From: Streptomyces puniciscabiei
GTDB lineage: Bacteria > Actinomycetota > Actinomycetes > Streptomycetales > Streptomycetaceae
Reading direction: 5' to 3'
Length of the DNA stretch: 64,000 bases
NCBI RefSeq assembly: GCF_006715785.1
Contig: NZ_VFNX01000001.1
Span: 1,054,001-1,118,000 of the forward strand
The position numbers were made by a program, and so were the translations under genes. The notes below the pieces were generated by a model. It ran no database searches. It saw nothing but the letters and a program-made list of their open reading frames with translations, and was not told where the DNA came from. Numbering within the stretch: position 1 is the first letter of the stretch; each line of letters begins with the position of its first letter. Below are positions 1 to 64,000 of this stretch, piece after piece.

Positions 1-29
1 CCCTGGGTCGTCGTACTGGTCTTGGCCAT
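1..29 (-). CDS. 5' end of a gene leaving the window
   Basis: Reading leftward, an ATG at 29-27 opens a frame MAKTSTTTQ that continues off the window edge. A purine-rich stretch (AGGATGG) lies about 8 bases upstream, partly inside the stop region of the preceding 137-residue gene, so the two are tightly linked and probably cotranscribed. The N-terminus resembles the start of a conserved Streptomyces protein I remember as DUF5998, but nine residues cannot establish that. A second ATG in the same frame at 38-36 would add three residues. Confidence 0.45.
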
Positions 30-39
30 GGCGTCCATC

Positions 40-453
40 CTAATCCGTGGGCAAGGGGGGTCCGGGCCAGTCACGAGGAGCGGGGGAAGCCTGCGCACGC
101 GCGTGTGAACGGCGCGGGACGAGCCCCGGAAGGATGTCCAGCCCCTCCGCGGCGATCGGACACGACACGGGTTCCGGGCCGCCCCCGTCCGCCTCGAACG
201 CGACCACGACGGGCGGCGTCCCGCCCGGCGTTCGCCGCAGACGTGCCCTCTCCTCGGCGGTGGGCTCGCGGAAGACGGGGTCCTGGAAGGCGGGGGGACA
301 CGAGACGAGGGCCGGGGCGGTGAAGACCACCTCCAGGCCGTGGTGACGGGTGAGGTCGTACCCGGCGGCCGGCCTCAGCTGCCCGCCGTCCCAGACGATC
401 ACCTCCCAGTCCCACCAGCTGCCCTCGGGCAGCCCGCGGCCGGCGATCTCCAT
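40..453 (-). CDS. hypothetical protein, 137 aa
   Basis: I do not recognise a named family. The 137-residue product begins MEIAGRGLPEGSWWDWEVIV and has a Trp-rich first 20 residues, a central acidic/charged segment and a proline/arginine-rich tail; there is no signal peptide, membrane segment or cysteine motif. The start follows the stop of the acetyltransferase/acyl-CoA-synthetase gene by 19 bases on the same strand, and its stop abuts the next start, so it is probably the middle gene of a leftward operon. It may be a small soluble accessory protein; nothing in the sequence gives a function. Confidence 0.65.
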   Translation of the reverse strand: MEIAGRGLPEGSWWDWEVIVWDGGQLRPAAGYDLTRHHGLEVVFTAPALVSCPPAFQDPVFREPTAEERARLRRTPGGTPPVVVAFEADGGGPEPVSCPIAAEGLDILPGLVPRRSHARAQASPAPRDWPGPPLPTD

Positions 454-472
454 GCGGTCCCCCCATTCCCGG

Positions 473-3301
473 TCAGTAGGCCGGCATCGTGCGCGGACCG
501 AGGTCGTCGCGGGCGGGCGGCGGCGCGAGCCGCACTGTGGCGCCGAGGACGCTCACGCCGTGCGGGGCGACGACGACCGGCTCCAGGGTGACGGCGACCA
601 CCTCCGGGTGATCGTCGACCAGCCGGGACACCCGCAGCAGCAGCTCCTCCAGCGCCGGGGTGTCGACGGGCGTGGAGCCGCGCCAGCCGAACAGCAGGGG
701 TGCCGTACGGATCGACCGCACCAGCGAGGTCGCCTCCCGGTCGGTGACCGGGACGAGCCGGTGCGCCATGTCCTCGAGCAGCTGGGAGGCGGCACCGGCG
801 AGCCCGAAGGACAGCACGGCCCCGGCCGCCGGGTCGATCACGGCCCGTACGACGGTGTCGACGCCGCGCGGCGCCATGCCCTGCACCACCGGGCGCAGCT
901 CCTCCGGCTTGCCGAACAGCTCGGTCAACTCGGCGTAGGCCCGGCGTAGTTGCTCCTCGTCCGCGAGGTCGAGGCGTACGCCGCCCAGGTCTGCGCGGTG
1001 CCTCAGGTGCGGGGCGGTGGCCTTGAGGGCGACCGGGTAGCCGAGGGAGCGGGCGGCTTGCGCGGCGGCGTCGGGGCTGGGCGCGGGCAGCGCGCGCCGC
1101 ACGGGGATGCCGTACTTGCCGAGCAGCTCGCAGGTCTCCGCGTCGGAGATCGTCAGCCCTTCCCCTCGTGCGAGCAGCTCGCCGATGAGCCGTGCGGCCC
1201 CCTTCTCGTCGATGTCCTCGTACTCCGGCACCTTCCCCGGGTCCATGGCCTCCCGCCGCCACTGCCCGTACTTGACGGCCTCGGCGAGCGCACGAACGGC
1301 ACGCTCGGCGGCGGGGTAGGCGGGGATGAGACGGGTGCCGTCGGGGAGGGACTCCGGGCTGAGCCTGTCGGGTGCCGCGACCGCGGTGGGCGGGGGTTCC
1401 GCCGGGCGGAACGGGGAGACGGGCTGTGGTGCGGTACTGGCCGCGGCCGAGAGCGCCTCGGCAAGCCCCCCGAGCTCCACATGCACCACGAGCACCGGCT
1501 TCCCGGGCACCGCGGCCGCAGCGGACCGCAGCGCCTCCGCCAGCTCCGCGTCCCCCGGCGACGCCTCCCCGATCGCGGGGATCGCCGTGACGACGACGGC
1601 GTCGTTCGTATCGTCGGCCAAGGCCCGCGCCAGCGCCCCGTGGAAGTCCTCCGCCGTCGCCCCGGTCGTCAGGTCCAGCGGACGCGAGGGCCGCAGCCCC
1701 TCCGCCAGACACCGGTCGTACGCCAGTACCCCCAGCGACTCGGAGTTGCCCACGATCGCCACTCTCGGCCCCGCCGGCAGCGGCTGCCGGGCGAGCAGCA
1801 ACCCCGTGTCGACCAGCTCGGTGATCGTGTCGACCCGGATCACCCCGGCCTGTCGCAGCAGGGCGGAGACGGTGGCGGGCGGCAGCCGGGTGGCCCGGAC
1901 CGCGTGTCCCTGGGGCGCGGAACCGACGCCCTGCACCACGACCAGCGGCTTGGCCGCCGCCGTCCGCCGCGCGAGGCGGGTGAACTTGCGCGGGTTGCCG
2001 ATGGACTCCAGGTACATGAGGACGACGTCGGTCTCGGGGTCGTCGTACCAGTACTGGAGGACGTCGTTGCCGGAGACGTCCGCGCGGTTGCCGGCGGACA
2101 CGAAGGTGGACACGCCGGTGACCCCGGTGACCCCTCCCCCGCGCCGGTGCAGGCGGGACAGCAGGGCGATGCCGATGGCGCCGGACTGGGCGAACATGCC
2201 GATGCGGCCGGGGCGGGGCATCTCCGGGGCGAGGGAGGCGTTCAGCCGGACGCCGGGCGCGGTGTTGATGATCCCGAAGGCGTTCGGCCCGATGATCCGC
2301 ATGCCGTACGCGCGTGCCTGCCGGATGAGGGCCCGCTGCCGCTCGCGCCCCTCGGGCCCGCTCTCGGCGTACCCGGCGGAGAGCACGACGAGTCCCTGCA
2401 CTCCGTGTTCCCCGCACTCGGCGACCACGGCGGGCACGTGCTCGGCCGGTACGGCGACCACGGCGAGGTCCACCGGGCCGCCGATGTCGCGCACGCACCG
2501 GTACGCCGGCACCCCGTCGACCTCACCGAGGTCCTCCGGGAAGGCCTTGTTCACGGCGTGCAGCCGGCCGCCGTAGCCGGCGTCCCGGATGTTGCCGAGG
2601 ACGCTGCGGCCCACCCCGCCGGGGGCGCGGCCGACGCCGACGACCGCGACCGAGCCGGGCATGAGCAGCCGCCGTACCGAGCGGGCCTCGGCGCGCTGCT
2701 CCCGCGCGCGCTGCACGGCGAGGGAGCGGTCGGTGGGTTCGAGGTCGAACTCCAGCCGGACGACGCCGTCCTCGAAGCTGCGCTTCTGGGTGTAGCCGGC
2801 GTCCGTGAACACCTTGATCATCTTGGTGTTGGCGGGCAGCACCTCGGCGGCGAAGCGGCGGATGCCGCGCTCGCGGGCGACCGCCGCGATGTGCTCCAGC
2901 AGGGCGGAGGCGACGCCGCGGCCCTGGTGGGCGTCCTGCACCAGGAAGGCGACCTCGGCCTCGTCGGCGGGCGCGGTGGCGGGCATGCCGTCGGCGCCGA
3001 TGCGGTCATAGCGTACGGTGGCGATGAACTCGCCGCCGATGGTGGCCGCGAGTCCCACCCGGTCCACAAAGTCGTGGTGCGTGAAGCGGTGGACGTCCTT
3101 GGCGGAGAGCCTGGGGTACGGCGCGAAGAAGCGGTAGTACTTCGACTCGTCCGAGACCTGCTCGTAGAAGCTGACCAGGCGGTCGGCGTCATCAACGGTG
3201 ATGGGCCTGATGCGCGCGGTGCCCCCGTCGCGCAGCACCACGTCCGCCTCCCAGTGGGCGGGGTAGTGGTGCCGGTCCTGCCGGTCCGCCGAGGTCTGCA
3301 T
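473..3301 (-). CDS. GNAT acetyltransferase fused to NDP-forming acyl-CoA synthetase (Pat type)
   Basis: This 942-residue protein has an N-terminal GNAT domain (about residues 15-195; acetyl-CoA loop QGRGVASALLEH near 132), followed by the CoA-binding and CoA-ligase domains of the NDP-forming acetyl-CoA synthetase family (GPNAFGI, MFAQSGAIG) and a C-terminal ATP-grasp-like domain. Proteins of this architecture are protein lysine acetyltransferases (Pat) that acetylate and switch off AMP-forming acyl-CoA synthetases. In Streptomyces Pat the GNAT part is N-terminal, as here, the reverse of Salmonella Pat. I start at the ATG at 3301 (MQTSADRQDRHHYP) because the 31 upstream codons are unlike protein. 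It heads a leftward operon with two small genes. Family assignment is strong; the substrate is inferred. Confidence 0.85.
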   Translation of the reverse strand: MQTSADRQDRHHYPAHWEADVVLRDGGTARIRPITVDDADRLVSFYEQVSDESKYYRFFAPYPRLSAKDVHRFTHHDFVDRVGLAATIGGEFIATVRYDRIGADGMPATAPADEAEVAFLVQDAHQGRGVASALLEHIAAVARERGIRRFAAEVLPANTKMIKVFTDAGYTQKRSFEDGVVRLEFDLEPTDRSLAVQRAREQRAEARSVRRLLMPGSVAVVGVGRAPGGVGRSVLGNIRDAGYGGRLHAVNKAFPEDLGEVDGVPAYRCVRDIGGPVDLAVVAVPAEHVPAVVAECGEHGVQGLVVLSAGYAESGPEGRERQRALIRQARAYGMRIIGPNAFGIINTAPGVRLNASLAPEMPRPGRIGMFAQSGAIGIALLSRLHRRGGGVTGVTGVSTFVSAGNRADVSGNDVLQYWYDDPETDVVLMYLESIGNPRKFTRLARRTAAAKPLVVVQGVGSAPQGHAVRATRLPPATVSALLRQAGVIRVDTITELVDTGLLLARQPLPAGPRVAIVGNSESLGVLAYDRCLAEGLRPSRPLDLTTGATAEDFHGALARALADDTNDAVVVTAIPAIGEASPGDAELAEALRSAAAAVPGKPVLVVHVELGGLAEALSAAASTAPQPVSPFRPAEPPPTAVAAPDRLSPESLPDGTRLIPAYPAAERAVRALAEAVKYGQWRREAMDPGKVPEYEDIDEKGAARLIGELLARGEGLTISDAETCELLGKYGIPVRRALPAPSPDAAAQAARSLGYPVALKATAPHLRHRADLGGVRLDLADEEQLRRAYAELTELFGKPEELRPVVQGMAPRGVDTVVRAVIDPAAGAVLSFGLAGAASQLLEDMAHRLVPVTDREATSLVRSIRTAPLLFGWRGSTPVDTPALEELLLRVSRLVDDHPEVVAVTLEPVVVAPHGVSVLGATVRLAPPPARDDLGPRTMPAY

Positions 3302-3439
3302 GGGCCCCAGAGTACGGCTCGCGTCCGACAACGGCGCGGGGCAGTCTGTGGAGGACGAGAAGTCGGATCGAGGCCGCGGTCCGACGCCACGCAAGGAGCG
3401 GACGAAGGTCCGCTCCGGGCATGCTTCACGGTATGGGAA

Positions 3440-3455
3440 ACTGGTCTAGACAACC
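3440..3455 (+). promoter_or_regulatory. dre site (DasR operator) upstream of ptsH
   Basis: The 16-base sequence ACTGGTCTAGACAACC is very close to the DasR-responsive element consensus ACTGGTCTAGACCACT, with the palindromic core TGGTCTAGACA intact. It lies 25 bases upstream of the ptsH start codon. DasR is the GntR repressor of the N-acetylglucosamine and PTS genes in Streptomyces, released by glucosamine-6-phosphate, so HPr synthesis is probably tied to amino-sugar supply. The dasR gene itself is not in this window. Confidence 0.85.
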
Positions 3456-3479
3456 CTGAAGACTGAAGGGCAGCAACAC

Positions 3480-3761
3480 ATGGCTGAGCGCCGCGTCAAC
3501 GTCGGCTGGGCCGAGGGCCTCCACGCCCGCCCCGCCTCCATCTTCGTCCGAGCCGCCACGGCCGCAGGCGTCCCGGTGACGATCGCCAAGGCTGACGGCA
3601 ACCCCGTCAACGCGGCCTCCATGCTGGCTGTCCTGGGGCTTGGCGCCCAGGGCGGCGAGGAGATCGTCCTGGCCTCCGACGCAGAGGGCGCCGACGCCGC
3701 CCTCGACCGTCTGGCCAAGCTGGTCTCCGAGGGCCTCGAGGAACTGCCCGAGACGGTCTGA
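3480..3761 (+). CDS. ptsH: phosphocarrier protein HPr
   Basis: HPr carries phosphate from enzyme I to the sugar-specific IIA domains of the phosphotransferase system in the cytoplasm. The 93-residue product has the canonical length and the phospho-acceptor His15 in GLHARPAS. The serine of NAASML (residue 47) sits at the position of the regulatory Ser46 of Bacillus HPr. The start ATG at 3480 is preceded by GAAGGGCAG. The gene stands alone between a dre site and a strong hairpin terminator, so it is a monocistron; the genes for enzyme I and the GlcNAc permease are elsewhere. This identification is secure. Confidence 0.97.
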   Translation: MAERRVNVGWAEGLHARPASIFVRAATAAGVPVTIAKADGNPVNAASMLAVLGLGAQGGEEIVLASDAEGADAALDRLAKLVSEGLEELPETV

Positions 3762-3782
3762 ACAGCAGCACACCGATAACGC

Positions 3783-3820
3783 CGGAGCCGCGTCGCCTGT
3801 TTTCGGGCGGCGCGGCTCCG
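3783..3820 (+). terminator. ptsH terminator hairpin
   Basis: CGGAGCCGCG at 3783-3792 pairs perfectly with CGCGGCTCCG at 3811-3820. The stem extends inward by five more pairs (one G-U) around a TGTTTTCG loop. It begins 22 bases after the ptsH stop and would end the monocistronic message; the gene beyond it runs in the opposite direction. Confidence 0.8.
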
Positions 3821-3909
3821 ACCTTTCCGGGCCCATTGCGCGCACACCTGAATTCGGCCAGCGGAAATACACCGCGCCGAATTACTCTTCTTTGTATACG
3901 GCGCCCGTG

Positions 3910-4596
3910 TTAATGCCGAAGACCCGACATGTTTACGGCGTGTTGCGAAGTCCTCACACGCTCACCGCCCCCCGAAAAGCGCAGCCGGTGCGCGGCCGTC
4001 GCGCGCTCGGTGTGCATCGCCGTGACCGCCCGCGCGCGCTCGCCGTCGCCGCGCGCCACCGCGTCGACGATGGCGCCGTGCTCCGCCCAGTAGTCCACCG
4101 GGCTCGGCGGCGCCTCCACCGCGTACATCCAGGCGATCTTGTGCCGCAGCTGGGTGAGCATGGTCGTCAGCGAGGGGCTGCCGGAGGCCTGGGCGAGCGT
4201 CTCGTGGAACCAGCCGCCCAGCGAGCGCAGGTCCTCACTGTTGCCGCTGCGGGCCCGTTCCTGACCCAGCCTGACGAGGCCGCGCAGCACCTTCAGATGG
4301 GCCTCGGTGCGCCGCTGGGCGGCGCGGGCGGCCCCGAGCGGCTCCAGCAGCATGCGCATGTCCAACAGGTCGGCCGCCTCCTGCTCGGTCGGCTCGGCCA
4401 CGCACGCGCCCGCGTGCCGGCGGGTCACCACGAAGCCCTCGGCCTCCAGGGTGCGCAGGGCCTCGCGGACGGGGACGCGCGAGACGCCGTAGCGGCGGGC
4501 CAGGACTTCCTCGGTCAGCCGGCCACCGCGCTCGTAGACACCCGCGACGATGTCGTCCCGGATGGCCGTGCACACCGAGTGCGCCGGAATACGCAT
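3910..4596 (-). CDS. GntR-family (FadR/FCD) transcriptional regulator
   Basis: This is a 228-residue cytoplasmic DNA-binding regulator. A winged helix-turn-helix of GntR type occupies about residues 5-70 (LARRYGVSRVPVREALRTLE), followed by an all-helical FCD ligand-binding domain that retains the metal-binding-type histidines (FHETL, EHGAIVDA). FadR-subfamily proteins usually sense small carboxylic acids. I start at the ATG at 4596 (MRIPAHSV); the longer open frame upstream runs through the M23 peptidase gene and is spurious. It stands alone between ptsH (convergent) and the peptidase gene. Its ligand and targets are unknown; it is not DasR, which is an HutC-subfamily protein. Confidence 0.85.
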   Translation of the reverse strand: MRIPAHSVCTAIRDDIVAGVYERGGRLTEEVLARRYGVSRVPVREALRTLEAEGFVVTRRHAGACVAEPTEQEAADLLDMRMLLEPLGAARAAQRRTEAHLKVLRGLVRLGQERARSGNSEDLRSLGGWFHETLAQASGSPSLTTMLTQLRHKIAWMYAVEAPPSPVDYWAEHGAIVDAVARGDGERARAVTAMHTERATAAHRLRFSGGGERVRTSQHAVNMSGLRH

Positions 4597-4747
4597 GACC
4601 GACCTCCGCCTTAATCCCCGTGAAACGTCGACGATGGACGCGTGTTCCGTGACTCTATTCCAATGAGCCGGAATTTCCGACGGCGGGCCGGAATCCATGG
4701 ATATTTTTTGGTCAGCGGGCCGGGTGGTCCGCGTGAAAAACGGCGAA

Positions 4748-4772
4748 GGCCCCGGCTCGATGAGCCGGGGCC
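4748..4772 (-). terminator. terminator of the M23 peptidase gene
   Basis: GGCCCCGGCTC (4748-4758) and GAGCCGGGGCC (4762-4772) form a perfect 11-bp stem with a three-base loop. On the minus strand the hairpin is followed within ten bases by GTTTTTC, giving a classical intrinsic terminator 21 bases after the peptidase stop codon. Confidence 0.85.
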
Positions 4773-4793
4773 GGGCAGGCCGTCGGACGAGGG

Positions 4794-5546
4794 TCAGACG
4801 CTCACGCCGTGCTTGCGGAGGTAGGCGACGGGGTCGACGTCCGAGCCGTAGTCGGGGGTCGTACGGGCCTCGAAGTGCAGGTGCGGGCCGGTGGTGTTGC
4901 CGGTCGCGCCGGACAGGCCGATCCGCTGGCCCGGGATGACCCGCTGGCCCACCGAGACGCCGATGGACGACAGGTGGCCGTACTGGGTGTACATGCCGTC
5001 GGCCATCCGGATCACGATCTGGTTGCCGTACGCGCCGCCCCAGCCGGTGGAGACGACGGTGCCGGCACCGACCGCGTGGACGGGGGTGCCGGTCGCGGCG
5101 TGGAAGTCGATGCCCGTGTGGTGGCCGGAGGACCACAGGGAGCTGCCGGCCTGGTAGCCGGTGGAGACGTAGGAGTCGGCTATCGGGGCGACGAAGGCGT
5201 TCAGGCGCTTGCGCTCGGCCTCACGGGCGGCGCGGGCCCTGGCCTCACGCTCCCCCTTCGCCTTCCTGGCCGCGGCCTCCTCGGCCGCCTTGTGCTCGGC
5301 GGCCTTCTTCTGCGCGGCGGCCTGCGCGTCGATGTGCTCGGCGACGTCGTCGCTCACGGTGAGGACCGGCGTCAGGCCGGTCTGCTCCACGCTGTTCTCG
5401 GCGTTCTCGGCGGCGAGCGCCGGGGAGGCGGCGAGGCCGCCGATGACACCGGTGGTGGTGAGGGCCGCGATGCCCGCCGCCTGAGCGGTGGTGCGCTTGA
5501 CCCGGCCGGGCTTGCGGTGCTTCCCGGTGGCGCACATGAACGCCAT
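4794..5546 (-). CDS. secreted M23 peptidase (LytM-type wall hydrolase)
   Basis: This 250-residue exported zinc peptidase probably cuts peptide cross-links in peptidoglycan. A basic, hydrophobic signal peptide ends near ALAAENA (about residue 46). A charged Ala/Glu/Lys/Arg coiled coil follows (about 70-113), then a C-terminal M23 domain with the metal ligands HTGIDF and HLHFEA and the usual GNTTGPHLHF context. The gene is read from its own leader, which contains a c-di-AMP riboswitch, and ends at a strong terminator. Streptomyces has several riboswitch-controlled wall hydrolases (RpfA and the Swl proteins); I believe this is one of the Swl set but cannot confirm which. ATG 5537 is an alternative start. 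Confidence 0.92.
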   Translation of the reverse strand: MAFMCATGKHRKPGRVKRTTAQAAGIAALTTTGVIGGLAASPALAAENAENSVEQTGLTPVLTVSDDVAEHIDAQAAAQKKAAEHKAAEEAAARKAKGEREARARAAREAERKRLNAFVAPIADSYVSTGYQAGSSLWSSGHHTGIDFHAATGTPVHAVGAGTVVSTGWGGAYGNQIVIRMADGMYTQYGHLSSIGVSVGQRVIPGQRIGLSGATGNTTGPHLHFEARTTPDYGSDVDPVAYLRKHGVSV

Positions 5547-5569
5547 GGAGTGGCTGGTCCTTTCCTTCC

Positions 5570-5718
5570 CTCTCGCCTACCGGGTTAGCTGACGGGTTCG
5601 GAGCAGGAAGGTCTCCTACGGGCCCCCTCGCGGCTCGCGCGGGCGCCCGATTCACCCCAGGGACTGCGTGGGTCCCCGGCTCCCCTGGCTCGCGCCGTAC
5701 GGGGACTCGGCGATGGCT
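5570..5718 (-). ncRNA. ydaO/yuaA cyclic-di-AMP riboswitch
   Basis: Read on the minus strand, the leader contains the conserved ydaO elements in order: GCCGAGTCC (about 5708), the AGCCGGGGACCCA segment, GGGGTGAATC (about 5655), the paired GGGGCCCGTAGGAG / CTTCCTGC part, and the hallmark CCGAACCCGTCAGCTAACCC (5583-5602) followed by GGTAGGCGAGAG. It ends about 25 bases before the peptidase start codon. In Actinobacteria this riboswitch turns genes off when c-di-AMP is high and sits in front of rpfA-like and other cell-wall hydrolase genes, so wall remodelling would be tied to osmotic and c-di-AMP status. Confidence 0.93.
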
Positions 5719-5884
5719 GTCCGGTGCCGCGGGTGCGGCGCACTGCCTGGCGAACAGCCCGGACGACGCTACGGAAGCCCGCTTCGGAATCCCAAACGGA
5801 TCCGGGCTTTTGTAGCGCATCCCACAGGCCAGACAGGCAACCTCCGCCTCAAATCGGGCATCTGTGGAAGGGAGTGGAACACCA

Positions 5885-5918
5885 GGGGCCCTGACGGTCC
5901 GTAGACCGTCAGGGCCCC
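5885..5918 (-). terminator. terminator of the M16 peptidase operon
   Basis: GGGGCCCTGACGGTC (5885-5899) and GACCGTCAGGGCCCC (5904-5918) form a perfect 15-bp stem with a four-base loop (CGTA). It lies about 50 bases past the stop of the second M16 gene and insulates that operon from the riboswitch-controlled peptidase transcript downstream. Confidence 0.85.
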
Positions 5919-5968
5919 ACGCGCGCGTGCGGCCGCTCGGGCGTACCCGGCCGCCGCGACGGCTCGCC

Positions 5969-7357
5969 CTACTCGGCCGCCACCACGGTCACTTCACCGA
6001 TGCCGAGCGCCTCCACCGGCGCCTTGATCTGGGCGGCGTCACCGACGAGGACGGTCACCAGGCGGTCCACCGGGAAGGCGTTCACGACGGCCGCCGTGGC
6101 CTCCACCGTGCCCGTCGCGGCCAGCTGCTGATACAGCGTCGCCTGGAAGTCGTCGGGCAGGTGCTGCTCGACCTGGTCGGCCAGCGTGCTCGCGACGGCG
6201 GCCGCGGTCTCGTACTTCAGCGGTGCCACCCCCACGAGGTTCTGCACGGCCACGTCCCGCTCGGCGTCGGTCAAGCCGTCCGCCGCGAGGGTGCGCAGCA
6301 CCTTCCACAGGTCCTCCAGCGCGGGGCCGGTGTTCGGGGTGTCCACGGAGCCGCTGATGGCGAGCATCGCGGCGCCCGTGCCGTCCGGCGCGGACCTGAG
6401 GACCTGGCCGAACGCGCGCACACCGTAGGTGTAGCCCTTCTCCTCGCGCAGGACGCGGTCCAGCCGCGAGGTGAGGGTGCCGCCGAGGCAGTAGGTGCCG
6501 AGCACCTGGGCGGGCCACACGCGGTCGTGCCGGTCGGGGCCGACGCGGCCGATGAGCAGCTGCGTCTGCACGGCGCCGGGCCGGTCCACGATGACCACGC
6601 GTCCGGTGTCGTCGGCGGTCACCGGCGGCACGGGCCGCGGCTCGCCCGGGGTGCCGGTCCAGGCGCCGAGGGTGTCGGCGAGCAGCGCGTCCAGGTCGGT
6701 CCCGGTGAGGTCGCCGACCACGACCGCGGTGGCCGTGGCGGGGCGCACATGGCGACCGTAGAAAGTGCGTACGGCGGCGGCGTCGATCTTCTCGACCGTC
6801 TCCTCGGTGCCCTGGCGCGGGCGCGACATGCGCGAGGCCACCGGGAACAGCTCCTTGGAGAGCTCCTTCGCGGCCCGGCGGGAGGGGTTGGCCAGCTCGT
6901 GCGGGATCTCGTCCAGGCGGTTGCGGACGAGGCGCTCGACCTCGCTGTCGGCGAAGGCGGGCGCACGCAGCGCGTCGGCGAGCAGGCCGAGGCCCTTGGC
7001 CAGGCGGGAGGCCGGGACCTCCAGGCTGAGCCGGACGCCGGGGTGGTCGGCGTGCGCGTCCAGGGTGGCGCCCGCGCGCTCCAGCTCGGCGGCGAACTCC
7101 TCGGCGGAGTGCTTGTCGGTGCCCTCGGAGAAGGCCCGCGCCATGATCGTGGCGACGCCGTCCAGGCCGGCCGGCTCGGCGTCCAGGGGCGCGTCCAGCA
7201 GCACCTCGACGGCGACGACCTGCTGGCCGGGTCGGTGGCAGCGCAGCACGGTCAGGCCGTTGTCGAGCGCGGCCCGCTCGGGGGCCGGGAACGCCCACGG
7301 CCTGGCCTGGCCGGGCTGCGGCTGGGGGTGGAAGTCCATGGTGGCGAGCTGGGTCAC
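5969..7357 (-). CDS. M16-family peptidase homologue, non-catalytic partner
   Basis: This 462-residue protein has the two-lobed M16 (pitrilysin/processing-peptidase) fold. The zinc-binding HxxEH motif is missing: at the corresponding place it reads ATIMARAFSEGTDKHSAEEF. It is therefore expected to be the non-catalytic subunit of a heterodimer with the product of the gene just upstream, as in mitochondrial processing peptidase or bacterial M16B pairs. It starts with GTG inside a GTGA overlap with the upstream stop, consistent with translational coupling and equal amounts of the two subunits; ATG 7339 is an alternative start. There is no signal peptide, so a cytoplasmic role in peptide turnover is likely. 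Confidence 0.88.
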   Translation of the reverse strand: MTQLATMDFHPQPQPGQARPWAFPAPERAALDNGLTVLRCHRPGQQVVAVEVLLDAPLDAEPAGLDGVATIMARAFSEGTDKHSAEEFAAELERAGATLDAHADHPGVRLSLEVPASRLAKGLGLLADALRAPAFADSEVERLVRNRLDEIPHELANPSRRAAKELSKELFPVASRMSRPRQGTEETVEKIDAAAVRTFYGRHVRPATATAVVVGDLTGTDLDALLADTLGAWTGTPGEPRPVPPVTADDTGRVVIVDRPGAVQTQLLIGRVGPDRHDRVWPAQVLGTYCLGGTLTSRLDRVLREEKGYTYGVRAFGQVLRSAPDGTGAAMLAISGSVDTPNTGPALEDLWKVLRTLAADGLTDAERDVAVQNLVGVAPLKYETAAAVASTLADQVEQHLPDDFQATLYQQLAATGTVEATAAVVNAFPVDRLVTVLVGDAAQIKAPVEALGIGEVTVVAAE

Positions 7358-8748
7358 TTGGCCGTCTCCTCGTTCTCGTTACCGGCCTCTACGGTGGCTT
7401 CCTGCTCCGGGTCCTCGGGGACGTCGGCGTCCGGGGCCTGTTCCGGGGACTTCGGTTCGTAGACCAGGACCGCGCGGTTGTCGGGGCGCAGACGGGCCTG
7501 GGCGACCTCCTGGACCTCCTCGGGGGTCACCTCCAGGACGCGCTTGACGGCGGTGAGGGCGAGCTGCGGGTCGCCGAACAGGACGGCGTACCGGCACAGT
7601 TCGTCGGCGCGGCCGGCGACCGTGCCGAGCCGGTCCAGCCACTCGCGCTCCAACTGGGCCTGGGCGCGCTCCATTTCCTCCGGCGTGGGGCCCTCCTCGG
7701 CGAACCGGGCCAGCTCCTCGTCGATGGCGGTCTCGATGACCGGGACCTCGACGTCACCGGAGGTCTTCACGTCCAGCCAGCCCATGGAGGGCGCGCCGGC
7801 CAGGCGCAGCAGTCCGAAGCCGGCCGCGACGGCCGTACGGTCGCGGCGCACCAGCCGGTTGTACAGGCGGGAGGACTCGCCGCCGCCGAGGATGGTCAGC
7901 GCGAGGTCGGCGGCGTCGCACGCGCGCGTGCCGTCGTGCGGGAGCCGGTAAGCGGCCATCAGGGCGCGCGCCGGGACCTCCTCGACGACGACCTCACGCT
8001 TCTGCTCACCGATGATCTCCGGCAGGGCGCCGTCCCGGGGGGCGGGCTTGCCGTCGTGGGACGGGATCGACCCGAAGTACTTCTCGATCCAGGCGAGGGT
8101 CTGCTTGGGGTCGATGTCGCCGACCACGGAGAGCACCGCGTTGTTCGGCGCGTAGTAGGTGCGGAAGAACTGGCGGGCGTCCTCCAGGGTGGCCGCGTCC
8201 AGGTCCGCCATCGAGCCGATCGGCGTGTGGTGGTAGGGGTGGCCCTCCGGGTACGACAGCGCGGTCAGCTTCTCGAAGGCGGTGCCGTAGGGCACGTTGT
8301 CGTAGCGCTGGCGGCGCTCGTTCTTGACGACGTCCCGCTGGTTCTCCATGGACTCGTCGTCCAGGGCGGCCAGCAGCGAGCCCATGCGGTCGGCCTCCAG
8401 CCAGAGGGCGAGCTCCAGCTGGTGGGCGGGCATGGTCTCGAAGTAGTTGGTGCGCTCGAAACTGGTGGTGCCGTTGAGGGAGCCGCCGGCACCCTGCACC
8501 AGCTCGAAGTGACCGTTGCCCTTGACCTGTGCCGATCCCTGGAACATCAAGTGCTCGAAAAGGTGAGCCAGGCCGGTACGTCCCTTGACTTCGTGGCGGG
8601 AGCCGACGTCGTACCAGAGGCAGACCGCCGCCACCGGGGTCAGGTGGTCCTCGGAGAGCACCACGCGCAGACCGTTGGCCAGGCGGTGCTCGGTCGCTGT
8701 CAGGCCCCCGGAGCCTGCCTCGGCTGTGGTCGTGTGACCCATGGGCAT
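7354..8748 (-). CDS. M16-family zinc metallopeptidase, catalytic subunit
   Basis: This 464-residue peptidase keeps the inverted zinc motif HLFEH (in GLAHLFEHLMFQGS, near residue 60) and the downstream glutamate region (ENQRDVVKNERRQRYDN), followed by the second M16 domain. It would cleave peptides or signal-peptide remnants in the cytoplasm together with the inactive partner encoded immediately downstream. I choose the ATG at 8748 (MPMGHTTT) because GAAGGGA lies five bases before it; ATG 8742 is the alternative. The much longer open frame on this strand is an artefact of the GC-rich region upstream. It is divergent from parC. Confidence 0.9.
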   Translation of the reverse strand: MPMGHTTTAEAGSGGLTATEHRLANGLRVVLSEDHLTPVAAVCLWYDVGSRHEVKGRTGLAHLFEHLMFQGSAQVKGNGHFELVQGAGGSLNGTTSFERTNYFETMPAHQLELALWLEADRMGSLLAALDDESMENQRDVVKNERRQRYDNVPYGTAFEKLTALSYPEGHPYHHTPIGSMADLDAATLEDARQFFRTYYAPNNAVLSVVGDIDPKQTLAWIEKYFGSIPSHDGKPAPRDGALPEIIGEQKREVVVEEVPARALMAAYRLPHDGTRACDAADLALTILGGGESSRLYNRLVRRDRTAVAAGFGLLRLAGAPSMGWLDVKTSGDVEVPVIETAIDEELARFAEEGPTPEEMERAQAQLEREWLDRLGTVAGRADELCRYAVLFGDPQLALTAVKRVLEVTPEEVQEVAQARLRPDNRAVLVYEPKSPEQAPDADVPEDPEQEATVEAGNENEETAK

Positions 8749-9054
8749 GTGCGTCCCTTCGCGAGCGGAGGCGGTTGTGGAAACCGCGGTTTTCCTGCCG
8801 TTCCTGCCACTGTATGCAAACCGCGCGGGACCTCGGCCAGGTTCCGGCTTGACGTACGCCCACAGCGGATCCCGTACCCTGCGACTCGCGTGCCCGCGGG
8901 ACGGCCGGCGGGCACTGCGCCGTGCCGGTCCGGTGTGCCTCGCGCTGCCGGACGGACCGTGGAGGACCGGGCCACGGCCCGGGTTGTCAGTGCCGCGGTC
9001 CACAATGGTCCGCGTCAGATCCATCAAACGCTCAGTAGCAAGGAGCCGGCAGCG
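8749..9054. other. divergent promoter region, M16 operon / parC
   Basis: This 306-base spacer separates the divergent M16 and parC genes and holds no credible ORF. A perfect 12-base palindrome AAACCGCGGTTT lies at 8781-8792, only about 35 bases from the M16 start, and a second AAACCGCG occurs at 8818-8825, so a protein-binding site near the M16 promoter is possible. A GC-rich inverted repeat (GTGCCCGC / GCGGGCAC, about 8889-8914) lies further toward parC. The parC ribosome site AAGGAG is at about 9040. No operator could be assigned to a known regulator. Confidence 0.45.
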
Positions 9055-11514
9055 ATGGCCCGCCGCAGCACGAAGACCCCGCCGCCCGACGATTCGTTCG
9101 AGGAGAGGATCCTCGACATCGACGTCGTGGACGAGATGCGTGGCTCCTACCTCGAGTACGCGTACTCGGTCATCTACTCGCGCGCCCTGCCGGACGCCCG
9201 TGACGGCCTCAAGCCGGTGCACCGCCGGATCGTGTACCAGATGAACGAGATGGGCCTGCGCCCCGACCGCGGCTATGTGAAGTGCGCGCGCGTCGTCGGC
9301 GAGGTCATGGGCAAGCTGCACCCGCACGGCGACGCGTCGATCTACGACGCCCTGGTGCGCATGGCCCAGCCGTTCTCCATGCGCGTGCCGCTCGTCGACG
9401 GCCACGGCAACTTCGGCTCGCTGGGCAACGACGACCCGCCGGCCGCCATGCGGTACACCGAGTGCCGGCAGGCCGAGGCGACGAGCCTGATGACCGAGTC
9501 GATCGACGAGGACACGGTCGACTTCGTGCCGAACTACGACGGCCAGGAGCGCGAGCCGGTGGCGCTGCCCGCCGCTTTCCCGAACCTGCTGGTCAACGGC
9601 TCCTCGGGCATCGCGGTCGGCATGGCGACGAACATGGCGCCGCACAACCTGCGTGAGGTGATCGCGGCCGCCCGGCACCTGATCAGGCACCCGAACGCCG
9701 ACCTGGACGCGCTGATGAAGCACGTCCCGGGCCCGGACCTGCCCACCGGCGGCCGGATCGTCGGCCTGGACGGCATCCGGGACGCGTACGCGACGGGCCG
9801 CGGCACCTTCAAGATGCGGGCGACGGTCTCGGTCGAGACCGTGACCGCCCGCCGCAAGGGCCTGGTCGTCACCGAGCTGCCCTTCACGGTCGGCCCCGAG
9901 AAGGTCATCGCGAAGATCAAGGATCTGGTCAACGCGAAGAAGATCCAGGGCATCGCCGACGTCAAGGACCTCACCGACCGCGAGCACGGCCTGCGCCTGG
10001 TCATCGAGATCAAGAACGGCTTCGTGCCGGAGGCGGTCCTGGAGCAGCTGTACAAGCTGACCCCGATGGAGGAGTCCTTCGGCATCAACAACGTCGCCCT
10101 GGTGGACGGCCAGCCGCTCACCCTGGGCCTGAAGGAGCTGCTGGAGGTCTATCTCGACCACCGCTTCGACGTGGTCCGGCGCCGCAGCGAGTTCCGCCGC
10201 GGCAAGAGGCGCGACCGGCTGCACCTGGTCGAGGGTCTGCTGACCGCCCTGGTGGACATCGACGAGGTCATCCGGCTGATCCGGTCCAGCGAGAACTCCG
10301 CGCAGGCCAAGGAGCGCCTGATGCGGCGCTTCTCGCTGAGCGAGGTGCAGACGCAGTACATCCTCGACACGCCGCTGCGCCGGCTCACCAAGTACGACCG
10401 GATCGAGCTGGAGGCGGAGAGGGACAGGCTCACCGCGGAGATCGAGGAGCTGACCCGGATCCTGGAGTCCGACGCGGAGCTGCGCAAGCTGGTCTCGGCC
10501 GAACTGGCCGACGTGGCGAAGAAGTTCGGCACCGACCGGCGTACGGTCCTGCTGGAGTCCGCGGGTGCCCCGGTGGCCGCGGTGCCGCTGCAGGTGGCCG
10601 ACACCCCGTGCCGGGTGCTGCTGTCCTCGACGGGTCTGCTGGCCCGTACGGCGACCGCCGAGCCGTTCCCGGATCAGGCCGGCGGCAAGCGCGTCAAGCA
10701 CGACGTGATCGTCTCCGCGGTTCCGGCGACCGCGCGCGGTGAGATCGGCGCGGTGACCTCGTCGGGCCGGCTGCTGCGGATCAACGTGGTCGACCTGCCC
10801 CAGCTGCCGGAGACGGCGACCGCGCCCAACCTCTCCGGAGGGGCGCCGCTGGCCGAGTTCGTCTCCCTGGAGGACGACGAGACGGTGGTCTGCCTGACCA
10901 CGCTGGACGAGTCGTCCCCGGGCCTGGCGCTCGGCACCGAGCAGGGTGTGGTCAAGCGTGTGGTGCCCGACTACCCCTCCAACAAGGAGGAGTTGGAGGT
11001 CATCACGCTGAAGGAGGGCGACCGGATCGTCGGCGCGGTGGAGCTGCGCACCGGCGAGGAGGACCTGGTCTTCATCACGGACGACGCCCAGTTGCTGCGC
11101 TTCCAGGCGTCCATCGTGCGCCCGCAGGGCCGCCCGGCCGGCGGTATGGCGGGCATCAAGCTCACCGAGGGCGCGAAGGTCATCTCCTTCACGGCGGTCG
11201 ACCCGGCGGCCGACGCGGTGGTGTTCACGGTCGCGGGCTCGCGCGGCACGCTGGACGACTCGGTGCAGACGACCGCCAAGCTGACCCCGTTCGACCAGTT
11301 CCCGCGCAAGGGCCGGGCCACGGGCGGTGTGCGCTGCCAGCGGTTCCTGAAGGGCGAGGACTGCCTGTCGCTGGCCTGGGCGGGCCCCACTCCCGCGCGT
11401 GCGGCGCAGAAGACCGGCACCCCGGCGGAGCTGCCGGAGCTGGACCCGCGCCGGGACGGTTCGGGCACGTCGCTGCCGAAGACGGTGGCGGTGGTCGCGG
11501 GACCGGTGCTCTAG
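9055..11514 (+). CDS. parC: DNA topoisomerase IV subunit A
   Basis: This 819-residue type IIA topoisomerase subunit makes the double-strand break during chromosome decatenation, together with ParE. The catalytic tyrosine is Tyr134 in AAMRYTECR; the 5Y-CAP motifs [23 protein letters not shown] and DGHGNFGS are intact, followed by a coiled coil (about 390-480) and a beta-pinwheel C-terminal domain. The start ATG at 9055 has AAGGAG 11 bases upstream. I call ParC rather than GyrA because a ParE-type subunit is encoded in the same window, at 27719-29842 on the other strand, and because no GyrA-box-like motif stands out in the C-terminal domain. Actinobacteria keep these two genes apart from gyrBA. 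Confidence 0.93.
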
Positions 11515-12653
11515 GCGGGCGGATCCTCCAGGTCCGCTTCGTCCGGGCCTTGTCCATCCGGACCTGGCACCTCCGGGCCCGGCACATCCGGGCCCTGCAC
11601 ATAGCGCAGGACGCCCCACATGCCGTGCTCGTCGGCGTGTGGGGCGTCGTTCCGGCACCCCTTGAGCTCCTGGCTGAGGGACTCGGTGTCGATGCCGGAG
11701 CCGATCAGCACGAGCTGGGTGAGGCGGTCGCCTGCGACGCCCCAGGGTTCCGGGTAGAAGCGCAGGAACCGGCCGACGGCGTGCACGGCGTACCGGTTGC
11801 GGGTGTCGTACGGCCCGAAGTCGACGTACCCCTTGATCCGGTACAGCCCCTCGGGCCGGCTGTCCAGGAACCGCATGAGCCGACGGGGCTCCAGGGGGAC
11901 CTCGGAGGTGAAGGACAGGCTGTCGTAGGCGGTGTGCAGGTGACCGGCGTGGTCCTCGTGTGCGTCGCCCCCGGTGTGCTCGTGGAGGTCGTCGAAGGAC
12001 AGCTGCCCGATACGTTCCTCGCTCGGCTTGCAGTCGAAGAGGAAGTCGGGGTCGATACGGCCGTAGGTGGCGGGGACGACGGCAGCACGGTCCGTGAGGG
12101 ACCGCACCAGGGCGAGCACCCGGTCGGCGCCGTCCGCGCGGTCGAGCTTGTTGACCACGACCAGGTCGGCGAGGGCCAGGTGGCGGTCGATCTCGGGGTG
12201 CTTCGCGCGCGTGTCGTCGAACTCCGCGGCGTCCACGACCTCCACCAGGCCGCCGTAGACGACCCTGGGGTGCTCGCTGGCCAGCACCATCCGCACGAGC
12301 TCCTGCGGCTCGGCGAGACCGCTGGCCTCGATGACGATCACGTCGATGCCGGTGCGCGGGTCGGCGAGCCGGTCCAGGTAGAGGTCGAGTTCGCTCGCGT
12401 CGACGGCACAGCACAGGCAGCCGTTGCCGAGCGAGACGGTCGAGTCGCCGAGGGCGCCGGCGACAGCCATCGCGTCGATCTCGACGGCCCCGAAGTCGTT
12501 GACGATCGCCCCGATCCGGCTGCCTCCGCTGCGGTGCAGCAGGTGGTTGAGGAGTGTGGTCTTCCCGGAGCCGAGGAAACCGGCGAGCACGACGACCGGG
12601 ATCTGCTGCGGGCTGCGGCTGCTGTCCGGGCTGTTCGCAGGGCTGTTCCCCAA
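11511..12653 (-). CDS. COG0523-family GTPase (CobW/ZNG-type metallochaperone)
   Basis: This 380-residue G3E P-loop GTPase has Walker A GFLGSGKTT, the metal-binding CxCC motif in GNGCLCCAVD, Walker B/switch EASGLAEPQE and the guanine-specificity motif NKLD, followed by a His/Asp-rich stretch (HEHTGGDAHEDHAGHLH) and the CobW C-terminal domain. Such proteins use GTP to insert or distribute metals, often zinc. The His-rich loop favours zinc or another transition metal; no Zur box was recognised upstream. The last 25 residues are a Pro-Gly-Asp/Glu pentapeptide repeat encoded by a 15-bp tandem repeat. Its stop codon overlaps that of convergent parC within the palindrome CTAG. Confidence 0.88.
   Translation of the reverse strand: MGNSPANSPDSSRSPQQIPVVVLAGFLGSGKTTLLNHLLHRSGGSRIGAIVNDFGAVEIDAMAVAGALGDSTVSLGNGCLCCAVDASELDLYLDRLADPRTGIDVIVIEASGLAEPQELVRMVLASEHPRVVYGGLVEVVDAAEFDDTRAKHPEIDRHLALADLVVVNKLDRADGADRVLALVRSLTDRAAVVPATYGRIDPDFLFDCKPSEERIGQLSFDDLHEHTGGDAHEDHAGHLHTAYDSLSFTSEVPLEPRRLMRFLDSRPEGLYRIKGYVDFGPYDTRNRYAVHAVGRFLRFYPEPWGVAGDRLTQLVLIGSGIDTESLSQELKGCRNDAPHADEHGMWGVLRYVQGPDVPGPEVPGPDGQGPDEADLEDPPA
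11542..11601. repeat. 15-bp tandem repeat, four copies, coding
   Basis: Four consecutive 15-base units (11542-11556, 11557-11571, 11572-11586, 11587-11601) of the form TCCGGGCCCGGCACA encode the PGPDV/PGPEV/PGPDG C-terminal tail of the COG0523 GTPase. The copies differ by one to five bases, so it looks like slippage-prone expansion of a disordered tail. Confidence 0.8.
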
Positions 12654-12719
12654 TGGGCGACCTCTCTCGTGTGGACCGACTGCCGGTCCAGGATAGGAGG
12701 GGCCCCTGGGGCGGGTGTG

Positions 12720-13886
12720 TCAGCCGGCGGCCGGCACCGCGACCGGCGGCGTCGGCCCCACATACCGCGCGACCGGACGGATGATCTTCGAGTCGGCCGC
12801 CTGTTCCAGGATGTTGGCGCTCCAGCCCACCACCCGCGCCGCGGCGAAGGTGGGGGTGAACATCTCCCGGGGCAGTCCGCAGAGTTCCATGACCACGCCG
12901 GCGTAGAACTCCACGTTGGTGTGGAGTTCACGGCCGGGCTTCAGCTCGGCGAGGATCGCCTCGACGCGGCGCTCGACCTCCACCGCGAAGTCGACGCGCG
13001 GACCGCCGAAGCCCTGGGCGATCTCCCGCAGCATCCGGGAACGGGGGTCCTCCGTGCGGTAGACGGCGTGTCCGAAGCCCATGATCCGGTCGCCGGCGAG
13101 CACCCGCTCGCGGATCCAGGGGTCGATCCGGTCCGGGGTGCCGATGGCCTCCAGGGTGTCCAGGGCCCGGCTGGGCGCGCCGCCGTGCAACGGCCCGGAC
13201 AGGGCACCCACGGCTCCGGTCAGGCATGCGGCCACGTCGGCGCCGGTGGAGGCGATGACGCGGGCGGTGAAGGTTGATGCATTGAACCCATGATCAATGG
13301 TTGAGATCAGATACTGCTCGACCGCACGCGCCTGGCGCGGCTCGGGTTCCTCGCCGGTGAGCATGTACAGGTAGTTGGCCGCGTAGGGGAGGTCCTCCCG
13401 CGGCTCGACCGGGGCAAGTCCCTGACCGAGCCGGTACAGCGCGGTGAGCAGCGTGGGTACGGCCGCGCAGACGGCCAGGGTGTCGGCGCGACGCCGGTCG
13501 GCGTCGATGTCGTACACCGGTCGCAGCCCGCGCGCCGAGCCCAGCAGGGACAGGGCCGTGCGCAGTCCGGACAGCGGGCCGGAGAGGCGGCTCGCCGCGG
13601 CGATCACGGGCAGCGCCGCGCGGACCTCCTCGGGGAGCCGCCGCAGTGCCGCGGTTTCGGCGGCGAAGGCGGCGCCGCGCTGCGCGTCCGGGAGCGTGCC
13701 GTGGACCAGCAGGTGCCAGACGTCCTCGAAGCCGCGGGTCCGCGCCAGTTCCACGGCCGAGTACTGGCGGTAGTGGTAGAAGCCCTCGCGTCCCCTCACG
13801 TCGCCGATCTCGGTCTCGGCGACGACGACGCCGGCGAGACCGCGCGGTGCGTCGATGAGCGGGGTTGCGGTCCTGTTGATGGCCAT
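12720..13886 (-). CDS. citrate synthase-like protein
   Basis: This 388-residue member of the citrate/2-methylcitrate synthase family would condense acetyl-CoA or propionyl-CoA with oxaloacetate. The conserved histidine segments are present (STIDHGFNAST; SGPLHGGAPS; MGFGHAVYRTEDPR). The segment that usually carries the catalytic aspartate, NVDFY, reads NVEFYAGVV here, with Glu at that position. It is divergent from a second citrate-synthase-like gene fused to a DNA-binding domain, separated by 104 bases containing a perfect palindrome. It is not obviously the main housekeeping citrate synthase; the substrate cannot be told from sequence alone. Confidence 0.85.
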   Translation of the reverse strand: MAINRTATPLIDAPRGLAGVVVAETEIGDVRGREGFYHYRQYSAVELARTRGFEDVWHLLVHGTLPDAQRGAAFAAETAALRRLPEEVRAALPVIAAASRLSGPLSGLRTALSLLGSARGLRPVYDIDADRRRADTLAVCAAVPTLLTALYRLGQGLAPVEPREDLPYAANYLYMLTGEEPEPRQARAVEQYLISTIDHGFNASTFTARVIASTGADVAACLTGAVGALSGPLHGGAPSRALDTLEAIGTPDRIDPWIRERVLAGDRIMGFGHAVYRTEDPRSRMLREIAQGFGGPRVDFAVEVERRVEAILAELKPGRELHTNVEFYAGVVMELCGLPREMFTPTFAAARVVGWSANILEQAADSKIIRPVARYVGPTPPVAVPAAG

Positions 13887-13943
13887 GGTTCTCCTCCCTG
13901 GACTTGATCTGACTGTCCATGCTTGACTGCTCCTCTGTCAATA

Positions 13944-13956
13944 TTGATTGAATCAA
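13944..13956. promoter_or_regulatory. palindromic candidate operator between two citrate synthase genes
   Basis: TTGATTGAATCAA is a 13-base perfect palindrome with a single central base, in an unusually AT-rich patch (13938-13956) of the 104-base divergent promoter region. It is well placed to control both genes and is a natural candidate site for the DNA-binding domain of the adjacent citrate-synthase fusion protein. Confidence 0.5.
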
Positions 13957-13990
13957 CTCAGTCCGATCAACATGTGCAGAGGCGGCTACG

Positions 13991-15256
13991 GTGACCTCCA
14001 TGCGCGATCACGAATCCGCTCCCGGCCGTGCCGGGCGCAGGCTGACCACCAGGGAGACCGCCGAACTGCTCGGCGTGAAGCCGGAGACGGTGTACGCGTA
14101 CGTGAGCCGCGGCCTGCTCAGCAGCAGGCGCGAGCCCGGCGGCCGTGCCAGCACCTTCGAGGCCAAGGAGGTCGAGGCCCTGGCCCGGCGCCACCGCCGC
14201 GAGGCGGCCACCACGCCGGGCTCCGGCGCGGACCTGTCCGTCCGGACCCGCATCACGCTGATCGAGCAGGACCGGTACTACTTCCGCGGCGTGGACGCCG
14301 TCGAGCTGGCGCTGCGGCACTCCTACGAGGAGGTCGCGGAGTGGCTGTGGACGGCCCGGCTCACCCCGGGCGTCACCTTCTCCGCGCCCGGCCCCACCGT
14401 CGAGGTCGCACGCCGCGCGGTGAACGCGCTGTCCGAGCACGCCTCCCCCACCGACCGGCTGCGCGTGGCGGCCGTCGCCGCGGCGGCCGAGGACCCGCTG
14501 CGCTTCGACCTGTCCGAGGACGCCGTGCTGAACACCGCGCGGATCCTGATCCCCACGCTCGTCGCCGCGCTGCCGCCGGTCCGCCACGACCACAAGGACG
14601 ACGGTCCGCTCGCCCACCGGCTCTGGGGCCGGCTGACCGGCCGTCCCGCCGACGAGGCGTCCCTGCGCGTCCTGGACACCGCGCTCGCGCTGCTCGCCGA
14701 CCACGATCTGGCCGCCTCCACGCTCGCGGTCCGGGTCGCCGCCTCGGCCCGTGCGCATGCCTACGCGGCCGTCTCGGCCGGGCTCGGCGTCCTGGAGGGC
14801 CCACTGCACGGCGCCGCGAGCGGTGACGCCCACCGCATGCTGCTCGACGTGCTCGACCAGGGCACGGCGGTCCCGGTGATCGCAGGTGAACTGCGTGCAG
14901 GCCGCCGGGTCCCGGGGCTCGGCCACCGGCTGTACACCGGCGAGGACCCGCGCGCGAGCGTGCTGTTCGGCCTGCTGGAGCAGGTACCGCGCGCGGAGTC
15001 CGCCCTGCTCGCCGCCCGGGACATCGTCGCCACCACCGCCCGGCACACCCCGCTGCACGCCAACGTCGACCTGGCCCTGGCGGTGTTCACCGCGTCCAGC
15101 GGCATGCCCGCCACGGCCGGCGAGACGATCTTCGCCGTCGCGCGGACGGCGGGCTGGATCGCACACGCCCTGGAGGAGTACGGCGAGCGCCCGCTGCGCA
15201 TGCGCCCGGTGGGCCACTACGTCGGTCCGCGGCCTCCGCAGCCCCTGCCGGAGTAG
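13991..15256 (+). CDS. citrate synthase-like protein with N-terminal HTH domain
   Basis: This 421-residue protein has an excisionase/MerR-like helix-turn-helix at the N-terminus (residues about 18-65: TTRETAELLGVKPETVYAYV, then SRGLLSSRREPGGRASTFEA) joined to a citrate-synthase domain (about 80-410). The enzyme motifs look complete: LADHDLAAST, EGPLHGAASGD, GLGHRLYTGEDPR and HANVDLALAVF with the catalytic aspartate. The GTG at 13991 has GAGG eight bases upstream and is preferred to ATG 14000. It could be a metabolite-sensing regulator of the divergent citrate synthase gene, an enzyme, or both; similar fusions occur in other Streptomyces. The domain assignments are firm, the dual role is inferred. 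Confidence 0.82.
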   Translation: MTSMRDHESAPGRAGRRLTTRETAELLGVKPETVYAYVSRGLLSSRREPGGRASTFEAKEVEALARRHRREAATTPGSGADLSVRTRITLIEQDRYYFRGVDAVELALRHSYEEVAEWLWTARLTPGVTFSAPGPTVEVARRAVNALSEHASPTDRLRVAAVAAAAEDPLRFDLSEDAVLNTARILIPTLVAALPPVRHDHKDDGPLAHRLWGRLTGRPADEASLRVLDTALALLADHDLAASTLAVRVAASARAHAYAAVSAGLGVLEGPLHGAASGDAHRMLLDVLDQGTAVPVIAGELRAGRRVPGLGHRLYTGEDPRASVLFGLLEQVPRAESALLAARDIVATTARHTPLHANVDLALAVFTASSGMPATAGETIFAVARTAGWIAHALEEYGERPLRMRPVGHYVGPRPPQPLPE

Positions 15257-15332
15257 GCCGTCCCATGCCCGAGCAGGCCGTCCCCCTGCCGGAGCAGGAC
15301 ACTCCCATGGCCGGAAGTCGCCCCGCGGAGAG

Positions 15333-15351
15333 TCAGGTTAGGCTCACCTCT
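15333..15351 (+). promoter_or_regulatory. iron box (IdeR/DmdR-type)
   Basis: TCAGGTTAGGCTCACCTCT matches the actinobacterial iron-box consensus TTAGGTTAGGCTAACCTAA at 15 of 19 positions, including the central GGTTAGGCT and ACCT. It ends one base before the GTG at 15352 and includes a TAGGCT that could be a -10 element (15339-15344). Repression by iron-loaded DmdR1 is the natural reading. Confidence 0.75.
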
Positions 15352-16293
15352 GTGAGTAGGTGCGCGACCGTCTCCCGGAGCCTCGACGAGCCCGTCTCCG
15401 GTACGGCGGCCACGGCGACGACGTGGCTGCTGCTGGAACAGCCCGGCCCGTGGGGTGCCAAGGCGCTGACTTCGAGCCATCTGGACCGCGCGCTGGGCCG
15501 GGCCCTGGAGGCGGCCGCCGGCGGAACCGGCGTCCGCATCGCGCTCATCCGCCGCCCGGGACGCCACGCCGACCCCGGCGGGCCCGCCGACCGGCAGGTG
15601 TACGCCGCGCACACCGTGCCGGGCCGCGTCTGGCTGCACAGCGCCACGATCCGTGATCCGCGGCGGCTCCTCGGGCTCGACTTCGCGGCCCTCGGGGCGG
15701 GTGACCACCGCTCCTTCGGTGCCGCGCTCGGGGGGCGGCCGCACCGCGGTGACCCGCTCGCCCTCGTGTGCACCAACGGCAAACGCGACCGCTGCTGCGC
15801 CCTCCTGGGCCGTCCCCTCGCCGCCGAACTGTCCGCCTCAGGGGTGCGCGGAGTGTGGGAGGTCACCCATCTGGGTGGACATCGCTTCTCGCCGACCGTA
15901 CTCGTCCTGCCGTACGGCTACGCCTACGGCCGCGCCGGGGCGCACACCATCAAGGAGGCGCTGCACGGCGCTCAGGAGGGGCGCGTGGTGGTCGAGGGAT
16001 GCCGCGGCTGCTCCGCCTGGGAACGGCCCGGCCAGGCGGCCGAACTGGCCGTCCGGTCGGTGGCGGGCGAGTACCGGGCGGGGCTGCTGAGCGTCGTACG
16101 GACCGACGGCGCGGCCCCGCGCTGGGAGGTCACCGTCGGGCACGCCGACGGCCGCCGCTGGCGGGTGACCGTGGCGCAGGGGGCGTCGCAGCCGCCCCGG
16201 CCGGAGAGCTGCGGCGCGGCTGTGCTGGGCACACCGGCCCGGATGGACGTCGTGGCGGTGCGCGAGCTGAGGCCGACGGCGCTGGCGAGCTGA
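15352..16293 (+). CDS. sucrase/ferredoxin-like (Suc_Fer) family protein
   Basis: This 313-residue (from GTG 15352) protein of the Suc_Fer family has a thioredoxin-like ferredoxin fold that can bind a [2Fe-2S] cluster. It shows the family signature RCATVSR at the N-terminus, the CTNGKRDRCC segment, the HLGGHRFSPTVLVLPYG motif and a later CRGC pair. An ATG at 15265 in the same frame would add 29 residues of repetitive, non-conserved sequence and would place an iron box inside the coding region. I therefore prefer GTG 15352, possibly on a leaderless transcript. Iron-regulated expression and the cysteines suggest a redox role in iron uptake or siderophore reduction, as an inference. Confidence 0.78.
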   Translation: MSRCATVSRSLDEPVSGTAATATTWLLLEQPGPWGAKALTSSHLDRALGRALEAAAGGTGVRIALIRRPGRHADPGGPADRQVYAAHTVPGRVWLHSATIRDPRRLLGLDFAALGAGDHRSFGAALGGRPHRGDPLALVCTNGKRDRCCALLGRPLAAELSASGVRGVWEVTHLGGHRFSPTVLVLPYGYAYGRAGAHTIKEALHGAQEGRVVVEGCRGCSAWERPGQAAELAVRSVAGEYRAGLLSVVRTDGAAPRWEVTVGHADGRRWRVTVAQGASQPPRPESCGAAVLGTPARMDVVAVRELRPTALAS

Positions 16294-16393
16294 GCGCTCC
16301 TCGCAGCGGCGACCGTCTCGTTCAAGAACTGGTCAAGAGATCCCCACCACACCCCCTGGGGCGCGTCGGGCCACCCCACGTACCTTCGGGGGT

Positions 16394-18073
16394 ATGAGCC
16401 CCACTCCCCCCGCACGCCGTCTGCGCCTCGGTCTGCCGCGGCGGGTGTTCTCGCAGGTGCTGCTGATGCAGGTGGCGATCGCCGCGGGGGTCGCGGTGCT
16501 CGCGACCGGGCTGTTCCTGGCACCGCTGAGCAAGCAGCTGGACCAGGAGGCGGAACGGCGCGCGCTGGCCATCGCGCAGACGACGGCCCAGGACCCGCAG
16601 ATCGCCGAGGGCGTGCTGACCACTCCGCCGACCCAGAACGGTCCGGTGCAGGAGGAGGCCGAGCGGATCCGGCGGGCCACGCACGCGGAGTACATCGTGG
16701 TGATGGACCGGCGGGGAATGCGCTGGTCGCACACCACCCTCTCGGAGATCGGCGAGCACGTCTCCACCGACCCCAAACCGGCCCTGACCGGTCATGAGGT
16801 CATGGAGATCGACAACGGCACCCTGGGCCGCTCCGCCCGCGGAAAGGTGCCCCTGTACGACACCCACCACCGCATCATCGGGGCGGTCTCGGTCGGTATC
16901 GCCTACGACAGCGTGCGGGCGCGGCTGATCAGCGCGATCCCGGGCCTGTTCGCATACGCCGGCGGCGCTCTCGCGGTGGGCGCGCTGGCCGCCTGGCTGA
17001 TCTCCCGCCGGGTCCAGCGGCAGACCCGGGACCTGGCCTTCTCCGACATCTCGGCGCTGCTCGCGGAGCGTGAGGCGATGCTGCACGGCATCCGCGAGGG
17101 TGTGGTCGCCCTCGACCGCGGCGGCCGTGTCCGCCTGCTCAACGACGAGGCGCGGCGGCTGCTGGGCATCGGTGACGAGGCCGTCGGGCAGACCCCCGAC
17201 GAGGCGCTCGGCGCGGGCCGTACGACGGACGTCCTGGCCGGCCGGGTGACGGGCACCGATCTGCTCACCGTGCGCGGCCAGCGGGTGCTGGTCGCCAACC
17301 GCATGCCCACCGACGACGGCGGCGCCGTGGCCACCCTGCGCGACCGCACCGAACTGGAGCGGCTGGGGCGTGAACTCGACTCCACGCGCGGGCTGATCGA
17401 CGCCCTGCGCGCCCAGGACCACGAGCACGCCAACCGCATGCACACCGTGCTCGGACTGCTGGAGCTGGAGATGTACGACGACGCCGTGGAGTTCGTCGGC
17501 GAGGTGGTCGGCGACCACCGGGTCACCGCCGAGCAGGTCACCGAGAAGATCCAGGATCCCCTGCTCGCGGCGCTCCTGGTCGGCAAGGCGACCGTGGCGG
17601 CCGAGCGGGGCGTCGCGCTGTGGGTGTCGGAGCGCACCCGGCTGCCCGACCGGCTGATCGATCCGCGGGGTCTGGTCACGGTCGTGGGCAACCTGGTGGA
17701 CAACGCCCTCGACGCGGTCGCCGGCACACTCCACGCGCGCGTGGAGGTCGAGTTGCGCACCGAGGGTCGTACGGTCGTCCTCAAGGTGTGCGACACGGGC
17801 CCCGGGATCCCTGCGGACCAGCGGGAGCTGGTCTTCACCGACGGCTGGTCCACCAAGAAGCCGCCCGCGCACGGCAAACGAGGCCTCGGGCTCTCGCTGG
17901 TGCGCCGGCTCGCCGAACGGCAGGGCGGGAGCGCGACGGTCGGCGAGGCGGACGGTGGCGGCGCGGAGTTCACCGTGGTCCTGCCGGAGGCGCTGACCGA
18001 GCCGGAGCTGGAACCCGCGGTGCTCGGGGAGTCGTCCGAGCCCGCTGCCGTCGCCGAGGAGGAGACGCGATGA
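16394..18073 (+). CDS. CitA/DcuS-family sensor histidine kinase
   Basis: This 559-residue membrane kinase has a first transmembrane helix at about residues 21-42, an extracytoplasmic PDC/PAS-type sensor (about 45-175) typical of citrate and C4-dicarboxylate sensors, a second helix at about 180-202, a cytoplasmic PAS domain (about 220-320), then the phospho-acceptor region (LRAQDHEHANRMHTV, probable acceptor His343) and an HATPase domain (NLVDNALDA, DTGPGIP, GLGLSLV). The stop overlaps the next start as ATGA, so kinase and regulator are translationally coupled. It probably senses a di- or tricarboxylate outside the cell; the citrate-synthase-like genes just upstream fit that theme loosely. Confidence 0.9.
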   Translation: MSPTPPARRLRLGLPRRVFSQVLLMQVAIAAGVAVLATGLFLAPLSKQLDQEAERRALAIAQTTAQDPQIAEGVLTTPPTQNGPVQEEAERIRRATHAEYIVVMDRRGMRWSHTTLSEIGEHVSTDPKPALTGHEVMEIDNGTLGRSARGKVPLYDTHHRIIGAVSVGIAYDSVRARLISAIPGLFAYAGGALAVGALAAWLISRRVQRQTRDLAFSDISALLAEREAMLHGIREGVVALDRGGRVRLLNDEARRLLGIGDEAVGQTPDEALGAGRTTDVLAGRVTGTDLLTVRGQRVLVANRMPTDDGGAVATLRDRTELERLGRELDSTRGLIDALRAQDHEHANRMHTVLGLLELEMYDDAVEFVGEVVGDHRVTAEQVTEKIQDPLLAALLVGKATVAAERGVALWVSERTRLPDRLIDPRGLVTVVGNLVDNALDAVAGTLHARVEVELRTEGRTVVLKVCDTGPGIPADQRELVFTDGWSTKKPPAHGKRGLGLSLVRRLAERQGGSATVGEADGGGAEFTVVLPEALTEPELEPAVLGESSEPAAVAEEETR

Positions 18074-18750
18074 TCGAGGTCCTGGTCGTAGACGACGACA
18101 CCCGCGTCGCCCGGGTCAACGCCGCGTACGTGGAGAAGGTGCCGGGATTCCATGTCGCCGGCGAGGCACACAGCGCCGCGGAGGCGCTCCGGCAGGTGGA
18201 GAGGCTGCCGCGGCTGGACCTCGTCCTCATGGACCACTACCTGCCCGACGACACCGGTCTCGCGGTCGTCCGGGAGATGCGCCGGCGCGGCCACCAGGCG
18301 GACGTGATCATGGTGACGGCGGCGCGGGACGTGTCGACCGTCCAGGCCGCGATGCGGCAGGGGGCGCTGCAGTACCTGGTGAAACCGTTCGCCTTCGCCG
18401 GTCTGCGCGCCAAGCTGGAGGCGTACGCGCAGTTGCGGCGCACCCTGGACGGCGGCGGCGAGGCCGAACAGGCGGAGGTGGACCGCATCTTCGGCGCCCT
18501 GTCCGCTCCCTCGGAGCCGGAGCTGCCCAAGGGGCACTCCCCGACGACCGCCGAGCTGGTGCGCCAGGCGCTGATGAACGCCGAAGGGCCGCTGTCCGCC
18601 CAGGAGATCGCCGAGCGCACCGGGGTCAGCCGGCAGACGGCCCAGCGGTATCTGAAGCTCCTGGAGCGCACCGGCCGGGCCCGGCTGACCCTCAGGTACG
18701 GCGACGCGGGCCGCCCGGAACACCGTTACGGGTGGGCGACCCGCGGCTGA
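18070..18750 (+). CDS. CitB/DpiA-family response regulator
   Basis: This 226-residue regulator has a receiver domain (acidic pocket VVDDDTR, phospho-acceptor Asp in LVLMDHYLPD, switch Thr in MVTAA, Lys in YLVKPF) and a C-terminal winged-helix domain of CitB type (SAQEIAERTGVSRQTAQRYL). The ATG at 18070 overlaps the kinase stop (ATGA). It is the cognate partner of the upstream kinase. A paralogue lies at 21730-22422, on the far side of the ABC importer genes, with nearly the same motif order. Confidence 0.9.
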   Translation: MIEVLVVDDDTRVARVNAAYVEKVPGFHVAGEAHSAAEALRQVERLPRLDLVLMDHYLPDDTGLAVVREMRRRGHQADVIMVTAARDVSTVQAAMRQGALQYLVKPFAFAGLRAKLEAYAQLRRTLDGGGEAEQAEVDRIFGALSAPSEPELPKGHSPTTAELVRQALMNAEGPLSAQEIAERTGVSRQTAQRYLKLLERTGRARLTLRYGDAGRPEHRYGWATRG

Positions 18751-18760
18751 GCGGACCTGT

Positions 18761-19819
18761 CTACTTGGCAGCGTCGACGAACTCGGTCGTGTACGTCCTG
18801 CTCAAGTCGACCTTGGCGTTCTTGATGTTGGGGTTGAACGCCTTGAGGACCTTCTCAACGGTCTCGGGGCCGCCCTGGGGCATCACGCCGTCGTCGGTGA
18901 ACATCGGCAGGGTGCTCTTGATGGCCTGCGCGTAGAGCGCCTTGTTGCCCTGGGAGTAGTCGGCGGGCATCTTGGCGGCGATCTCGTCGGCGCTGTGCGT
19001 GGACATCCACTTGAGTGTCTTGACGAATGCGTTGACCAACTTCTGCACGGTGTCCTTGTGCCCGTTCACCCAGTCCGTCTGCATGTACAGACTTGACGAC
19101 GGGTACGGCCCTCCGAGCGCCTTCTGCGAACCCTCGGGGGTGCGCATGTCGAGGAGGACCTTCCCGGCCTTCTTGTCGAGGATCGTGGCGACGGTCGGGT
19201 CCGTCGTCATACCGGCGTCGATCGAGCCCTGCTGCAACGCGGCGATGAAGGTCGGGCCCGCGCCCACGGCGACCGGGGTGACATCGCTGACCTTCAGACC
19301 GTTCTTGACCGCCAGGTACTTGGTGAGGAAGTCGGTCGAGGAACCGAGACCGGTGATACCGAGCTTCTTGCCCTTGAAGTCCTTCGGTGCCGTGATGTCC
19401 TTCGCCTGCTCGGCGGAGACGACCTCCACCTCGCCGGGCGCGTGCGAGAACTGCACGACGGACTCCACCGACTTGCCCTTCGTCTGCAGGTCGAGAGTGT
19501 GGTCGTAGAAGCCGACGGCGCCCTGGACCTGGCCGGAGACGAGCGCTGTCTCGGCCTGGACACCGGCGGGCTCACTGAGGAGTTCCACGTCGAGGCCCTC
19601 GGAGTCGAAGTAGCCGAGCCGCTGGGTCAGCATCGCCGGCAGATAGATGACCTTGTCCAGGCCACCGACCATGATCTTGACCTTCGTACCCTGGCCGTCG
19701 CCCTTGCTGCCGGCGTCGGCGGAGGTGCTGCTCGCCGCGTCATTGGCGCAGGCAGTGAGCGAGGAGAGGGCGAGCAGGCCGGAGGCGGCGAGGGAGACGT
19801 ATCTGGCGGTCTTGCGCAT
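18761..19819 (-). CDS. ABC importer lipoprotein, SsuA/NMT1 type
   Basis: This 352-residue extracellular solute-binding lipoprotein has a basic start, hydrophobic core and lipobox LTAC (Cys about 24), then a Ser/Asp/Gly-rich tether and a type II periplasmic-binding fold of the nitrate/sulfonate/thiamine-precursor family (GGLDKVIYLPAML, YFDSEGLDVELL, GITGLGSSTDFLTKYLA). It is the third gene of the leftward ATPase-permease-binding protein set, 86 bases after the permease. Its stop lies ten bases from the convergent CitB-type regulator. The ligand is unknown: the family handles alkanesulfonates, nitrate, taurine, pyrimidine precursors and aromatic acids. Confidence 0.88.
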   Translation of the reverse strand: MRKTARYVSLAASGLLALSSLTACANDAASSTSADAGSKGDGQGTKVKIMVGGLDKVIYLPAMLTQRLGYFDSEGLDVELLSEPAGVQAETALVSGQVQGAVGFYDHTLDLQTKGKSVESVVQFSHAPGEVEVVSAEQAKDITAPKDFKGKKLGITGLGSSTDFLTKYLAVKNGLKVSDVTPVAVGAGPTFIAALQQGSIDAGMTTDPTVATILDKKAGKVLLDMRTPEGSQKALGGPYPSSSLYMQTDWVNGHKDTVQKLVNAFVKTLKWMSTHSADEIAAKMPADYSQGNKALYAQAIKSTLPMFTDDGVMPQGGPETVEKVLKAFNPNIKNAKVDLSRTYTTEFVDAAK

Positions 19820-19905
19820 GGCGGTTCACGTCCTTGGGAGAGGGCTGTACGGGGCAGGCGGGGACTTGGAGCGCCGGGCCTCGGGGCGGCGCTCGGTGGG
19901 CGGGC

Positions 19906-20766
19906 TCAGTCGGAGTGCGCCGGCTTCCACCGGAAGATGCGGCGCTCGGCGAAGGTCAGCAGGCCCTCGGCGGCGAGGGCGACGACGGCGAGGATGACCA
20001 TCGCGGCGTAGACACCGGCGGCGTTGAAGGTGCCCTGGGACGCGGCGACGAGTAGGCCGATGCCCTTGGTGGCACCGATGTACTCGCCGACGATGGCGCC
20101 GATGAGGGCGAAGCCGAAGCTGACGTGGAGGCTGGTGAAGATCCAGGAGGTGGCCGACGGGATGACCACCTGAAGCGTCACCCGGCGATTGCTCGCGCCG
20201 AGGATCCGGGCGTTGGCGACCAGATTGCGGTCGACTTCGCGAGCGCCCTGGAAGGCGTTGAAGAACACCGGGAAGAACACCAGCACCACGGCCGACGCGA
20301 CCTTGGAGGCGGGGCCCAGGCCGAACCAGATCAGAAAGACCGGGGCCAGCACGATCCTGGGGATGGAGTTGAGCACCTTGACGTACGGACCGAGGACGTC
20401 GGCGAGGAAGGCGATCCGCCCCAGAGCGATACCGAAGATCACACCGGCGACGACACCGATGACCCAGCCGAGCAGCGCTTCCTGCAGCGTGGCCCAGATC
20501 TGCTCGCCCAGCGAGCCCTGTGCCGTTCCGTGCATCACCCAGGTGCGGATCTGGTCCCAGATCCGCGAGGGCATCGAGAAGTTGAACGGGTCGATGATCT
20601 TGGCCCGGGACAGCCCTTCCCACAGGCCGAGCACGGCTACCAGGAGGAGCACCCGCGCAGCGGAGACGACCACCTTGCGCCTGCGGGCGGCCTGAGCGCG
20701 CGACTGGGCGCGCCCCGGGACCTTGGCCGTGTCGACGACCGGCGTGCTGATGACCTCAGGCGACAT
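19906..20766 (-). CDS. ABC importer permease, SsuC/TauC type
   Basis: This 286-residue inner-membrane permease has about six hydrophobic helices and the BPD_transp_1 coupling region with the EAA-like motif (EVDRNLVANARILGASNRR). It forms the channel of the importer whose ATPase is encoded just upstream. I take ATG 20766, which has GAGAGGGG eight bases upstream; GTG 20775 is possible but too close to that site. The start lies inside the ATPase gene, an 11-base overlap, so the two are coupled. Confidence 0.9.
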   Translation of the reverse strand: MSPEVISTPVVDTAKVPGRAQSRAQAARRRKVVVSAARVLLLVAVLGLWEGLSRAKIIDPFNFSMPSRIWDQIRTWVMHGTAQGSLGEQIWATLQEALLGWVIGVVAGVIFGIALGRIAFLADVLGPYVKVLNSIPRIVLAPVFLIWFGLGPASKVASAVVLVFFPVFFNAFQGAREVDRNLVANARILGASNRRVTLQVVIPSATSWIFTSLHVSFGFALIGAIVGEYIGATKGIGLLVAASQGTFNAAGVYAAMVILAVVALAAEGLLTFAERRIFRWKPAHSD

Positions 20767-21571
20767 GAGCGGCACCCCTCTCGCGGGTGATGCGGACCTC
20801 TTCGCCGAGGGACTCCCAGATCTCGCGGTAGATCTCGATGAACCGCGGCTCGAGGCGTACCGACTCGACCTTGCGCGGCCGCGGCAGATCGATGTCGAAG
20901 ACCTGCTTCACGGTCGCGGGGCCCGCGGTCATCACGACGACCTTGTCGGCGAGCGCGATGGACTCCTCCAGGTCATGGGTGACGAAGACGACCGAGGCGC
21001 CCGTGCCCTCCCACAGCTCCAGCAGCTCGTCCGACATCAGCGCGCGGGTCTGCACGTCCAGGGCCGAGAACGGCTCGTCCATCAGCAGGATCTCGGGGTC
21101 GTTGACGAAGGTGGCGGCGAGGGCGACGCGCTTGCGCTGACCGCCGGAGAGCTGGTGCGGGTAGCGGTCCTCGAAGGCGGCGAGGCCGACGCGGGCCAGC
21201 CACTCCCGGGCCTTCTCCCTGGCCTCGGCCTTCGGCACGCCCCGGAAGCGCGGGCCGGCCATGACGTTGGACAGGACCGTGCGCCACGGGAAGGTGGCGT
21301 CCTGCTGGAAGACGAAGCCGACCTTGTCTCCGACACCGCCGACCGGCTCGCCGGCCACCAGCACCTCACCCTCGGTGGGCTCCTCCAGGCCGCTGACCAG
21401 CGTCAGCGTGGTGGACTTTCCGCAGCCGGTCGGTCCTACGACGGCCACGAACTCGCCCCGCTCGACGGTGAGGTCCAGGCCGCGCACGGCCGTGTGCAGT
21501 CCCCCTGACGGGGTTCTGAAGGTCTTGCTCGCGCCCCGCAGCTCGATGGCGGGGCTGGTGTGTGCGCTCAT
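20756..21571 (-). CDS. ABC importer ATPase, SsuB/TauB type
   Basis: This 271-residue ATP-binding subunit has Walker A GPTGCGKST, the Q-loop FQQDATFPWRT, signature LSGGQRKRVALA, Walker B ILLMDEPFSALD and the switch His in VTHDLEES, all intact. It energises nitrate/sulfonate-type import. The ATG at 21571 (MSAHTSPAIEL) is preferred; the 24 codons upstream are not protein-like and cross the palindromic operator region. It is divergent from a lone CitB-type regulator gene with 158 bases between. Confidence 0.9.
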   Translation of the reverse strand: MSAHTSPAIELRGASKTFRTPSGGLHTAVRGLDLTVERGEFVAVVGPTGCGKSTTLTLVSGLEEPTEGEVLVAGEPVGGVGDKVGFVFQQDATFPWRTVLSNVMAGPRFRGVPKAEAREKAREWLARVGLAAFEDRYPHQLSGGQRKRVALAATFVNDPEILLMDEPFSALDVQTRALMSDELLELWEGTGASVVFVTHDLEESIALADKVVVMTAGPATVKQVFDIDLPRPRKVESVRLEPRFIEIYREIWESLGEEVRITRERGAAHVA

Positions 21572-21611
21572 GGCCCGGGACGGTAGGTGTGGCCCCGGCC
21601 ACCGCAGGAGT

Positions 21612-21669
21612 CTTGTGAGCACAAGCCGTTCTTTTGCTCGCAAGAGCCTGTTGTGCTCTTTTTGCTCGC
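21612..21669. promoter_or_regulatory. tandem palindromes in a divergent promoter
   Basis: Between the importer ATPase and the divergent regulator are CTTGTGAGCACAAG (21612-21625, perfect 6-bp arms) and CTTTTGCTCGCAAGAG (21631-21646, one mismatch in 7-bp arms), with centres exactly 20 bases apart. TTGTGCTC (21651-21658) is the inverted copy of GAGCACAA in the first site, and TTTTGCTCGC occurs twice (21632-21641, 21660-21669). The array probably forms two or three binding sites on the same DNA face for the adjacent regulator. Confidence 0.65.
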
Positions 21670-21729
21670 GCTACAACTGCGGAGCCGAAACACGGGCTTA
21701 ACGCTCGTCGGCCTTGAAGGAGAGGCCTG

Positions 21730-22422
21730 ATGATTGACGTCCTGGTCGTGGACGACGACTTCCGCGTCGCTGAGATAAACGCCAAGTACGTGGGAAAGGT
21801 TCCCGGCTTCCGGGTGACCGCCCGCGCGCACAGCGCCGCCCAGGCACTGGCCGCCGTCGAACGCGGCACCATCGACCTGGTCCTGCTCGACCACTACCTG
21901 CCGGACCAGACGGGTCTCGATCTCGTGCACCGCATGCGGGAGCAGGGTCACGGCACGGATGTCATCATGATCACCGCGGCAAGCGACGTGACGACCGTGC
22001 AGCAGGCGATGCGCCTGGGCGCCCTGCACTACCTGGTCAAACCGTTCACCTTCGCCGCCCTGCGGGCCCGCCTCGACTCCTATGCCGCGCTGCGTCGCAC
22101 CGTGGACCGGGTCGGCGGCCACGGCCTGACCGGTCAGGAGCAGGTCGACCGGATCTTCGGGGCGCTGCGGGCGTCTCCCGCACCGTCCGCGCCCGGCCTG
22201 CCGAGCGGCCACTCGGAGCCGACGACCGATCTGATCTGCGGCGTCCTGCACCGCGCGGACCAGCCGTTGTCCGCCCACGAGGTGGCCGCGCGGACGGGCC
22301 TGAGCCGCTCCACGGCCCAGCGCTATCTCCGCCACCTCGAACAGGCCGGCCGGCTCCGGCTCTCCCTGAAGTACGGCGACACCGGCCGGCCTGAGCACCG
22401 CTACGCCTGGGTGGCGCCCTGA
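21730..22422 (+). CDS. lone CitB-family response regulator, paralogue of 18070-18750
   Basis: This 230-residue regulator has a complete receiver (VVDDDFR, LVLLDHYLPDQTG, MITAAS, YLVKPF) and the same C-terminal helix-turn-helix as the regulator at 18070 (SAHEVAARTGLSRSTAQRYL; GDTGRPEHRYAW). The two proteins align from end to end, so they are recent paralogues. No kinase gene adjoins it: the divergent neighbours are the importer ATPase, permease and binding protein, and the convergent neighbour is a symporter. It may be phosphorylated by the CitA-type kinase at 16394 or by a distant kinase. GAAGGAGAGG stands seven bases before the ATG. Confidence 0.9.
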   Translation: MIDVLVVDDDFRVAEINAKYVGKVPGFRVTARAHSAAQALAAVERGTIDLVLLDHYLPDQTGLDLVHRMREQGHGTDVIMITAASDVTTVQQAMRLGALHYLVKPFTFAALRARLDSYAALRRTVDRVGGHGLTGQEQVDRIFGALRASPAPSAPGLPSGHSEPTTDLICGVLHRADQPLSAHEVAARTGLSRSTAQRYLRHLEQAGRLRLSLKYGDTGRPEHRYAWVAP

Positions 22423-22473
22423 GGCAGCCGGGCCGGCGGCGGCCTGCCCAACCGGCTGAACGGTTCTGCCCGG

Positions 22474-24066
22474 CTACGCGGCGCCGGCGCCGGTCAGCGA
22501 CCGGACCTCCGTCTCGGCGTACTTGGCCTCGTCGGCGACCTCGTCGGAGGTGATCGTGCCGAGCCAGCCGGCGAGGAAGCCGAGCGGGATGGAGACGATG
22601 CCGGGGTTCTGCAGCGGGAAGTACTGGAAGTCGACGTCCGGGAACAGTGAGGACGGGCTGCCGGAGACCACCGGGGAGAGCAGCACCAGTGCGAGCGCCG
22701 GGATCAGCCCGCCGTACACGGCCCACACCGCGCCGCGCGTGGTGAAGCCGCGCCAGAACAGCGAGTACAGCAGCACCGGAAGATTCGCCGACGCGGCGAC
22801 GGCGAAGGCGAGGCCGACGAGGAAGGCGACGTTGAGGTCACGGGCCAGCAGCCCGAGCGCGATCGCCATGACACCGATGGCGACCGCCGCCCACCGCGCC
22901 ACGGCCACCTCGCTGCGTGCCGTGCCGCGCGAGCGCCGCAGCGAGGCGTACAGGTCGTGCGCCACCGACGCCGACGAGGCGAGCGTGATGCCGGCCACCA
23001 CGGCGAGGATCGTGGCGAAGGCGACGGCGGCTACGACCGCGAACAGAACCGTTCCGCCGGTGGAGCCCGCGCCGCCGCCCAGGTCGAGGGCGAGCAGCGG
23101 CACCGCCGTGTTCCCGGCCGCGTTCGAACCGCGCACCGCATCCGTCCCCACCACCGCGGCCGCACCGAAGCCGAGGACGATCGTCATCAGGTAGAAGCCG
23201 CCGATCAGCCCGATGGACCAGACCGCGGAACGGCGGGCGGCCCGCGCGGTGGGCACGGTGTAGAAGCGGGACAGGATGTGCGGCAGTCCCCCCGTGCCCA
23301 GCACGAGGGCGAGCCCCAGGCTGATGAAGTCCAGGCGGGCGGTCCATGTGCCGCCGTACTTCAGGCCAGGCGCCAGGAAGGCCCTTCCGTGACCGCTGCG
23401 GTCCGCGGCCGTGAGCAGCAGGCGGTCGACGTCGCCGTGGAAGCGGAGCAGGACGAGCACCGTCAGCGCGATCGTGCCGCTGAGCAGCAGCACCGCCTTC
23501 ACGATCTGGATCCAGGTGGTGGCCCGCATCCCTCCCAACGACACATAGATCACCATGAGCGCGCCGACCCCGATGACCGCCCAGGCCTGCGCAGCCCCGC
23601 TCGTCCGCCCCAGCAGCAGCGCCACCAGACTGCCCGCGCCGACCATTTGCGCCACCAGATACAGGACGGACACGGTGACCGAGGAAGTTCCCGCGGCGAT
23701 CCGCACCGGTCGCTCGCTCATCCGCGCGGCCACCACGTCGGCCAGGGTGAACCGCCCGCAGTTGCGCACGAGTTCGGCCACCAGGAACAGCACCACCAGC
23801 CAGGCCACCAGGAAGCCCACGACGTACAGCATCCCGTCGTACCCGTACAGCGCGATGAGCCCGGTGACGCCGAGGAAGGAGGCGGCCGACATGTAGTCAC
23901 CGGCGATGGCAAAACCATTCTCCATGGGAGAGAACAGCCGCCCTCCGGCATAGAACTCCTCCGCCGAACCCTGCCGTCGACGGCTCACCCACGTCGTGAT
24001 CCCGAGGGTGACGGCCACGAAACCGCTGAACAGCAGCAGTGCCAGCCTTTGATGATCAGCGGTCAC
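22474..24066 (-). CDS. sodium:solute symporter, acetate (ActP/MctC) type
   Basis: This 530-residue SSS-family transporter has about 13 transmembrane segments. It shows the family features near the N-terminus (GSAEEFYAGGRLFSPMENGFAIAGDYMSAASFLG) that mark the cation/acetate and monocarboxylate symporters, and the GTGGLPHIL motif. It would take up acetate, propionate or a related acid with Na+. The GTG start overlaps the stop of the DUF485 gene (GTGA); DUF485 proteins regularly accompany ActP symporters. The upstream two-component genes on the same strand may control it. The substrate is inferred from family and context. Confidence 0.9.
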   Translation of the reverse strand: MTADHQRLALLLFSGFVAVTLGITTWVSRRRQGSAEEFYAGGRLFSPMENGFAIAGDYMSAASFLGVTGLIALYGYDGMLYVVGFLVAWLVVLFLVAELVRNCGRFTLADVVAARMSERPVRIAAGTSSVTVSVLYLVAQMVGAGSLVALLLGRTSGAAQAWAVIGVGALMVIYVSLGGMRATTWIQIVKAVLLLSGTIALTVLVLLRFHGDVDRLLLTAADRSGHGRAFLAPGLKYGGTWTARLDFISLGLALVLGTGGLPHILSRFYTVPTARAARRSAVWSIGLIGGFYLMTIVLGFGAAAVVGTDAVRGSNAAGNTAVPLLALDLGGGAGSTGGTVLFAVVAAVAFATILAVVAGITLASSASVAHDLYASLRRSRGTARSEVAVARWAAVAIGVMAIALGLLARDLNVAFLVGLAFAVAASANLPVLLYSLFWRGFTTRGAVWAVYGGLIPALALVLLSPVVSGSPSSLFPDVDFQYFPLQNPGIVSIPLGFLAGWLGTITSDEVADEAKYAETEVRSLTGAGAA

Positions 24067-24611
24067 GAGGCACCTCCCCGCGCTTCGCGGGCCAGTTCCT
24101 GGGTGTCCCAGCGCAGCTCCAGCGCCGCCCGGTCCCGGCGGAGCCGCGCATGCCGGGCGTAGGCCCAGGTCAGCAGGAACGTGGTGAGGAACTGCCCCAG
24201 CCCGGCCACCATGGCCACGTTCACCGCGCCCGTCACGGGCCGGGCCATGAGCCCGGGGGCGGCCGTGGCGGTGACCACGAAGCCCACGTACCAGGCGAGG
24301 AAGGCGGCGACTCCCGGCACGACGAACCTCCGGTATCTGGTGCGTACCTCCTGGAAGGCCGCGCTGCGCTGCACCTCGACGTACACATCGCGAGCGCGAA
24401 CCGTCGCTCCGCTCAGCTCCCCGCGGGCCGACGGCACCACCGGCGCCGGCACACCGGTGCTGTCCAGCTCGCCCCAGCCGCAGGCCAGGGCGTCGTACCA
24501 GGGGTCTTCGTACGGCATGTCGCGGGAGGGCGCGCCGTGGTCCTGCGGGTTCTCGGCCGAACTCTCGGGACCGTCCCCAGCGCCATGGGCACGACCGTTG
24601 CTTGACTGCAT
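24063..24611 (-). CDS. DUF485 membrane protein (YjcH-like)
   Basis: This 182-residue protein has two transmembrane helices (about residues 98-122 and 132-155) characteristic of DUF485, preceded by an unusually long hydrophilic N-terminal region of about 95 residues; typical YjcH proteins are about 100 residues in total. It is the usual partner of the acetate symporter, encoded immediately downstream with a 4-base overlap. A TTG codon two codons upstream could be the start, but I use ATG 24611; neither has a strong ribosome site. Confidence 0.82.
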   Translation of the reverse strand: MQSSNGRAHGAGDGPESSAENPQDHGAPSRDMPYEDPWYDALACGWGELDSTGVPAPVVPSARGELSGATVRARDVYVEVQRSAAFQEVRTRYRRFVVPGVAAFLAWYVGFVVTATAAPGLMARPVTGAVNVAMVAGLGQFLTTFLLTWAYARHARLRRDRAALELRWDTQELAREARGGAS

Positions 24612-24680
24612 GCCCAAGGATGGACAGATCGGGAAGTTCTCTGACTCTTCTTCCTCCGGCTCTTCACCCCATCAGGTGAT

Positions 24681-25370
24681 TCACTGTGTGGGCGGCCGCA
24701 CCAGCCCCTTGCTGTAGGCGTAACGCACCGCCTGTGCGCGGTCCTTGAGACCCGTTTTGGAGAACAGGTTGTTGATGTGTGTCTTCACGGTCGCGGTCGA
24801 CACATGCAGCTTGCGGGCGATCTCCTGATTGCTCAGCCCATCGGCGATCAGCAGCAGCACCTCGGTCTCCCGCGCGGTCAGTCCGTCGGGCGGCTCCTCG
24901 ACGGTCGCCGGCGGGACGGGCTCGGGCTGGGACAGCCGCTCCAGCAGCCGACGCTGGACACTGGGTGACAGACCCGCGTCCCCCGACAGGACGCTCTCCA
25001 CGGCCCGCACGATCTCGTCACCGCCCGCGTCCTTGGTCAGATAGCCCCGGGCGCCGGCGCGCAACGCGGGGAACAGCGATTCGTCGTCCGCGTACGTGGT
25101 GAGCACCACGACCTGGGTCCCGGGGTACTGCGCCCGGATCCGCCGGGTGGCCTCCACGCCGTCGCAGCGGGGCATCCGGAGATCCATCAGGACGACGTCC
25201 GGTGCCAGTTCCCCGACCAGGCGCACCGCCTCCTCGCCGTCTCCCGCGGCACCCACGACCTCCACCCCCGGCAGCAGCCCGAGCAGCATCACGATGCCCT
25301 CCCGGACCACGGTCTGGTCGTCGGCGACCACCACCCGCGCGGGCTTCTTCTCCCCCTCCGTCTCCGTCAT
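24681..25370 (-). CDS. NarL/LuxR-type response regulator
   Basis: This 229-residue regulator has an N-terminal receiver (VVADDQTVVREG; acceptor Asp in DVVLMDLRMPRCDG; Lys in YLTKDAGG) and a C-terminal LuxR helix-turn-helix (LTARETEVLLLIADGLSNQE, then IARKLHVSTATVKTHINNLF). Its start overlaps the kinase stop as ATGA. The DUF485/symporter pair follows after 69 bases on the same strand, so it may control carboxylate uptake directly. Confidence 0.93.
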   Translation of the reverse strand: MTETEGEKKPARVVVADDQTVVREGIVMLLGLLPGVEVVGAAGDGEEAVRLVGELAPDVVLMDLRMPRCDGVEATRRIRAQYPGTQVVVLTTYADDESLFPALRAGARGYLTKDAGGDEIVRAVESVLSGDAGLSPSVQRRLLERLSQPEPVPPATVEEPPDGLTARETEVLLLIADGLSNQEIARKLHVSTATVKTHINNLFSKTGLKDRAQAVRYAYSKGLVRPPTQ

Positions 25371-26518
25371 ACAGGCACCTTCAGCGTCACCACGAACCCC
25401 TCCTCGTCCGGCCGCGCGTCCAGTGAGCCGCCCAGCAGCTCGGCCCGCTCGCGCATCCCCAGCAGACCGTACCCGGCTCCGGACTCGGAGAGTTCGCCCG
25501 GCCGCCCGCCCCAGTCCCGTACGTCCAGCGTCACTTCGCGCTCGCTGTAGTCGAGCCGCAGGTGCACCTGGGCGCCCTGCGCGTGCTTGCGGACGTTCGT
25601 CAGCGCCTCCTGGGCGACCCTGCGCACGGCCTGGGAAGCCTCGGCCGGCAGGGGCCTTCGCTCACCCGTCACAGTGACCTGCGCGCCGTCGGTCCCGCTG
25701 ACGAGTTCACTCAGGAAGTCCTCCAGCGGGGTCAGCTCGCCCCGGAGTGCGGACAGGGCCTGCCGGGTCTCGGCGAGTCCGTCGCGGGCCATGCCCCGGG
25801 CGGCCACCACACGCTCCAGGATGCGTTCCTGGTCCGCGCCGCTCTCGATCAGCAGCCGGGCGGCCTCCAGATGCACCAGCTGCGCCGAGAGGCTGTGGGC
25901 CAGCACGTCGTGGATCTCCCGCGCGATACGGGCTCTCTCGGCCAGCGCCGCCGACTCCGCCTCGGCCGCCCGGGCGGCGCGCTCCTGGGCAAGCAGTTGC
26001 TGCGCGTGACCGCGGGCTTCGGCGTCCAGCCGCAGGACGTATCCGGCGAGGGCCATGCCCGCGACCGAGGCGGCCGTGGTCAGCCAGACGTCGTTGTTGA
26101 AGGCGGAGTACGCCGCCAGACCCACCGAGGTCACCGGAGCCGCGGCCGCGAGCGGCAGCCGCTCCAGGGCGCCGATGCCGCAGCCGCACCAGATCAGGAG
26201 TGCCGGTCCTCTGAACCCCGTGGCCTCACCGACGACCGCGATGCCCATGAGTGCGGCCATCAGCGCCAGGGAGGGCACCAGTCGGTGCTGGTAGGTGGTC
26301 CGGAAGAAGGCCCAGGCGAGCAGAGCGGTGGTGAGGACCCCGGCCATCGCGGCGAGTCCGCCCCAGAGGCCGATGTGCCTCTGGTGGTACGCCCCCCACA
26401 GGAGCATGCCGATCACCAGGCACCTGACGGACCAGGCGATCGCGCGCCGGGGCCGGGAGATTCCGTCGCGGCCGAGCGCCTCCCGTGACGGCCAGCATGT
26501 CCAGGCGTTCTCCTTCAC
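25367..26518 (-). CDS. NarL-partner sensor histidine kinase (HisKA_3)
   Basis: This 383-residue kinase has four to five predicted N-terminal membrane helices (about residues 28-160) and no large extracellular domain. The dimerisation/phospho-acceptor helix follows (ARIAREIHDVLAHSLSAQLV, with His about 205), then an HATPase_c domain (QEALTNVRKHA, GYGLLGMRERAELLGG). It starts with GTG in a GTGA overlap with the stop of the upstream membrane-protein gene and itself overlaps the regulator, so three genes are translationally chained. The sensor region is wholly membrane-embedded, suggesting it detects a membrane state or a partner transporter. Confidence 0.92.
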   Translation of the reverse strand: MKENAWTCWPSREALGRDGISRPRRAIAWSVRCLVIGMLLWGAYHQRHIGLWGGLAAMAGVLTTALLAWAFFRTTYQHRLVPSLALMAALMGIAVVGEATGFRGPALLIWCGCGIGALERLPLAAAAPVTSVGLAAYSAFNNDVWLTTAASVAGMALAGYVLRLDAEARGHAQQLLAQERAARAAEAESAALAERARIAREIHDVLAHSLSAQLVHLEAARLLIESGADQERILERVVAARGMARDGLAETRQALSALRGELTPLEDFLSELVSGTDGAQVTVTGERRPLPAEASQAVRRVAQEALTNVRKHAQGAQVHLRLDYSEREVTLDVRDWGGRPGELSESGAGYGLLGMRERAELLGGSLDARPDEEGFVVTLKVPV

Positions 26519-27036
26519 GCGCGCTCCCTCCTGACCGACCGCATGCCGTCACCGTACGTCGGAGCGGGGTGGTTCCCGGTGCTGAGCGACTGCGCCCGCC
26601 AGACCAGGATTCCGCCGCGGACCAGCAGGGTGACGGCGAGAGCGCACATCAGGGCGGAGCTGTTCTGGTGCAGGCCGAGTACCGTGCCGAGTGCGTAGAT
26701 GCCGATGCGGAGGGCTATGCCCACGATCCATACGGCAATGCTCGCCTTCGTGCTCTTGGTCCACACGACGCCGTCCGGTTCCGTCCAGATGCGGGTCGTC
26801 CAGGCCCAGCCGGCGCCGGTGGCCACACCGATGAGCAGCTCCACCGCGAGCAGCGCGGCGGATCCCGCACGGTGATGGGCGTCGAGGATGCCCGGCTCGC
26901 GCAGCGCGACGACGGCGAGGACCGCGGGGATCAGCCACCAGCGCCGGTCGGTGTTGATCGCGCGGGCGCGGAACTGCCGCGCGATCACTATGGCGGCGAC
27001 GGCCACGATCACCAGCAGGTTGACGAGCCCGGACAT
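26515..27036 (-). CDS. DUF1453-type membrane protein
   Basis: This 173-residue protein has four or five hydrophobic helices and the GAGWAWTTRIW stretch typical of DUF1453 (CcdC-like) proteins. The start is set by GGAGG at 27042-27046, six bases before the ATG at 27036; a longer frame from 27087 would lack such a site. It is the first gene of the membrane protein-kinase-regulator chain and overlaps the kinase start by four bases, so it may be a sensory accessory of the kinase. No catalytic motif is visible. Confidence 0.78.
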   Translation of the reverse strand: MSGLVNLLVIVAVAAIVIARQFRARAINTDRRWWLIPAVLAVVALREPGILDAHHRAGSAALLAVELLIGVATGAGWAWTTRIWTEPDGVVWTKSTKASIAVWIVGIALRIGIYALGTVLGLHQNSSALMCALAVTLLVRGGILVWRAQSLSTGNHPAPTYGDGMRSVRRERA

Positions 27037-27718
27037 CCAAGCCTCCGTGAGCGAGAAATTGTTGCCGGAAGCGGCTGCTGCCGACACCTACGAAGCTACG
27101 GAAAAGCGCAGGTCGGGAGATCGGAGCCGGGGTGGATCACGGGTGGAAACCTGGGGCGGCTGGTCTCCACCCACGGGTGTAGATCCGGCAGGTGCATCCA
27201 CCGCTCCGCGGCGGGAGGCGGAGGTCGGTCGTGGCGGCTTTCAAGGCCGACCGACCGCGAGCGGCTCGGCTCCCGGCCGAGAGTGCTGGTGACCGGTGGG
27301 CGCGCATGCTGCTCACGACGGCTCCCCCTGCGGGCTGCGCTGCCGGGACCAGCCGCCGCCGTCACAGCCGTACGGCGGCCCGCCGCGTCCTGGCGGCGGA
27401 CACCCCCTGACCGCCGCGTCCGGCCGGCGAAGGCGCTACATCCGCCATGCGGCGAAAAACCATCCGGCCATCGCCGAAGCCCGTCCGGACGGTCTCGGAG
27501 GACCGCCTGGCAGCGGCAGGAGGACCACCCGGCCCGCCGAAGAGGATCACCTGGCAGGCGCAAAGGAACCGGGCCCCGGATGCAGACCACCGCCCGCTCC
27601 GTCGGCCGCCCATCCCGTCGCCCGCCCCCGCCGCCGAAGTCAGCCGTCCTCGGACACCTCGGCCGACCGGCTCCGCCTTCCTCGGGCAAGCGCTGTCGGC
27701 CGAGGTCCGGCGCAGCGG
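27037..27718. other. 682-base spacer, no supported gene
   Basis: This gap lies between the DUF1453 gene and parE, both on the minus strand. Open frames here are GC-rich, low in protein-like composition and lack ribosome sites. Apart from the inverted repeat at 27656-27706 I see no motif. The first 60 bases upstream of 27036 should hold the promoter of the two-component operon; TAGCTT (27104-27099, minus strand) is a possible -10 but no convincing -35 goes with it. Confidence 0.5.
27656..27706 (-). terminator. candidate parE terminator
   Basis: ACCTCGGCCGAC (27656-27667) is the exact reverse complement of GTCGGCCGAGGT (27695-27706), enclosing a 27-base loop. It starts 13 bases past the parE stop on the minus strand. 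There is no U-tract, as is common in Streptomyces. Confidence 0.6.
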
Positions 27719-29842
<2,124 letters not shown>

Positions 29843-30282
29843 GCGGTTCGCTCCTCGCTGAATTTCAGTTGGCCCCCTACTGGGTAAGGGGACGGCTTCG
29901 GTCGCCGCACAGAGGGTACCGAGGCCTGGTAGAGCCGGTGTAACGCCACCCTCGTCGGGAACTCAGACTAGTCCAGGCTCGCATACACGTTCGATCCCTC
30001 GATGGAGTGAAGTACATATCACGTTCCCTTGGAGGCATGAACCATTTAGGCTCCGGGCACGTCCTCATGAACAACAGGCAACCCGGCCTGGAGGACCGAG
30101 ACACAACACTGCGCGAAACCGTAAGCACCACAAGAGACGCACTACGGCACATTCGCCGCCAACCGGCAGCAGACAGCCGCCCCGGAAGATTTTTTCGAGG
30201 AAAAGCCACGAGCGGGAACGTTTTCGGGCTGGTTGGATGTTGACCCTGGTACGACAGCTCGTCGAGCTAGAGAAGAGGCGAC
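29843..30282. other. divergent spacer, parE / small CxxC protein
   Basis: These 440 bases lie between divergent parE and the 76-residue gene and contain no credible ORF. The stretch from about 30000 to 30220 is noticeably richer in A and T than the surroundings (runs such as GATTTTTTCGAGGAAAAG at 30188-30205). TTGACC at 30240-30245 could be a -35 element for the rightward gene, without a convincing -10. I could not place the parE promoter. Confidence 0.4.
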
Positions 30283-30513
30283 GTGACTACTGTTCTGACC
30301 CCCGCGAGCCCGTTGACGGCCGCCGATCGCTGCGACCGCTGCGGCGCCCAGGCATACCTGCGCGTCGTCCTGCTCAGCGGCGGAGAGCTGCTCTTCTGCG
30401 CCCACCACGGTCGCAAGTTCGAGCCGGAACTCAAGAAGATCGCCGCTGAGATACAGGACGAGACGGAGCGGCTGACCTCCGTTCCGAACACCGCTTCCGA
30501 AGAAGAGCGCTGA
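30283..30513 (+). CDS. small CxxC protein (DUF7455-like)
   Basis: This 76-residue cytoplasmic protein has one CDRCGAQAYLR motif near the N-terminus and a CAHHGRKF segment, together a Cys/Cys-Cys/His arrangement that could bind one zinc, then an acidic helical tail. Related short proteins are conserved in Actinobacteria in this hrdB/parE neighbourhood; the family name is from memory and the function is unknown. It starts with GTG at 30283, with AGAAGAGG five bases upstream, and ends at a strong terminator. The zinc-ribbon look suggests a nucleic-acid- or polymerase-associated factor, but that is speculation. Confidence 0.83.
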   Translation: MTTVLTPASPLTAADRCDRCGAQAYLRVVLLSGGELLFCAHHGRKFEPELKKIAAEIQDETERLTSVPNTASEEER

Positions 30514-30555
30514 ATCTCGCACACACGACGAGCCAGCCCCGGCACAGGCCGGTGA

Positions 30556-30590
30556 ACGGGCGGCCGCTCCCTCCAGGAGCGGCCGCCCGT
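30556..30590. terminator. strong bidirectional terminator
   Basis: ACGGGCGGCCGCTCC (30556-30570) pairs perfectly with GGAGCGGCCGCCCGT (30576-30590) around the loop CTCCA. It separates the convergent small CxxC gene and the serine protease gene and can serve both. Confidence 0.87.
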
Positions 30591-30611
30591 GCTCATGCCC
30601 GCGCACGCGCC

Positions 30612-31469
30612 TCAGGAGCGCCCGTGGGGCTTCTCCTGGCCTGTGGCGGCCCCCAGGGCCCGTACGACCTCGGAGACGCGTGTATACACGCCAGGACTGC
30701 CCGCCCTGCCGCAGCCGCTCCCCCATGACACGAGCCCGATGAGCCGCCCTCCCGCCACCAGTGGGCCGCCGCTGTCCCCCTGGCAGGCGTCCGGGCCGCC
30801 CGCGGCCTCTCCGGCGCACAGCATGCTGCCGGCCTCGTACGCGCCGTCGCGACCGCTCGAGTAGGCGCGGGCGCAGAGGTCGTCGGGCAGCACGCGCAGG
30901 TGTGCGCCGTACAGCCTGTGCGCATAGGCGCCCCCGCCGGTCGTGTCGCCCCATCCGGAGACCAGGGCCTGTGTCCCGGGCGTGTAGGCCGGATCGCCCG
31001 CACCCGCCATGGCGACGACCGCGCTCTGCGGCAGCGGCTTGGCGAGGGTGAGTACGGCGAAGTCGCCGGCGTTGGTCTCGCTGTTGTACCCGGGATTGAT
31101 CCGGGCGTCGCGTACGCCGATCTCCTGGCCCTCGCCCGAGAGCAGATCGGTGCGGCCCGCGATGACGCGGAAGTCGCGGACGCGGTTCGCAGGCGCCCCG
31201 AGGACGTCCTCGGTCAGGCAGTGGGCCGCGGTGAGCACCGCCGTCGGCGCGACCGCCACTCCGCCGCAGAACTGGCCCGCCCGCGTACCTCCGAACCGGT
31301 CACGGCTGGACAGGGCGACCGTCCACGGGGCCTGCGAGACATCGATCGGAAAGCCCCCGACCACCACGTTGCCGGCGGCCGCAGGAACCGCGCCCACCAG
31401 GGGTATGGCGGTGATGGCGGCGGCCAGGGCCAGCGGCCTGATCAGGGCCCGCGCAAAGGAACGACGCAT
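30612..31469 (-). CDS. secreted trypsin-like serine protease (S1)
   Basis: This 285-residue exported chymotrypsin-fold protease has a signal peptide ending near AVPAAAG (about residue 33), directly followed by the mature-like NVVVGG start. The catalytic triad is visible: His in LTAAHC, Asp in NAGDFAVL, Ser in CQGDSGGPL; the Asp six residues before the serine (DACQGDS) gives trypsin-like Lys/Arg specificity. Paired cysteines around each motif predict disulfides. GAGGAG five bases upstream fixes the ATG at 31469. There is no long pro-domain, so activation may need only signal cleavage and trimming. Confidence 0.92.
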   Translation of the reverse strand: MRRSFARALIRPLALAAAITAIPLVGAVPAAAGNVVVGGFPIDVSQAPWTVALSSRDRFGGTRAGQFCGGVAVAPTAVLTAAHCLTEDVLGAPANRVRDFRVIAGRTDLLSGEGQEIGVRDARINPGYNSETNAGDFAVLTLAKPLPQSAVVAMAGAGDPAYTPGTQALVSGWGDTTGGGAYAHRLYGAHLRVLPDDLCARAYSSGRDGAYEAGSMLCAGEAAGGPDACQGDSGGPLVAGGRLIGLVSWGSGCGRAGSPGVYTRVSEVVRALGAATGQEKPHGRS

Positions 31470-31536
31470 GCACACTCCTCACTCTCGGGTGATGCCGGGA
31501 CACCCAGAGTGATCCACTCGGCCGTCGCGCGCAGCA

Positions 31537-31573
31537 CGAAGGCCCGGCCCTCACGAGGGGAGCCGGGCCTTCG
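31537..31573 (-). terminator. hrdB terminator
   Basis: CGAAGGCCCGGC (31537-31548) and GCCGGGCCTTCG (31562-31573) form a perfect 12-bp stem. It begins 19 bases past the hrdB stop codon on the minus strand. Confidence 0.85.
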
Positions 31574-31591
31574 CCGTCGTACGACCGCGAC

Positions 31592-33136
31592 CTAGTCGAG
31601 GTAGTCGCGCAGCACCTGGGAACGCGACGGGTGGCGCAGCTTCGACATGGTCTTGGACTCGATCTGGCGGATGCGCTCACGCGTCACGCCGTACACCTTG
31701 CCGATCTCGTCGAGAGTCTTCGGCTGACCGTCGGTGAGGCCGAACCGCATGGAGACGACGCCGGCCTCGCGCTCGGACAGGGTGTCCAGAACCGAGTGCA
31801 GCTGTTCCTGCAGGAGCGTGAAGCTGACGGCGTCGGCGGGGACGACGGCCTCGGAGTCCTCGATGAGGTCACCGAACTCGCTGTCGCCGTCCTCACCCAG
31901 CGGGGTGTGCAGGGAGATGGGCTCGCGGCCGTACTTCTGGACCTCGATGACCTTCTCCGGGGTCATGTCGAGCTCCTTGGCCAGCTCCTCCGGGGTGGGC
32001 TCGCGGCCCAGGTCCTGGAGCATCTGGCGCTGCACGCGCGCGAGCTTGTTGATGACCTCGACCATGTGCACCGGGATGCGGATGGTGCGTGCCTGGTCGG
32101 CCATGGCGCGGGTGATGGCCTGACGGATCCACCAGGTGGCGTACGTGGAGAACTTGTAGCCCTTGGTGTAGTCGAACTTCTCGACCGCGCGGATCAGACC
32201 GAGGTTGCCCTCCTGGATGAGGTCCAGGAAGAGCATGCCGCGGCCGGTGTAGCGCTTGGCCAGGGAGACCACCAGACGGAGGTTGGCCTCCAGGAGGTGG
32301 TTCTTGGCGCGGCGGCCGTCCTCGGCGATGATCTCCAGCTCGCGCTTGAGCTTCGGCGCCAGCTTGTCGGCATTGGCCAGCTTGTCCTCGGCGAACAGAC
32401 CCGCCTCGATGCGCTTGGCCAGCTCGACCTCCTGCTCGGCGTTGAGCAGGGGGACCTTGCCGATCTGCTTCAGGTAGTCCTTGACCGGGTCGGCGGTGGC
32501 GCCGGCCGCGGCGACCTGCTGCGCGGGCGCGTCGTCCTCGTCCTCGTCGGAGAGCACGAAGCCCGCGTTCTCGGCGCCTTCGGGCTCGTCGGCGACCTTG
32601 GTGTCCTCGAGAACCTCGTCCTCGAGAAGCTCGGCGTCGTCCTTCTTGGCCGTGGTCTTCTTGGCGGCCGTCTTCTTCGCGACGGTCTTCTTGGCGGCCG
32701 CCTTCTTGGCGGTCGTCGTCTTCTTGGCCGCGGCCTTCTTGGGTTCGGCTTCCTCGGCGGAATCGGCTGCGGCCGGAGCGATCGGCGCCGCGGGGGCGGC
32801 CGTGGTGGCGGTGGCCTTCCTCGTCGTGGTCACCGTCTTCGCCGCGACCGTCTTGGTGGCGGTGCGCTTCGCCGGGCTCTTCGCTGCGACGCTCTTGCGG
32901 GTGCGCTTGGGCTCTGCGGCACTGACCATCAGCGTCACACCCTCTTCCTCAAGAATCTGGTTGAGGCTGCGCAGTACGTTCTTCCACTGAGTGGCCGGAA
33001 TCTGGTCAGCTTCGAAGGCCCGACGCACATCGTCGCCGGCGATCTGCCCCTCAGCCTTTCCCCGCTCAATGAGCGCCATGACAGAGACGGACTCGGCGAT
33101 CTCCGGCGGGAGCGTACGGGATGTGCTGGCCGACAC
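31592..33136 (-). CDS. hrdB: principal RNA polymerase sigma factor HrdB
   Basis: This is the essential sigma-70-class housekeeping factor, 514 residues. It has an N-terminal region 1.1-like segment, then a Lys/Ala-rich low-complexity arm (about 85-185, with KKTTAKK-like repeats and an acidic stretch) peculiar to actinobacterial principal sigmas. Region 1.2 ([16 protein letters not shown]), regions 2.1-2.4 ([56 protein letters not shown]), region 3 and region 4.2 ([20 protein letters not shown]) follow. I start at GTG 33136 ([15 protein letters not shown]), with GAGAGG six bases upstream, which matches HrdB proteins I remember; the 38 upstream codons are unlike protein. It is transcribed alone. 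Confidence 0.97.
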
Positions 33137-33247
33137 GAACAACCTCTCGGAACGTTGGAAAACGGCTTCCGGCACCGTCCACTGCGGACAGGAGCCGACC
33201 ACCGGCCTGGGGATGGGCCGACGGCGCGGGCGGGGGCCGGGAAGATG

Positions 33248-33277
33248 CACAGCGCCTGTGATGGCGTCCGTATTCCC
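33248..33277 (-). promoter_or_regulatory. possible SigR-type hrdB promoter
   Basis: On the minus strand GGAAT (33276-33272) is followed after 18 bases by GCT (33253-33251), close to the SigR pattern GGAAT-N18-GTT. It would start transcription about 110 bases before the hrdB GTG. Streptomyces hrdB is known to have a disulfide-stress SigR promoter besides the main one, but the -10 here has one mismatch. Confidence 0.4.
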
Positions 33278-33444
33278 TCCGCGGCTGTCACCTCTTAGGT
33301 CATCGCGCTGTTTCCGCGAGCGTTACGCCCAATCTGCGTGGCCCGAGTCACACCCCGTAAGCGGTCAAAGGCGGTCAGACATGGGCAGAGGAGATCACCA
33401 TTGTCGCCCTGACCGGTCGCGCCCATGCCCCCGGTGGCCCGTCC

Positions 33445-33493
33445 CGCCGCTGGACCCCGCCGGACCGCACTGGTCCGGCGGGGTCCAGCGGCG
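33445..33493 (-). terminator. very strong terminator after whiH
   Basis: A perfect 22-bp stem is formed by 33445-33466 (CGCCGCTGGACCCCGCC...) and 33472-33493 with the five-base loop GCACT. It begins 80 bases past the whiH stop and isolates the hrdB promoter region from whiH transcription. The remaining spacer toward hrdB (33137-33444) contains no gene. Confidence 0.88.
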
Positions 33494-33572
33494 GCCGGCA
33501 ACGAGCCCGGCGCCGCCACGAGCACCCCGAGGACGCCGCACACGGCGACCGCACCGTCCTGGCCGCGCGAGG

Positions 33573-34460
33573 TCAGTGCTCGCGCGGGGCGGGCACCACG
33601 CGCTCGACCTCGGGGTGGACCGTGAGCAGTTGACGCATGGCCGTCTCGGCGGCCGCGCCGTCGCCGGTGCCGAGGGCGTCGACGATCCGGGCGTGCTGCG
33701 CGAGCGACGCCTCGTTCGGCCGGTCGCAACCCGTGACCGGACCGCCCGAGACCTGCAGGGCCGCCGAGACGATCCCGGACAGGTGCTCCAGCATGCGGTT
33801 GCCGGCGATCTGGATGAGCAGCGCGTGGAACTCGTTGTCGGCGCGCGAGTACGTCAGCGCGTCGCCCTGTGCCATGGCGTGGCTCATGATCTCGACCATG
33901 TCACAGAGTCGCTGCTGTACGTCCTCCCGTCCGTGGCCGGCGGCGAGGCGGGCGGCCAGCGGCTCGATCGTCCAGCGCAGCTCGCTGAGCTCGCGGCGCT
34001 GGTCGTCGCGCTGGGGGCCGAACGCCCGCCACTCGATGATGTCCGGATCGAGCAGGTTCCAGTCACTGACGGGACGCACGCGCGTGCCGACGTTCGGGCG
34101 GGCGCTGACCAGGCCCTTGGCCTCGAGGACACGGAGGGACTCGCGGACGACGGTGCGGGAGACCTCGAAGCGCTGGCCGATCTCCTCGGGCACGAGCGGA
34201 CGGTCCGCGCCCAGGTCTCCGGAGACGATCATCTGTCCCAGCTGCTGTACGAGTTGGCCGTGCAGGCCGCGTCCGCGGCTGCCCGCGGCGCGCCGGCCGA
34301 CGCGGCCCAGGTCCGGGTCCGCGCCCTCCCAGGAGGGTGCTCCGACGCGATCGGCCACCTGGGGCTCTGCGTAGGGGTAGCGGTCGAGTTCGCCCGGGCC
34401 GGCCAGACCGGAGTCGGTGGAGCGGGCGGCGGTCATCATGGTGTGCGCAAGGGTACTCAC
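33573..34460 (-). CDS. whiH: sporulation regulator WhiH (GntR/FCD family)
   Basis: This 295-residue GntR-family regulator is needed for septation of aerial hyphae in Streptomyces. A long N-terminal extension (about 1-65) precedes the winged helix (PEEIGQRFEVSRTVVRESLR) and an FCD domain with conserved metal/ligand residues (LRWTIEPLAARLAA, DNEFHALLIQIAGN, AQHARIVDAL). It starts with GTG at 34460 (STLAHTMMTAARS), with AAAGGA three to four bases upstream; the 44 upstream codons carry a candidate SigWhiG promoter instead. Location next to hrdB, as in other Streptomyces, supports the name. FadR-like proteins bind carboxylates, so a metabolic ligand is plausible. Confidence 0.93.
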   Translation of the reverse strand: MSTLAHTMMTAARSTDSGLAGPGELDRYPYAEPQVADRVGAPSWEGADPDLGRVGRRAAGSRGRGLHGQLVQQLGQMIVSGDLGADRPLVPEEIGQRFEVSRTVVRESLRVLEAKGLVSARPNVGTRVRPVSDWNLLDPDIIEWRAFGPQRDDQRRELSELRWTIEPLAARLAAGHGREDVQQRLCDMVEIMSHAMAQGDALTYSRADNEFHALLIQIAGNRMLEHLSGIVSAALQVSGGPVTGCDRPNEASLAQHARIVDALGTGDGAAAETAMRQLLTVHPEVERVVPAPREH

Positions 34461-34552
34461 GGATCCTTTGTCGGCGCCGCCTCCAACTCCCTTGAGGTCT
34501 TTGGTGAAAAGCACACGAAAGGGTGATCGCTCACCCCGTCGCAATTGACGCC

Positions 34553-34559
34553 TTATCGG
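34553..34559 (-). promoter_or_regulatory. candidate SigWhiG -10 of whiH
   Basis: CCGATAA on the minus strand (34559-34553, in context TTTCCGATAAGG) matches seven of eight bases of the WhiG/FliA -10 consensus GCCGATAA. It would give a transcript with a leader of about 85 bases. The -35 TAAA at the proper spacing is not evident; GAAA occurs four bases too close. whiH is a known SigWhiG target in S. coelicolor. Confidence 0.55.
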
Positions 34560-34622
34560 AAAGAAATGGCCTTTCCCCGGGGAGTTGTGCACACTGCGGG
34601 ATCGGAAGTGGACGCACGCTCC

Positions 34623-37187
34623 TCACCGGAACCGGGTCCGCAGTGTCGTGAACAGATACGCGCACAGCAACGCCGACAGCGACAACGCCAGTGCGCTGCC
34701 CACGGGTTGGGCCAGTACCCGCACGATCCCGAGCAGGTAGCGCTCACCGCCGAAGGGCCACTGCAGCAGGAGGACCTCTCGCATCCGCACCGGGAATCCG
34801 GCGTCCATGCGCAGGGCGGGTCCCTCCAGCGCCTTGTGCACGAGGGGGACGACGACAACGGGTACGGCGAGCACCGCGGCCATGCCTCCCGTGGTGGACC
34901 GGAACACTCCGGCCGCCAGCACACCGGCCCAGGCGCAGCCGACGAGCAGGCAGAACCAACTCGCGCTCAGCGAGAGCCAGTCCTGGGGAACTTGCGTGAG
35001 CTCCCGTCCGTAGACGATGTAGAGCGCTTCGGCATCGCAGCCCACGGTGAGGAACGCGAGCATGGCCGCGGTGGCTCCGGAGACGAGCAGTTTCGCGGTG
35101 AGCAGCCCCAGCCGGCGGGGCACGGTGCCGCGGTCCGCCGCCAGGGCGGGGTGGCGGAACTCGTCCCCGAAGGCCAGCGCGCCGAGCAGCCCCGCCGCGA
35201 GGGCCGCGGGCGGCAGCGGCAGCTCCCGCGGCCACGCGGCGAACAGCCGCGCCTGCGGGGTGTGCCCGATCCTGGCCAGCAGTACGGCGGTGAGCGCGGA
35301 CACCACCAGTACGGCACCGCAGGTGAGGAAGCCGACGCCGATGCCGGCGGCGCGCCGGAGCTCGTAGCGAAGAGGGCGGAGGGGGCTGCGGGCGGGACGG
35401 ACGGAGATGGGCGGCGGGAGGGGGGAGAACGCATCCAGGGCACGTGTACCTTCTGTGCCGACCGCACGACTGGCCTGCGGCTGAGGGGTGCCGGGATTCC
35501 TGGCGCCCGGGAGGCGGCTGCGCGGGGCCGAGACGCCCGCTGCGGCGGTGCTCGTGCTGCCGGTCCGCGCTTCCTCGGCGGCCGGGGCCGCATCGAGTCG
35601 GGTGTCCGTGGTGGCCGCCGGGTCGGAGGCCCGTCCCCCGCCGGCTGCCGCGAGCGTCTCGGCGGGTGCCGCTTCGGCACCCCCGTCGAGCGAGTCCTCT
35701 CCGGCCTGCCGTACATCGCGGAGCGCCGTGGCGCCGGTTCCCGTGGCCGCGTCGTCCGGCGACACATCCCCGACCGGCATGTGCTGGGTGGACTCCGCGT
35801 GCCCCACCCCCGGCCGGGCCTCGGGCGTCTCCCTGAGCGACGACTGCTCGCCGCCGAGCGCCTCTGCCCGCTCGGCCTCCGACGCTTCCGCGTCCGTGAA
35901 GACACTGGACACAGCCTCGTACGGCGCCGTGTCCGCCGGGGCGTTCTCCCGCTTCTCCACCGAGAAGCCGAACGGCACGCCCCTCCGTTCTCCCCCCGAG
36001 GAACCCGACGCCGTGACGCCCGGTGCGCCCGACGAAAGGACGGACGCCACAGGGGCCTGCTCGGACACGGACGCGTCCAACGCCGACGCGCCGGACTCGG
36101 CCGCCGACGAACCGGGCGCCGGGACACCGAACGCGGATGCGGCCAGTCCGACCCCCAAGGGGCACGGCTCCACCGTCGGCAGGTCGCACACCGCCGGCTC
36201 GGGGTCCATCGGCGACGAACCGGGCGTGGCGTGTTCCAGTTTCGCATGCGGCTCGTTCGCCGCCACCGCGCCCGCCTCCCCAAACGAGGCTTCAGGCGCA
36301 GCACCGGGTAGCGGCCCCATGTCGCCGATCTCGTCCGCGAGTTGGTGCACGAGGATTCCGTGGCGAAATGCCGTCTCGCCGACATCGGCGGTCGTGGAGC
36401 CGTACACCGAGAGGCGATTGCCTCCCTCCCGCACGACCTCGACGGACCGGCGGGCGGTGCGGGCCTCCTTGGTGAGCAGGGCCGCGAGGCGTGCCGCCTG
36501 CGGGCTGCGGACGGCCACGCGTGGCCGCAGCCGGGTCCGGGCGAACTCCCCGGCATCCTGGTCGGCGACGAGTCTGCCGCCGTCGAGGGTCACGACGCGG
36601 TCGGCCGTGCGGGCGGCCTCCTTGGAGTCGGCCGTGGTGTACAGAACCGTGCCACCCTGGCCGGCATGGGCGCGCAGCATGCCGTGCAGCCATTGCGCCT
36701 CACTGGCGGAGAGACCGTCGGCGGGCTCGTCCAGGACGAGCGTGTGCGGATCGGCCAGCAGAGCGCAGGCCAGACCGAGTCTGCGGTCCAACCCGCGAGA
36801 GAGCGTGCCGAGGCGTTCCTCGCGGAAACTGACGAGGCCGACCACTTCGAGCACCTCGTCCGCCCGTCGCGCCGGAACCCCCGAGGCCGCGCACAACATA
36901 CGCAGGTGCCCGCGGACCGAGCGGGCCGGATGCCCCGGCACATCGCCGAGGAGCACGCCGACCTCCCGTGAGGGATGCGCGATCCGATGCAGTGGCCGCC
37001 CTTTGAAGTAGGTGATGCCACGCCCTTCCTGAAGCTCGAGCATGAGTCTGAGCGCCGTCGTCTTGCCCGCGCCCGCGCCGCCGAGGAGCACGGTGACATG
37101 TCCCGCGCGCGCTTCGAAGGAGACGTCGTCGACGGCGGGCGGGTGCGCCTTGCGGGGCATGCTGGTCAGTCCGAAGGCTTGGATCAC
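34623..37187 (-). CDS. ABC ATPase-permease fusion with long disordered linker
   Basis: This 854-residue single-chain ABC exporter-like protein has an N-terminal ATPase domain (about 1-225): Walker A GGAGAGKTT (Lys about 42), a degenerate signature LSRGLDRRLG instead of LSGGQ, and Walker B TLVLDEPADGLS. Residues about 290-605 are a Ser/Ala/Gly/Pro/Glu-rich, low-complexity, strongly acidic linker. Residues about 607-854 contain six hydrophobic helices typical of the ABC-2 type permeases usually encoded separately. GTG 37187 (IQAFGLTS) is preferred over GTG 37232, neither with a strong ribosome site. It is adjacent to whiH on the same strand but separated by 162 bases and the whiH promoter. The substrate is unknown. 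Confidence 0.8.
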   Translation of the reverse strand: MIQAFGLTSMPRKAHPPAVDDVSFEARAGHVTVLLGGAGAGKTTALRLMLELQEGRGITYFKGRPLHRIAHPSREVGVLLGDVPGHPARSVRGHLRMLCAASGVPARRADEVLEVVGLVSFREERLGTLSRGLDRRLGLACALLADPHTLVLDEPADGLSASEAQWLHGMLRAHAGQGGTVLYTTADSKEAARTADRVVTLDGGRLVADQDAGEFARTRLRPRVAVRSPQAARLAALLTKEARTARRSVEVVREGGNRLSVYGSTTADVGETAFRHGILVHQLADEIGDMGPLPGAAPEASFGEAGAVAANEPHAKLEHATPGSSPMDPEPAVCDLPTVEPCPLGVGLAASAFGVPAPGSSAAESGASALDASVSEQAPVASVLSSGAPGVTASGSSGGERRGVPFGFSVEKRENAPADTAPYEAVSSVFTDAEASEAERAEALGGEQSSLRETPEARPGVGHAESTQHMPVGDVSPDDAATGTGATALRDVRQAGEDSLDGGAEAAPAETLAAAGGGRASDPAATTDTRLDAAPAAEEARTGSTSTAAAGVSAPRSRLPGARNPGTPQPQASRAVGTEGTRALDAFSPLPPPISVRPARSPLRPLRYELRRAAGIGVGFLTCGAVLVVSALTAVLLARIGHTPQARLFAAWPRELPLPPAALAAGLLGALAFGDEFRHPALAADRGTVPRRLGLLTAKLLVSGATAAMLAFLTVGCDAEALYIVYGRELTQVPQDWLSLSASWFCLLVGCAWAGVLAAGVFRSTTGGMAAVLAVPVVVVPLVHKALEGPALRMDAGFPVRMREVLLLQWPFGGERYLLGIVRVLAQPVGSALALSLSALLCAYLFTTLRTRFR

Positions 37188-37351
37188 CTGCAGCAAGATA
37201 GCGCGCCACGTCCGTTTTTTCGGGTATCGCACGATCTGCTACCACACGTGCTGCCGATCGACCCGGTTCACGTCCGCCGTTCGGGGGAGCCGACGCCCCG
37301 CCCGCGCGGTCGGCCCACCTGATCGTCCGGACGGCCGAGCGTGTGTACGCC

Positions 37352-38110
37352 TCAGACCTCGGGGCGCAGCATCGGCGGGTTCAGCAGGGTGGCGCCGCCC
37401 GCCCGGAAGAGCTGTGCCGGCCGACCGCCCTGGCGCGTGGTCGTTCCCCCGGTGGGAACGAGGAAGCCGGGGGTTCCGGTGACCTTGCGGTGGAAGTTGC
37501 GCGGATCGAGGGCCACTCCCCACACCGCCTCGTACACCCGGCGCAACTCGCCGACGGTGAACTCGCTCGGGCAGAACGCCGTGGCCAGCGACGAGTACTC
37601 GATCTTGGACCGGGCTCGTTCCACCCCGTCGGCGAGGATCTGGTGGTGATCGAAGGCCAGCGGTGCCACAGGCTCGCCGTCGCGGCCGTAACCGCCCTGC
37701 TGGAGCAGTTCCTCGACCGGCGCCCAGCGCGCGTTGCTGGCGTCGCCTCCCGCACGCGGAGCGGGCAGGTCGGGCGCGAGCGCGAGGTGCGCGACGCTCA
37801 CCACGCGCATGCGCGGATCCCGCTTGGGGTCACCGTAGGTGGCGAGCTGCTCGAGATGAGCCCCGTTGTCCTGGGCCGGGGCCGAGGGGTCGTGTGCACG
37901 CAGCCCGGTCTCCTCGGCGAGCTCGCGCGCCGCCGCCTGGGAGAGGTCCTCGTCGGCCCGTACGAAACCTCCGGGCAGCGCCCAGCGCCCTTGGAACGGG
38001 GGCTCGCCCCTGCGGACCGCCAGCGCACACAGGGCATGGCGGCGCACGGTCAGCACGACCAGGTCCACGGTGACGGCAAAGGGCGGAAAGGCTGACGGGT
38101 CGTAGGGCAT
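37352..38110 (-). CDS. Nudix regulator/hydrolase (NrtR-like)
   Basis: This 252-residue protein has an N-terminal Nudix domain (about 8-150) with an intact Nudix box (GGFVRADEDLSQAAARELAE, then ETGL) and a C-terminal winged-helix domain (about 165-240: YSSLATAFCPSEFTVGELRR, FHRKV). This pairing is that of NrtR-type repressors of NAD metabolism, which sense ADP-ribose or NAD-related ligands. Because the Nudix catalytic residues are complete, it may hydrolyse as well as sense. No NAD biosynthesis gene lies nearby and no obvious operator was found. It is a single gene on the minus strand. Confidence 0.85.
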   Translation of the reverse strand: MPYDPSAFPPFAVTVDLVVLTVRRHALCALAVRRGEPPFQGRWALPGGFVRADEDLSQAAARELAEETGLRAHDPSAPAQDNGAHLEQLATYGDPKRDPRMRVVSVAHLALAPDLPAPRAGGDASNARWAPVEELLQQGGYGRDGEPVAPLAFDHHQILADGVERARSKIEYSSLATAFCPSEFTVGELRRVYEAVWGVALDPRNFHRKVTGTPGFLVPTGGTTTRQGGRPAQLFRAGGATLLNPPMLRPEV

Positions 38111-38239
38111 GCCGCGATCATAGTCGTCTGCCTGACGATAAACACTCCCTTCCCCGGCCGCATCGAGCGCGGTGCCGGTTCGTTGCGGTATGGGACGCAG
38201 GAGCGGTTGCTGTTCTTCGCCTCCGTGCGTCGTGCCTGG

Positions 38240-40543
38240 TCACACTCCCAGTTGCAGGCCGTCCGCCGCCTCCTCGACCATGGCGAGGCCCAGTCGGCTG
38301 ATGCGCACGGCGAACGGGGCGCCGGCGACCCGCAGCCCGGTCAGGCCGAGTTCGCCGAGCGGGGCACTGCGCACCGGCCGCAGGGTGACCGTGCGGGCGG
38401 GGGTGTCGGGGCGGATACCGGCGAGCGAGGTGAGCACCATGATCACGGACGCCGCCGCGGTGGCCGCCGGCCGGCAGGCCGCGGGGTGCGGGAGGGGAGC
38501 GCTCCCGGCGGTGCGCTGTTCACCGGCGAACATCTCCGGCAGCCGGTGGCCGAAGTGTTCCGCCGCTTCCAGCAGTCCTTTCAGCAGGCCGCCCGCTTCC
38601 TTCTCATAGCCGGCGGCGGCCAGCCCTGCTACGGCGAGTGCGCTGTCATGGACCCGGACGGCTCCCGTGCGGTGGCCGAACGGGTTGTGTCCCGCCTCCC
38701 TCACACCAAGACTTCGCAGTCCCCAGCCCGCGTCCATGGCCGGAGCGCCGAGCAGCCGGGCGAGGTGTTGGGTCTGTACGGAATCGAGCAGCCCCGGGGC
38801 GATCCGGCCGGAACCGAGCAGGCCGGTGTCGAGAAGGTGGACCACGGCGGAGCTCATGTGTGGCACGGGCCGCCCGTCCGGTGCCAGGGCCGCGACCGGA
38901 CGTCCGCCGCCGCGGTCCTCCACCCAGAAGTCGGCCCGGAACGCCGCCCGCAAGGCCTGGGCCCACTGGCGTAACTCGGTGGTGCCGGGCCGGTCGTAGA
39001 CGTCCAGGAGATCGGCACCGAGCAGGGCCGCCCGATACGCGTGGGCCTGTGTCTCGCAGCGGGCCGGGCCCCCGGGCTGGGGGTCTCGGAGGTAGGGGCC
39101 GTCACCGGCGGTCGTACGCAGCCAGGTGAGGCACCGCTCTGCCGCGGGCAGCAGGTCCCTCGTCTCCTGCTCGGGCAGTCCCCAGCGGCGGGCCTCGGCG
39201 AGCAGGACGGGGAAGAGGAGTGTGGCCTCCGTACCCGTGCAGCCGGGCGGAAGGAGCGGGCCGGCGTCGCGTCGGGGCCCGGGAATCAAGCCGGCCTGTG
39301 GGCCGCGGTCCGGGAGCTGGGTGCGGGCCAGAGTACGCAGGGTGCCCGCGGCGAGCCGGGTGCCGAGCGGCAGCGCCATGCGGGCCGCGGCGAGGGCCTC
39401 GGCAGGGGCCAATCCGCAGCGCCAGGGCGCGCCCGCAGCCAGATGGGTGTCGGAGGGATGGGCGGGATCCCGCAGGAGCAGCGCGTGGAGATCGGCGACC
39501 GCCGAGTCCAGCAGCGGGGCCACCCGGGGGTCGTCGCCGCGCGCCCGGGCAGGGGCGAACGGGCTGGTGGCCTGTCCCGCCGCCCGCAGGGGGCCTGCGC
39601 CGTCGAGCCGCACCCTCAGTTCCACGGTTGCCGTACCGCCCGGCGGGAGTTCCAAGTCCCAGCGCAGCAGTCCGGCGGACGCGAGGGCGTCGGAGGGCGG
39701 CGGGTCGGCGATCACGGAGGCGGCGGCACCGGCTGTGGCCCAGCGCAGGCCCGAGTCGTGCACAGTGGCCGGGAGTTCGGGGCCTGCCCTGTCGGCGGCG
39801 ATGGCACCGAGGTCGGCGAGGTCCGTGCCGAGCGCGACCTCGACGGGCAGCCTCAGCGGTCGCACGGTGGCGTTGCGGAGCGTGATCCGTTCGGTTCCGT
39901 CGGCACGTCGGTTCCGCTCGACCACGACATCCGGATCGGGACCCGCGGCCGGGGAAGCGCGCAGTGTTCCCACGAAGCGGGCGCTGTCCGCGCCGGTCAT
40001 CCTGGCCAGCACGGCCAGCGGTTCGCGTCCGGCCACGCGCACCTGGCACCGCGAGAGCAGGCGCCTGCCGGCGCGGTAGTACCCGTCCAGTCCCCGGCCG
40101 GACAGCTGCCCGCCGCCGGAGATGGCGAGACCGGGCAGGGCGACACAGATCAAGGCGGTGTGCGTGGGTGGCAACTCGGGCACCGGCCGACTGCCGTGCG
40201 ACGCGGGCACCGGTGAGGCCGAGGCGGGCCGGCGGCTGCGGGCGGGGACCGGCGCCCACGCCGGTGTCCTGCCCTGGCCTGGGACCGAGGCCGATGCCGA
40301 TGACCGGCCGTGGCCTGGGACCGAGGCCAGCGTTGTGGACCTGCCGCGGCCTGGGATCGCGCCTGACGCCGATGGCGTGCCCTGGCCTGTCGAGAGGTTC
40401 ACTCCGAGGTCCTTGTGTGACGGCGGGGCGCCGACGGCCTGCCGTGCGATGACCTCGGCACGGTCCGGCATCGGCCACTCGGCCCTGTCCCAGAGCGGAC
40501 GTGCCTGGTCTGCGGCGGAGGGCGGAGTCGGCTGCTGGTGCAT
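38240..40543 (-). CDS. glycogen debranching-like glycosidase
   Basis: This 767-residue protein has a beta-sandwich N-terminal domain of the glycogen-debranching type (NLSTGQG..., about 100-330) and a C-terminal (alpha/alpha)6-barrel of amylo-alpha-1,6-glucosidase/GH15-like character (DPQPGGPARCETQAHAYRAA, GWGLRSLGVREAGHNPFGHR, TGAVRVHDSALAVAG). It probably trims or releases glucans in the cytoplasm; glycogen turnover is developmentally timed in Streptomyces. The ATG at 40543 has GAGGAA upstream. Residues about 52-91 are a 12-residue tandem repeat encoded by a 36-bp DNA repeat that separates a short conserved N-terminal segment from the domain. Specificity is uncertain. Confidence 0.8.
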   Translation of the reverse strand: MHQQPTPPSAADQARPLWDRAEWPMPDRAEVIARQAVGAPPSHKDLGVNLSTGQGTPSASGAIPGRGRSTTLASVPGHGRSSASASVPGQGRTPAWAPVPARSRRPASASPVPASHGSRPVPELPPTHTALICVALPGLAISGGGQLSGRGLDGYYRAGRRLLSRCQVRVAGREPLAVLARMTGADSARFVGTLRASPAAGPDPDVVVERNRRADGTERITLRNATVRPLRLPVEVALGTDLADLGAIAADRAGPELPATVHDSGLRWATAGAAASVIADPPPSDALASAGLLRWDLELPPGGTATVELRVRLDGAGPLRAAGQATSPFAPARARGDDPRVAPLLDSAVADLHALLLRDPAHPSDTHLAAGAPWRCGLAPAEALAAARMALPLGTRLAAGTLRTLARTQLPDRGPQAGLIPGPRRDAGPLLPPGCTGTEATLLFPVLLAEARRWGLPEQETRDLLPAAERCLTWLRTTAGDGPYLRDPQPGGPARCETQAHAYRAALLGADLLDVYDRPGTTELRQWAQALRAAFRADFWVEDRGGGRPVAALAPDGRPVPHMSSAVVHLLDTGLLGSGRIAPGLLDSVQTQHLARLLGAPAMDAGWGLRSLGVREAGHNPFGHRTGAVRVHDSALAVAGLAAAGYEKEAGGLLKGLLEAAEHFGHRLPEMFAGEQRTAGSAPLPHPAACRPAATAAASVIMVLTSLAGIRPDTPARTVTLRPVRSAPLGELGLTGLRVAGAPFAVRISRLGLAMVEEAADGLQLGV
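40272..40389. repeat. 36-bp tandem repeat within the debranching-like gene
   Basis: Units begin at 40272, 40308, 40344 and 40380 (partial), each opening with CC(C/G)(T/C)GGCCTGGG. Spacing is exactly 36 bases, so the reading frame is kept and each unit encodes twelve residues of the form PGxGRSxxxASV. The repeats lie in a region with no predicted structure. Confidence 0.85.
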
Positions 40544-41016
40544 GGGGTGGCTTCCTCTGCGCTCGCGGCGCCTCGGACATGCTGGGCGATCCGTGGGGCG
40601 CCCCGGCGGACAAGGGTCGTACGGCGGCCGGGCCCGTCCGGGCGTTCCGCCACTCAGGTGAACGGAGGGGAACCCGTCCGGGTCACGGCTCGCCTTGCAG
40701 AAGCCGGCCGAAAGGCGGCGCAACGCAGGATCCGAGCCGCTCAAGCCGCTCACGAGCCGCTTCCGCCGGCGGGCGGGCGACGGGCCGTCGTGTGCGCACC
40801 GAGCAGTCGAGGATGACCGATGGACCCAGCCGGCCACACGGCCAAGGAGTGCTCCACCGCCACGGCTGCCGCTCCGACGCGCGCGAGATCGGTTCCGGAG
40901 CGGCCTCCAGGGGCGTGCGCCACATCCGGCGGGTTCCGTTGACACGCCTGGCGTCCCTCTTGGGCAGACCTGCTCGACCGTGTGTCCGTCCCCGCCCGTA
41001 CTTCCCCGCACAGCGG
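40544..41016. other. 473-base spacer, no supported gene
   Basis: This lies between the debranching-like gene and the DUF4192 gene, both on the minus strand. Frames here are open only because of high GC; none has a ribosome site with protein-like composition. Short AGCCGCT repeats occur at about 40734-40762. The ribosome site GAGGAA of the debranching gene is at its left edge; no terminator-grade hairpin or operator was recognised. Confidence 0.45.
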
Positions 41017-42585
41017 TCACCCCTCCCCTTCGGGCTTGCGGTGGTCGTTCTTCGGCAGGGCTGTGCCGGTCGTGGTGCCGCCCGGTTCCGCCGCACGCGT
41101 GCGCGTACTACCGAGGCCCCGGCTGCCGGGGCGCGAGGGTTCTGCCGCCGACGGGCCGGGGCGGGAACCAGCCGGCCTCCGCCGTCCGCCCGTGGGCCTG
41201 GCCACGTGAGAGGCATCGCCGCCGTCGGCCGACCGCACACGGCGCCGTCGGCGCGTGCCCGTCCCTCGGCCCGCTTCGGCAACCTGGTCGTCCGCTCCGG
41301 CGCTCGCTCCGTGCGTCGCGTCCCCGGTTTCCGGGACCTCGGCCTGAGCCGGTTTCTTCGCCGCGTGCGGCTGTGAGCCGGTCTCCGCCGGCGTATGCCT
41401 CGCGGGGTCCGCACGGTCCGCCCGCAGGCAGCGGCGGATCGCTTCGGGGTCGAGGCCTTCGTTGCAGGCCTGGTGCAGGAGCCGGGCGAACAGATAGTCG
41501 GGATCCGCGCCCAGCGCCATGGCCAGCGCCTCACGGGCCTCCAGCTCGTCGCCCGTCGACCAGGCGACCCAGCCGGCCAGGGTCAGCGGGGCCGCGGCGT
41601 GCTCGCCGTAGGGTCCGACGCAGCGGCGGCCCAGGGCGCGCCAGAGTCGGAGAGCCGGGCCCGCCTCGTCGCCCTCCATCCACGCGGCCGCCCGGTCGCG
41701 GGTCGTGCGGTCCTGGAGCCCGAGGATCAAAGTCGCCGCCTCGTCGTGCGCGAGCAGACGGTCGTCGCGCAGGTCCGCCGGATGCGTGCCGGACACCGGT
41801 GCTGCGGCGGCGAAGCGGTGGATGATCCGCTCGGCGAGATCCAGGGTCTCCTGCGCCACTTCCGCACGGGATGCTTCGTCGAGGATGCGGGGCACCAGGG
41901 TCATACCGGCCGCGTCCAGGGCGAGCTCCTGCTCCAGGGCCGCGGTCGTCTCCCAGGGCTGCAGCCTGGCGCGCAACTCCCTGAGGGTACCGCGCACTTG
42001 GATACCGGCGTAGGTGGCCGCGGCGGCCAGGACGGAGGTGCCGGGGAGGCCCATCGGCGAGCCGTCCTCGGGGCAGCAGCTCTCGATCGGGCAGCAGTAC
42101 GACCAGAAACGGCCGTCCGAGATGCACAGCGCCTCGATGACCGGCACGTCGAGCTCGCCGCACTGGGTGCGCAGCAGATGGGCCAGCCGCTCGAGCCGTC
42201 GTTTGACATCGCGGCCGGACTCCCCCGGGGCCGGTTCCTGGCAGACGTAGGCCACCATCTGTTCGGGCCGGGCGCCCCGCCGTTCGCTGCCGGTCACCAG
42301 TCCGTGGGCCAGCTGGCGTGCGGCCGCCTCCCAGTCCTCCTCGCCGGCCGGAATGCCGAGCCGGGCCCGGCCGCCGAACCTGCCCTTGCCTTCGCGGTCG
42401 TGCAGCGCCACCAGCACCATGCTGTCCTCCGGCCGGTAGCCGAGGAGGTAGGGCAGGGCGTCGGCCAGCTCGGCCGGGGTGCGCAGTGTGACCTGCGTGT
42501 CGTGCGCGGACGGGCCGGTGTACGGCTCCTGTCCTGAGATGCCGCCGTTTTCGAACGGTCCGGTGGTTTCGCTGTGATTCGTCAT
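41017..42585 (-). CDS. DUF4192 domain protein
   Basis: This 522-residue protein contains the DUF4192 domain (about 28-385: TPAELADALPYLLGYRPEDS, CISDGRFWSYCCPIESCCPEDG, and a C-terminal tetratricopeptide-like segment RALGRRCVGPYGEHAAAPLT with LAMALGADPDYLFARLL). The last 130 residues are Arg/Gly/Pro/Ala-rich and disordered. The Cys-rich CCPIESCCPEDG loop is characteristic of the family and could bind metal. It begins at ATG 42585 and is divergent from the RecQ-like helicase gene with 144 bases between. The family is actinobacterial and functionally uncharacterised as far as I know. Confidence 0.8.
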   Translation of the reverse strand: MTNHSETTGPFENGGISGQEPYTGPSAHDTQVTLRTPAELADALPYLLGYRPEDSMVLVALHDREGKGRFGGRARLGIPAGEEDWEAAARQLAHGLVTGSERRGARPEQMVAYVCQEPAPGESGRDVKRRLERLAHLLRTQCGELDVPVIEALCISDGRFWSYCCPIESCCPEDGSPMGLPGTSVLAAAATYAGIQVRGTLRELRARLQPWETTAALEQELALDAAGMTLVPRILDEASRAEVAQETLDLAERIIHRFAAAAPVSGTHPADLRDDRLLAHDEAATLILGLQDRTTRDRAAAWMEGDEAGPALRLWRALGRRCVGPYGEHAAAPLTLAGWVAWSTGDELEAREALAMALGADPDYLFARLLHQACNEGLDPEAIRRCLRADRADPARHTPAETGSQPHAAKKPAQAEVPETGDATHGASAGADDQVAEAGRGTGTRRRRRVRSADGGDASHVARPTGGRRRPAGSRPGPSAAEPSRPGSRGLGSTRTRAAEPGGTTTGTALPKNDHRKPEGEG

Positions 42586-42729
42586 GCGCAGACGATCTCG
42601 CGGATCCTTCGATTCCGGTTGAGCCTGTGGACAAGTCGGATCATGGGCACGACAAGACCGCGGCCGATTGTCCACAGCCCGGCTCAGCGGCTCGCCCGTT
42701 CGTCGGTCCCGTCCTGTTGTATGGGACGC

Positions 42730-44895
42730 ATGGAGCACACGAGCAACGCGGATCTCCGGGCAGAGGCGGATGCCGTCCTCGCCCGGCTCGTCGGGGATGC
42801 CACGGGCGCGGCCCGCCTGCGCGAGGACCAGTGGCGGGCGATCGAGGCGCTGGTCGCCGAGCGGCGCAGGGCCCTGGTCGTGCAGCGCACGGGGTGGGGC
42901 AAGTCCGCGGTGTACTTCGTGGCGACCTCGCTGCTGCGTGCCAGAGGCAGCGGACCGACGGTGATCGTCTCGCCCCTGCTCGCGCTCATGCGCAATCAGG
43001 TGGAGGCCGCGGCCCGGGCCGGCATCCACGCCCGCACCATCAACTCCTCCAACACCGAGGAGTGGGACGCCGTCCAGGCCGAGATCGCGGCCGGCCAGGT
43101 AGATGTCCTGCTCGTCAGCCCCGAGCGGCTGAACAACCCGGACTTCCGCGACCAGGTTCTGCCCAAGCTCTCCGCCGCGACCGGCCTGCTGGTCGTGGAC
43201 GAGGCCCACTGCATCTCCGACTGGGGTCACGACTTCCGTCCCGACTACCGTCGGCTGCGCACCATGCTCGGCGACCTCCCGCCCGGTGTCCCCGTGCTGG
43301 CCACCACCGCGACGGCCAACGCCCGGGTGACCGCGGATGTCGCCGAGCAGCTGGGCACCGGCGGCACCTCGGACGCCCTGGTGCTGCGCGGGCCGCTGGA
43401 CCGGGAGAGCCTGAGCCTCGGCGTGCTGCGGCTGCCTGACGCCGCGCACCGGATGGCCTGGCTCGCCGACCACCTCGACGACCTGCCGGGCTCCGGCATC
43501 GTCTACACGCTCACCGTCGCCGCCGCCGAGGAGGTCACCGCGTTCCTGCGGCATCGGGGGCACACCGTCGCCTCGTACACGGGCAAGACGGAGAACGCCG
43601 AACGGCAGCAGGCCGAGGACGATCTGCTCGCCAACCGGGTCAAGGCGCTGGTCGCCACCTCCGCGCTCGGTATGGGTTTCGACAAGCCGGATCTCGGTTT
43701 CGTGGTCCACCTGGGCTCCCCCTCCTCCCCCATCGCCTACTACCAGCAGGTCGGCCGGGCGGGCCGCGGCGTCGAACACGCCGAAGTGCTGCTGCTGCCG
43801 GGCAAGGAGGACGAGGCGATCTGGCAGTACTTCGCGTCGCTCGCCTTCCCCTCCGAGGAGCTGGTCCGGCGCACACTGGACGTCCTCGCCCGGGCGGACG
43901 GCCCCCTGTCGCTGCCCGCGCTGGAGCCTCTCGTCGAGCTGCGCCGCTCGCGGCTGGAGACCATGCTGAAGGTCCTCGACGTGGACGGAGCGGTCCGACG
44001 CGTCAAGGGCGGCTGGATCGCCACCGGGCAGCCCTGGTCGTACGACACCGAGCGCTACGACTGGGTGGCCCGACAGCGGGCGGTCGAACAGGAGGCGATG
44101 CGCGCCTACGCGTCCACCACCGAGTGCCGGATGGAGTTCCTGCAGCGGCAGCTGGACGACGAGGGCGCCAAACCCTGCGGACGCTGCGACAACTGTGCCG
44201 GCCCTCGTTTCACCGCCGACATGTCCACGGCGGCGGTGGACGCCGCGCGCAGCGACCTGGACAGGGCCGGTGTCGAGGTGGAGCCCCGCCGTATGTGGCC
44301 GACGGGCCTGCCGGCCATCGGGATCGACCTCAAGGGACGCATTCCAGCCGGTGAACAGGCCGCCCCGGGACGGGCCCTGGGGCGGTTGTCGGACATCGGC
44401 TGGGGCAACCGGCTGCGTCCGCTCCTCGCGCCTCAGGCGCCGGACACCGCCGTACCGGACGATGTGGCGCGGGCCGTGGTCGGTGTCCTGGCCGACTGGG
44501 CGAAGGGCCCCTGCGGCTGGGCCCCCGGTGTGGCCGACGCCCAGGCCCGGCCGGTGGGCGTCGTCACCCTCGCCTCGCGAACCCGCCCCTCGCTGATCCG
44601 CTCCCTGGGCGCGCGGATCGCCGAGGTCGGCCGGCTGCCCTTGCTCGGCTCCGTGGAGTACGCCGAGGACGTGCCTCGGGTGTCGCGCAGCAACAGCGCG
44701 CAACGGCTCAAGGCCCTCGACGGTGCGCTGACGGTACCGCCCGCCCTCGTCTCGGCACTCACGGCGGCCGACGGACCGGTGCTGCTGGTCGACGACTTCA
44801 CGGAGACGGGCTGGACTCTCGCTGTCGCGGCGCGCCTCCTCAGAAGGTCCGGCGCGCGGGCGGTGTTGCCGCTGGTCCTGGCCGTCCAGGGTTGA
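42730..44895 (+). CDS. RecQ-type helicase fused to phosphoribosyltransferase-like domain
   Basis: This 721-residue protein begins with a RecQ superfamily II helicase core: Walker A QRTGWGKS (Lys about 58), motif II VVDEAHCISDWGHDFRPDYR with the RecQ aromatic-rich loop, motif VI QVGRAGRG, and the four-cysteine zinc module (CRMEF, then CGRCDNC). Beyond about residue 510 comes a domain ending in VLLVDDFTETGWTL, the PRPP-binding loop of type I phosphoribosyltransferases. I start at ATG 42730; ATG 42721 is possible and no clear ribosome site exists. A 3'-5' helicase role in replication-fork or recombination repair is expected; what the PRT-like part does is unknown. Confidence 0.87.
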   Translation: MEHTSNADLRAEADAVLARLVGDATGAARLREDQWRAIEALVAERRRALVVQRTGWGKSAVYFVATSLLRARGSGPTVIVSPLLALMRNQVEAAARAGIHARTINSSNTEEWDAVQAEIAAGQVDVLLVSPERLNNPDFRDQVLPKLSAATGLLVVDEAHCISDWGHDFRPDYRRLRTMLGDLPPGVPVLATTATANARVTADVAEQLGTGGTSDALVLRGPLDRESLSLGVLRLPDAAHRMAWLADHLDDLPGSGIVYTLTVAAAEEVTAFLRHRGHTVASYTGKTENAERQQAEDDLLANRVKALVATSALGMGFDKPDLGFVVHLGSPSSPIAYYQQVGRAGRGVEHAEVLLLPGKEDEAIWQYFASLAFPSEELVRRTLDVLARADGPLSLPALEPLVELRRSRLETMLKVLDVDGAVRRVKGGWIATGQPWSYDTERYDWVARQRAVEQEAMRAYASTTECRMEFLQRQLDDEGAKPCGRCDNCAGPRFTADMSTAAVDAARSDLDRAGVEVEPRRMWPTGLPAIGIDLKGRIPAGEQAAPGRALGRLSDIGWGNRLRPLLAPQAPDTAVPDDVARAVVGVLADWAKGPCGWAPGVADAQARPVGVVTLASRTRPSLIRSLGARIAEVGRLPLLGSVEYAEDVPRVSRSNSAQRLKALDGALTVPPALVSALTAADGPVLLVDDFTETGWTLAVAARLLRRSGARAVLPLVLAVQG

Positions 44896-45161
44896 CCGCG
44901 CACCCGCCGCGGCGGCCGCGCGGACACGGCCCGGCACCCGCAGGCGTCATCGGTCGAACCTTTGGGTAGGGATATAAGCCACGCACCACCAGATAACCGT
45001 CGGTGGCCCCAATTGCTCGTTGCCGCATCCAAGTTCGGCAGGAAGAATTGAGGTCCGCTCCCCGCGCGGCTCGTCCCGTGATCGGTTGGGCTCTGCTGCG
45101 GTGCGCGGTCCCTCTAATCCGACCTCGCCCGTAGTGTGGGCGCGTAGCCGAAGGGAGGAAC

Positions 45162-45782
45162 GTGACCTTCGGATTCGCCTCGTCCTCGGCGGCCTCGTTG
45201 TCGACCTCCGCGTCCGCCGCTTCCGCCAGCCGTCTGCTCGAGCCGGCCGAATGGGCCGCCGCCGGAATCCCTCTGCTGCGCAACCCCCGTGAGGTCGTCA
45301 GCGGGCTGCACGCCCGCCATCGGCCGAGGCTCTCCACGGCGATCGTGGCAGTGCTCGATCCGGACGAGCGGCTGTGCGCCAGTGCGTCGTTCACACGTCG
45401 TCCTGCGCCGGCCGACGGCTGGATGTTCCGCAACGCGCTGCTCGCGCAGCTGCGCCGGGTGATTCCGCACGACCTGAGACGCCGGACCCCGGTGCGCACG
45501 GCCATCCTCGTCTACTGCCGTGAGGGAGACGCGCGTTGGACGGAGGAGGACGGCGCGTGGATGTGGGGTCTGCGTGACGCCTGTACGTTGCACGGGCTGC
45601 GCTGCGGGGCGTACATCACGCTGACCCAGGACGGCTGGCACGTGCTCGGCGAGGGACGCAGCGGCCGCCGCCCCAACGCCGATTCCGCGCCCATGTCCTT
45701 CGCCACGTCCGACACGCCGCCGCTCCCGCCGCGCACCGGCGGCCCGGTCTCCGAGGTCCTGCGCCGCGCGGCGGCCCGCTGA
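45162..45782 (+). CDS. hypothetical protein, 206 aa
   Basis: This is not firmly assigned. The product begins with a Ser/Ala-rich stretch, then a globular part (about 30-170) with LEPAEWAAAGIPLLRNPREV, STAIVAVLDPDERLCASASF and GWHVLGEG, which loosely recalls RadC/JAB-like folds but lacks the metal motif HxH...D. The tail is Pro-rich. It starts with GTG at 45162 with AAGGGAGG three bases upstream, a strong site, so it is a real gene. It follows the RecQ-like gene on the same strand after 266 bases. Confidence 0.72.
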   Translation: MTFGFASSSAASLSTSASAASASRLLEPAEWAAAGIPLLRNPREVVSGLHARHRPRLSTAIVAVLDPDERLCASASFTRRPAPADGWMFRNALLAQLRRVIPHDLRRRTPVRTAILVYCREGDARWTEEDGAWMWGLRDACTLHGLRCGAYITLTQDGWHVLGEGRSGRRPNADSAPMSFATSDTPPLPPRTGGPVSEVLRRAAAR

Positions 45783-46331
45783 AAGGCTCTGCGGGAGGTC
45801 GGTCGGGCCGGCCCTGACCTCTTTCGGCCACCGCCCTGCCCGCAGGCACGGCGAGGCAACCGTCCACCGCCGCGGCGCCACACGAAGCCGTGCCGTGGCC
45901 CGCGGAACGCAGGGGCCGCCCCTACCGAAAGCGACGTGAGGGCCCTACCGTGCCGGGGTCGGGAGACAGGGTGTGCCGTGCCGAGTGACCGGCATCCAAC
46001 CCATCCGGCAGCGGTACGGGCCGTCCGAGAGCCTCACCCAGGTGCCGGCAGCCATGCCCATGCGGGCGGCGGCGTCATGGTCCGGCCCCGGCAGGGCAAA
46101 CAGCGTGAGCCGGGCCGGGGGGCGATCCCCGCCCCACAACCGCCGCTCGCCACCCGGCGCCTGGGTGCATCGCCGGGACGCCGTGCGCGAGTGAACCTGC
46201 CGTCGGTGTGAGCGGGTCGGCCGCCGATCGTACGGGCACGCCATTCGTGCGGGCATGCCAAAGGCCACGCCGTGCGGATTCCACCGGAGCGGTTCCTTCG
46301 CCACCCCGGTTCTCGAGGTGCCGGAGGAGGC
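45783..46331. other. 549-base convergent spacer, no supported gene
   Basis: This lies between convergent genes. GAGGTC (45795-45800) and GACCTC (45816-45821), with the inner palindrome GGGCCGGCCC and followed by TTT, form a modest terminator for the rightward gene. Short frames on both strands (about 73-119 codons) have no ribosome site or recognisable fold, and they overlap each other. No RNA gene was recognised. Confidence 0.45.
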
Positions 46332-46985
46332 TCAGACGCCTGCGCCCAGCACCGAGTTGATCTGCTGCGGGTCGCCGCAGACGATCAGCAGGGCACCGGC
46401 CCGGGTATGGGCCAGCGAAAGGGCCGAGGCAGCAGCGGAAGCGGGGCCTCCATTGACGGCCACGACGACCACGGGCCGGGACCCGGCGCGTGAGGCGACG
46501 GCGGCGTCCGCATAGAAGACGTCGTCACCGGCGTCGTGCTGCGCCCAGTAGGAAGCTTCACCGAAGGACAGCTCGTGCTCCGCCCACGGGTGCTGGGACC
46601 CGGTGGTGATCACGAGCACGTCGCCGGGGGCGTGGCCCGAGTCCAGCAGCAGGTCCACCGCCTCGTCGGCGGCGTCGAGCGCACCCTCGGCCGAGGCCGG
46701 GATCAGCTGGATCTGCGGGGTGGCCGCCGCGGCGGCAGGAGCGGCCGGGCCGGACTGGCCCGGCTTGGCCGGAGCCACGTCACGCGGCGTGCGCTGCACC
46801 GGCGGCGCCGGCCGCGGGGGGCCGGGACGACCGGGGCGGGACGGAGCCGCGGGGCGGGGGCCGGGTACGGGGCGGGGGGTCGGCGCGGTACGGCCGCTGG
46901 CCGGAGTGGCGCGCGGACCCTGGGCACTCTCGTGAATCTGAGGCTCCTCGGGAATGAGAGGCATGAGCTGATATTTATCAAACAT
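46332..46985 (-). CDS. hypothetical protein with Pro-rich N-terminus
   Basis: This 217-residue protein begins at ATG 46985 (MFDKYQLMPLIPEEPQ). Residues about 20-90 are Pro/Arg/Ala-rich and disordered; residues about 100-217 form a globular alpha/beta unit (LIPASAEGALDAADEAVDLL, GDVLVITTGSQHPWAEHELS, LLIVCGDPQQINSVLGAGV) that resembles the C-terminal segment of superfamily I helicases but has no Walker motif of its own. It follows rnhB by 47 bases on the same strand, so the two may be cotranscribed. A protein-protein adaptor in DNA metabolism is conceivable; the function is unknown. Confidence 0.75.
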   Translation of the reverse strand: MFDKYQLMPLIPEEPQIHESAQGPRATPASGRTAPTPRPVPGPRPAAPSRPGRPGPPRPAPPVQRTPRDVAPAKPGQSGPAAPAAAAATPQIQLIPASAEGALDAADEAVDLLLDSGHAPGDVLVITTGSQHPWAEHELSFGEASYWAQHDAGDDVFYADAAVASRAGSRPVVVVAVNGGPASAAASALSLAHTRAGALLIVCGDPQQINSVLGAGV

Positions 46986-47032
46986 TGGTGCGGCGTGGGT
47001 GACCGGGTGGCACATCAGTGCGAGCGGAACCG

Positions 47033-47734
47033 TCAGAAATCAAAGCCGAGCTGACCCTCGATTTCCGGAACGCCTCCGTCCACCCAGCTGCGGACCTTCT
47101 TGAGGTGCCGCCACTGAGGCAACGCATCAAGATACGCCCACGACAAGCGGTGGAGCGGGGTGGGCCCCCACTCCTCCAGTGCGGCCTTGTGCACGGGCGA
47201 CGGATACCCGGCGTTGTCCGCAAATCCGAAGTGTGCATGGTCGGCACCCAGTTCGGCCATCATTTTGTCGCGCCGAACCTTGGCGATCACCGACGCCGCC
47301 GCGACGGCCACACAGGACTGATCGCCCTTGATCACCGTGCGCACCCTCCATGGCGCGCCGAGATAGTCGTGCTTCCCGTCGAGGATCACGGCGTCGGGGC
47401 GGACCGGCAGAGCGTCCAGGGCGCGGACCGCGGCGAGCCGCAGCGCGGCCGTCATTCCCAGGTCGTCGATCTCCTCGGGGGAGGCATGCCCCAGCGCGTA
47501 GGCCGTCACCCACGCCTGCAGGACCTCCGCCAGTTCCGTGCGCCGCTTGATCGTCAGCAGCTTGGAGTCGGTCAGCCCCTCGGGTGGGCGGCGGAGTCCG
47601 GTGATCGCGGCGCAGACGGTGACAGGTCCGGCCCAGGCGCCGCGCCCCACCTCGTCGACACCGGCAATGATCTTCGCTCCGGTCGTGGCGCGCAGGGAGC
47701 GCTCGACGGTGTGAGTAGGCGGTACGTACGGCAT
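47033..47734 (-). CDS. rnhB: ribonuclease HII
   Basis: This 233-residue enzyme cuts RNA in RNA-DNA hybrids and single ribonucleotides in DNA. The metal-binding acidic residues appear in [13 protein letters not shown] (Asp, Glu), in [12 protein letters not shown] and in [13 protein letters not shown]. Length and motif order are standard for type 2 RNase H. ATG 47734 is the start. The hypothetical gene downstream follows after 47 bases. Confidence 0.95.
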
Positions 47735-47815
47735 GGCGCCCTTAGCGTACGCCGCCGGGATCGCCGGCCGACACCCCGGTCGCCCCCGCGCCCGGCGGAT
47801 CGCCGGCGTGCGGGA

Positions 47816-48439
47816 TCACCTTCTGTGGGGCCGGAGCAGCGGGAGCATCAACTGGTCGATCATCTCTTCGAGGTCTCGATCGCTCCATTCGCTGGCGCAC
47901 ATTTTTGAGCGATACATCATCATCGCCGGGATGGCATCGAAGACATAGCCGTTGGCCGCGTCCGGACGCACCTCCCCCCGCTCAATTCCGCGAGAAACGA
48001 CCTCGCGCAGGAGCTTGAGGGTCGGCTCCACCACCCCTCCGACGATCACCTCCTGGAAGCGCTCCACCTGGATCTGGTCGCACTCGTGAATCACCGACCG
48101 CAGCGCAACACCGGGGGGCGAGAACATGATCTGCCGCACTTGCCGGCACAGGGCGATGAGGTCCTCGCGCACGCCACCGAGATCCGGGGCCGTCTCCACT
48201 TTGGGCAGTCCGGCCACCAGGGCGTCCGCGACAAGGTCCTCCTTGGATGACCAGCGGCGGTACACCGCGGCCTTGCCGGTCTGGGCGCCGGCGGCGACTC
48301 CCTCCATGGTCAGCCCTTTCCAGCCGACCTCGCCGAGCTGCTCCAGCGCGGCTTCGAGGATCGCGCGCTCCAGCACCACGCCGCGCCGACGAGGGGAAGC
48401 CGCCCGAGCGGGAGCGGCCGTCCAGCGCGAGGTAACCAT
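47816..48439 (-). CDS. TetR-family repressor of the adjacent MFS pump
   Basis: This 207-residue regulator has an N-terminal TetR helix-turn-helix (ILEAALEQLGEVGWKGLTME, then AAGAQTGKAAVYRRWSSKEDL) and a TetR C-terminal ligand domain. The ATG at 48439 has GGAGAG six bases upstream. The gene is divergent from an efflux pump gene; two near-identical 18-base palindromes in the spacer are the expected operators, so it should repress the pump and probably itself, with release by a pump substrate. Confidence 0.92.
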   Translation of the reverse strand: MVTSRWTAAPARAASPRRRGVVLERAILEAALEQLGEVGWKGLTMEGVAAGAQTGKAAVYRRWSSKEDLVADALVAGLPKVETAPDLGGVREDLIALCRQVRQIMFSPPGVALRSVIHECDQIQVERFQEVIVGGVVEPTLKLLREVVSRGIERGEVRPDAANGYVFDAIPAMMMYRSKMCASEWSDRDLEEMIDQLMLPLLRPHRR

Positions 48440-48534
48440 CTCTGTCTCTCCAACATGCAGGGGAAGCGAGGATTCCGGGGAACGGTGCGCCGCGCTGCAG
48501 CAACGGGGGGACGCGAGGCGGCGCGCAAGCTTAA

Positions 48535-48552
48535 GTGAACGCTTGCGTTCAC
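48535..48552. promoter_or_regulatory. TetR operator 1
   Basis: GTGAACGCTTGCGTTCAC is a perfect palindrome with 8-base arms and a two-base centre. It covers a likely -35 element TTGCGT (48543-48548) of the efflux gene, with the -10 TACCGT at 48567-48572 after an 18-base spacer. Confidence 0.85.
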
Positions 48553-48582
48553 TGTCGGAGACTCACTACCGTGGACGCGACA

Positions 48583-48600
48583 GTGGACGCGAGCGTTCAC
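48583..48600. promoter_or_regulatory. TetR operator 2
   Basis: GTGGACGCGAGCGTTCAC repeats operator 1 with one arm mismatch, 48 bases further on, just past the predicted transcription start of the efflux gene. An extra half-site GTGGACGCG at 48571-48579 lies between the two. Confidence 0.75.
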
Positions 48601-48624
48601 TAACGCCTTCAGGGGGGACCCATA

Positions 48625-50172
48625 GTGACGACCTCTCAGCTGCTTCAGGAACCAAAGCCGGGCGTGGCCCGCCGGGAGGGGCATCCCGGCATCGCACTCA
48701 CCGTCATCGCGGCCTGCCAACTCATGGTGGTACTCGACGCGACGATTGTGAACATCGCGCTCCCGCACATTCAAGACGCACTCAAGTTCAGCACCACGGA
48801 CCTGACTTGGGTGGTCAGCGCTTACACGCTCACCTTCGGTGGCCTGCTGCTGCTCGGTGCGCGGGCCGGTGACATCCTCGGCCGTCGCCGGGTGTTCATG
48901 ACCGGCATCCTGCTGTTCACGTTCGCCTCCCTGCTGGGCGGTCTCGCCCAGGAGCCCTGGCAGTTGCTGGCCGCCCGGGCCCTGCAGGGCGTCGGCGGCG
49001 CCATCGCCTCGCCCACGTCGCTGGCGCTGATCACCACGACCTTCCCCGAAGGGCCCGAGCGCAACCGGGCCTTCGGTGTGTTCGCCGCCGTGTCCGCGGG
49101 CGGCGGCGCCATCGGCCTGCTGGCGGGCGGCATGCTCACGGACTGGCTCGACTGGCGGTGGGTGCTGTTCGTCAACGTGCCGATAGGCGTACTGATCGCC
49201 TCGCTCGCACCGCTGTACATCAACGAATCCCAGCGGCATCCCGGGCGCTTCGACATCACGGGTGCCCTGACCTCGACGGCGGGCATGGCCTCGCTCGTCT
49301 ACGGGTTCATCCGCGCCTCGGAGAACGGCTGGCGGGACGGCCTCACCCTCGGCTCGTTCGGTGCGGCCCTCGTGCTGCTGCTCGCCTTCGTCCTCACCGA
49401 GGTGCGGGCGAAGGAGCCGATCACGCCGCTCAGGATGTTCGCGGACCGCAACCGCTGGGGCACGTACGTGATCATGTTGAGCCTCGCCGCTGCGATGTTC
49501 GGCATGTTCTTCTACATCGTGCTGTTCGTCCAGGACGTACTCGGCTACAGCGCGATCAAGGCCGGTCTGGCCTTCCTCCCCGTGACGGTCGCGATCGCGG
49601 TCGGTGCCGGCCTGTCCCAGCGCTTCCTTCCGGCGCTCGGCCCGAGGCCGTTCATGATGGCCGGCACGGGCCTTGTGGTGATCGGGCTGGTCTGGCAGAC
49701 CTTCATCCGGCCGGACAGCTCCTACCTCGGCGGCGTGCTGGGGCCGATGCTGGTATTCGGTTTCGGCATGGGCCTGAACTTCGTGACGGCCACGGTCACG
49801 GCCGTGTCCGGCGTCGCCCAGCACGAGGCGGGTGCCGCCTCCGGACTCCTCAACGCCATGCAGCAGGTGGGAGGTTCGCTCGGCCTGTCCATCCTGACGA
49901 CCGTGTTCGGCTCGGCCGCCAAGGACGAGACGAAGAAGCAGGTGCCGAGGTTCCTCGCCCATGGCTCGCCGGAGCAGCAGGCCCACTTCGCCAAGACGCA
50001 CCAGTTGCCCGCGCCGTGGGGACACGAGGTCCTCGCCCACGGCATCTCCACCGCCTTCGTACCGGCTGCCGCGATGGCCGGAGTCGCGTTCCTCACCTCC
50101 TGGCTGGTGATCAGGGTCCGCAAGAGCGATCTCGATTCCCTCGCCGGCGTGGCAGGCCCGGGCATCGGCTGA
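48625..50172 (+). CDS. MFS efflux pump, DHA2 (EmrB/QacA) family
   Basis: This 515-residue proton-coupled drug exporter has about 14 membrane helices. Motif D1-like LDATIVNIALPHIQ is in the first helix, motif A GRRRVFMTG in the 2-3 loop and motif C GGAIGLLAGGML in the fifth. It starts with GTG at 48625 with GGGGGGA upstream. It is controlled by the divergent TetR gene through twin operators and ends at a long hairpin. The substrate is unknown; such pumps often protect against self-made or foreign antibiotics, but no biosynthetic cluster is adjacent. Confidence 0.93.
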   Translation: MTTSQLLQEPKPGVARREGHPGIALTVIAACQLMVVLDATIVNIALPHIQDALKFSTTDLTWVVSAYTLTFGGLLLLGARAGDILGRRRVFMTGILLFTFASLLGGLAQEPWQLLAARALQGVGGAIASPTSLALITTTFPEGPERNRAFGVFAAVSAGGGAIGLLAGGMLTDWLDWRWVLFVNVPIGVLIASLAPLYINESQRHPGRFDITGALTSTAGMASLVYGFIRASENGWRDGLTLGSFGAALVLLLAFVLTEVRAKEPITPLRMFADRNRWGTYVIMLSLAAAMFGMFFYIVLFVQDVLGYSAIKAGLAFLPVTVAIAVGAGLSQRFLPALGPRPFMMAGTGLVVIGLVWQTFIRPDSSYLGGVLGPMLVFGFGMGLNFVTATVTAVSGVAQHEAGAASGLLNAMQQVGGSLGLSILTTVFGSAAKDETKKQVPRFLAHGSPEQQAHFAKTHQLPAPWGHEVLAHGISTAFVPAAAMAGVAFLTSWLVIRVRKSDLDSLAGVAGPGIG

Positions 50173-50196
50173 TCCGGCCCGAGCCACGCGGAGCCG

Positions 50197-50250
50197 CGGT
50201 CGGCCGGACCGCCCGGGGACGGACGGCGCGCACGACGGTCCGGCCGACCG
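50197..50250 (+). terminator. terminator of the MFS gene
   Basis: CGGTCGGCCGGACCG (50197-50211) is the exact reverse complement of CGGTCCGGCCGACCG (50236-50250), a 15-bp stem with a 24-base loop. The rest of the convergent spacer, 50251-50536, shows no gene or other motif I can support. Confidence 0.75.
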
Positions 50251-50536
50251 CGCCGACACCGTCCGCGGCCGCGTGAGAAGCAGGACGGGAACCACCATCA
50301 CCACCAGCACCATGCAGGCCATATCCACTCCCCCTCCGACCGTCGCACTGCGCCTGTCCGTCGACCTGCCGCCGCAAGCCGCGACGGGACGACGGACATG
50401 GAGGGAACGGGCGACGGTCACGGAGAGTTCCCGGCGGCCACGGAGAGTCCTGAGACCGCGCACGCGGAGCGAAGCGCACGGGCGCGGACCGTGAGAACAC
50501 GGCCGGATGCCCGGGCGGCCACGTCCGCCGGACCGG

Positions 50537-51442
50537 TCAGAGCCCGGTCGGCACCCAGTCCGGCAGCGCCTCGGAGCGTTCCACCCACTCGGCGGGCGGT
50601 GTCCCCGCCTTGCCCGATGCGAGCACACCGCCCACGATCGCGCAGGTGGTGTCCACGTCACCGCCGACCCCGGCCGTCGCCCAGAAGGCCCCCTCGAAGT
50701 CCCCCAGGCTCCGCGCGGCCGACCAGAGGGCGAAGGGAACGGTGTCATGGGCGGTCGTACGACGTCCGCAGCCGAGCACCGCCGCGACGGTGCCCGCGTC
50801 GCCGTAGTCGAGCATGTCCCGGGCGCGCCGGAGTCCCTGGCCGACGGCGCTCTTCGGCACCAGGGCGATGACGCCGTCGAGGAGCGCCTCGGGACTGGGC
50901 GGGCCGTCCGGCGAGCCGGCCAGCGCCGCCGCGGCGGCCACGGCCATGGCGCCGACGACGGCCTCACGGTGCTGGTGGGTGGGGTAGGCCGAGATCTCCG
51001 CCTGATGGGTGGCCTGCTCCGGATCGTCCGCATACCAGGCACCCAGGGGCGCGATACGCATCGCCGCTCCGTTGCCCCAGGACCCCTGACCGTTGAACAG
51101 TGCGGCGGCCAGTTCACGCCAGTCCTCGCCCTCCCGGACGAGTCTCAGCAGCCGGTTGACCGCGGGGCCGTAGCCCCGGTCGAAGTCGTGGTGCTCGGCG
51201 AAGGAGCGGGCCAGCGCGTCCTGGTCGATACGTCCGTGGGCGGCCAGGACGGCGACCACGGAGCAGGCCATCTCGGTGTCGTCCGTCCACTGCCACGGCC
51301 CGGCGGGCAGCTCGTGTCGCTTGAGCAGGGGGTAGTTCGCCGGGACGAAGAACTGGGAGCCCAGGGCGTCCCCCACGGCCAATCCGCGCAGGCTCGCCAG
51401 CGCGCGCTCCAGGCGCCCGGAGGAAGAGGAGTCAGCGGTCAT
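50537..51442 (-). CDS. ADP-ribosylglycohydrolase family protein
   Basis: This 301-residue all-helical hydrolase is of the DraG/ARH type, removing ADP-ribose from proteins or related adducts. Metal-binding motifs are present: GLAVGDALGS near the N-terminus, WTDDTEMA, GNGAAMRI in the middle, and GGDVDTTCAIVGG near the C-terminus. It follows the histidine phosphatase gene by 12 bases on the same strand, so the two likely share an mRNA. The substrate is not evident; no dinitrogenase or known ADP-ribosyltransferase is encoded nearby. Confidence 0.88.
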   Translation of the reverse strand: MTADSSSSGRLERALASLRGLAVGDALGSQFFVPANYPLLKRHELPAGPWQWTDDTEMACSVVAVLAAHGRIDQDALARSFAEHHDFDRGYGPAVNRLLRLVREGEDWRELAAALFNGQGSWGNGAAMRIAPLGAWYADDPEQATHQAEISAYPTHQHREAVVGAMAVAAAAALAGSPDGPPSPEALLDGVIALVPKSAVGQGLRRARDMLDYGDAGTVAAVLGCGRRTTAHDTVPFALWSAARSLGDFEGAFWATAGVGGDVDTTCAIVGGVLASGKAGTPPAEWVERSEALPDWVPTGL

Positions 51443-51454
51443 CGCTCTGCCACT

Positions 51455-52114
51455 CTATCCGTTCACCCAGTACGGCAGCGGATCCCGCCAGCGCTCGAAA
51501 GGCCGGTCGAGCGTGTACTTGCCGTCCTCTCCGAGAACGAGCATCCGCATCTCGGCGTTCCCGGGGTTCGACAGTGACTCGAATTCGGCGACCGTCCAGT
51601 GGAACCAGCGCATGCAGAACAGTCGCATCGCCAGTCCGTGCGTCACCAGGAGGACATTGGGCGGGTGGTCCGGCGCCTCGAAGCTGCGGAACAGGCTCTC
51701 CAGGAAGCCACCGACCCGGTCGTACACGTCGGCGCCGGACTCGCCCTGCGGGAACCGGAAGAAGAAGTGGCCGTACGCGTCGCGGTAGGCCTTCTGCAGA
51801 CGCACGTCGTCGCGGTCCTGCCAGTTGCCCCAGTCCTGTTCACGCAGCCTCGGCTCCTCCCGGACCCGTATGAGGTCGGGGTCGAGGTGGAAGGCGCGCA
51901 GTGTCTCGTGCGTCCGGCGGTACGGGGAGACGTAGACGCTCACGCGTTCCCGGCCGAAGAGCTCCCGGAGCGTCTTGCCGGTCTCCTCCGCCTGCCGCCA
52001 GCCACGCTCGGTCAGCGCGAGAGCGTGGTCGGGCTCGCGCTCGTACACGGAGTCGTCGACGTTGCCCGTGGACTCGCCGTGCCGGACAAGGACGATGCGC
52101 CGTGGTCGTGCCAT
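51455..52114 (-). CDS. histidine phosphatase (phosphoglycerate mutase-like)
   Basis: This 219-residue histidine phosphatase has the catalytic RHGESTGN near residue 11, the second arginine in SPYRRTHET, the acid residue in PRLREQDWG and the second histidine in LVTHGLAMRL. It is a broad-family enzyme acting on phosphorylated metabolites; length and motifs fit a phosphatase rather than a glycolytic mutase. It is first in a two-gene leftward unit with the ADP-ribosylglycohydrolase. Confidence 0.88.
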   Translation of the reverse strand: MARPRRIVLVRHGESTGNVDDSVYEREPDHALALTERGWRQAEETGKTLRELFGRERVSVYVSPYRRTHETLRAFHLDPDLIRVREEPRLREQDWGNWQDRDDVRLQKAYRDAYGHFFFRFPQGESGADVYDRVGGFLESLFRSFEAPDHPPNVLLVTHGLAMRLFCMRWFHWTVAEFESLSNPGNAEMRMLVLGEDGKYTLDRPFERWRDPLPYWVNG

Positions 52115-52268
52115 GCCAGAACCCTAGATCGAGCGGGAGAGAGTCGAGCACCCGGACGGGCTCCATACGGCGTAGGTCACATGAATCCCGCCTCGGCGGG
52201 CGTTCGTGGACGCACTGAGCCGCACCTTCGGGCCGGTGAGTTTGTTATTCAAACGTACGACGGTGGTG

Positions 52269-52874
52269 TCAGACCGTCCAGGACGGCTCCAGCTCCACGA
52301 TGTCACCGGAGAGCGCCGCGACGTCGGCCTCTGTCTGGGCACGCAGCGCGAGGCGTTCCACGCGCTCGGTGCGGTACTTGCCGTGCTCGGCCGCCGACCG
52401 CCACATCGACAGCACCAGGAACTCCTGCCCGGGTGCCTCGGCGAACATGCCGCGGATCATGCCGGGCGAACCGGCCATCGCCGGGTTCCAGACCTTCTCC
52501 TGCATCAGCGTGAAGTGCTCGACGCGCTCCTCGTGGACCCGGCACAGTGCGACACGGATCAGATCGGAGTCGGTGAACCGCGGCTCGAAGCCCGTCTTCA
52601 CGTCGAAGCGGTACTCGAACAGCTTGACCTGCGCGTCCTTGAACGTGCCGGACTGGGCGGCCGCCAGGCGGTCGTGCGAGCGGGCCATGAAGGAGTCGTA
52701 GAAGGCACGGCTCTCCCAGAAGGCGAAGATGTGCACCACCCCCGGCCGCTGCCGGCTCCAGCCTCCCCCTTGCCCCCGGAAACCCGGCTCCCCCAGAAGC
52801 CCCGCCCACTTCCGCTGCCCCCGCTCGAAGCCGCGGCGGTCCACCACGGTGCAGCGAATCCACTTGACCAGCAC
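52269..52874 (-). CDS. DUF4937/YdbC-like protein
   Basis: This 201-residue soluble protein appears to be two tandem ferredoxin-like (antibiotic-biosynthesis-monooxygenase-like dimeric alpha-beta barrel) halves: KWIRCTVVDRRGFERGQRKW with GVVHIFAFWESRAFYDSFM, then EPRFTDSDLIRVALCRVHEE with EFLVLSMWRSAAEHGKYR. I start at GTG 52874 (LVKWIRC), which matches the family start as I remember it; the longer frame from 52967 runs over the divergent promoter. It is divergent from the TerD gene. The function is unknown. Confidence 0.8.
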   Translation of the reverse strand: MLVKWIRCTVVDRRGFERGQRKWAGLLGEPGFRGQGGGWSRQRPGVVHIFAFWESRAFYDSFMARSHDRLAAAQSGTFKDAQVKLFEYRFDVKTGFEPRFTDSDLIRVALCRVHEERVEHFTLMQEKVWNPAMAGSPGMIRGMFAEAPGQEFLVLSMWRSAAEHGKYRTERVERLALRAQTEADVAALSGDIVELEPSWTV

Positions 52875-53026
52875 CGCGCCATCGTAAGGCCACGGGGCGT
52901 GGCGTCGGTCACGCTCCGGCGGAGATCGCCCGCGCGTGCGGCCCCCCGCGCGTGGCACGATGGACAAGGAGCCCTGACTGCAGCCGAGTTGGGGAGCATG
53001 GCGCCGCCGGGGGAAGGGGAAGCCTG

Positions 53027-53557
53027 TTGACCGGTTTCAGCAAGGGGATCGGCAAGGTCGAGGTCGGGCTCAAGTGGGACCCCAGTCCTGCGGGTCAGCC
53101 GCCCACCGATCTCGATCTCGTCGCCGCGACGTTCCTGTCGGGCGACCCGTACGGGACCCCGGCCTATCTGGTGCACTTCGACAGCCGCTCGCCGGACGGC
53201 ACCATCTTCCTCAACCGGGACAGCACGGACGGCAGGGGCTTCGGTTGGGACGAGGTCATGACGCTGGAACTGGACCGGCTCGACGGCCGGTACGCGCGCG
53301 TGGTGGTCGGTGTCGTCATCCAACAGCGTTTCGGCCACAGGACGTTCATCAATGTGCTGAATCCGGCCATGCGCATCCGGGTGGACCGCTACACCGTGCT
53401 CGCACAGGACGACTTCGGTTCGGTCCTCGGTGCGACGGCGGCCACGATCGCGGAATTCGTCCGTGACGCCTCCGGGGAGTGGACCTTCCGTCCCGGCGTG
53501 CACGGCTTCGAGGAGGACCCGGCGACCTTCACCCGGGTCATGGGCCGAGCCCAGTAG
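53027..53557 (+). CDS. TerD-family stress protein
   Basis: This 176-residue protein of the TerD/CABP family begins TGFSKGIGKVEVGLKWDPSP and carries PPTDLDLVAATFL and DEVMTLELDRLDGRY, with acidic residues that bind calcium in TerD. It probably belongs to the bacterial chemical/membrane stress network. The start is a TTG at 53027, supported by AAGGGGA six bases upstream and by the family N-terminus; an ATG-initiated longer frame from 52952 has no such support. It is a single gene, without terABC neighbours, and ends at a strong shared terminator. Confidence 0.85.
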   Translation: MTGFSKGIGKVEVGLKWDPSPAGQPPTDLDLVAATFLSGDPYGTPAYLVHFDSRSPDGTIFLNRDSTDGRGFGWDEVMTLELDRLDGRYARVVVGVVIQQRFGHRTFINVLNPAMRIRVDRYTVLAQDDFGSVLGATAATIAEFVRDASGEWTFRPGVHGFEEDPATFTRVMGRAQ

Positions 53558-53578
53558 TCATGGTCGGGGCCCACTGGC

Positions 53579-53614
53579 GGTAAGGGGCGCCGGCCATTGC
53601 CGACGCCCCTTACC
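53579..53614. terminator. bidirectional terminator, TerD gene / nrdJ
   Basis: GGTAAGGGGCG (53579-53589) pairs perfectly with CGCCCCTTACC (53604-53614), and CGGC/GCCG pairs continue inside. It lies between two converging genes and can stop both transcripts. Confidence 0.87.
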
Positions 53615-53636
53615 TCACTTCAGGAACCGCACGTCG

Positions 53637-56528
53637 TCAGCTGCAGCCGCTGGTCGAGCCGCAGCCCTCGCAGATGTAGCAGGACCCGGCCCGCTGCATC
53701 TTCGTACCGCAGGAGAAGCACAGCGGGGCGTCGGCCTGGATGCCCAGCTGCATCTCCACCAGCTCGGCGCTGGTGTGGGCCTGCTTCGGGGCGGGCTTGG
53801 CCGCCTCGGACTCGGACCTCGGCGTGGCGACCGCCTTCAGCTCCTGCGCACGGGGCGCGGACTGGGCCAGGCCCTCGACGTCGACCTCGTCATCGGCCGG
53901 CTCGTAGGAACCGGTCTCCAGGTGCCGCTGACGCTCCTCGGCGGAGTGGATGCCGAGCGCGGAGCGGGTCTCGAAGGGCAGGAAGTCCAGCGCCAGGCGG
54001 CGGAAGATGTAGTCGACGATCGACTGCGCCATCCGCACGTCCGGGTCGTCCGTCATGCCGGCCGGCTCGAAGCGCATGTTGGTGAACTTCGAGACGTACG
54101 TCTCCAGCGGCACGCCGTACTGCAGGCCGACGGAGACCGCGATGGAGAAGGCGTCCATCATGCCCGCGAGGGTCGAGCCCTGCTTGGACATCTTCAGGAA
54201 GACCTCGCCGAGACCGTCGTCCGGGTAGGAGTTGGCCGTCATGTAGCCCTCGGCACCGCCGACGGTGAAGGACGTGGTGATGCCGGGACGTCCCTTCGGG
54301 AGGCGCTTGCGGACCGGGCGGTACTCGACGACCTTCTCGACCCTGGGCTCGACGGCGGCGGCCTCCTCGGCCTTCTTCTCCTCCGCGGAGTCCTTCTTCT
54401 TGGCGGAGAGCGGCTGGCCGACCTTGCAGTTGTCGCGGTAGATCGCGAGCGCCTTCACGCCCAGCTTCCAGGCCTCGAAGTAGATCTCCTCGACCTCCTC
54501 GACGGTCGCCGTCTCCGGCATGTTGACCGTCTTGGAGATGGCGCCGGAGATCCACGGCTGGATCGCGGCCATCATGCGGACGTGGCCCATCGGGGAGATG
54601 GCGCGCTCGCCCATGGCGCAGTCGAACACCTCGTAGTGCTCGTGCTTCAGGCCAGGAGCGTCGATCACATTGCCGTGCTCGGCGATGTGGGCGACGATCG
54701 CCTCGATCTGCTCCTCCTGGTAGCCCAGGCGGCGCAGGGCCTGCGGCACGGTGCCGTTGACGATCTGCATCGAGCCGCCGCCGACCAGCTTCTTGAACTT
54801 CACCAGCGCCAGGTCGGGCTCGACACCGGTGGTGTCGCAGGACATCGCGAGACCGATGGTGCCGGTCGGGGCCAGGACGGACGCCTGGGAGTTACGGAAA
54901 CCGTTCTTCTCACCGAGACGGACGACGTCCTGCCAGGCCTCCGTGGCGGCTGCCCACACCGGGGTGTCCAGGTCGTCCATGCGGACGGCCTGGCCGTTGG
55001 CGTCGGCGTGCTGCTTCATGACGCGCTTGTGGGCGTCGGCGTTGCGGGCGTAGCCGTCGTACGGACCGACGACCGCGGCCAGCTCGGCGGAGCGGCGGTA
55101 GGCCGTACCCGTCATCAGGGAGGTGATGGCGCCGGCGAGGGCACGGCCGCCGTCGGAGTCGTAGGCGTGACCGGTGGCCATCAGCAGGGCGCCGAGGTTG
55201 GCGTAGCCGATGCCGAGCTGGCGGAACGCGCGCGTGTTCTCGCCGATCTTCTGGGTCGGGAAGTCCGCGAAGCAGATCGAGATGTCCATCGCGGTGATGA
55301 CCAGCTCGACGACCTTCTGGAAGCGCTCGGTCTCGAAGGACTGGTGGCCCTTGCCGTCGTCCTTCAGGAACTTCATCAGGTTCAGCGAGGCCAGGTTGCA
55401 GGACGTGTTGTCCAGGTGCATGTACTCGCTGCACGGGTTCGACGCGGTGATCCGGCCGGACTCGGGGCAGGTGTGCCAGTTGTTGATGGTGTCGTCGTAC
55501 TGGATACCCGGGTCGGCGCAGGCCCAGGCGGCCTCGGCGATCTTGCGGAAGAGCGCCTTGGCGTCGACCTCCTCGATGACCTCACCGGTCATACGGGCGC
55601 GCAGGCCGAACTTGCCGCTGTCCTCGACCGCCTTCATGAACTCGTCGTTCACGCGGACCGAGTTGTTGGCGTTCTGGTACTGGACGGAGGTGATGTCGTC
55701 GCCGCCCAGGTCCATGTCGAAGCCCGCGTCGCGCAGGACGCGGATCTTCTCCTCTTCCTTGACCTTGGTCTCGATGAAGTCCTCGATGTCGGGGTGGTCG
55801 ACGTCGAGCACGACCATCTTGGCGGCGCGGCGGGTGGCGCCACCGGACTTGATGGTGCCGGCGGAGGCGTCGGCGCCGCGCATGAAGGAGACCGGGCCGG
55901 AGGCGTTGCCGCCGGAGGACAGCAGTTCCTTGGAGGAGCGGATGCGGGAGAGGTTCAGGCCGGCTCCGGAGCCGCCCTTGAAGATCATGCCCTCTTCCTT
56001 GTACCAGTCGAGGATCGACTCCATGGAGTCGTCGACGGACAGGATGAAGCAGGCGGAGACCTGCTGGGGCTGCGGGGTGCCCACGTTGAACCAGACGGGG
56101 CTGTTGAAGCTGAAGATCTGGTGCAGGAGGGCGTAGGCCAGCTCGTGCTCGAAGATCTCGGCGTCGGCGGGCGAGGCGAAGTACTTGTGGTCCTCGCCGG
56201 CCTTCCGGTACGTCTTCACGATGCGGTCGATCAGCTGCTTGAGGCTGGTCTCGCGCTGCGGGGTGCCGACGGCACCGCGGAAGTACTTGCTGGTGACGAT
56301 GTTGACCGCGTTCACCGACCAGAAGTCGGGGAACTCGACGCCACGCTGCTCGAAATTGACCGAGCCGTCGCGCCAGTTGGTCATGACGACGTCACGGCGC
56401 TCCCACGACACCTCGTCGTACGGGTGTACGCCGGGCGTGGTGTGGATGCGCTCGATACGCAGTCCCTTGGTGGCCTTGGTGCCCTTGGTTCGGGAACCTC
56501 GTGCCGGACCGCTCGCCGTCTCTGTCAT
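53637..56528 (-). CDS. nrdJ: adenosylcobalamin-dependent ribonucleotide reductase (class II)
   Basis: This 963-residue class II reductase makes deoxyribonucleotides using vitamin B12 coenzyme and needs no oxygen-dependent subunit. Motifs include the substrate-site cysteine in QQVSACFILSVDDS, the loop FKGGSGAGLNLSRIR, the active-site region SNPCSEYMHLDNTSCNLASL, the later CDTTGVEPDLAL, and the C-terminal zinc-ribbon-like tail CFSCGTKMQRAGSCYICEGC with redox Cys pairs. GGGAGG four bases upstream fixes ATG 56528. nrdR lies 164 bases upstream on the same strand, so this is the nrdRJ operon. Confidence 0.97.
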   Translation of the reverse strand: MTETASGPARGSRTKGTKATKGLRIERIHTTPGVHPYDEVSWERRDVVMTNWRDGSVNFEQRGVEFPDFWSVNAVNIVTSKYFRGAVGTPQRETSLKQLIDRIVKTYRKAGEDHKYFASPADAEIFEHELAYALLHQIFSFNSPVWFNVGTPQPQQVSACFILSVDDSMESILDWYKEEGMIFKGGSGAGLNLSRIRSSKELLSSGGNASGPVSFMRGADASAGTIKSGGATRRAAKMVVLDVDHPDIEDFIETKVKEEEKIRVLRDAGFDMDLGGDDITSVQYQNANNSVRVNDEFMKAVEDSGKFGLRARMTGEVIEEVDAKALFRKIAEAAWACADPGIQYDDTINNWHTCPESGRITASNPCSEYMHLDNTSCNLASLNLMKFLKDDGKGHQSFETERFQKVVELVITAMDISICFADFPTQKIGENTRAFRQLGIGYANLGALLMATGHAYDSDGGRALAGAITSLMTGTAYRRSAELAAVVGPYDGYARNADAHKRVMKQHADANGQAVRMDDLDTPVWAAATEAWQDVVRLGEKNGFRNSQASVLAPTGTIGLAMSCDTTGVEPDLALVKFKKLVGGGSMQIVNGTVPQALRRLGYQEEQIEAIVAHIAEHGNVIDAPGLKHEHYEVFDCAMGERAISPMGHVRMMAAIQPWISGAISKTVNMPETATVEEVEEIYFEAWKLGVKALAIYRDNCKVGQPLSAKKKDSAEEKKAEEAAAVEPRVEKVVEYRPVRKRLPKGRPGITTSFTVGGAEGYMTANSYPDDGLGEVFLKMSKQGSTLAGMMDAFSIAVSVGLQYGVPLETYVSKFTNMRFEPAGMTDDPDVRMAQSIVDYIFRRLALDFLPFETRSALGIHSAEERQRHLETGSYEPADDEVDVEGLAQSAPRAQELKAVATPRSESEAAKPAPKQAHTSAELVEMQLGIQADAPLCFSCGTKMQRAGSCYICEGCGSTSGCS

Positions 56529-56692
56529 GCCGCCTCCCTGTACGGGCAAAAACGCCCTGAAGTGCCGCGTTTGTTCCCGTGGCACGGTGTTGTGTCTTGT
56601 GTTGCGGGCACCCTCAGCTGCCACCCGCAACAGGTCTTCGGTCGCCGCCTCCCGGCCGGAACCCGGCTCTCCTCCGGCTTCCGGGCCGCCGG

Positions 56693-57244
56693 TCAGTCGG
56701 CGGCGCGGGCGGGCACGGGGACCTGAGTGGTCCCGCCGGACCCGCGATCGTCTTCCTGGCTCCCCGCTCCCGCGTCTTCCTCGTCCGCGGCGGGGCCTCG
56801 CGTCGCCTCCCTCAGCTCCGCGATGGCGGCCTCGAAATCCTCGAGCGAGTCGAACGCCCGGTACACGGAGGCGAATCGCAGATAGGCGACGAGGTCGAGC
56901 TCCTGCAACGGGCCGAGTATGGCCAGTCCCACGTCGTGGGTGGTCAGCTCGGCGCTTCCGGTGGCCCGCAGCGCCTCCTCGACCCGCTGGCCGAGCTGGG
57001 CGAGTGCGTCCTCGGTGACAGGCCGTCCCTGGCATGCCTTGCGCACGCCGTTGATGACCTTGGTACGACTGAAAGGCTCGGTGACCCCGGACCGCTTGAT
57101 CACCATGAGCGAGCACGTCTCCACGGTCGTGAAACGACGGGAGCAGTCGGGGCACTGGCGGCGCCTGCGGATCGCCGTGCCGTCGTCGGTCGTACGACTG
57201 TCGACCACACGGCTGTCGGGGTGCCTGCAGAAGGGGCAGTGCAT
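56693..57244 (-). CDS. nrdR: transcriptional repressor NrdR
   Basis: This 183-residue repressor of ribonucleotide reductase genes has a zinc ribbon at the N-terminus ([17 protein letters not shown] and [14 protein letters not shown]), then an ATP-cone ([20 protein letters not shown]) that senses ATP/dATP. The tail beyond about residue 150 is acidic and longer than in short NrdR proteins. I start at ATG 57244 (MHCPFC); the TTG three codons upstream is less likely. It is the first gene of nrdRJ and probably represses its own operon through the paired boxes upstream. Confidence 0.96.
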
Positions 57245-57352
57245 GATCTCCAACCCTCCTCACAGCAGACTCAATAGCCTCACCGAGCCACATGAGCCCC
57301 GCGAAGCAGCCCTAAGCATAGGCGATCGTGGGACCGCCTCAGACCGGGGGGA

Positions 57353-57396
57353 CCACAACTTCTGGGCCGGTGTAGCCATCCAACCACTAGATGTGG
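57353..57396. promoter_or_regulatory. tandem NrdR-box candidates
   Basis: CCACTAGATGTGG (57384-57396) and CCACAACTTCTGG (57353-57365) are imperfect inverted repeats with centres exactly 31 bases apart, three helical turns, as typical for paired NrdR boxes. They lie 109-152 bases upstream of the nrdR start, in the promoter region of the nrdRJ operon. The consensus and spacing are from memory of Streptomyces NrdR studies. Confidence 0.6.
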
Positions 57397-57756
57397 GGAT
57401 TGGCTCATACACCGAGGCCAACTCGCGTGTCGTGAGGGACGAAAGCGGACGCCGACCTGGAGAAGGCCCACGCAGGCAGCCCTACGGCCTCCACAGAGAC
57501 ACGCGGGCGCAGAGGCGTATCGCTGTGGGACTTACGGAGATACCGTGGGCGCCGCACGGAGGCCGCGTGGGGCTCCGGCGCAGAAGGGACCCGGAGCCCG
57601 GACGAGCGGGTTCCGGATGGCAGACTGGGGTAGCGGCCCACGAGGTCGGCAATCCCAGCGGTGAAGAGTACAACAATGGGCGCTTTTGCCTGCCAGGTGG
57701 CGCGTTAGCAATACACCCAGACACATGATCGCGTCAGGTGAATCGCACTTTTTCAC

Positions 57757-57772
57757 TCGAACGTGTGTTTGG
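57757..57772 (+). promoter_or_regulatory. SOS (LexA) box upstream of lexA
   Basis: TCGAACGTGTGTTTGG fits the Gram-positive SOS box GAAC-N4-GTTC with a single deviation (GTTT for GTTC). It lies 60 bases upstream of the lexA start, as expected for autoregulation. The remainder of the 587-base nrdR-lexA divergent spacer contains no gene. Confidence 0.75.
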
Positions 57773-57831
57773 CGCAACCTTTCGAAAGCAACTACCGTTG
57801 TCCAGCAGGGAGACCATCGAGAGGGGCAGAC

Positions 57832-58611
57832 GTGACCACCACCGCAGACAGTGCCACCATCACCGCCCAGGACCGCTCCCAGGGACGAGTCGAGCCGGTA
57901 CACGTGATGAACGAAGCCACGAATCCCGAGGGGCACAAGCGCTCCCTGCCGGGCCGACCTCCAGGCATCCGGGCGGACAGTTCCGGACTGACCGACCGCC
58001 AGCGCCGCGTGATCGAAGTCATCCGGGACTCTGTACAGCGGCGCGGTTACCCGCCGTCGATGCGGGAGATCGGCCAGGCCGTCGGCCTCTCGAGCACATC
58101 CTCGGTCGCCCACCAGCTGATGGCGCTGGAGCGCAAGGGCTTCCTGCGCCGCGACCCGCACCGCCCGCGCGCGTACGAGGTCCGGGGCTCGGACCAGGCC
58201 GTGACCGTGCAGCCCACGGACACCGCCGGCAAGCCCGCCGCGTCGTACGTCCCGCTGGTCGGCCGCATCGCCGCCGGTGGCCCCATCCTCGCGGAGGAGT
58301 CCGTCGAGGACGTCTTCCCTCTCCCCCGCCAGCTCGTCGGCGACGGTGAGCTGTTCGTCCTCAAGGTCGTCGGCGACTCCATGATCGAGGCCGCGATCTG
58401 CGACGGCGACTGGGTCACCGTCCGTCGCCAGCCGGTCGCCGAGAACGGCGACATCGTGGCGGCCATGCTCGACGGCGAAGCCACCGTCAAGCGGTTCAAG
58501 CGCGAGGACGGCCACGTCTGGCTGCTCCCGCACAACGCGGCCTACGAGCCGATTCCCGGCGACGACGCGACCATTCTGGGCAAGGTCGTCGCGGTGCTGC
58601 GGCGCGTATGA
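57832..58611 (+). CDS. lexA: SOS repressor LexA
   Basis: This 259-residue LexA has an actinobacterial N-terminal extension of about 40 residues, then the winged helix ([40 protein letters not shown]) and the S24 self-cleaving domain. The cleavage bond is Ala148-Gly149 in GRIAAGGP, the nucleophile Ser183 is in VVGDSM and the general base Lys220 in ATVKRF. GTG 57832 has GAGGGGCAG upstream. DNA damage and RecA filaments trigger self-cleavage and de-repression; an SOS box lies in its own promoter. It is divergent from nrdRJ. Confidence 0.96.
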
Positions 58612-58654
58612 CGCCTGCGGCGGGCGGGTCGTACGTTCGGCCCACTCCCTGACC

Positions 58655-58688
58655 GGGCCCCGGAACCCCTGCGCCGGTTCCGGGGTCC
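58655..58688. terminator. terminator between lexA and the helicase gene
   Basis: CCCCGGAACC (58658-58667) pairs perfectly with GGTTCCGGGG (58676-58685) around an eight-base loop, with one flanking mismatch before further pairing. It lies between two converging genes. Confidence 0.8.
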
Positions 58689-58761
58689 TGCTGTGTCCGG
58701 AGGCCGCCCCGTGTTTTCGCATCGGGGTGGTCTGACCGGCACCGGTCGGGCCACCCCGCGA

Positions 58762-60753
58762 TCACTTCTCCTCGGTCTGCTGCGCTTCCGTCGCCTTCGC
58801 CGCCGCGTCGATCGCCGCGAGCGACTTGCGCACCTGGTTACGGTCCGTGGTGTACCAGAAGTCCGGCAGTGACGCCTTGAGATAGCCGCCGTACCGCGCC
58901 GTGGCCAGCCGCTGATCCAGTACGGCGACCACGCCCCGGTCCCCCGACGCGCGGACGAGCCGGCCGGCGCCCTGAGCCATGAGCAGGGCCGCGTGGGTGG
59001 CGGCCACCGCCATGAAGCCGTTGCCGCCCGCGTCCTCCACCGCCTTCTGCCGGGCACTCATGAGCGGATCGTCGGGACGGGGGAACGGGATCTTGTCCAT
59101 GACGACCAGCTGACAGCTCGGTCCGGGGACGTCGACGCCCTGCCACAGGGACAGCGTGCCGAACAGGCAGGTCTTCGGATCGGCCGCGAAGTTCTTGATC
59201 AGCTCGCCGAGGGTCTCCTCGCCCTGGAGCAGGATCGGAAACTCGGGAATCCGGGAGCGCAGCTCCTCCCCCGCGAGCTGCGCGGCCCGCATGGACGAGA
59301 ACAGCCCGAGGGTCCGGCCACCGGCCGCCTGGATGAGTTCGGTCAGCTCGTCGAGCATGTCGGCACGCTCACCGTCACGCGCGGGCCGCGAGAGGTGCCT
59401 GGCGACGTAGAAGATGCCCTGCCTGCGGTAGTCGAAGGGCGAGCCGACATCGACACCCTTCCACTTCGGCAGGTCCTCGCCCTCCACGCCCTCGGGGCCG
59501 AGGCCGAGGGACGCGCCGACGCCGTTGAAGTCGCCGCCCAGCTTGAGGGTCGCCGAGGTGAGGACGACGGCGCGGTCGGCGAAGAGCTTCTCCCTGAGCA
59601 GGCCCGAGACCGACATGGGGGCGACCCTCAGGGACGCGCCGAAGCGGTCGTGCCGCTCGTACCAGACGACGTCCCACTCCGAGCCGTTCAGGACCCGTTC
59701 CGCCACGTCGTGCACCGTCTCCACCGAGGCCAGCGCCTGCTTGCGGACCGCGTCCTCGTCCTGCACCGATTTGTCGCGCGTCGCGCCCATCGCGGAGATG
59801 ACCGTCCGCGCGGCGTCCCGCAACGCCATCAGGGCGTAACCGAGGTCTTCCGGGATCTCTTCCAAGCGGCCCGGCAGGGCCAGCTCCATCAGCCGCTCGA
59901 AGCCCTCGGCGGCGGTCTGGAGCTGATCGGCGGCCTTCTCGTTCACCAGCTTGGCGGCGCGGCGCACCGCTCGGTTGACCTGGCCGGGCGTGAGCTCGCC
60001 GGTCGCGACGCCGGTGACCCGGGAGACGAGTTCGTGGGCCTCGTCCACGATCAGCACCTCGTGCTGTGGAAGCACCGGCGCACCCTCGATGGCGTCGATG
60101 GCCAGCAGCGCGTGGTTGGTGACCACGACCTCGGCGAGCTTGGCACGCTCGCGGGCCATCTCCGCGAAGCACTCGGCGCCATAAGCGCACTTCGAGGCGC
60201 CCAGGCACTCCCGCGACGACACCGACACCTGCGCCCAGGCGCGGTCCGACACGCCCGGAGTGAGGTCGTCCCGGTCACCGGTCTCCGTCTCGTCCGACCA
60301 GTCCCGCAGCCGCAGGAGGTCCTGGCCCAGCTTGCTGGTGGGCGCGGCGGCCTCGAACTGGTCGAAGAGGCCGTCCTCCTCGTCCTGCGGCATGCCCTCG
60401 TGCAGGCGGTGCAGGCAGAGATAGTTCGACCGGCCCTTCAGCATCGCGAACTCCGGGCGGCGGCGCAGCAGCGGGTGCAGAGCCTCGACCGTGCGCGGCA
60501 GGTCGCGCTCCACGAGCTGGCGCTGCAGCGCGAGCGTGGCCGTCGCGACGACCACTCTTTCCCCGTGCGCCAGCGCGGGCACCAGATAGCCGAGCGACTT
60601 TCCGGTGCCGGTGCCGGCCTGGACCAGCAGGTGGGATCCGTCGTCGATCGCCTCGGCGACCGCTTCGGCCATGGTCACCTGGCCGGGGCGCTCCGTGCCA
60701 CCGACGGCTGTGACAGCGGCATGCAGGAGTTCGGGGAGTGAGGGCTTCGTCAT
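58762..60753 (-). CDS. DinG/XPD-like ATP-dependent DNA helicase
   Basis: This 663-residue superfamily II 5'-3' helicase has Walker A QAGTGTGKSLGYL, motif II VDEAHEL and the C-terminal motif VI region AQGAGRLVRASGDRG. Cysteines (YLCLHRL, then ECLGASKCAYGAECF) are placed between motifs Ia and II as the four ligands of the XPD/DinG [4Fe-4S] cluster. It probably unwinds R-loops, forks or G-quadruplex DNA in repair. ATG 60753 is the start. It converges on lexA. A degenerate LexA-like site is seen in its promoter. Confidence 0.9.
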   Translation of the reverse strand: MTKPSLPELLHAAVTAVGGTERPGQVTMAEAVAEAIDDGSHLLVQAGTGTGKSLGYLVPALAHGERVVVATATLALQRQLVERDLPRTVEALHPLLRRRPEFAMLKGRSNYLCLHRLHEGMPQDEEDGLFDQFEAAAPTSKLGQDLLRLRDWSDETETGDRDDLTPGVSDRAWAQVSVSSRECLGASKCAYGAECFAEMARERAKLAEVVVTNHALLAIDAIEGAPVLPQHEVLIVDEAHELVSRVTGVATGELTPGQVNRAVRRAAKLVNEKAADQLQTAAEGFERLMELALPGRLEEIPEDLGYALMALRDAARTVISAMGATRDKSVQDEDAVRKQALASVETVHDVAERVLNGSEWDVVWYERHDRFGASLRVAPMSVSGLLREKLFADRAVVLTSATLKLGGDFNGVGASLGLGPEGVEGEDLPKWKGVDVGSPFDYRRQGIFYVARHLSRPARDGERADMLDELTELIQAAGGRTLGLFSSMRAAQLAGEELRSRIPEFPILLQGEETLGELIKNFAADPKTCLFGTLSLWQGVDVPGPSCQLVVMDKIPFPRPDDPLMSARQKAVEDAGGNGFMAVAATHAALLMAQGAGRLVRASGDRGVVAVLDQRLATARYGGYLKASLPDFWYTTDRNQVRKSLAAIDAAAKATEAQQTEEK

Positions 60754-61083
60754 AGCCCGACCACCCTACGGCCCGGCACTGACAAACGTGCGCTTGAGAC
60801 GGGGAGGGAGGGCGGGATCACGGCTGGGCTCCTGGGTGCGGGGTGGGTGGCGGAAGTGGCGGGAGAAGGACTTGGGCGGTGGCGGCGGGCGGAAGGAAGA
60901 GCAGGGGGAGGGCAAGTCGGCCGGGCGTGGTGGCGGGTCGCTGGCGGCGGAACGGTGGGGGCGGTGGGGGTAGCGGGCGATGCCGCGGGTGGTCCGTCGG
61001 CCTGCCTCGGAAATTTCTCGGATCGGGTGGGAACTCGATCGGTCCGCCAGTCGTACTACATGTGACCGCGTGATCACACGGTG
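60754..61083. other. 330-base spacer, G-rich on the plus strand
   Basis: No gene is supported. Positions 60840-60975 are strongly purine- and G-rich on the plus strand (repeated GGCGG/GGGAG), which could form unusual structures near the helicase promoter. CAAACGTGCGCTTG at 60783-60796 resembles a poor LexA box. The self-complementary GTGATCAC (61069-61076) lies next to the end of the acetyltransferase gene. Confidence 0.4.
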
Positions 61084-61890
61084 CTACAGAACTTCGCGCA
61101 GGACCCGGTCCCGGATCATGAGGGCGGCCCGCTTGCCGGGCAGGTCGGCCTCGTCCGCGTACCGGAAGCCGGCGCTCAGGAAAGCCGCGATGGAGGGGGT
61201 GTTGCGAAGATCGGGTTCCGCTACGACCCGTGCGCATGCGGGGCGCCGGTCGAGGATCAGATCGGCCACGGCTCGCAGCAGGGCGGATCCCAGCCCCCGC
61301 CCTCGATCCGCGGCCGCGCCGAGGAGGAAGTGGATCCCGGTGTCATGTGGACGGGCCGGATAGTGGCGGGCCAGGGGATCCAGGTCTGCCCGGTAGATCT
61401 CCCAGTAGCTCATAGGGGCGCCGTCCAGTACGCCGAGACACGGCATGCTGCGTCCGTCGCCGTCCAGTTGAGCGCGCAGGTGGTCCTCCGTCCGGTTCTG
61501 GGGCCCGGCCAGCTCCCAGAATTCCGCGACGACGGGGTCGTTCATCCAGCGATGGATGAGTGACAGGTCTTCATCGATGCGGACGGGAACCAGCTGGAAG
61601 GAGCCGACACGAGTGACCACCGAACCCCATGTGTGGAGCTGGTCCAGCAGATAGGCCGTGCCTCCGCCGAAGAGGGCGAGGAAGTCGGTGGGCAGATGCA
61701 GATCCAGTGTGTCCTCGCAGTCCCCGTCGTCGTCCTCGATCGCGAACCCGGTGAAGGGGGCACTTCGGGGGCTCGCATGGACCGTTCGGGGGTCGGCGGA
61801 GCCCCCGGGGACAGAGACGAGTGTGGGGGCGGGGGCATCCGGACGGGCAGTGGCGGGGCCGGGGCCGGCGTTCGCGTCGGTGGGAGGCAT
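61084..61890 (-). CDS. siderophore-type GNAT acyltransferase
   Basis: This 268-residue protein has a variable N-terminal 75 residues and a GNAT domain of the siderophore-acyltransferase (AlcB/RhbD/IucB-like) type: DLSLIHRWMNDPVVAEFWEL, SYWEIYRADLDPLARHY, then the acetyl-CoA loop DRGRGLGSALLRA. It would acylate a hydroxylamine or amine building block used by the NIS synthetase encoded 68 bases upstream. The ATG at 61890 has GAGAGGAG six bases upstream. Last gene of the operon; no terminator was recognised. Confidence 0.87.
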   Translation of the reverse strand: MPPTDANAGPGPATARPDAPAPTLVSVPGGSADPRTVHASPRSAPFTGFAIEDDDGDCEDTLDLHLPTDFLALFGGGTAYLLDQLHTWGSVVTRVGSFQLVPVRIDEDLSLIHRWMNDPVVAEFWELAGPQNRTEDHLRAQLDGDGRSMPCLGVLDGAPMSYWEIYRADLDPLARHYPARPHDTGIHFLLGAAADRGRGLGSALLRAVADLILDRRPACARVVAEPDLRNTPSIAAFLSAGFRYADEADLPGKRAALMIRDRVLREVL

Positions 61891-61958
61891 GGTGCGCTCC
61901 TCTCAGGAGACGAGGGGGGTCATGGTCCTCGGGGGTGCGGGGAGCAGGTTCGGTTCGT

Positions 61959-63917
61959 TCAGGAATGAAGGGGGTTGGCGATGGTGACGTAGACGGACTG
62001 GGTGTCGACCGGGCCGACGAGCTCGTCGAGACCGTGCAGCCGGGTCAGCAGGTTGGCCTTGCAGCGCAGCACGGGTGAGTCGAGCAGGCGACGGGGCAGG
62101 GAGGTGCGCAGGGCGTTGGGTCCTGTTGAGACGTCGCTGAGGAAGCGGCGGAAGGCCGCGAGGAGGAGTCGTTCGTCGGCCAGGCGTTGGGAGCCGAATG
62201 CACCGATCAGGCCCAGCACGTTGTTGATGGCGAGGTAGTAGGCGAAGCGTTCGTCGGTGACCTCGTCGGAGACGAAGGTGTCGCTGTGCTCACCGATGCC
62301 GGGCAGCCGGGCGTCCAGATCAGCTCGCCGGGACTCGCGGAAGTAGTACCCCTGGTTGTCGCGGTAGTAGCCGCCGGCGGGCCAGCCGTGGCCGTCGAGC
62401 ACCAGCAGGGTGTTCTGCTGGTGCGCTTCGAGGGCGACGCCTGCCTCGCTGTCCAGCCAGAGGACGGGGCGCACGACCTGCTTCAGGTAGCGGAGGAACC
62501 ACTCAGCTGCAACGGCTCCGACGGGCCGCCCGGTGCGGGCGGCGAGCCTCGCCACGAGTTCGGCCAGCCGGGAGCGCATGGGCCAAGTCCGGTGTTGTGT
62601 CGAGGAGTTGCCGATTCCAGGCTCGGGGGCGGGCCGGGGCGACACGAGTCCGGCGACACAGCCGACTTCGTCGGTCGGGCCGAACGGGTTGTGCCGGATC
62701 ACCACGTCGAGTCCGGGCACGGGCAGGCCGTCCGGGTCGTCGACGGCGAGCCAGGCCGGGTCACGGACGATGTCGAAGCCGGGGTGTACGGCCTGCCATT
62801 GCTTGAACAGGCCGGCGCGCAGCAGCCGGTGCACCTCGACTCCCCGATGGAGTTCCTTGCGCAGGTTCTCGCGGCAGGAGTTGGTGATGCGCACACCGAG
62901 CGACAGCTTGAGCATCGCGGGGGCGCCGGATCGGTGGACCGTGCGTACGGAGGAGGTGGGATGCCATTCGGTGCCGAGGGGCCCGAGGTCACGGAGGAGG
63001 CCGGAGTCGAGCAGGGCGGCTACGGGTTCGCGATGGCGCAGCTCGCGAGCCTGCCACGGGTGCAGGGGGAGAGCGGCATGGCTGTCGGGCAGGGGCAGGT
63101 CGGCTTCGGCGAGGCGCCGGGTGAGGTGGCCGGCGGGGACGGGACGACCGCGCTCGGTCCAGGCCGAGTCGGTCGCGAGGAGAGAGGGGGCGACAGCCAT
63201 CCAGTGCAGCGGAAAGGAGCCGCGCAGCTCCGGTGAGTAGAGACGTGTTTCTGCCTCGGTCAGCCCTTCCCGGCTCTTCGGAGTCGGATGGAGGGGGTGC
63301 CCGAGAAGGAGGGCCTGCTCGGCGGAGAGGAAGAGGTCGGAGGCGTCGGTGGGGTGCTCGCGCCGGTCACGGACGAAGGTCGCGGTGCGGCGGAGGGAGT
63401 CGGCCACCCTGGCCACGAGCTCAGCGTCGTCATGAGAGACGGCTGTTCCGGATGCCTGGCCGCGGGAGGCATCGGCCGTGTCCCCGGATGCCTCACGGGC
63501 GAGCAGCGCCGCCAAGGTGACGGCGTCGACGTCCGGGGCGGCGTCGGGGGCGCCGGCCAGGCGTGGTGAACCGAAGCGATGCGAGCCGGTCGGCGACCAG
63601 TAGCGGACCGGCACGAGCAGAGAGGTGCCGCTGGCCGGAAGCGGGAGGAGGAGGGTGCCACAGGCGGGGGCGACGAGGTTGGTCTCGCGTACCCAGCACC
63701 GCAGCAGGTTCTCCACGGCGGCGGCCTCGGCCGCGATGTGCGGGTCGGGATGTTCCAGCAGGTCGGCGCCGGGCTCGGGCAGTCGGGTGAGATCCGCGGT
63801 GCGCCTCTTCTGCCGGGGAACGGACTCGGCGAGCGGCACCGGAGAGGCCGGGGCTGCGGAGTCTCCCTGTTCGTCGGGAGCACCGGAGCTGCCGCCGGGA
63901 GTGGGAGTGGCGTTCAT
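61959..63917 (-). CDS. NIS siderophore synthetase (IucA/IucC family)
   Basis: This 652-residue NRPS-independent siderophore synthetase forms amide or ester bonds between a carboxylate such as citrate and an amine, using ATP. Family motifs are visible: HPLHPTPKSREG, LPLHPWQARE, TSSVRTVHRSGAPAMLKLSL (nucleotide/citrate region), KLSLGVRITNSCREN and ALEAHQQNTLLVLDG (catalytic HQQN). The C-terminal FhuF-like part is present. AAGAGGAG upstream fixes ATG 63917, and the start overlaps the stop of a further upstream gene. Together with the acyltransferase it is the downstream part of a siderophore operon; the product is unknown from this window. Confidence 0.93.
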   Translation of the reverse strand: MNATPTPGGSSGAPDEQGDSAAPASPVPLAESVPRQKRRTADLTRLPEPGADLLEHPDPHIAAEAAAVENLLRCWVRETNLVAPACGTLLLPLPASGTSLLVPVRYWSPTGSHRFGSPRLAGAPDAAPDVDAVTLAALLAREASGDTADASRGQASGTAVSHDDAELVARVADSLRRTATFVRDRREHPTDASDLFLSAEQALLLGHPLHPTPKSREGLTEAETRLYSPELRGSFPLHWMAVAPSLLATDSAWTERGRPVPAGHLTRRLAEADLPLPDSHAALPLHPWQARELRHREPVAALLDSGLLRDLGPLGTEWHPTSSVRTVHRSGAPAMLKLSLGVRITNSCRENLRKELHRGVEVHRLLRAGLFKQWQAVHPGFDIVRDPAWLAVDDPDGLPVPGLDVVIRHNPFGPTDEVGCVAGLVSPRPAPEPGIGNSSTQHRTWPMRSRLAELVARLAARTGRPVGAVAAEWFLRYLKQVVRPVLWLDSEAGVALEAHQQNTLLVLDGHGWPAGGYYRDNQGYYFRESRRADLDARLPGIGEHSDTFVSDEVTDERFAYYLAINNVLGLIGAFGSQRLADERLLLAAFRRFLSDVSTGPNALRTSLPRRLLDSPVLRCKANLLTRLHGLDELVGPVDTQSVYVTIANPLHS

Positions 63918-64000
63918 GACGGCTCCTCTTGGCTGGCTGGGGGTGGTACTGGGCTCGTCCCGTCGCTCTGTCGCCGTTCCACCGCGGCCGATGGTCGCCT
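63914..64000 (-). CDS. 3' end of an upstream siderophore-operon gene
   Basis: A frame open from the window edge ends in TGA at 63916-63914, forming an ATGA overlap with the NIS synthetase start. Its last 28 codons read RRPSAAVERRRQSDG and then a Pro/Ser-rich tail. Such tail-to-head overlap suggests a coupled upstream gene, possibly a second synthetase, but the fragment is too short and too biased in composition to identify. Confidence 0.4.
   Translation of the reverse strand, partial: RRPSAAVERRQSDGTSPVPPPASQEEPS

Follow-up and report, generated by a model that had tools for sequence, protein, structure and literature searches.

Which kinase serves a response regulator that has no kinase gene of its own, yet is encoded close to a complete CitA/CitB-type pair? 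This question is raised by a locus in a 64,000-nucleotide stretch of the Streptomyces puniciscabiei genome (hereafter, the window), in which an ABC importer separates such a pair from a lone CitB-type regulator.

An importer–regulator unit beside a CitA/CitB pair

The initial annotation of the window described a CitA/CitB pair, an importer and a lone, kinase-less CitB-type regulator, and all of these genes are where it placed them. The pair consists of HK1 (16394–18073, plus strand), a CitA/DcuS-type sensor kinase in which Pfam identifies an extracytoplasmic sCache_3_2 domain, a PAS domain, a SPOB_a-type phosphoacceptor domain and a HATPase domain, and RRp (18070–18750, plus strand), the paired CitB-type response regulator, whose start overlaps the HK1 stop. 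On the minus strand follow a substrate-binding protein of the SsuA/NMT1 family (18761–19819; best solved chain 3qsl), an ABC permease (19906–20775) and an ABC ATPase (20756–21571). The ATG at 21571, which is aligned in relatives, was taken as the ATPase start; the open reading frame listing gives a TTG at 21643 as an alternative. A 158 bp divergent promoter region (21572–21729) lies between the ATPase gene and the gene for the lone CitB-type regulator, RRl (21730–22422, plus strand).

The best NCBIfam model for HK1 is that of the DcuS/MalK subfamily (365.8 bits, below the cut-off of 520). RRl has the receiver and C-terminal IclR/HTH-like domain of a CitB-type regulator and matches the DcuR model over residues 1–226 of 230, where its 151.5 bits fall short of the 262 set as the equivalog cut-off. 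The importer scores below the curated cut-offs for SsuA_fam (87.8 of 163.5 bits), TauC (106.2 of 342) and the taurine ATPase (205.7 of 357), and its resemblance to sulfonate/taurine/nitrate importers is thus one of family only. As in CitAB units, the regulator is divergent from a transporter and a conserved site is common to such units; no cognate kinase gene lies inside the importer–RRl unit of the window.

The genome encodes four whole-length CitB-type regulators (100, 66, 50 and 47% identical to RRl over the whole length; the next match, at 43%, covers the receiver part only) and three whole-length CitA-type kinases, each immediately 5′ of one of the regulators other than RRl, which alone is without a kinase. 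Four further kinase matches cover the N-terminal sensor part only. The best solved chains for the HK1 sensor are 8bgb (entry title “Histidine kinase”), which we take to be a CitA, 8biy and DcuS 3by8, followed by the named CitA chains 2v9a and 2j80. The HK1 motifs R-x-S-H and A-R-x-K align with chain 8bgb and contain the carboxylate-binding residues R, H, R and K, presumably at the positions that these occupy in Klebsiella CitA. Each of the 41 HK1-type rows keeps both motifs, as do the 12 HK2/docked kinases (HK2 being the kinase of the kinase-bearing importer units described below), and the phosphoacceptor core RAQ[DG]HEHAN is found in every HK1 and HK2 row. The other two CitA-type kinases of S. 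puniciscabiei, from the C3 importer unit and the C1:1.60 Mb pair, are 47 and 41% identical to HK1 and deviate from both the sensor site and the core.

A candidate operator in the divergent promoter

The gap between RRl and the ATPase gene is 157–166 bp in 80 named relatives. Of the palindromes that had been noted here, the near-palindrome CTTGTGAGCACAAG (21612–21625) was recovered, with 12 of its 14 letters pairing and partial conservation in relatives. The region, which was aligned over 22 loci, contains a more telling element that the initial annotation did not name, the 17 bp direct repeat TTGTGCTC T TTTTGCTC (21651–21667, plus strand), which is a candidate RRl operator; an extra half-site, TTTTGCTCG, lies at 21632–21640 (plus strand). 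Scans of the region for sigma-70 promoters and terminators gave no match.

The sequence TTnTGCTCnTTnTGCTC is common to these importer promoters; the 9.1-Mb genome has exactly three copies of it, two of them at such promoters. The operator pattern TTNTGCTCNTTNTGCTC has three exact matches in this genome, the third of which, at C1:6119733, falls within a coding frame that has an EQNEQNE repeat; it was taken as chance, and a wider regulon was rejected. One site with a single mismatch lies 3′ of a citrate synthase gene. Allowing at most one mismatch, the true pattern had four matches in the genome versus one for the reversed control. Among the named loci the operator is exact in 63 of 80 and carries one mismatch in the remaining 17. 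It is also present at zero to one mismatch in 10 of 12 kinase-bearing importer units, including the C3 unit of S. puniciscabiei, where it is exact although the regulator of that unit is only 50% identical to RRl.

Relationship of RRl to the paired regulators

RRl and RRp are 64% identical over 227 columns, and the initial annotation had read their likeness as a clear duplication. Old paralogy is borne out; a local copy is not. At 14 diagnostic positions RRl has the state of RR2, the regulator of the kinase-bearing importer unit, in 13 cases and the RRp state in none. A first regulator tree, which included very long rows, did not resolve the deep forks. The reduced tree (46 of 77 rows, after removal of L107, L108, L080 and 14 window-type loci accounting for 28 rows) splits 23 importer-linked from 23 paired regulators across one branch with support of 100/97; the paired regulators form one branch with RRl outside it, and the window-type RRl proteins form a single branch (98/99). 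The importer-linked regulators of G018, G060 and G035 fall towards the paired side, and the kinases of these genomes branch apart from HK1 and from the main HK2 clade. A topology uniting RRl with RRp was not rejected (p-AU 0.394). Because the same importer faces a complete kinase–regulator pair elsewhere and RRl is RR2-like at 13 of 14 positions, it probably did not arise by local copying of RRp.

All 80 relatives retain the RRl phosphorylation residues D8, D9, D54, T82 and K104. Constraint on the two regulators is alike, with median pN/pS values of 0.123 for RRl and 0.121 for RRp; the medians for the ATPase and the binding protein are 0.08 and 0.27. Position 19 is K in RRl and A in both the RRp of the window and the RR2 of L082, and this lysine might insulate RRl from HK1. 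Given a different helix-turn-helix residue, RRp probably reads other DNA than RRl. With separate DNA targets for the two regulators, one sensor would likely drive two branches.

Probable kinase loss at the HK1 locus

In a genus sample of 121 genomes the importer, called at 70% identity or more, was present in 34: 22 without a kinase in the unit (S. puniciscabiei included) and 12 with one (11 seen in neighbourhoods, that of G028 by coordinates only). The kinase-bearing form, in which the importer is divergent from a complete HK2–RR2 pair, occurs in other Streptomyces; at the window locus the unit lies between RRp and mctC and HK2 is gone. All 22 kinase-less units are at the HK1 locus, 21 of them directly 3′ of HK1 or RRp and the other, in G023, 3.8 kb behind HK1. 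Three of the 12 kinase-bearing units occupy the same locus, and HK1 and RRp are missing there. An order-wide search of 293 genomes with the ATPase gave a match in 106, in 7 of 9 genera. As the window-type RRl proteins form one branch, the kinase may have been lost in a single event.

A kinase for the unit elsewhere in related genomes, which the initial annotation had named as an argument against a shared system, was not found in the kinase-less genomes of the sample. Each of the 25 genomes with an intact window-type RRl has exactly one kinase at E ≤ 1e-150, namely HK1 of the locus, and this threshold suffices for HK2-type kinases, which reach 3.8e-185 or better in other genomes. HK1 was present in all 79 readable named loci. 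A kinase occurs in all 25 RRl genomes and in 108 of the 121 genomes overall; the probability of this arising by chance is 0.04 even before relatedness is considered, and such co-occurrence is weak as proof.

The proposed three-part unit of pair, importer and lone regulator is not universal. The importer has been lost in 3 of the 25 RRl genomes with RRl kept, and in one, G079, the operator has gone as well. Of the 79 named loci that could be read, 5 have a degenerate RRp or none, and two of the 25 RRl genomes in the genus sample lack it; on a quick HK1 tree the seven examined losses require a minimum of six changes, and in these loci the frames of HK1, the importer and RRl are open as far as checked. 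There are also genomes without RRl in which no RRp adjoins HK1 (G044, G047, G073 and G105, as well as L104 of G045 and L096 of G088). The argument from RRp loss to an HK1–RRl partnership is weakened by this, and such loss alone does not establish one.

Discussion

We consider it probable (roughly 60%), from sequence comparison, that the importer and RRl are a CitAB-type two-component/importer unit whose own sensor kinase was lost beside a paralogous citrate-type sensor, and that HK1 serves RRl. The unit would have docked beside HK1, whereupon its own kinase may have become redundant and been lost. HK1 would sense extracellular citrate or a related carboxylate and phosphorylate RRl, plus RRp where present; phospho-RRl would then bind the direct repeat and switch on the importer and RRl itself. 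The earlier suggestion of one kinase for two regulators survives as the reading best supported by the sequences, with an origin likelier to lie in kinase loss than in duplication of the neighbour. The analogy with Corynebacterium glutamicum CitAB suggests, as no more than a guess, a carboxylate as the imported substrate. More tentatively, and at somewhat below even odds, the takeover may have proceeded in stages, from docking through loss of the own kinase to wiring via a nearly invariant phosphotransfer interface; in about six lineages RRl would have outlived RRp, the sensor having swapped regulators.

RRl might instead be active without phosphorylation by a kinase: it could bind constitutively, take its phosphate from a small donor, or be controlled by the importer or by a ligand. 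Its persistence without the importer in three genomes is consistent with this, as is G051, where a related lone regulator persists, preceded by an operator with one mismatch, and where neither an HK1/HK2-type kinase nor the importer is present; for S. coelicolor BldM, moreover, a review lists phosphorylation as not required (PMC9739842). We nevertheless regard this as unlikely, as all five phosphorylation residues are kept throughout the 80 relatives and HK1 accompanies RRl at every readable named locus; ligand or transporter control, which the initial annotation had raised, found nothing in its favour. A different kinase could drive RRl, and both the C3 and the C1:1.60 Mb kinases are present in S. 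puniciscabiei. The C3 regulator might also act on the window promoter, since its unit has exactly the same operator. This seems quite improbable, because no regulator at the C3 level (50–53% identity) was found in the RRl genomes G003 and G023, both kinases depart from the HK1 sensor site and phosphoacceptor core, and the coincidence of kinase loss with the HK1 locus would be left unexplained.

The shared neighbourhood and identity of the two regulators, together with the p-AU value, leave some room for RRl having arisen by tandem copying of RRp and replaced the original regulator of the unit, and several states common to RRl and RR2 may be ancestral. The branch of paired regulators without RRl, the absence of any RRp state at the diagnostic positions, and an importer and operator that belong to the kinase-bearing unit type make it very improbable, and rule out local tandem duplication as the likeliest origin. 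That the unit is a relic in decay, with the kinase already gone and the remainder following, is hardly credible: remnants do occur (RRl and the binding protein in G080, RRl in G009) and a deletion took most of the unit in G101, but at the named loci the matched parts of RRl and of the importer genes showed no stop or frame break, and the pN/pS medians of RRl, ATPase and binding protein argue against decay.

Among known systems, C. glutamicum CitAB is likewise a pair of the CitA/CitB type next to a divergently oriented transporter gene; it activates uptake genes, citH and tctCBA, with citrate as the signal (PMC3353115). Unlike the window locus, it has one kinase and one regulator, the single CitB-family regulator of the strain, and its transporters are of the CitMHS and TTT types rather than an SsuA/NMT1-type ABC importer, according to the cited part of that report (PMC3353115). 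The branched HpaS–VemR–HrpG system of Xanthomonas campestris resembles our reading in that a kinase with its own regulator acts with an additional orphan regulator; VemR, unlike RRl, is a single-domain protein that binds FliM, and neither a linked importer nor a lost kinase is evident in the cited part of the account (PMC7036368). In S. coelicolor, AbrC1/C2/C3 and the RR–HK–RR triad SCO0870–0872 also depart from one-to-one pairing, the former with two kinases for one NarL-type regulator and the latter with CheY- and RssB-type regulators, unlike the window; the two-component table of that review includes no orphan IclR/CitB-type regulator and leaves the CitB/IclR-type regulators unnamed (PMC9739842). 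We found no paper describing the present arrangement in the open-licence PubMed Central literature.

In the general view, specificity residues insulate paralogous two-component pathways from one another. To our knowledge, intermediate states in the natural change of kinase by a regulator have rarely been observed. Living Streptomyces hold several such states side by side: units that have their own kinase and lie elsewhere, units that have it at this locus where HK1 is absent, units that sit next to HK1 and have none, and loci at which RRp has been lost. As these states coexist, the rewiring is open to direct testing, and a candidate operator and sensor are gained for an importer without an assigned substrate and for the CitB/IclR-type regulators.

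Gene organization of the importer locus

Within the window (positions 1054001-1118000 of contig C1, in the 9.1-Mb genome), the leftmost gene of the set encodes the CitA/DcuS-type sensor kinase HK1 (16394-18073), which is followed by its paired CitB-type regulator, RRp (18070-18750). The binding protein, permease and ATPase of an SsuA/NMT1-type ABC importer (18761-21571) lie on the opposite strand, after which come the lone CitB-type regulator RRl (21730-22422) and, on the minus strand, mctC and then a DUF485 gene (22474-24617). RRp and RRl share 64% identity. Of the genome's four whole-length CitB-type regulators, three directly follow one each of its three whole-length CitA-type kinases; RRl is thus the sole CitB-type regulator without a kinase. 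Four additional kinase matches consist of the sensor part only.

We analyzed 80 named relatives of RRl, kept from at least 248 (by title, 79 Streptomyces and one "Actinobacteria bacterium OV320"), and a genus sample of 121 genomes, our own included, taken evenly from a larger group. The two sets overlap, with several contigs being identical. MctC scores 744.6 bits against the NCBIfam monocarboxylate transporter cut-off of 670, with the DUF485 gene as its partner, and mctC, complete or partial, was found in 79 of the 80 named loci. Beside HK1 is a divergent pair of citrate-synthase-like genes (13991-15256 and 12732-13778), one of which carries an N-terminal MerR/HTH-type domain; the pair adjoins HK1 again in many relatives and fits a citrate-related signal.

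The importer unit occurs with and without its own kinase

The importer (binding protein at ≥70% identity) is present in 34 of the 121 genus genomes. In 12 of these a kinase is divergent from it; in 11, the fetched neighborhoods place the regulator behind that kinase (HK2 and RR2), while the twelfth, G028, is known from coordinates only, on a short contig. The other 22, from coordinates and fetched neighborhoods, have the kinase-less arrangement of importer and RRl, and 21 of these units are located directly behind RRp or, in G003, behind HK1. The remaining unit, in G023, which lacks RRp, lies 3.8 kb past HK1, and other frames intervene. In core (HK1/RRp) loci without the unit, mctC directly follows RRp (L083, L086, L098, L099, L101, L102, L103, L105, L106, L111 and L112). 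On the simplest reading, the unit was inserted between RRp and mctC, and its kinase is missing where HK1 adjoins. The unit retains its own kinase in eight genomes where HK1 lies apart from it (G028, G045, G055, G064, G075, G092, G096 and G103).

Three of the 11 kinase-bearing units (G018, G060 and G035) are at the HK1 locus, where HK1 and RRp are missing; they adjoin a SucFer gene, as well as mctC in G018 and LuxR/HK3 genes in G060, and their kinases group neither with HK1 nor with the main HK2 clade. No core-locus genes are visible in the other eight stretches. In G022, a kinase of the HK2 type and a regulator of the RR2 type lie on two contigs, and no importer match was obtained. Our own genome holds a second complete unit (C3:205000-222000; kinase, regulator and divergent importer), ~50% identical and bearing the same candidate operator, and the two importers may be cross-regulated. 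An ATPase 89% identical was found in another genus of the family (G361 C66:179915-180724).

A shared candidate operator

The 158-bp gap between the ATPase gene and RRl holds a direct repeat, TTGTGCTC-T-TTTTGCTC, the candidate operator of RRl, together with a near-palindrome and a third half-site copy. Genome-wide, TTNTGCTCNTTNTGCTC is matched exactly at three positions: in this gap, in the promoter of the C3 importer unit, and within a coding frame. The gap operator is exact in 63 of the 80 named loci and has one mismatch in 17; the rest of these loci, including the region upstream of HK1, contain one site with at most one mismatch. Among 12 kinase-bearing units (the 11 and that on C3), the operator is exact or has one mismatch in 10, has two mismatches in one and was not found in one, indicating that the site belongs to the kinase-bearing unit type. 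Given these counts, the predicted regulon seems limited to the importer and RRl itself. A one-mismatch copy of the operator (C1:4322892) follows a citrate synthase gene at a distance of ~240 bp.

RRl resembles the importer-linked regulators

Fourteen alignment columns split 36 paired regulators from 12 of the kinase-bearing type (11 importer-linked and one from G022). Across 24 lone regulators, 13 columns show the kinase-bearing state, none the paired state and one another residue. One of these columns is a helix-turn-helix position, where RRl has S194 in 80/80 named loci and RRp has Q in 73/74. In a reduced 46-row tree, a single branch (100/97) parts 23 importer-linked-type rows from 23 paired regulators, the latter including one (L095) that belongs to a pair at another locus; the G018, G060 and G035 regulators are nearest to the paired side. 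By sequence, RRl resembles the importer-linked type. Against this, a tree forced to join RRl to the paired regulators is worse by only 2.7 log units (p-AU 0.394), and some states common to RRl and the importer-linked type may be ancestral in origin. The firmer statement is that RRl was not derived from inside the RRp branch.

At RRl position 19, 73 of 75 lone regulators carry K, a count that sets apart five named loci without an intact RRp and includes the contig-edge locus L170. The window's RRp and the RR2 of L082 have A there, and a specificity change is possible.

HK1 as the likely partner of RRl

These comparisons suggest that HK1 is likely the partner of RRl. Every named locus with sufficient sequence contains HK1 (79 of 79; the 80th runs off its contig), and HK1 also lies in this locus in 25/25 genus-sample genomes with an intact RRl. 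RRp is absent from four named loci (L177, L178, L187 and L202), degenerate in L204, and absent from G003 and G023 in the genus sample, amounting to seven loci and a minimum of six changes on a quick HK1 tree; the HK1, importer and RRl frames are open in these loci, as far as checked. HK1 and HK2 have in common the phosphoacceptor core and carboxylate-site residues, so exchange of HK2 for HK1 would require little change of signal or interface. Constraint on RRl equals that on RRp (20 and 19 relatives, from every fourth locus).

Other observations, however, argue against this pairing. HK1 occurs without RRp also in genomes that lack RRl (G044, G047, G073 and G105; L104 and L096), G051 keeps a related lone regulator without an HK1/HK2-type kinase, RRl is retained where the importer was lost (G079, G087 and G091), and RRl is truncated in G101.

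L113, L114, L115, L116, L104 and L096 have HK1-type kinases with no adjacent CitB-type regulator, in genomes without RRl. At L121:7281-7946, a lone CitB-type regulator has a one-mismatch operator upstream; its genome gave no HK1/HK2-type kinase at 1e-150, and the importer is not beside the regulator. A deletion in G101 (L080) extends from within HK1 through RRp and the importer into the start of RRl. RRl remnants lie between RRp and mctC in L118 and L100, with a binding-protein remnant too in L118, indicating that the unit was lost again there.

Relation to known systems

Two IclR-type regulators, SCO1136 and SCO5434, appear in Table 1 of an S. coelicolor review, each paired and neither named, and an orphan IclR-type regulator is not among the table's entries (PMC9739842); a literature search on the tags of these two and of their kinases found this review alone. 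In C. glutamicum, the CitAB pair lies divergent from citH and activates this gene as well as tctCBA (PMC3353115), a circuit of the same type with a single regulator. In HpaS-VemR, an orphan regulator is reported to be co-opted by a kinase that already has a partner (PMC7036368). As both the CitAB circuit and orphan-regulator co-option are known, the arrangement in the window is a variation on a known kind of system.
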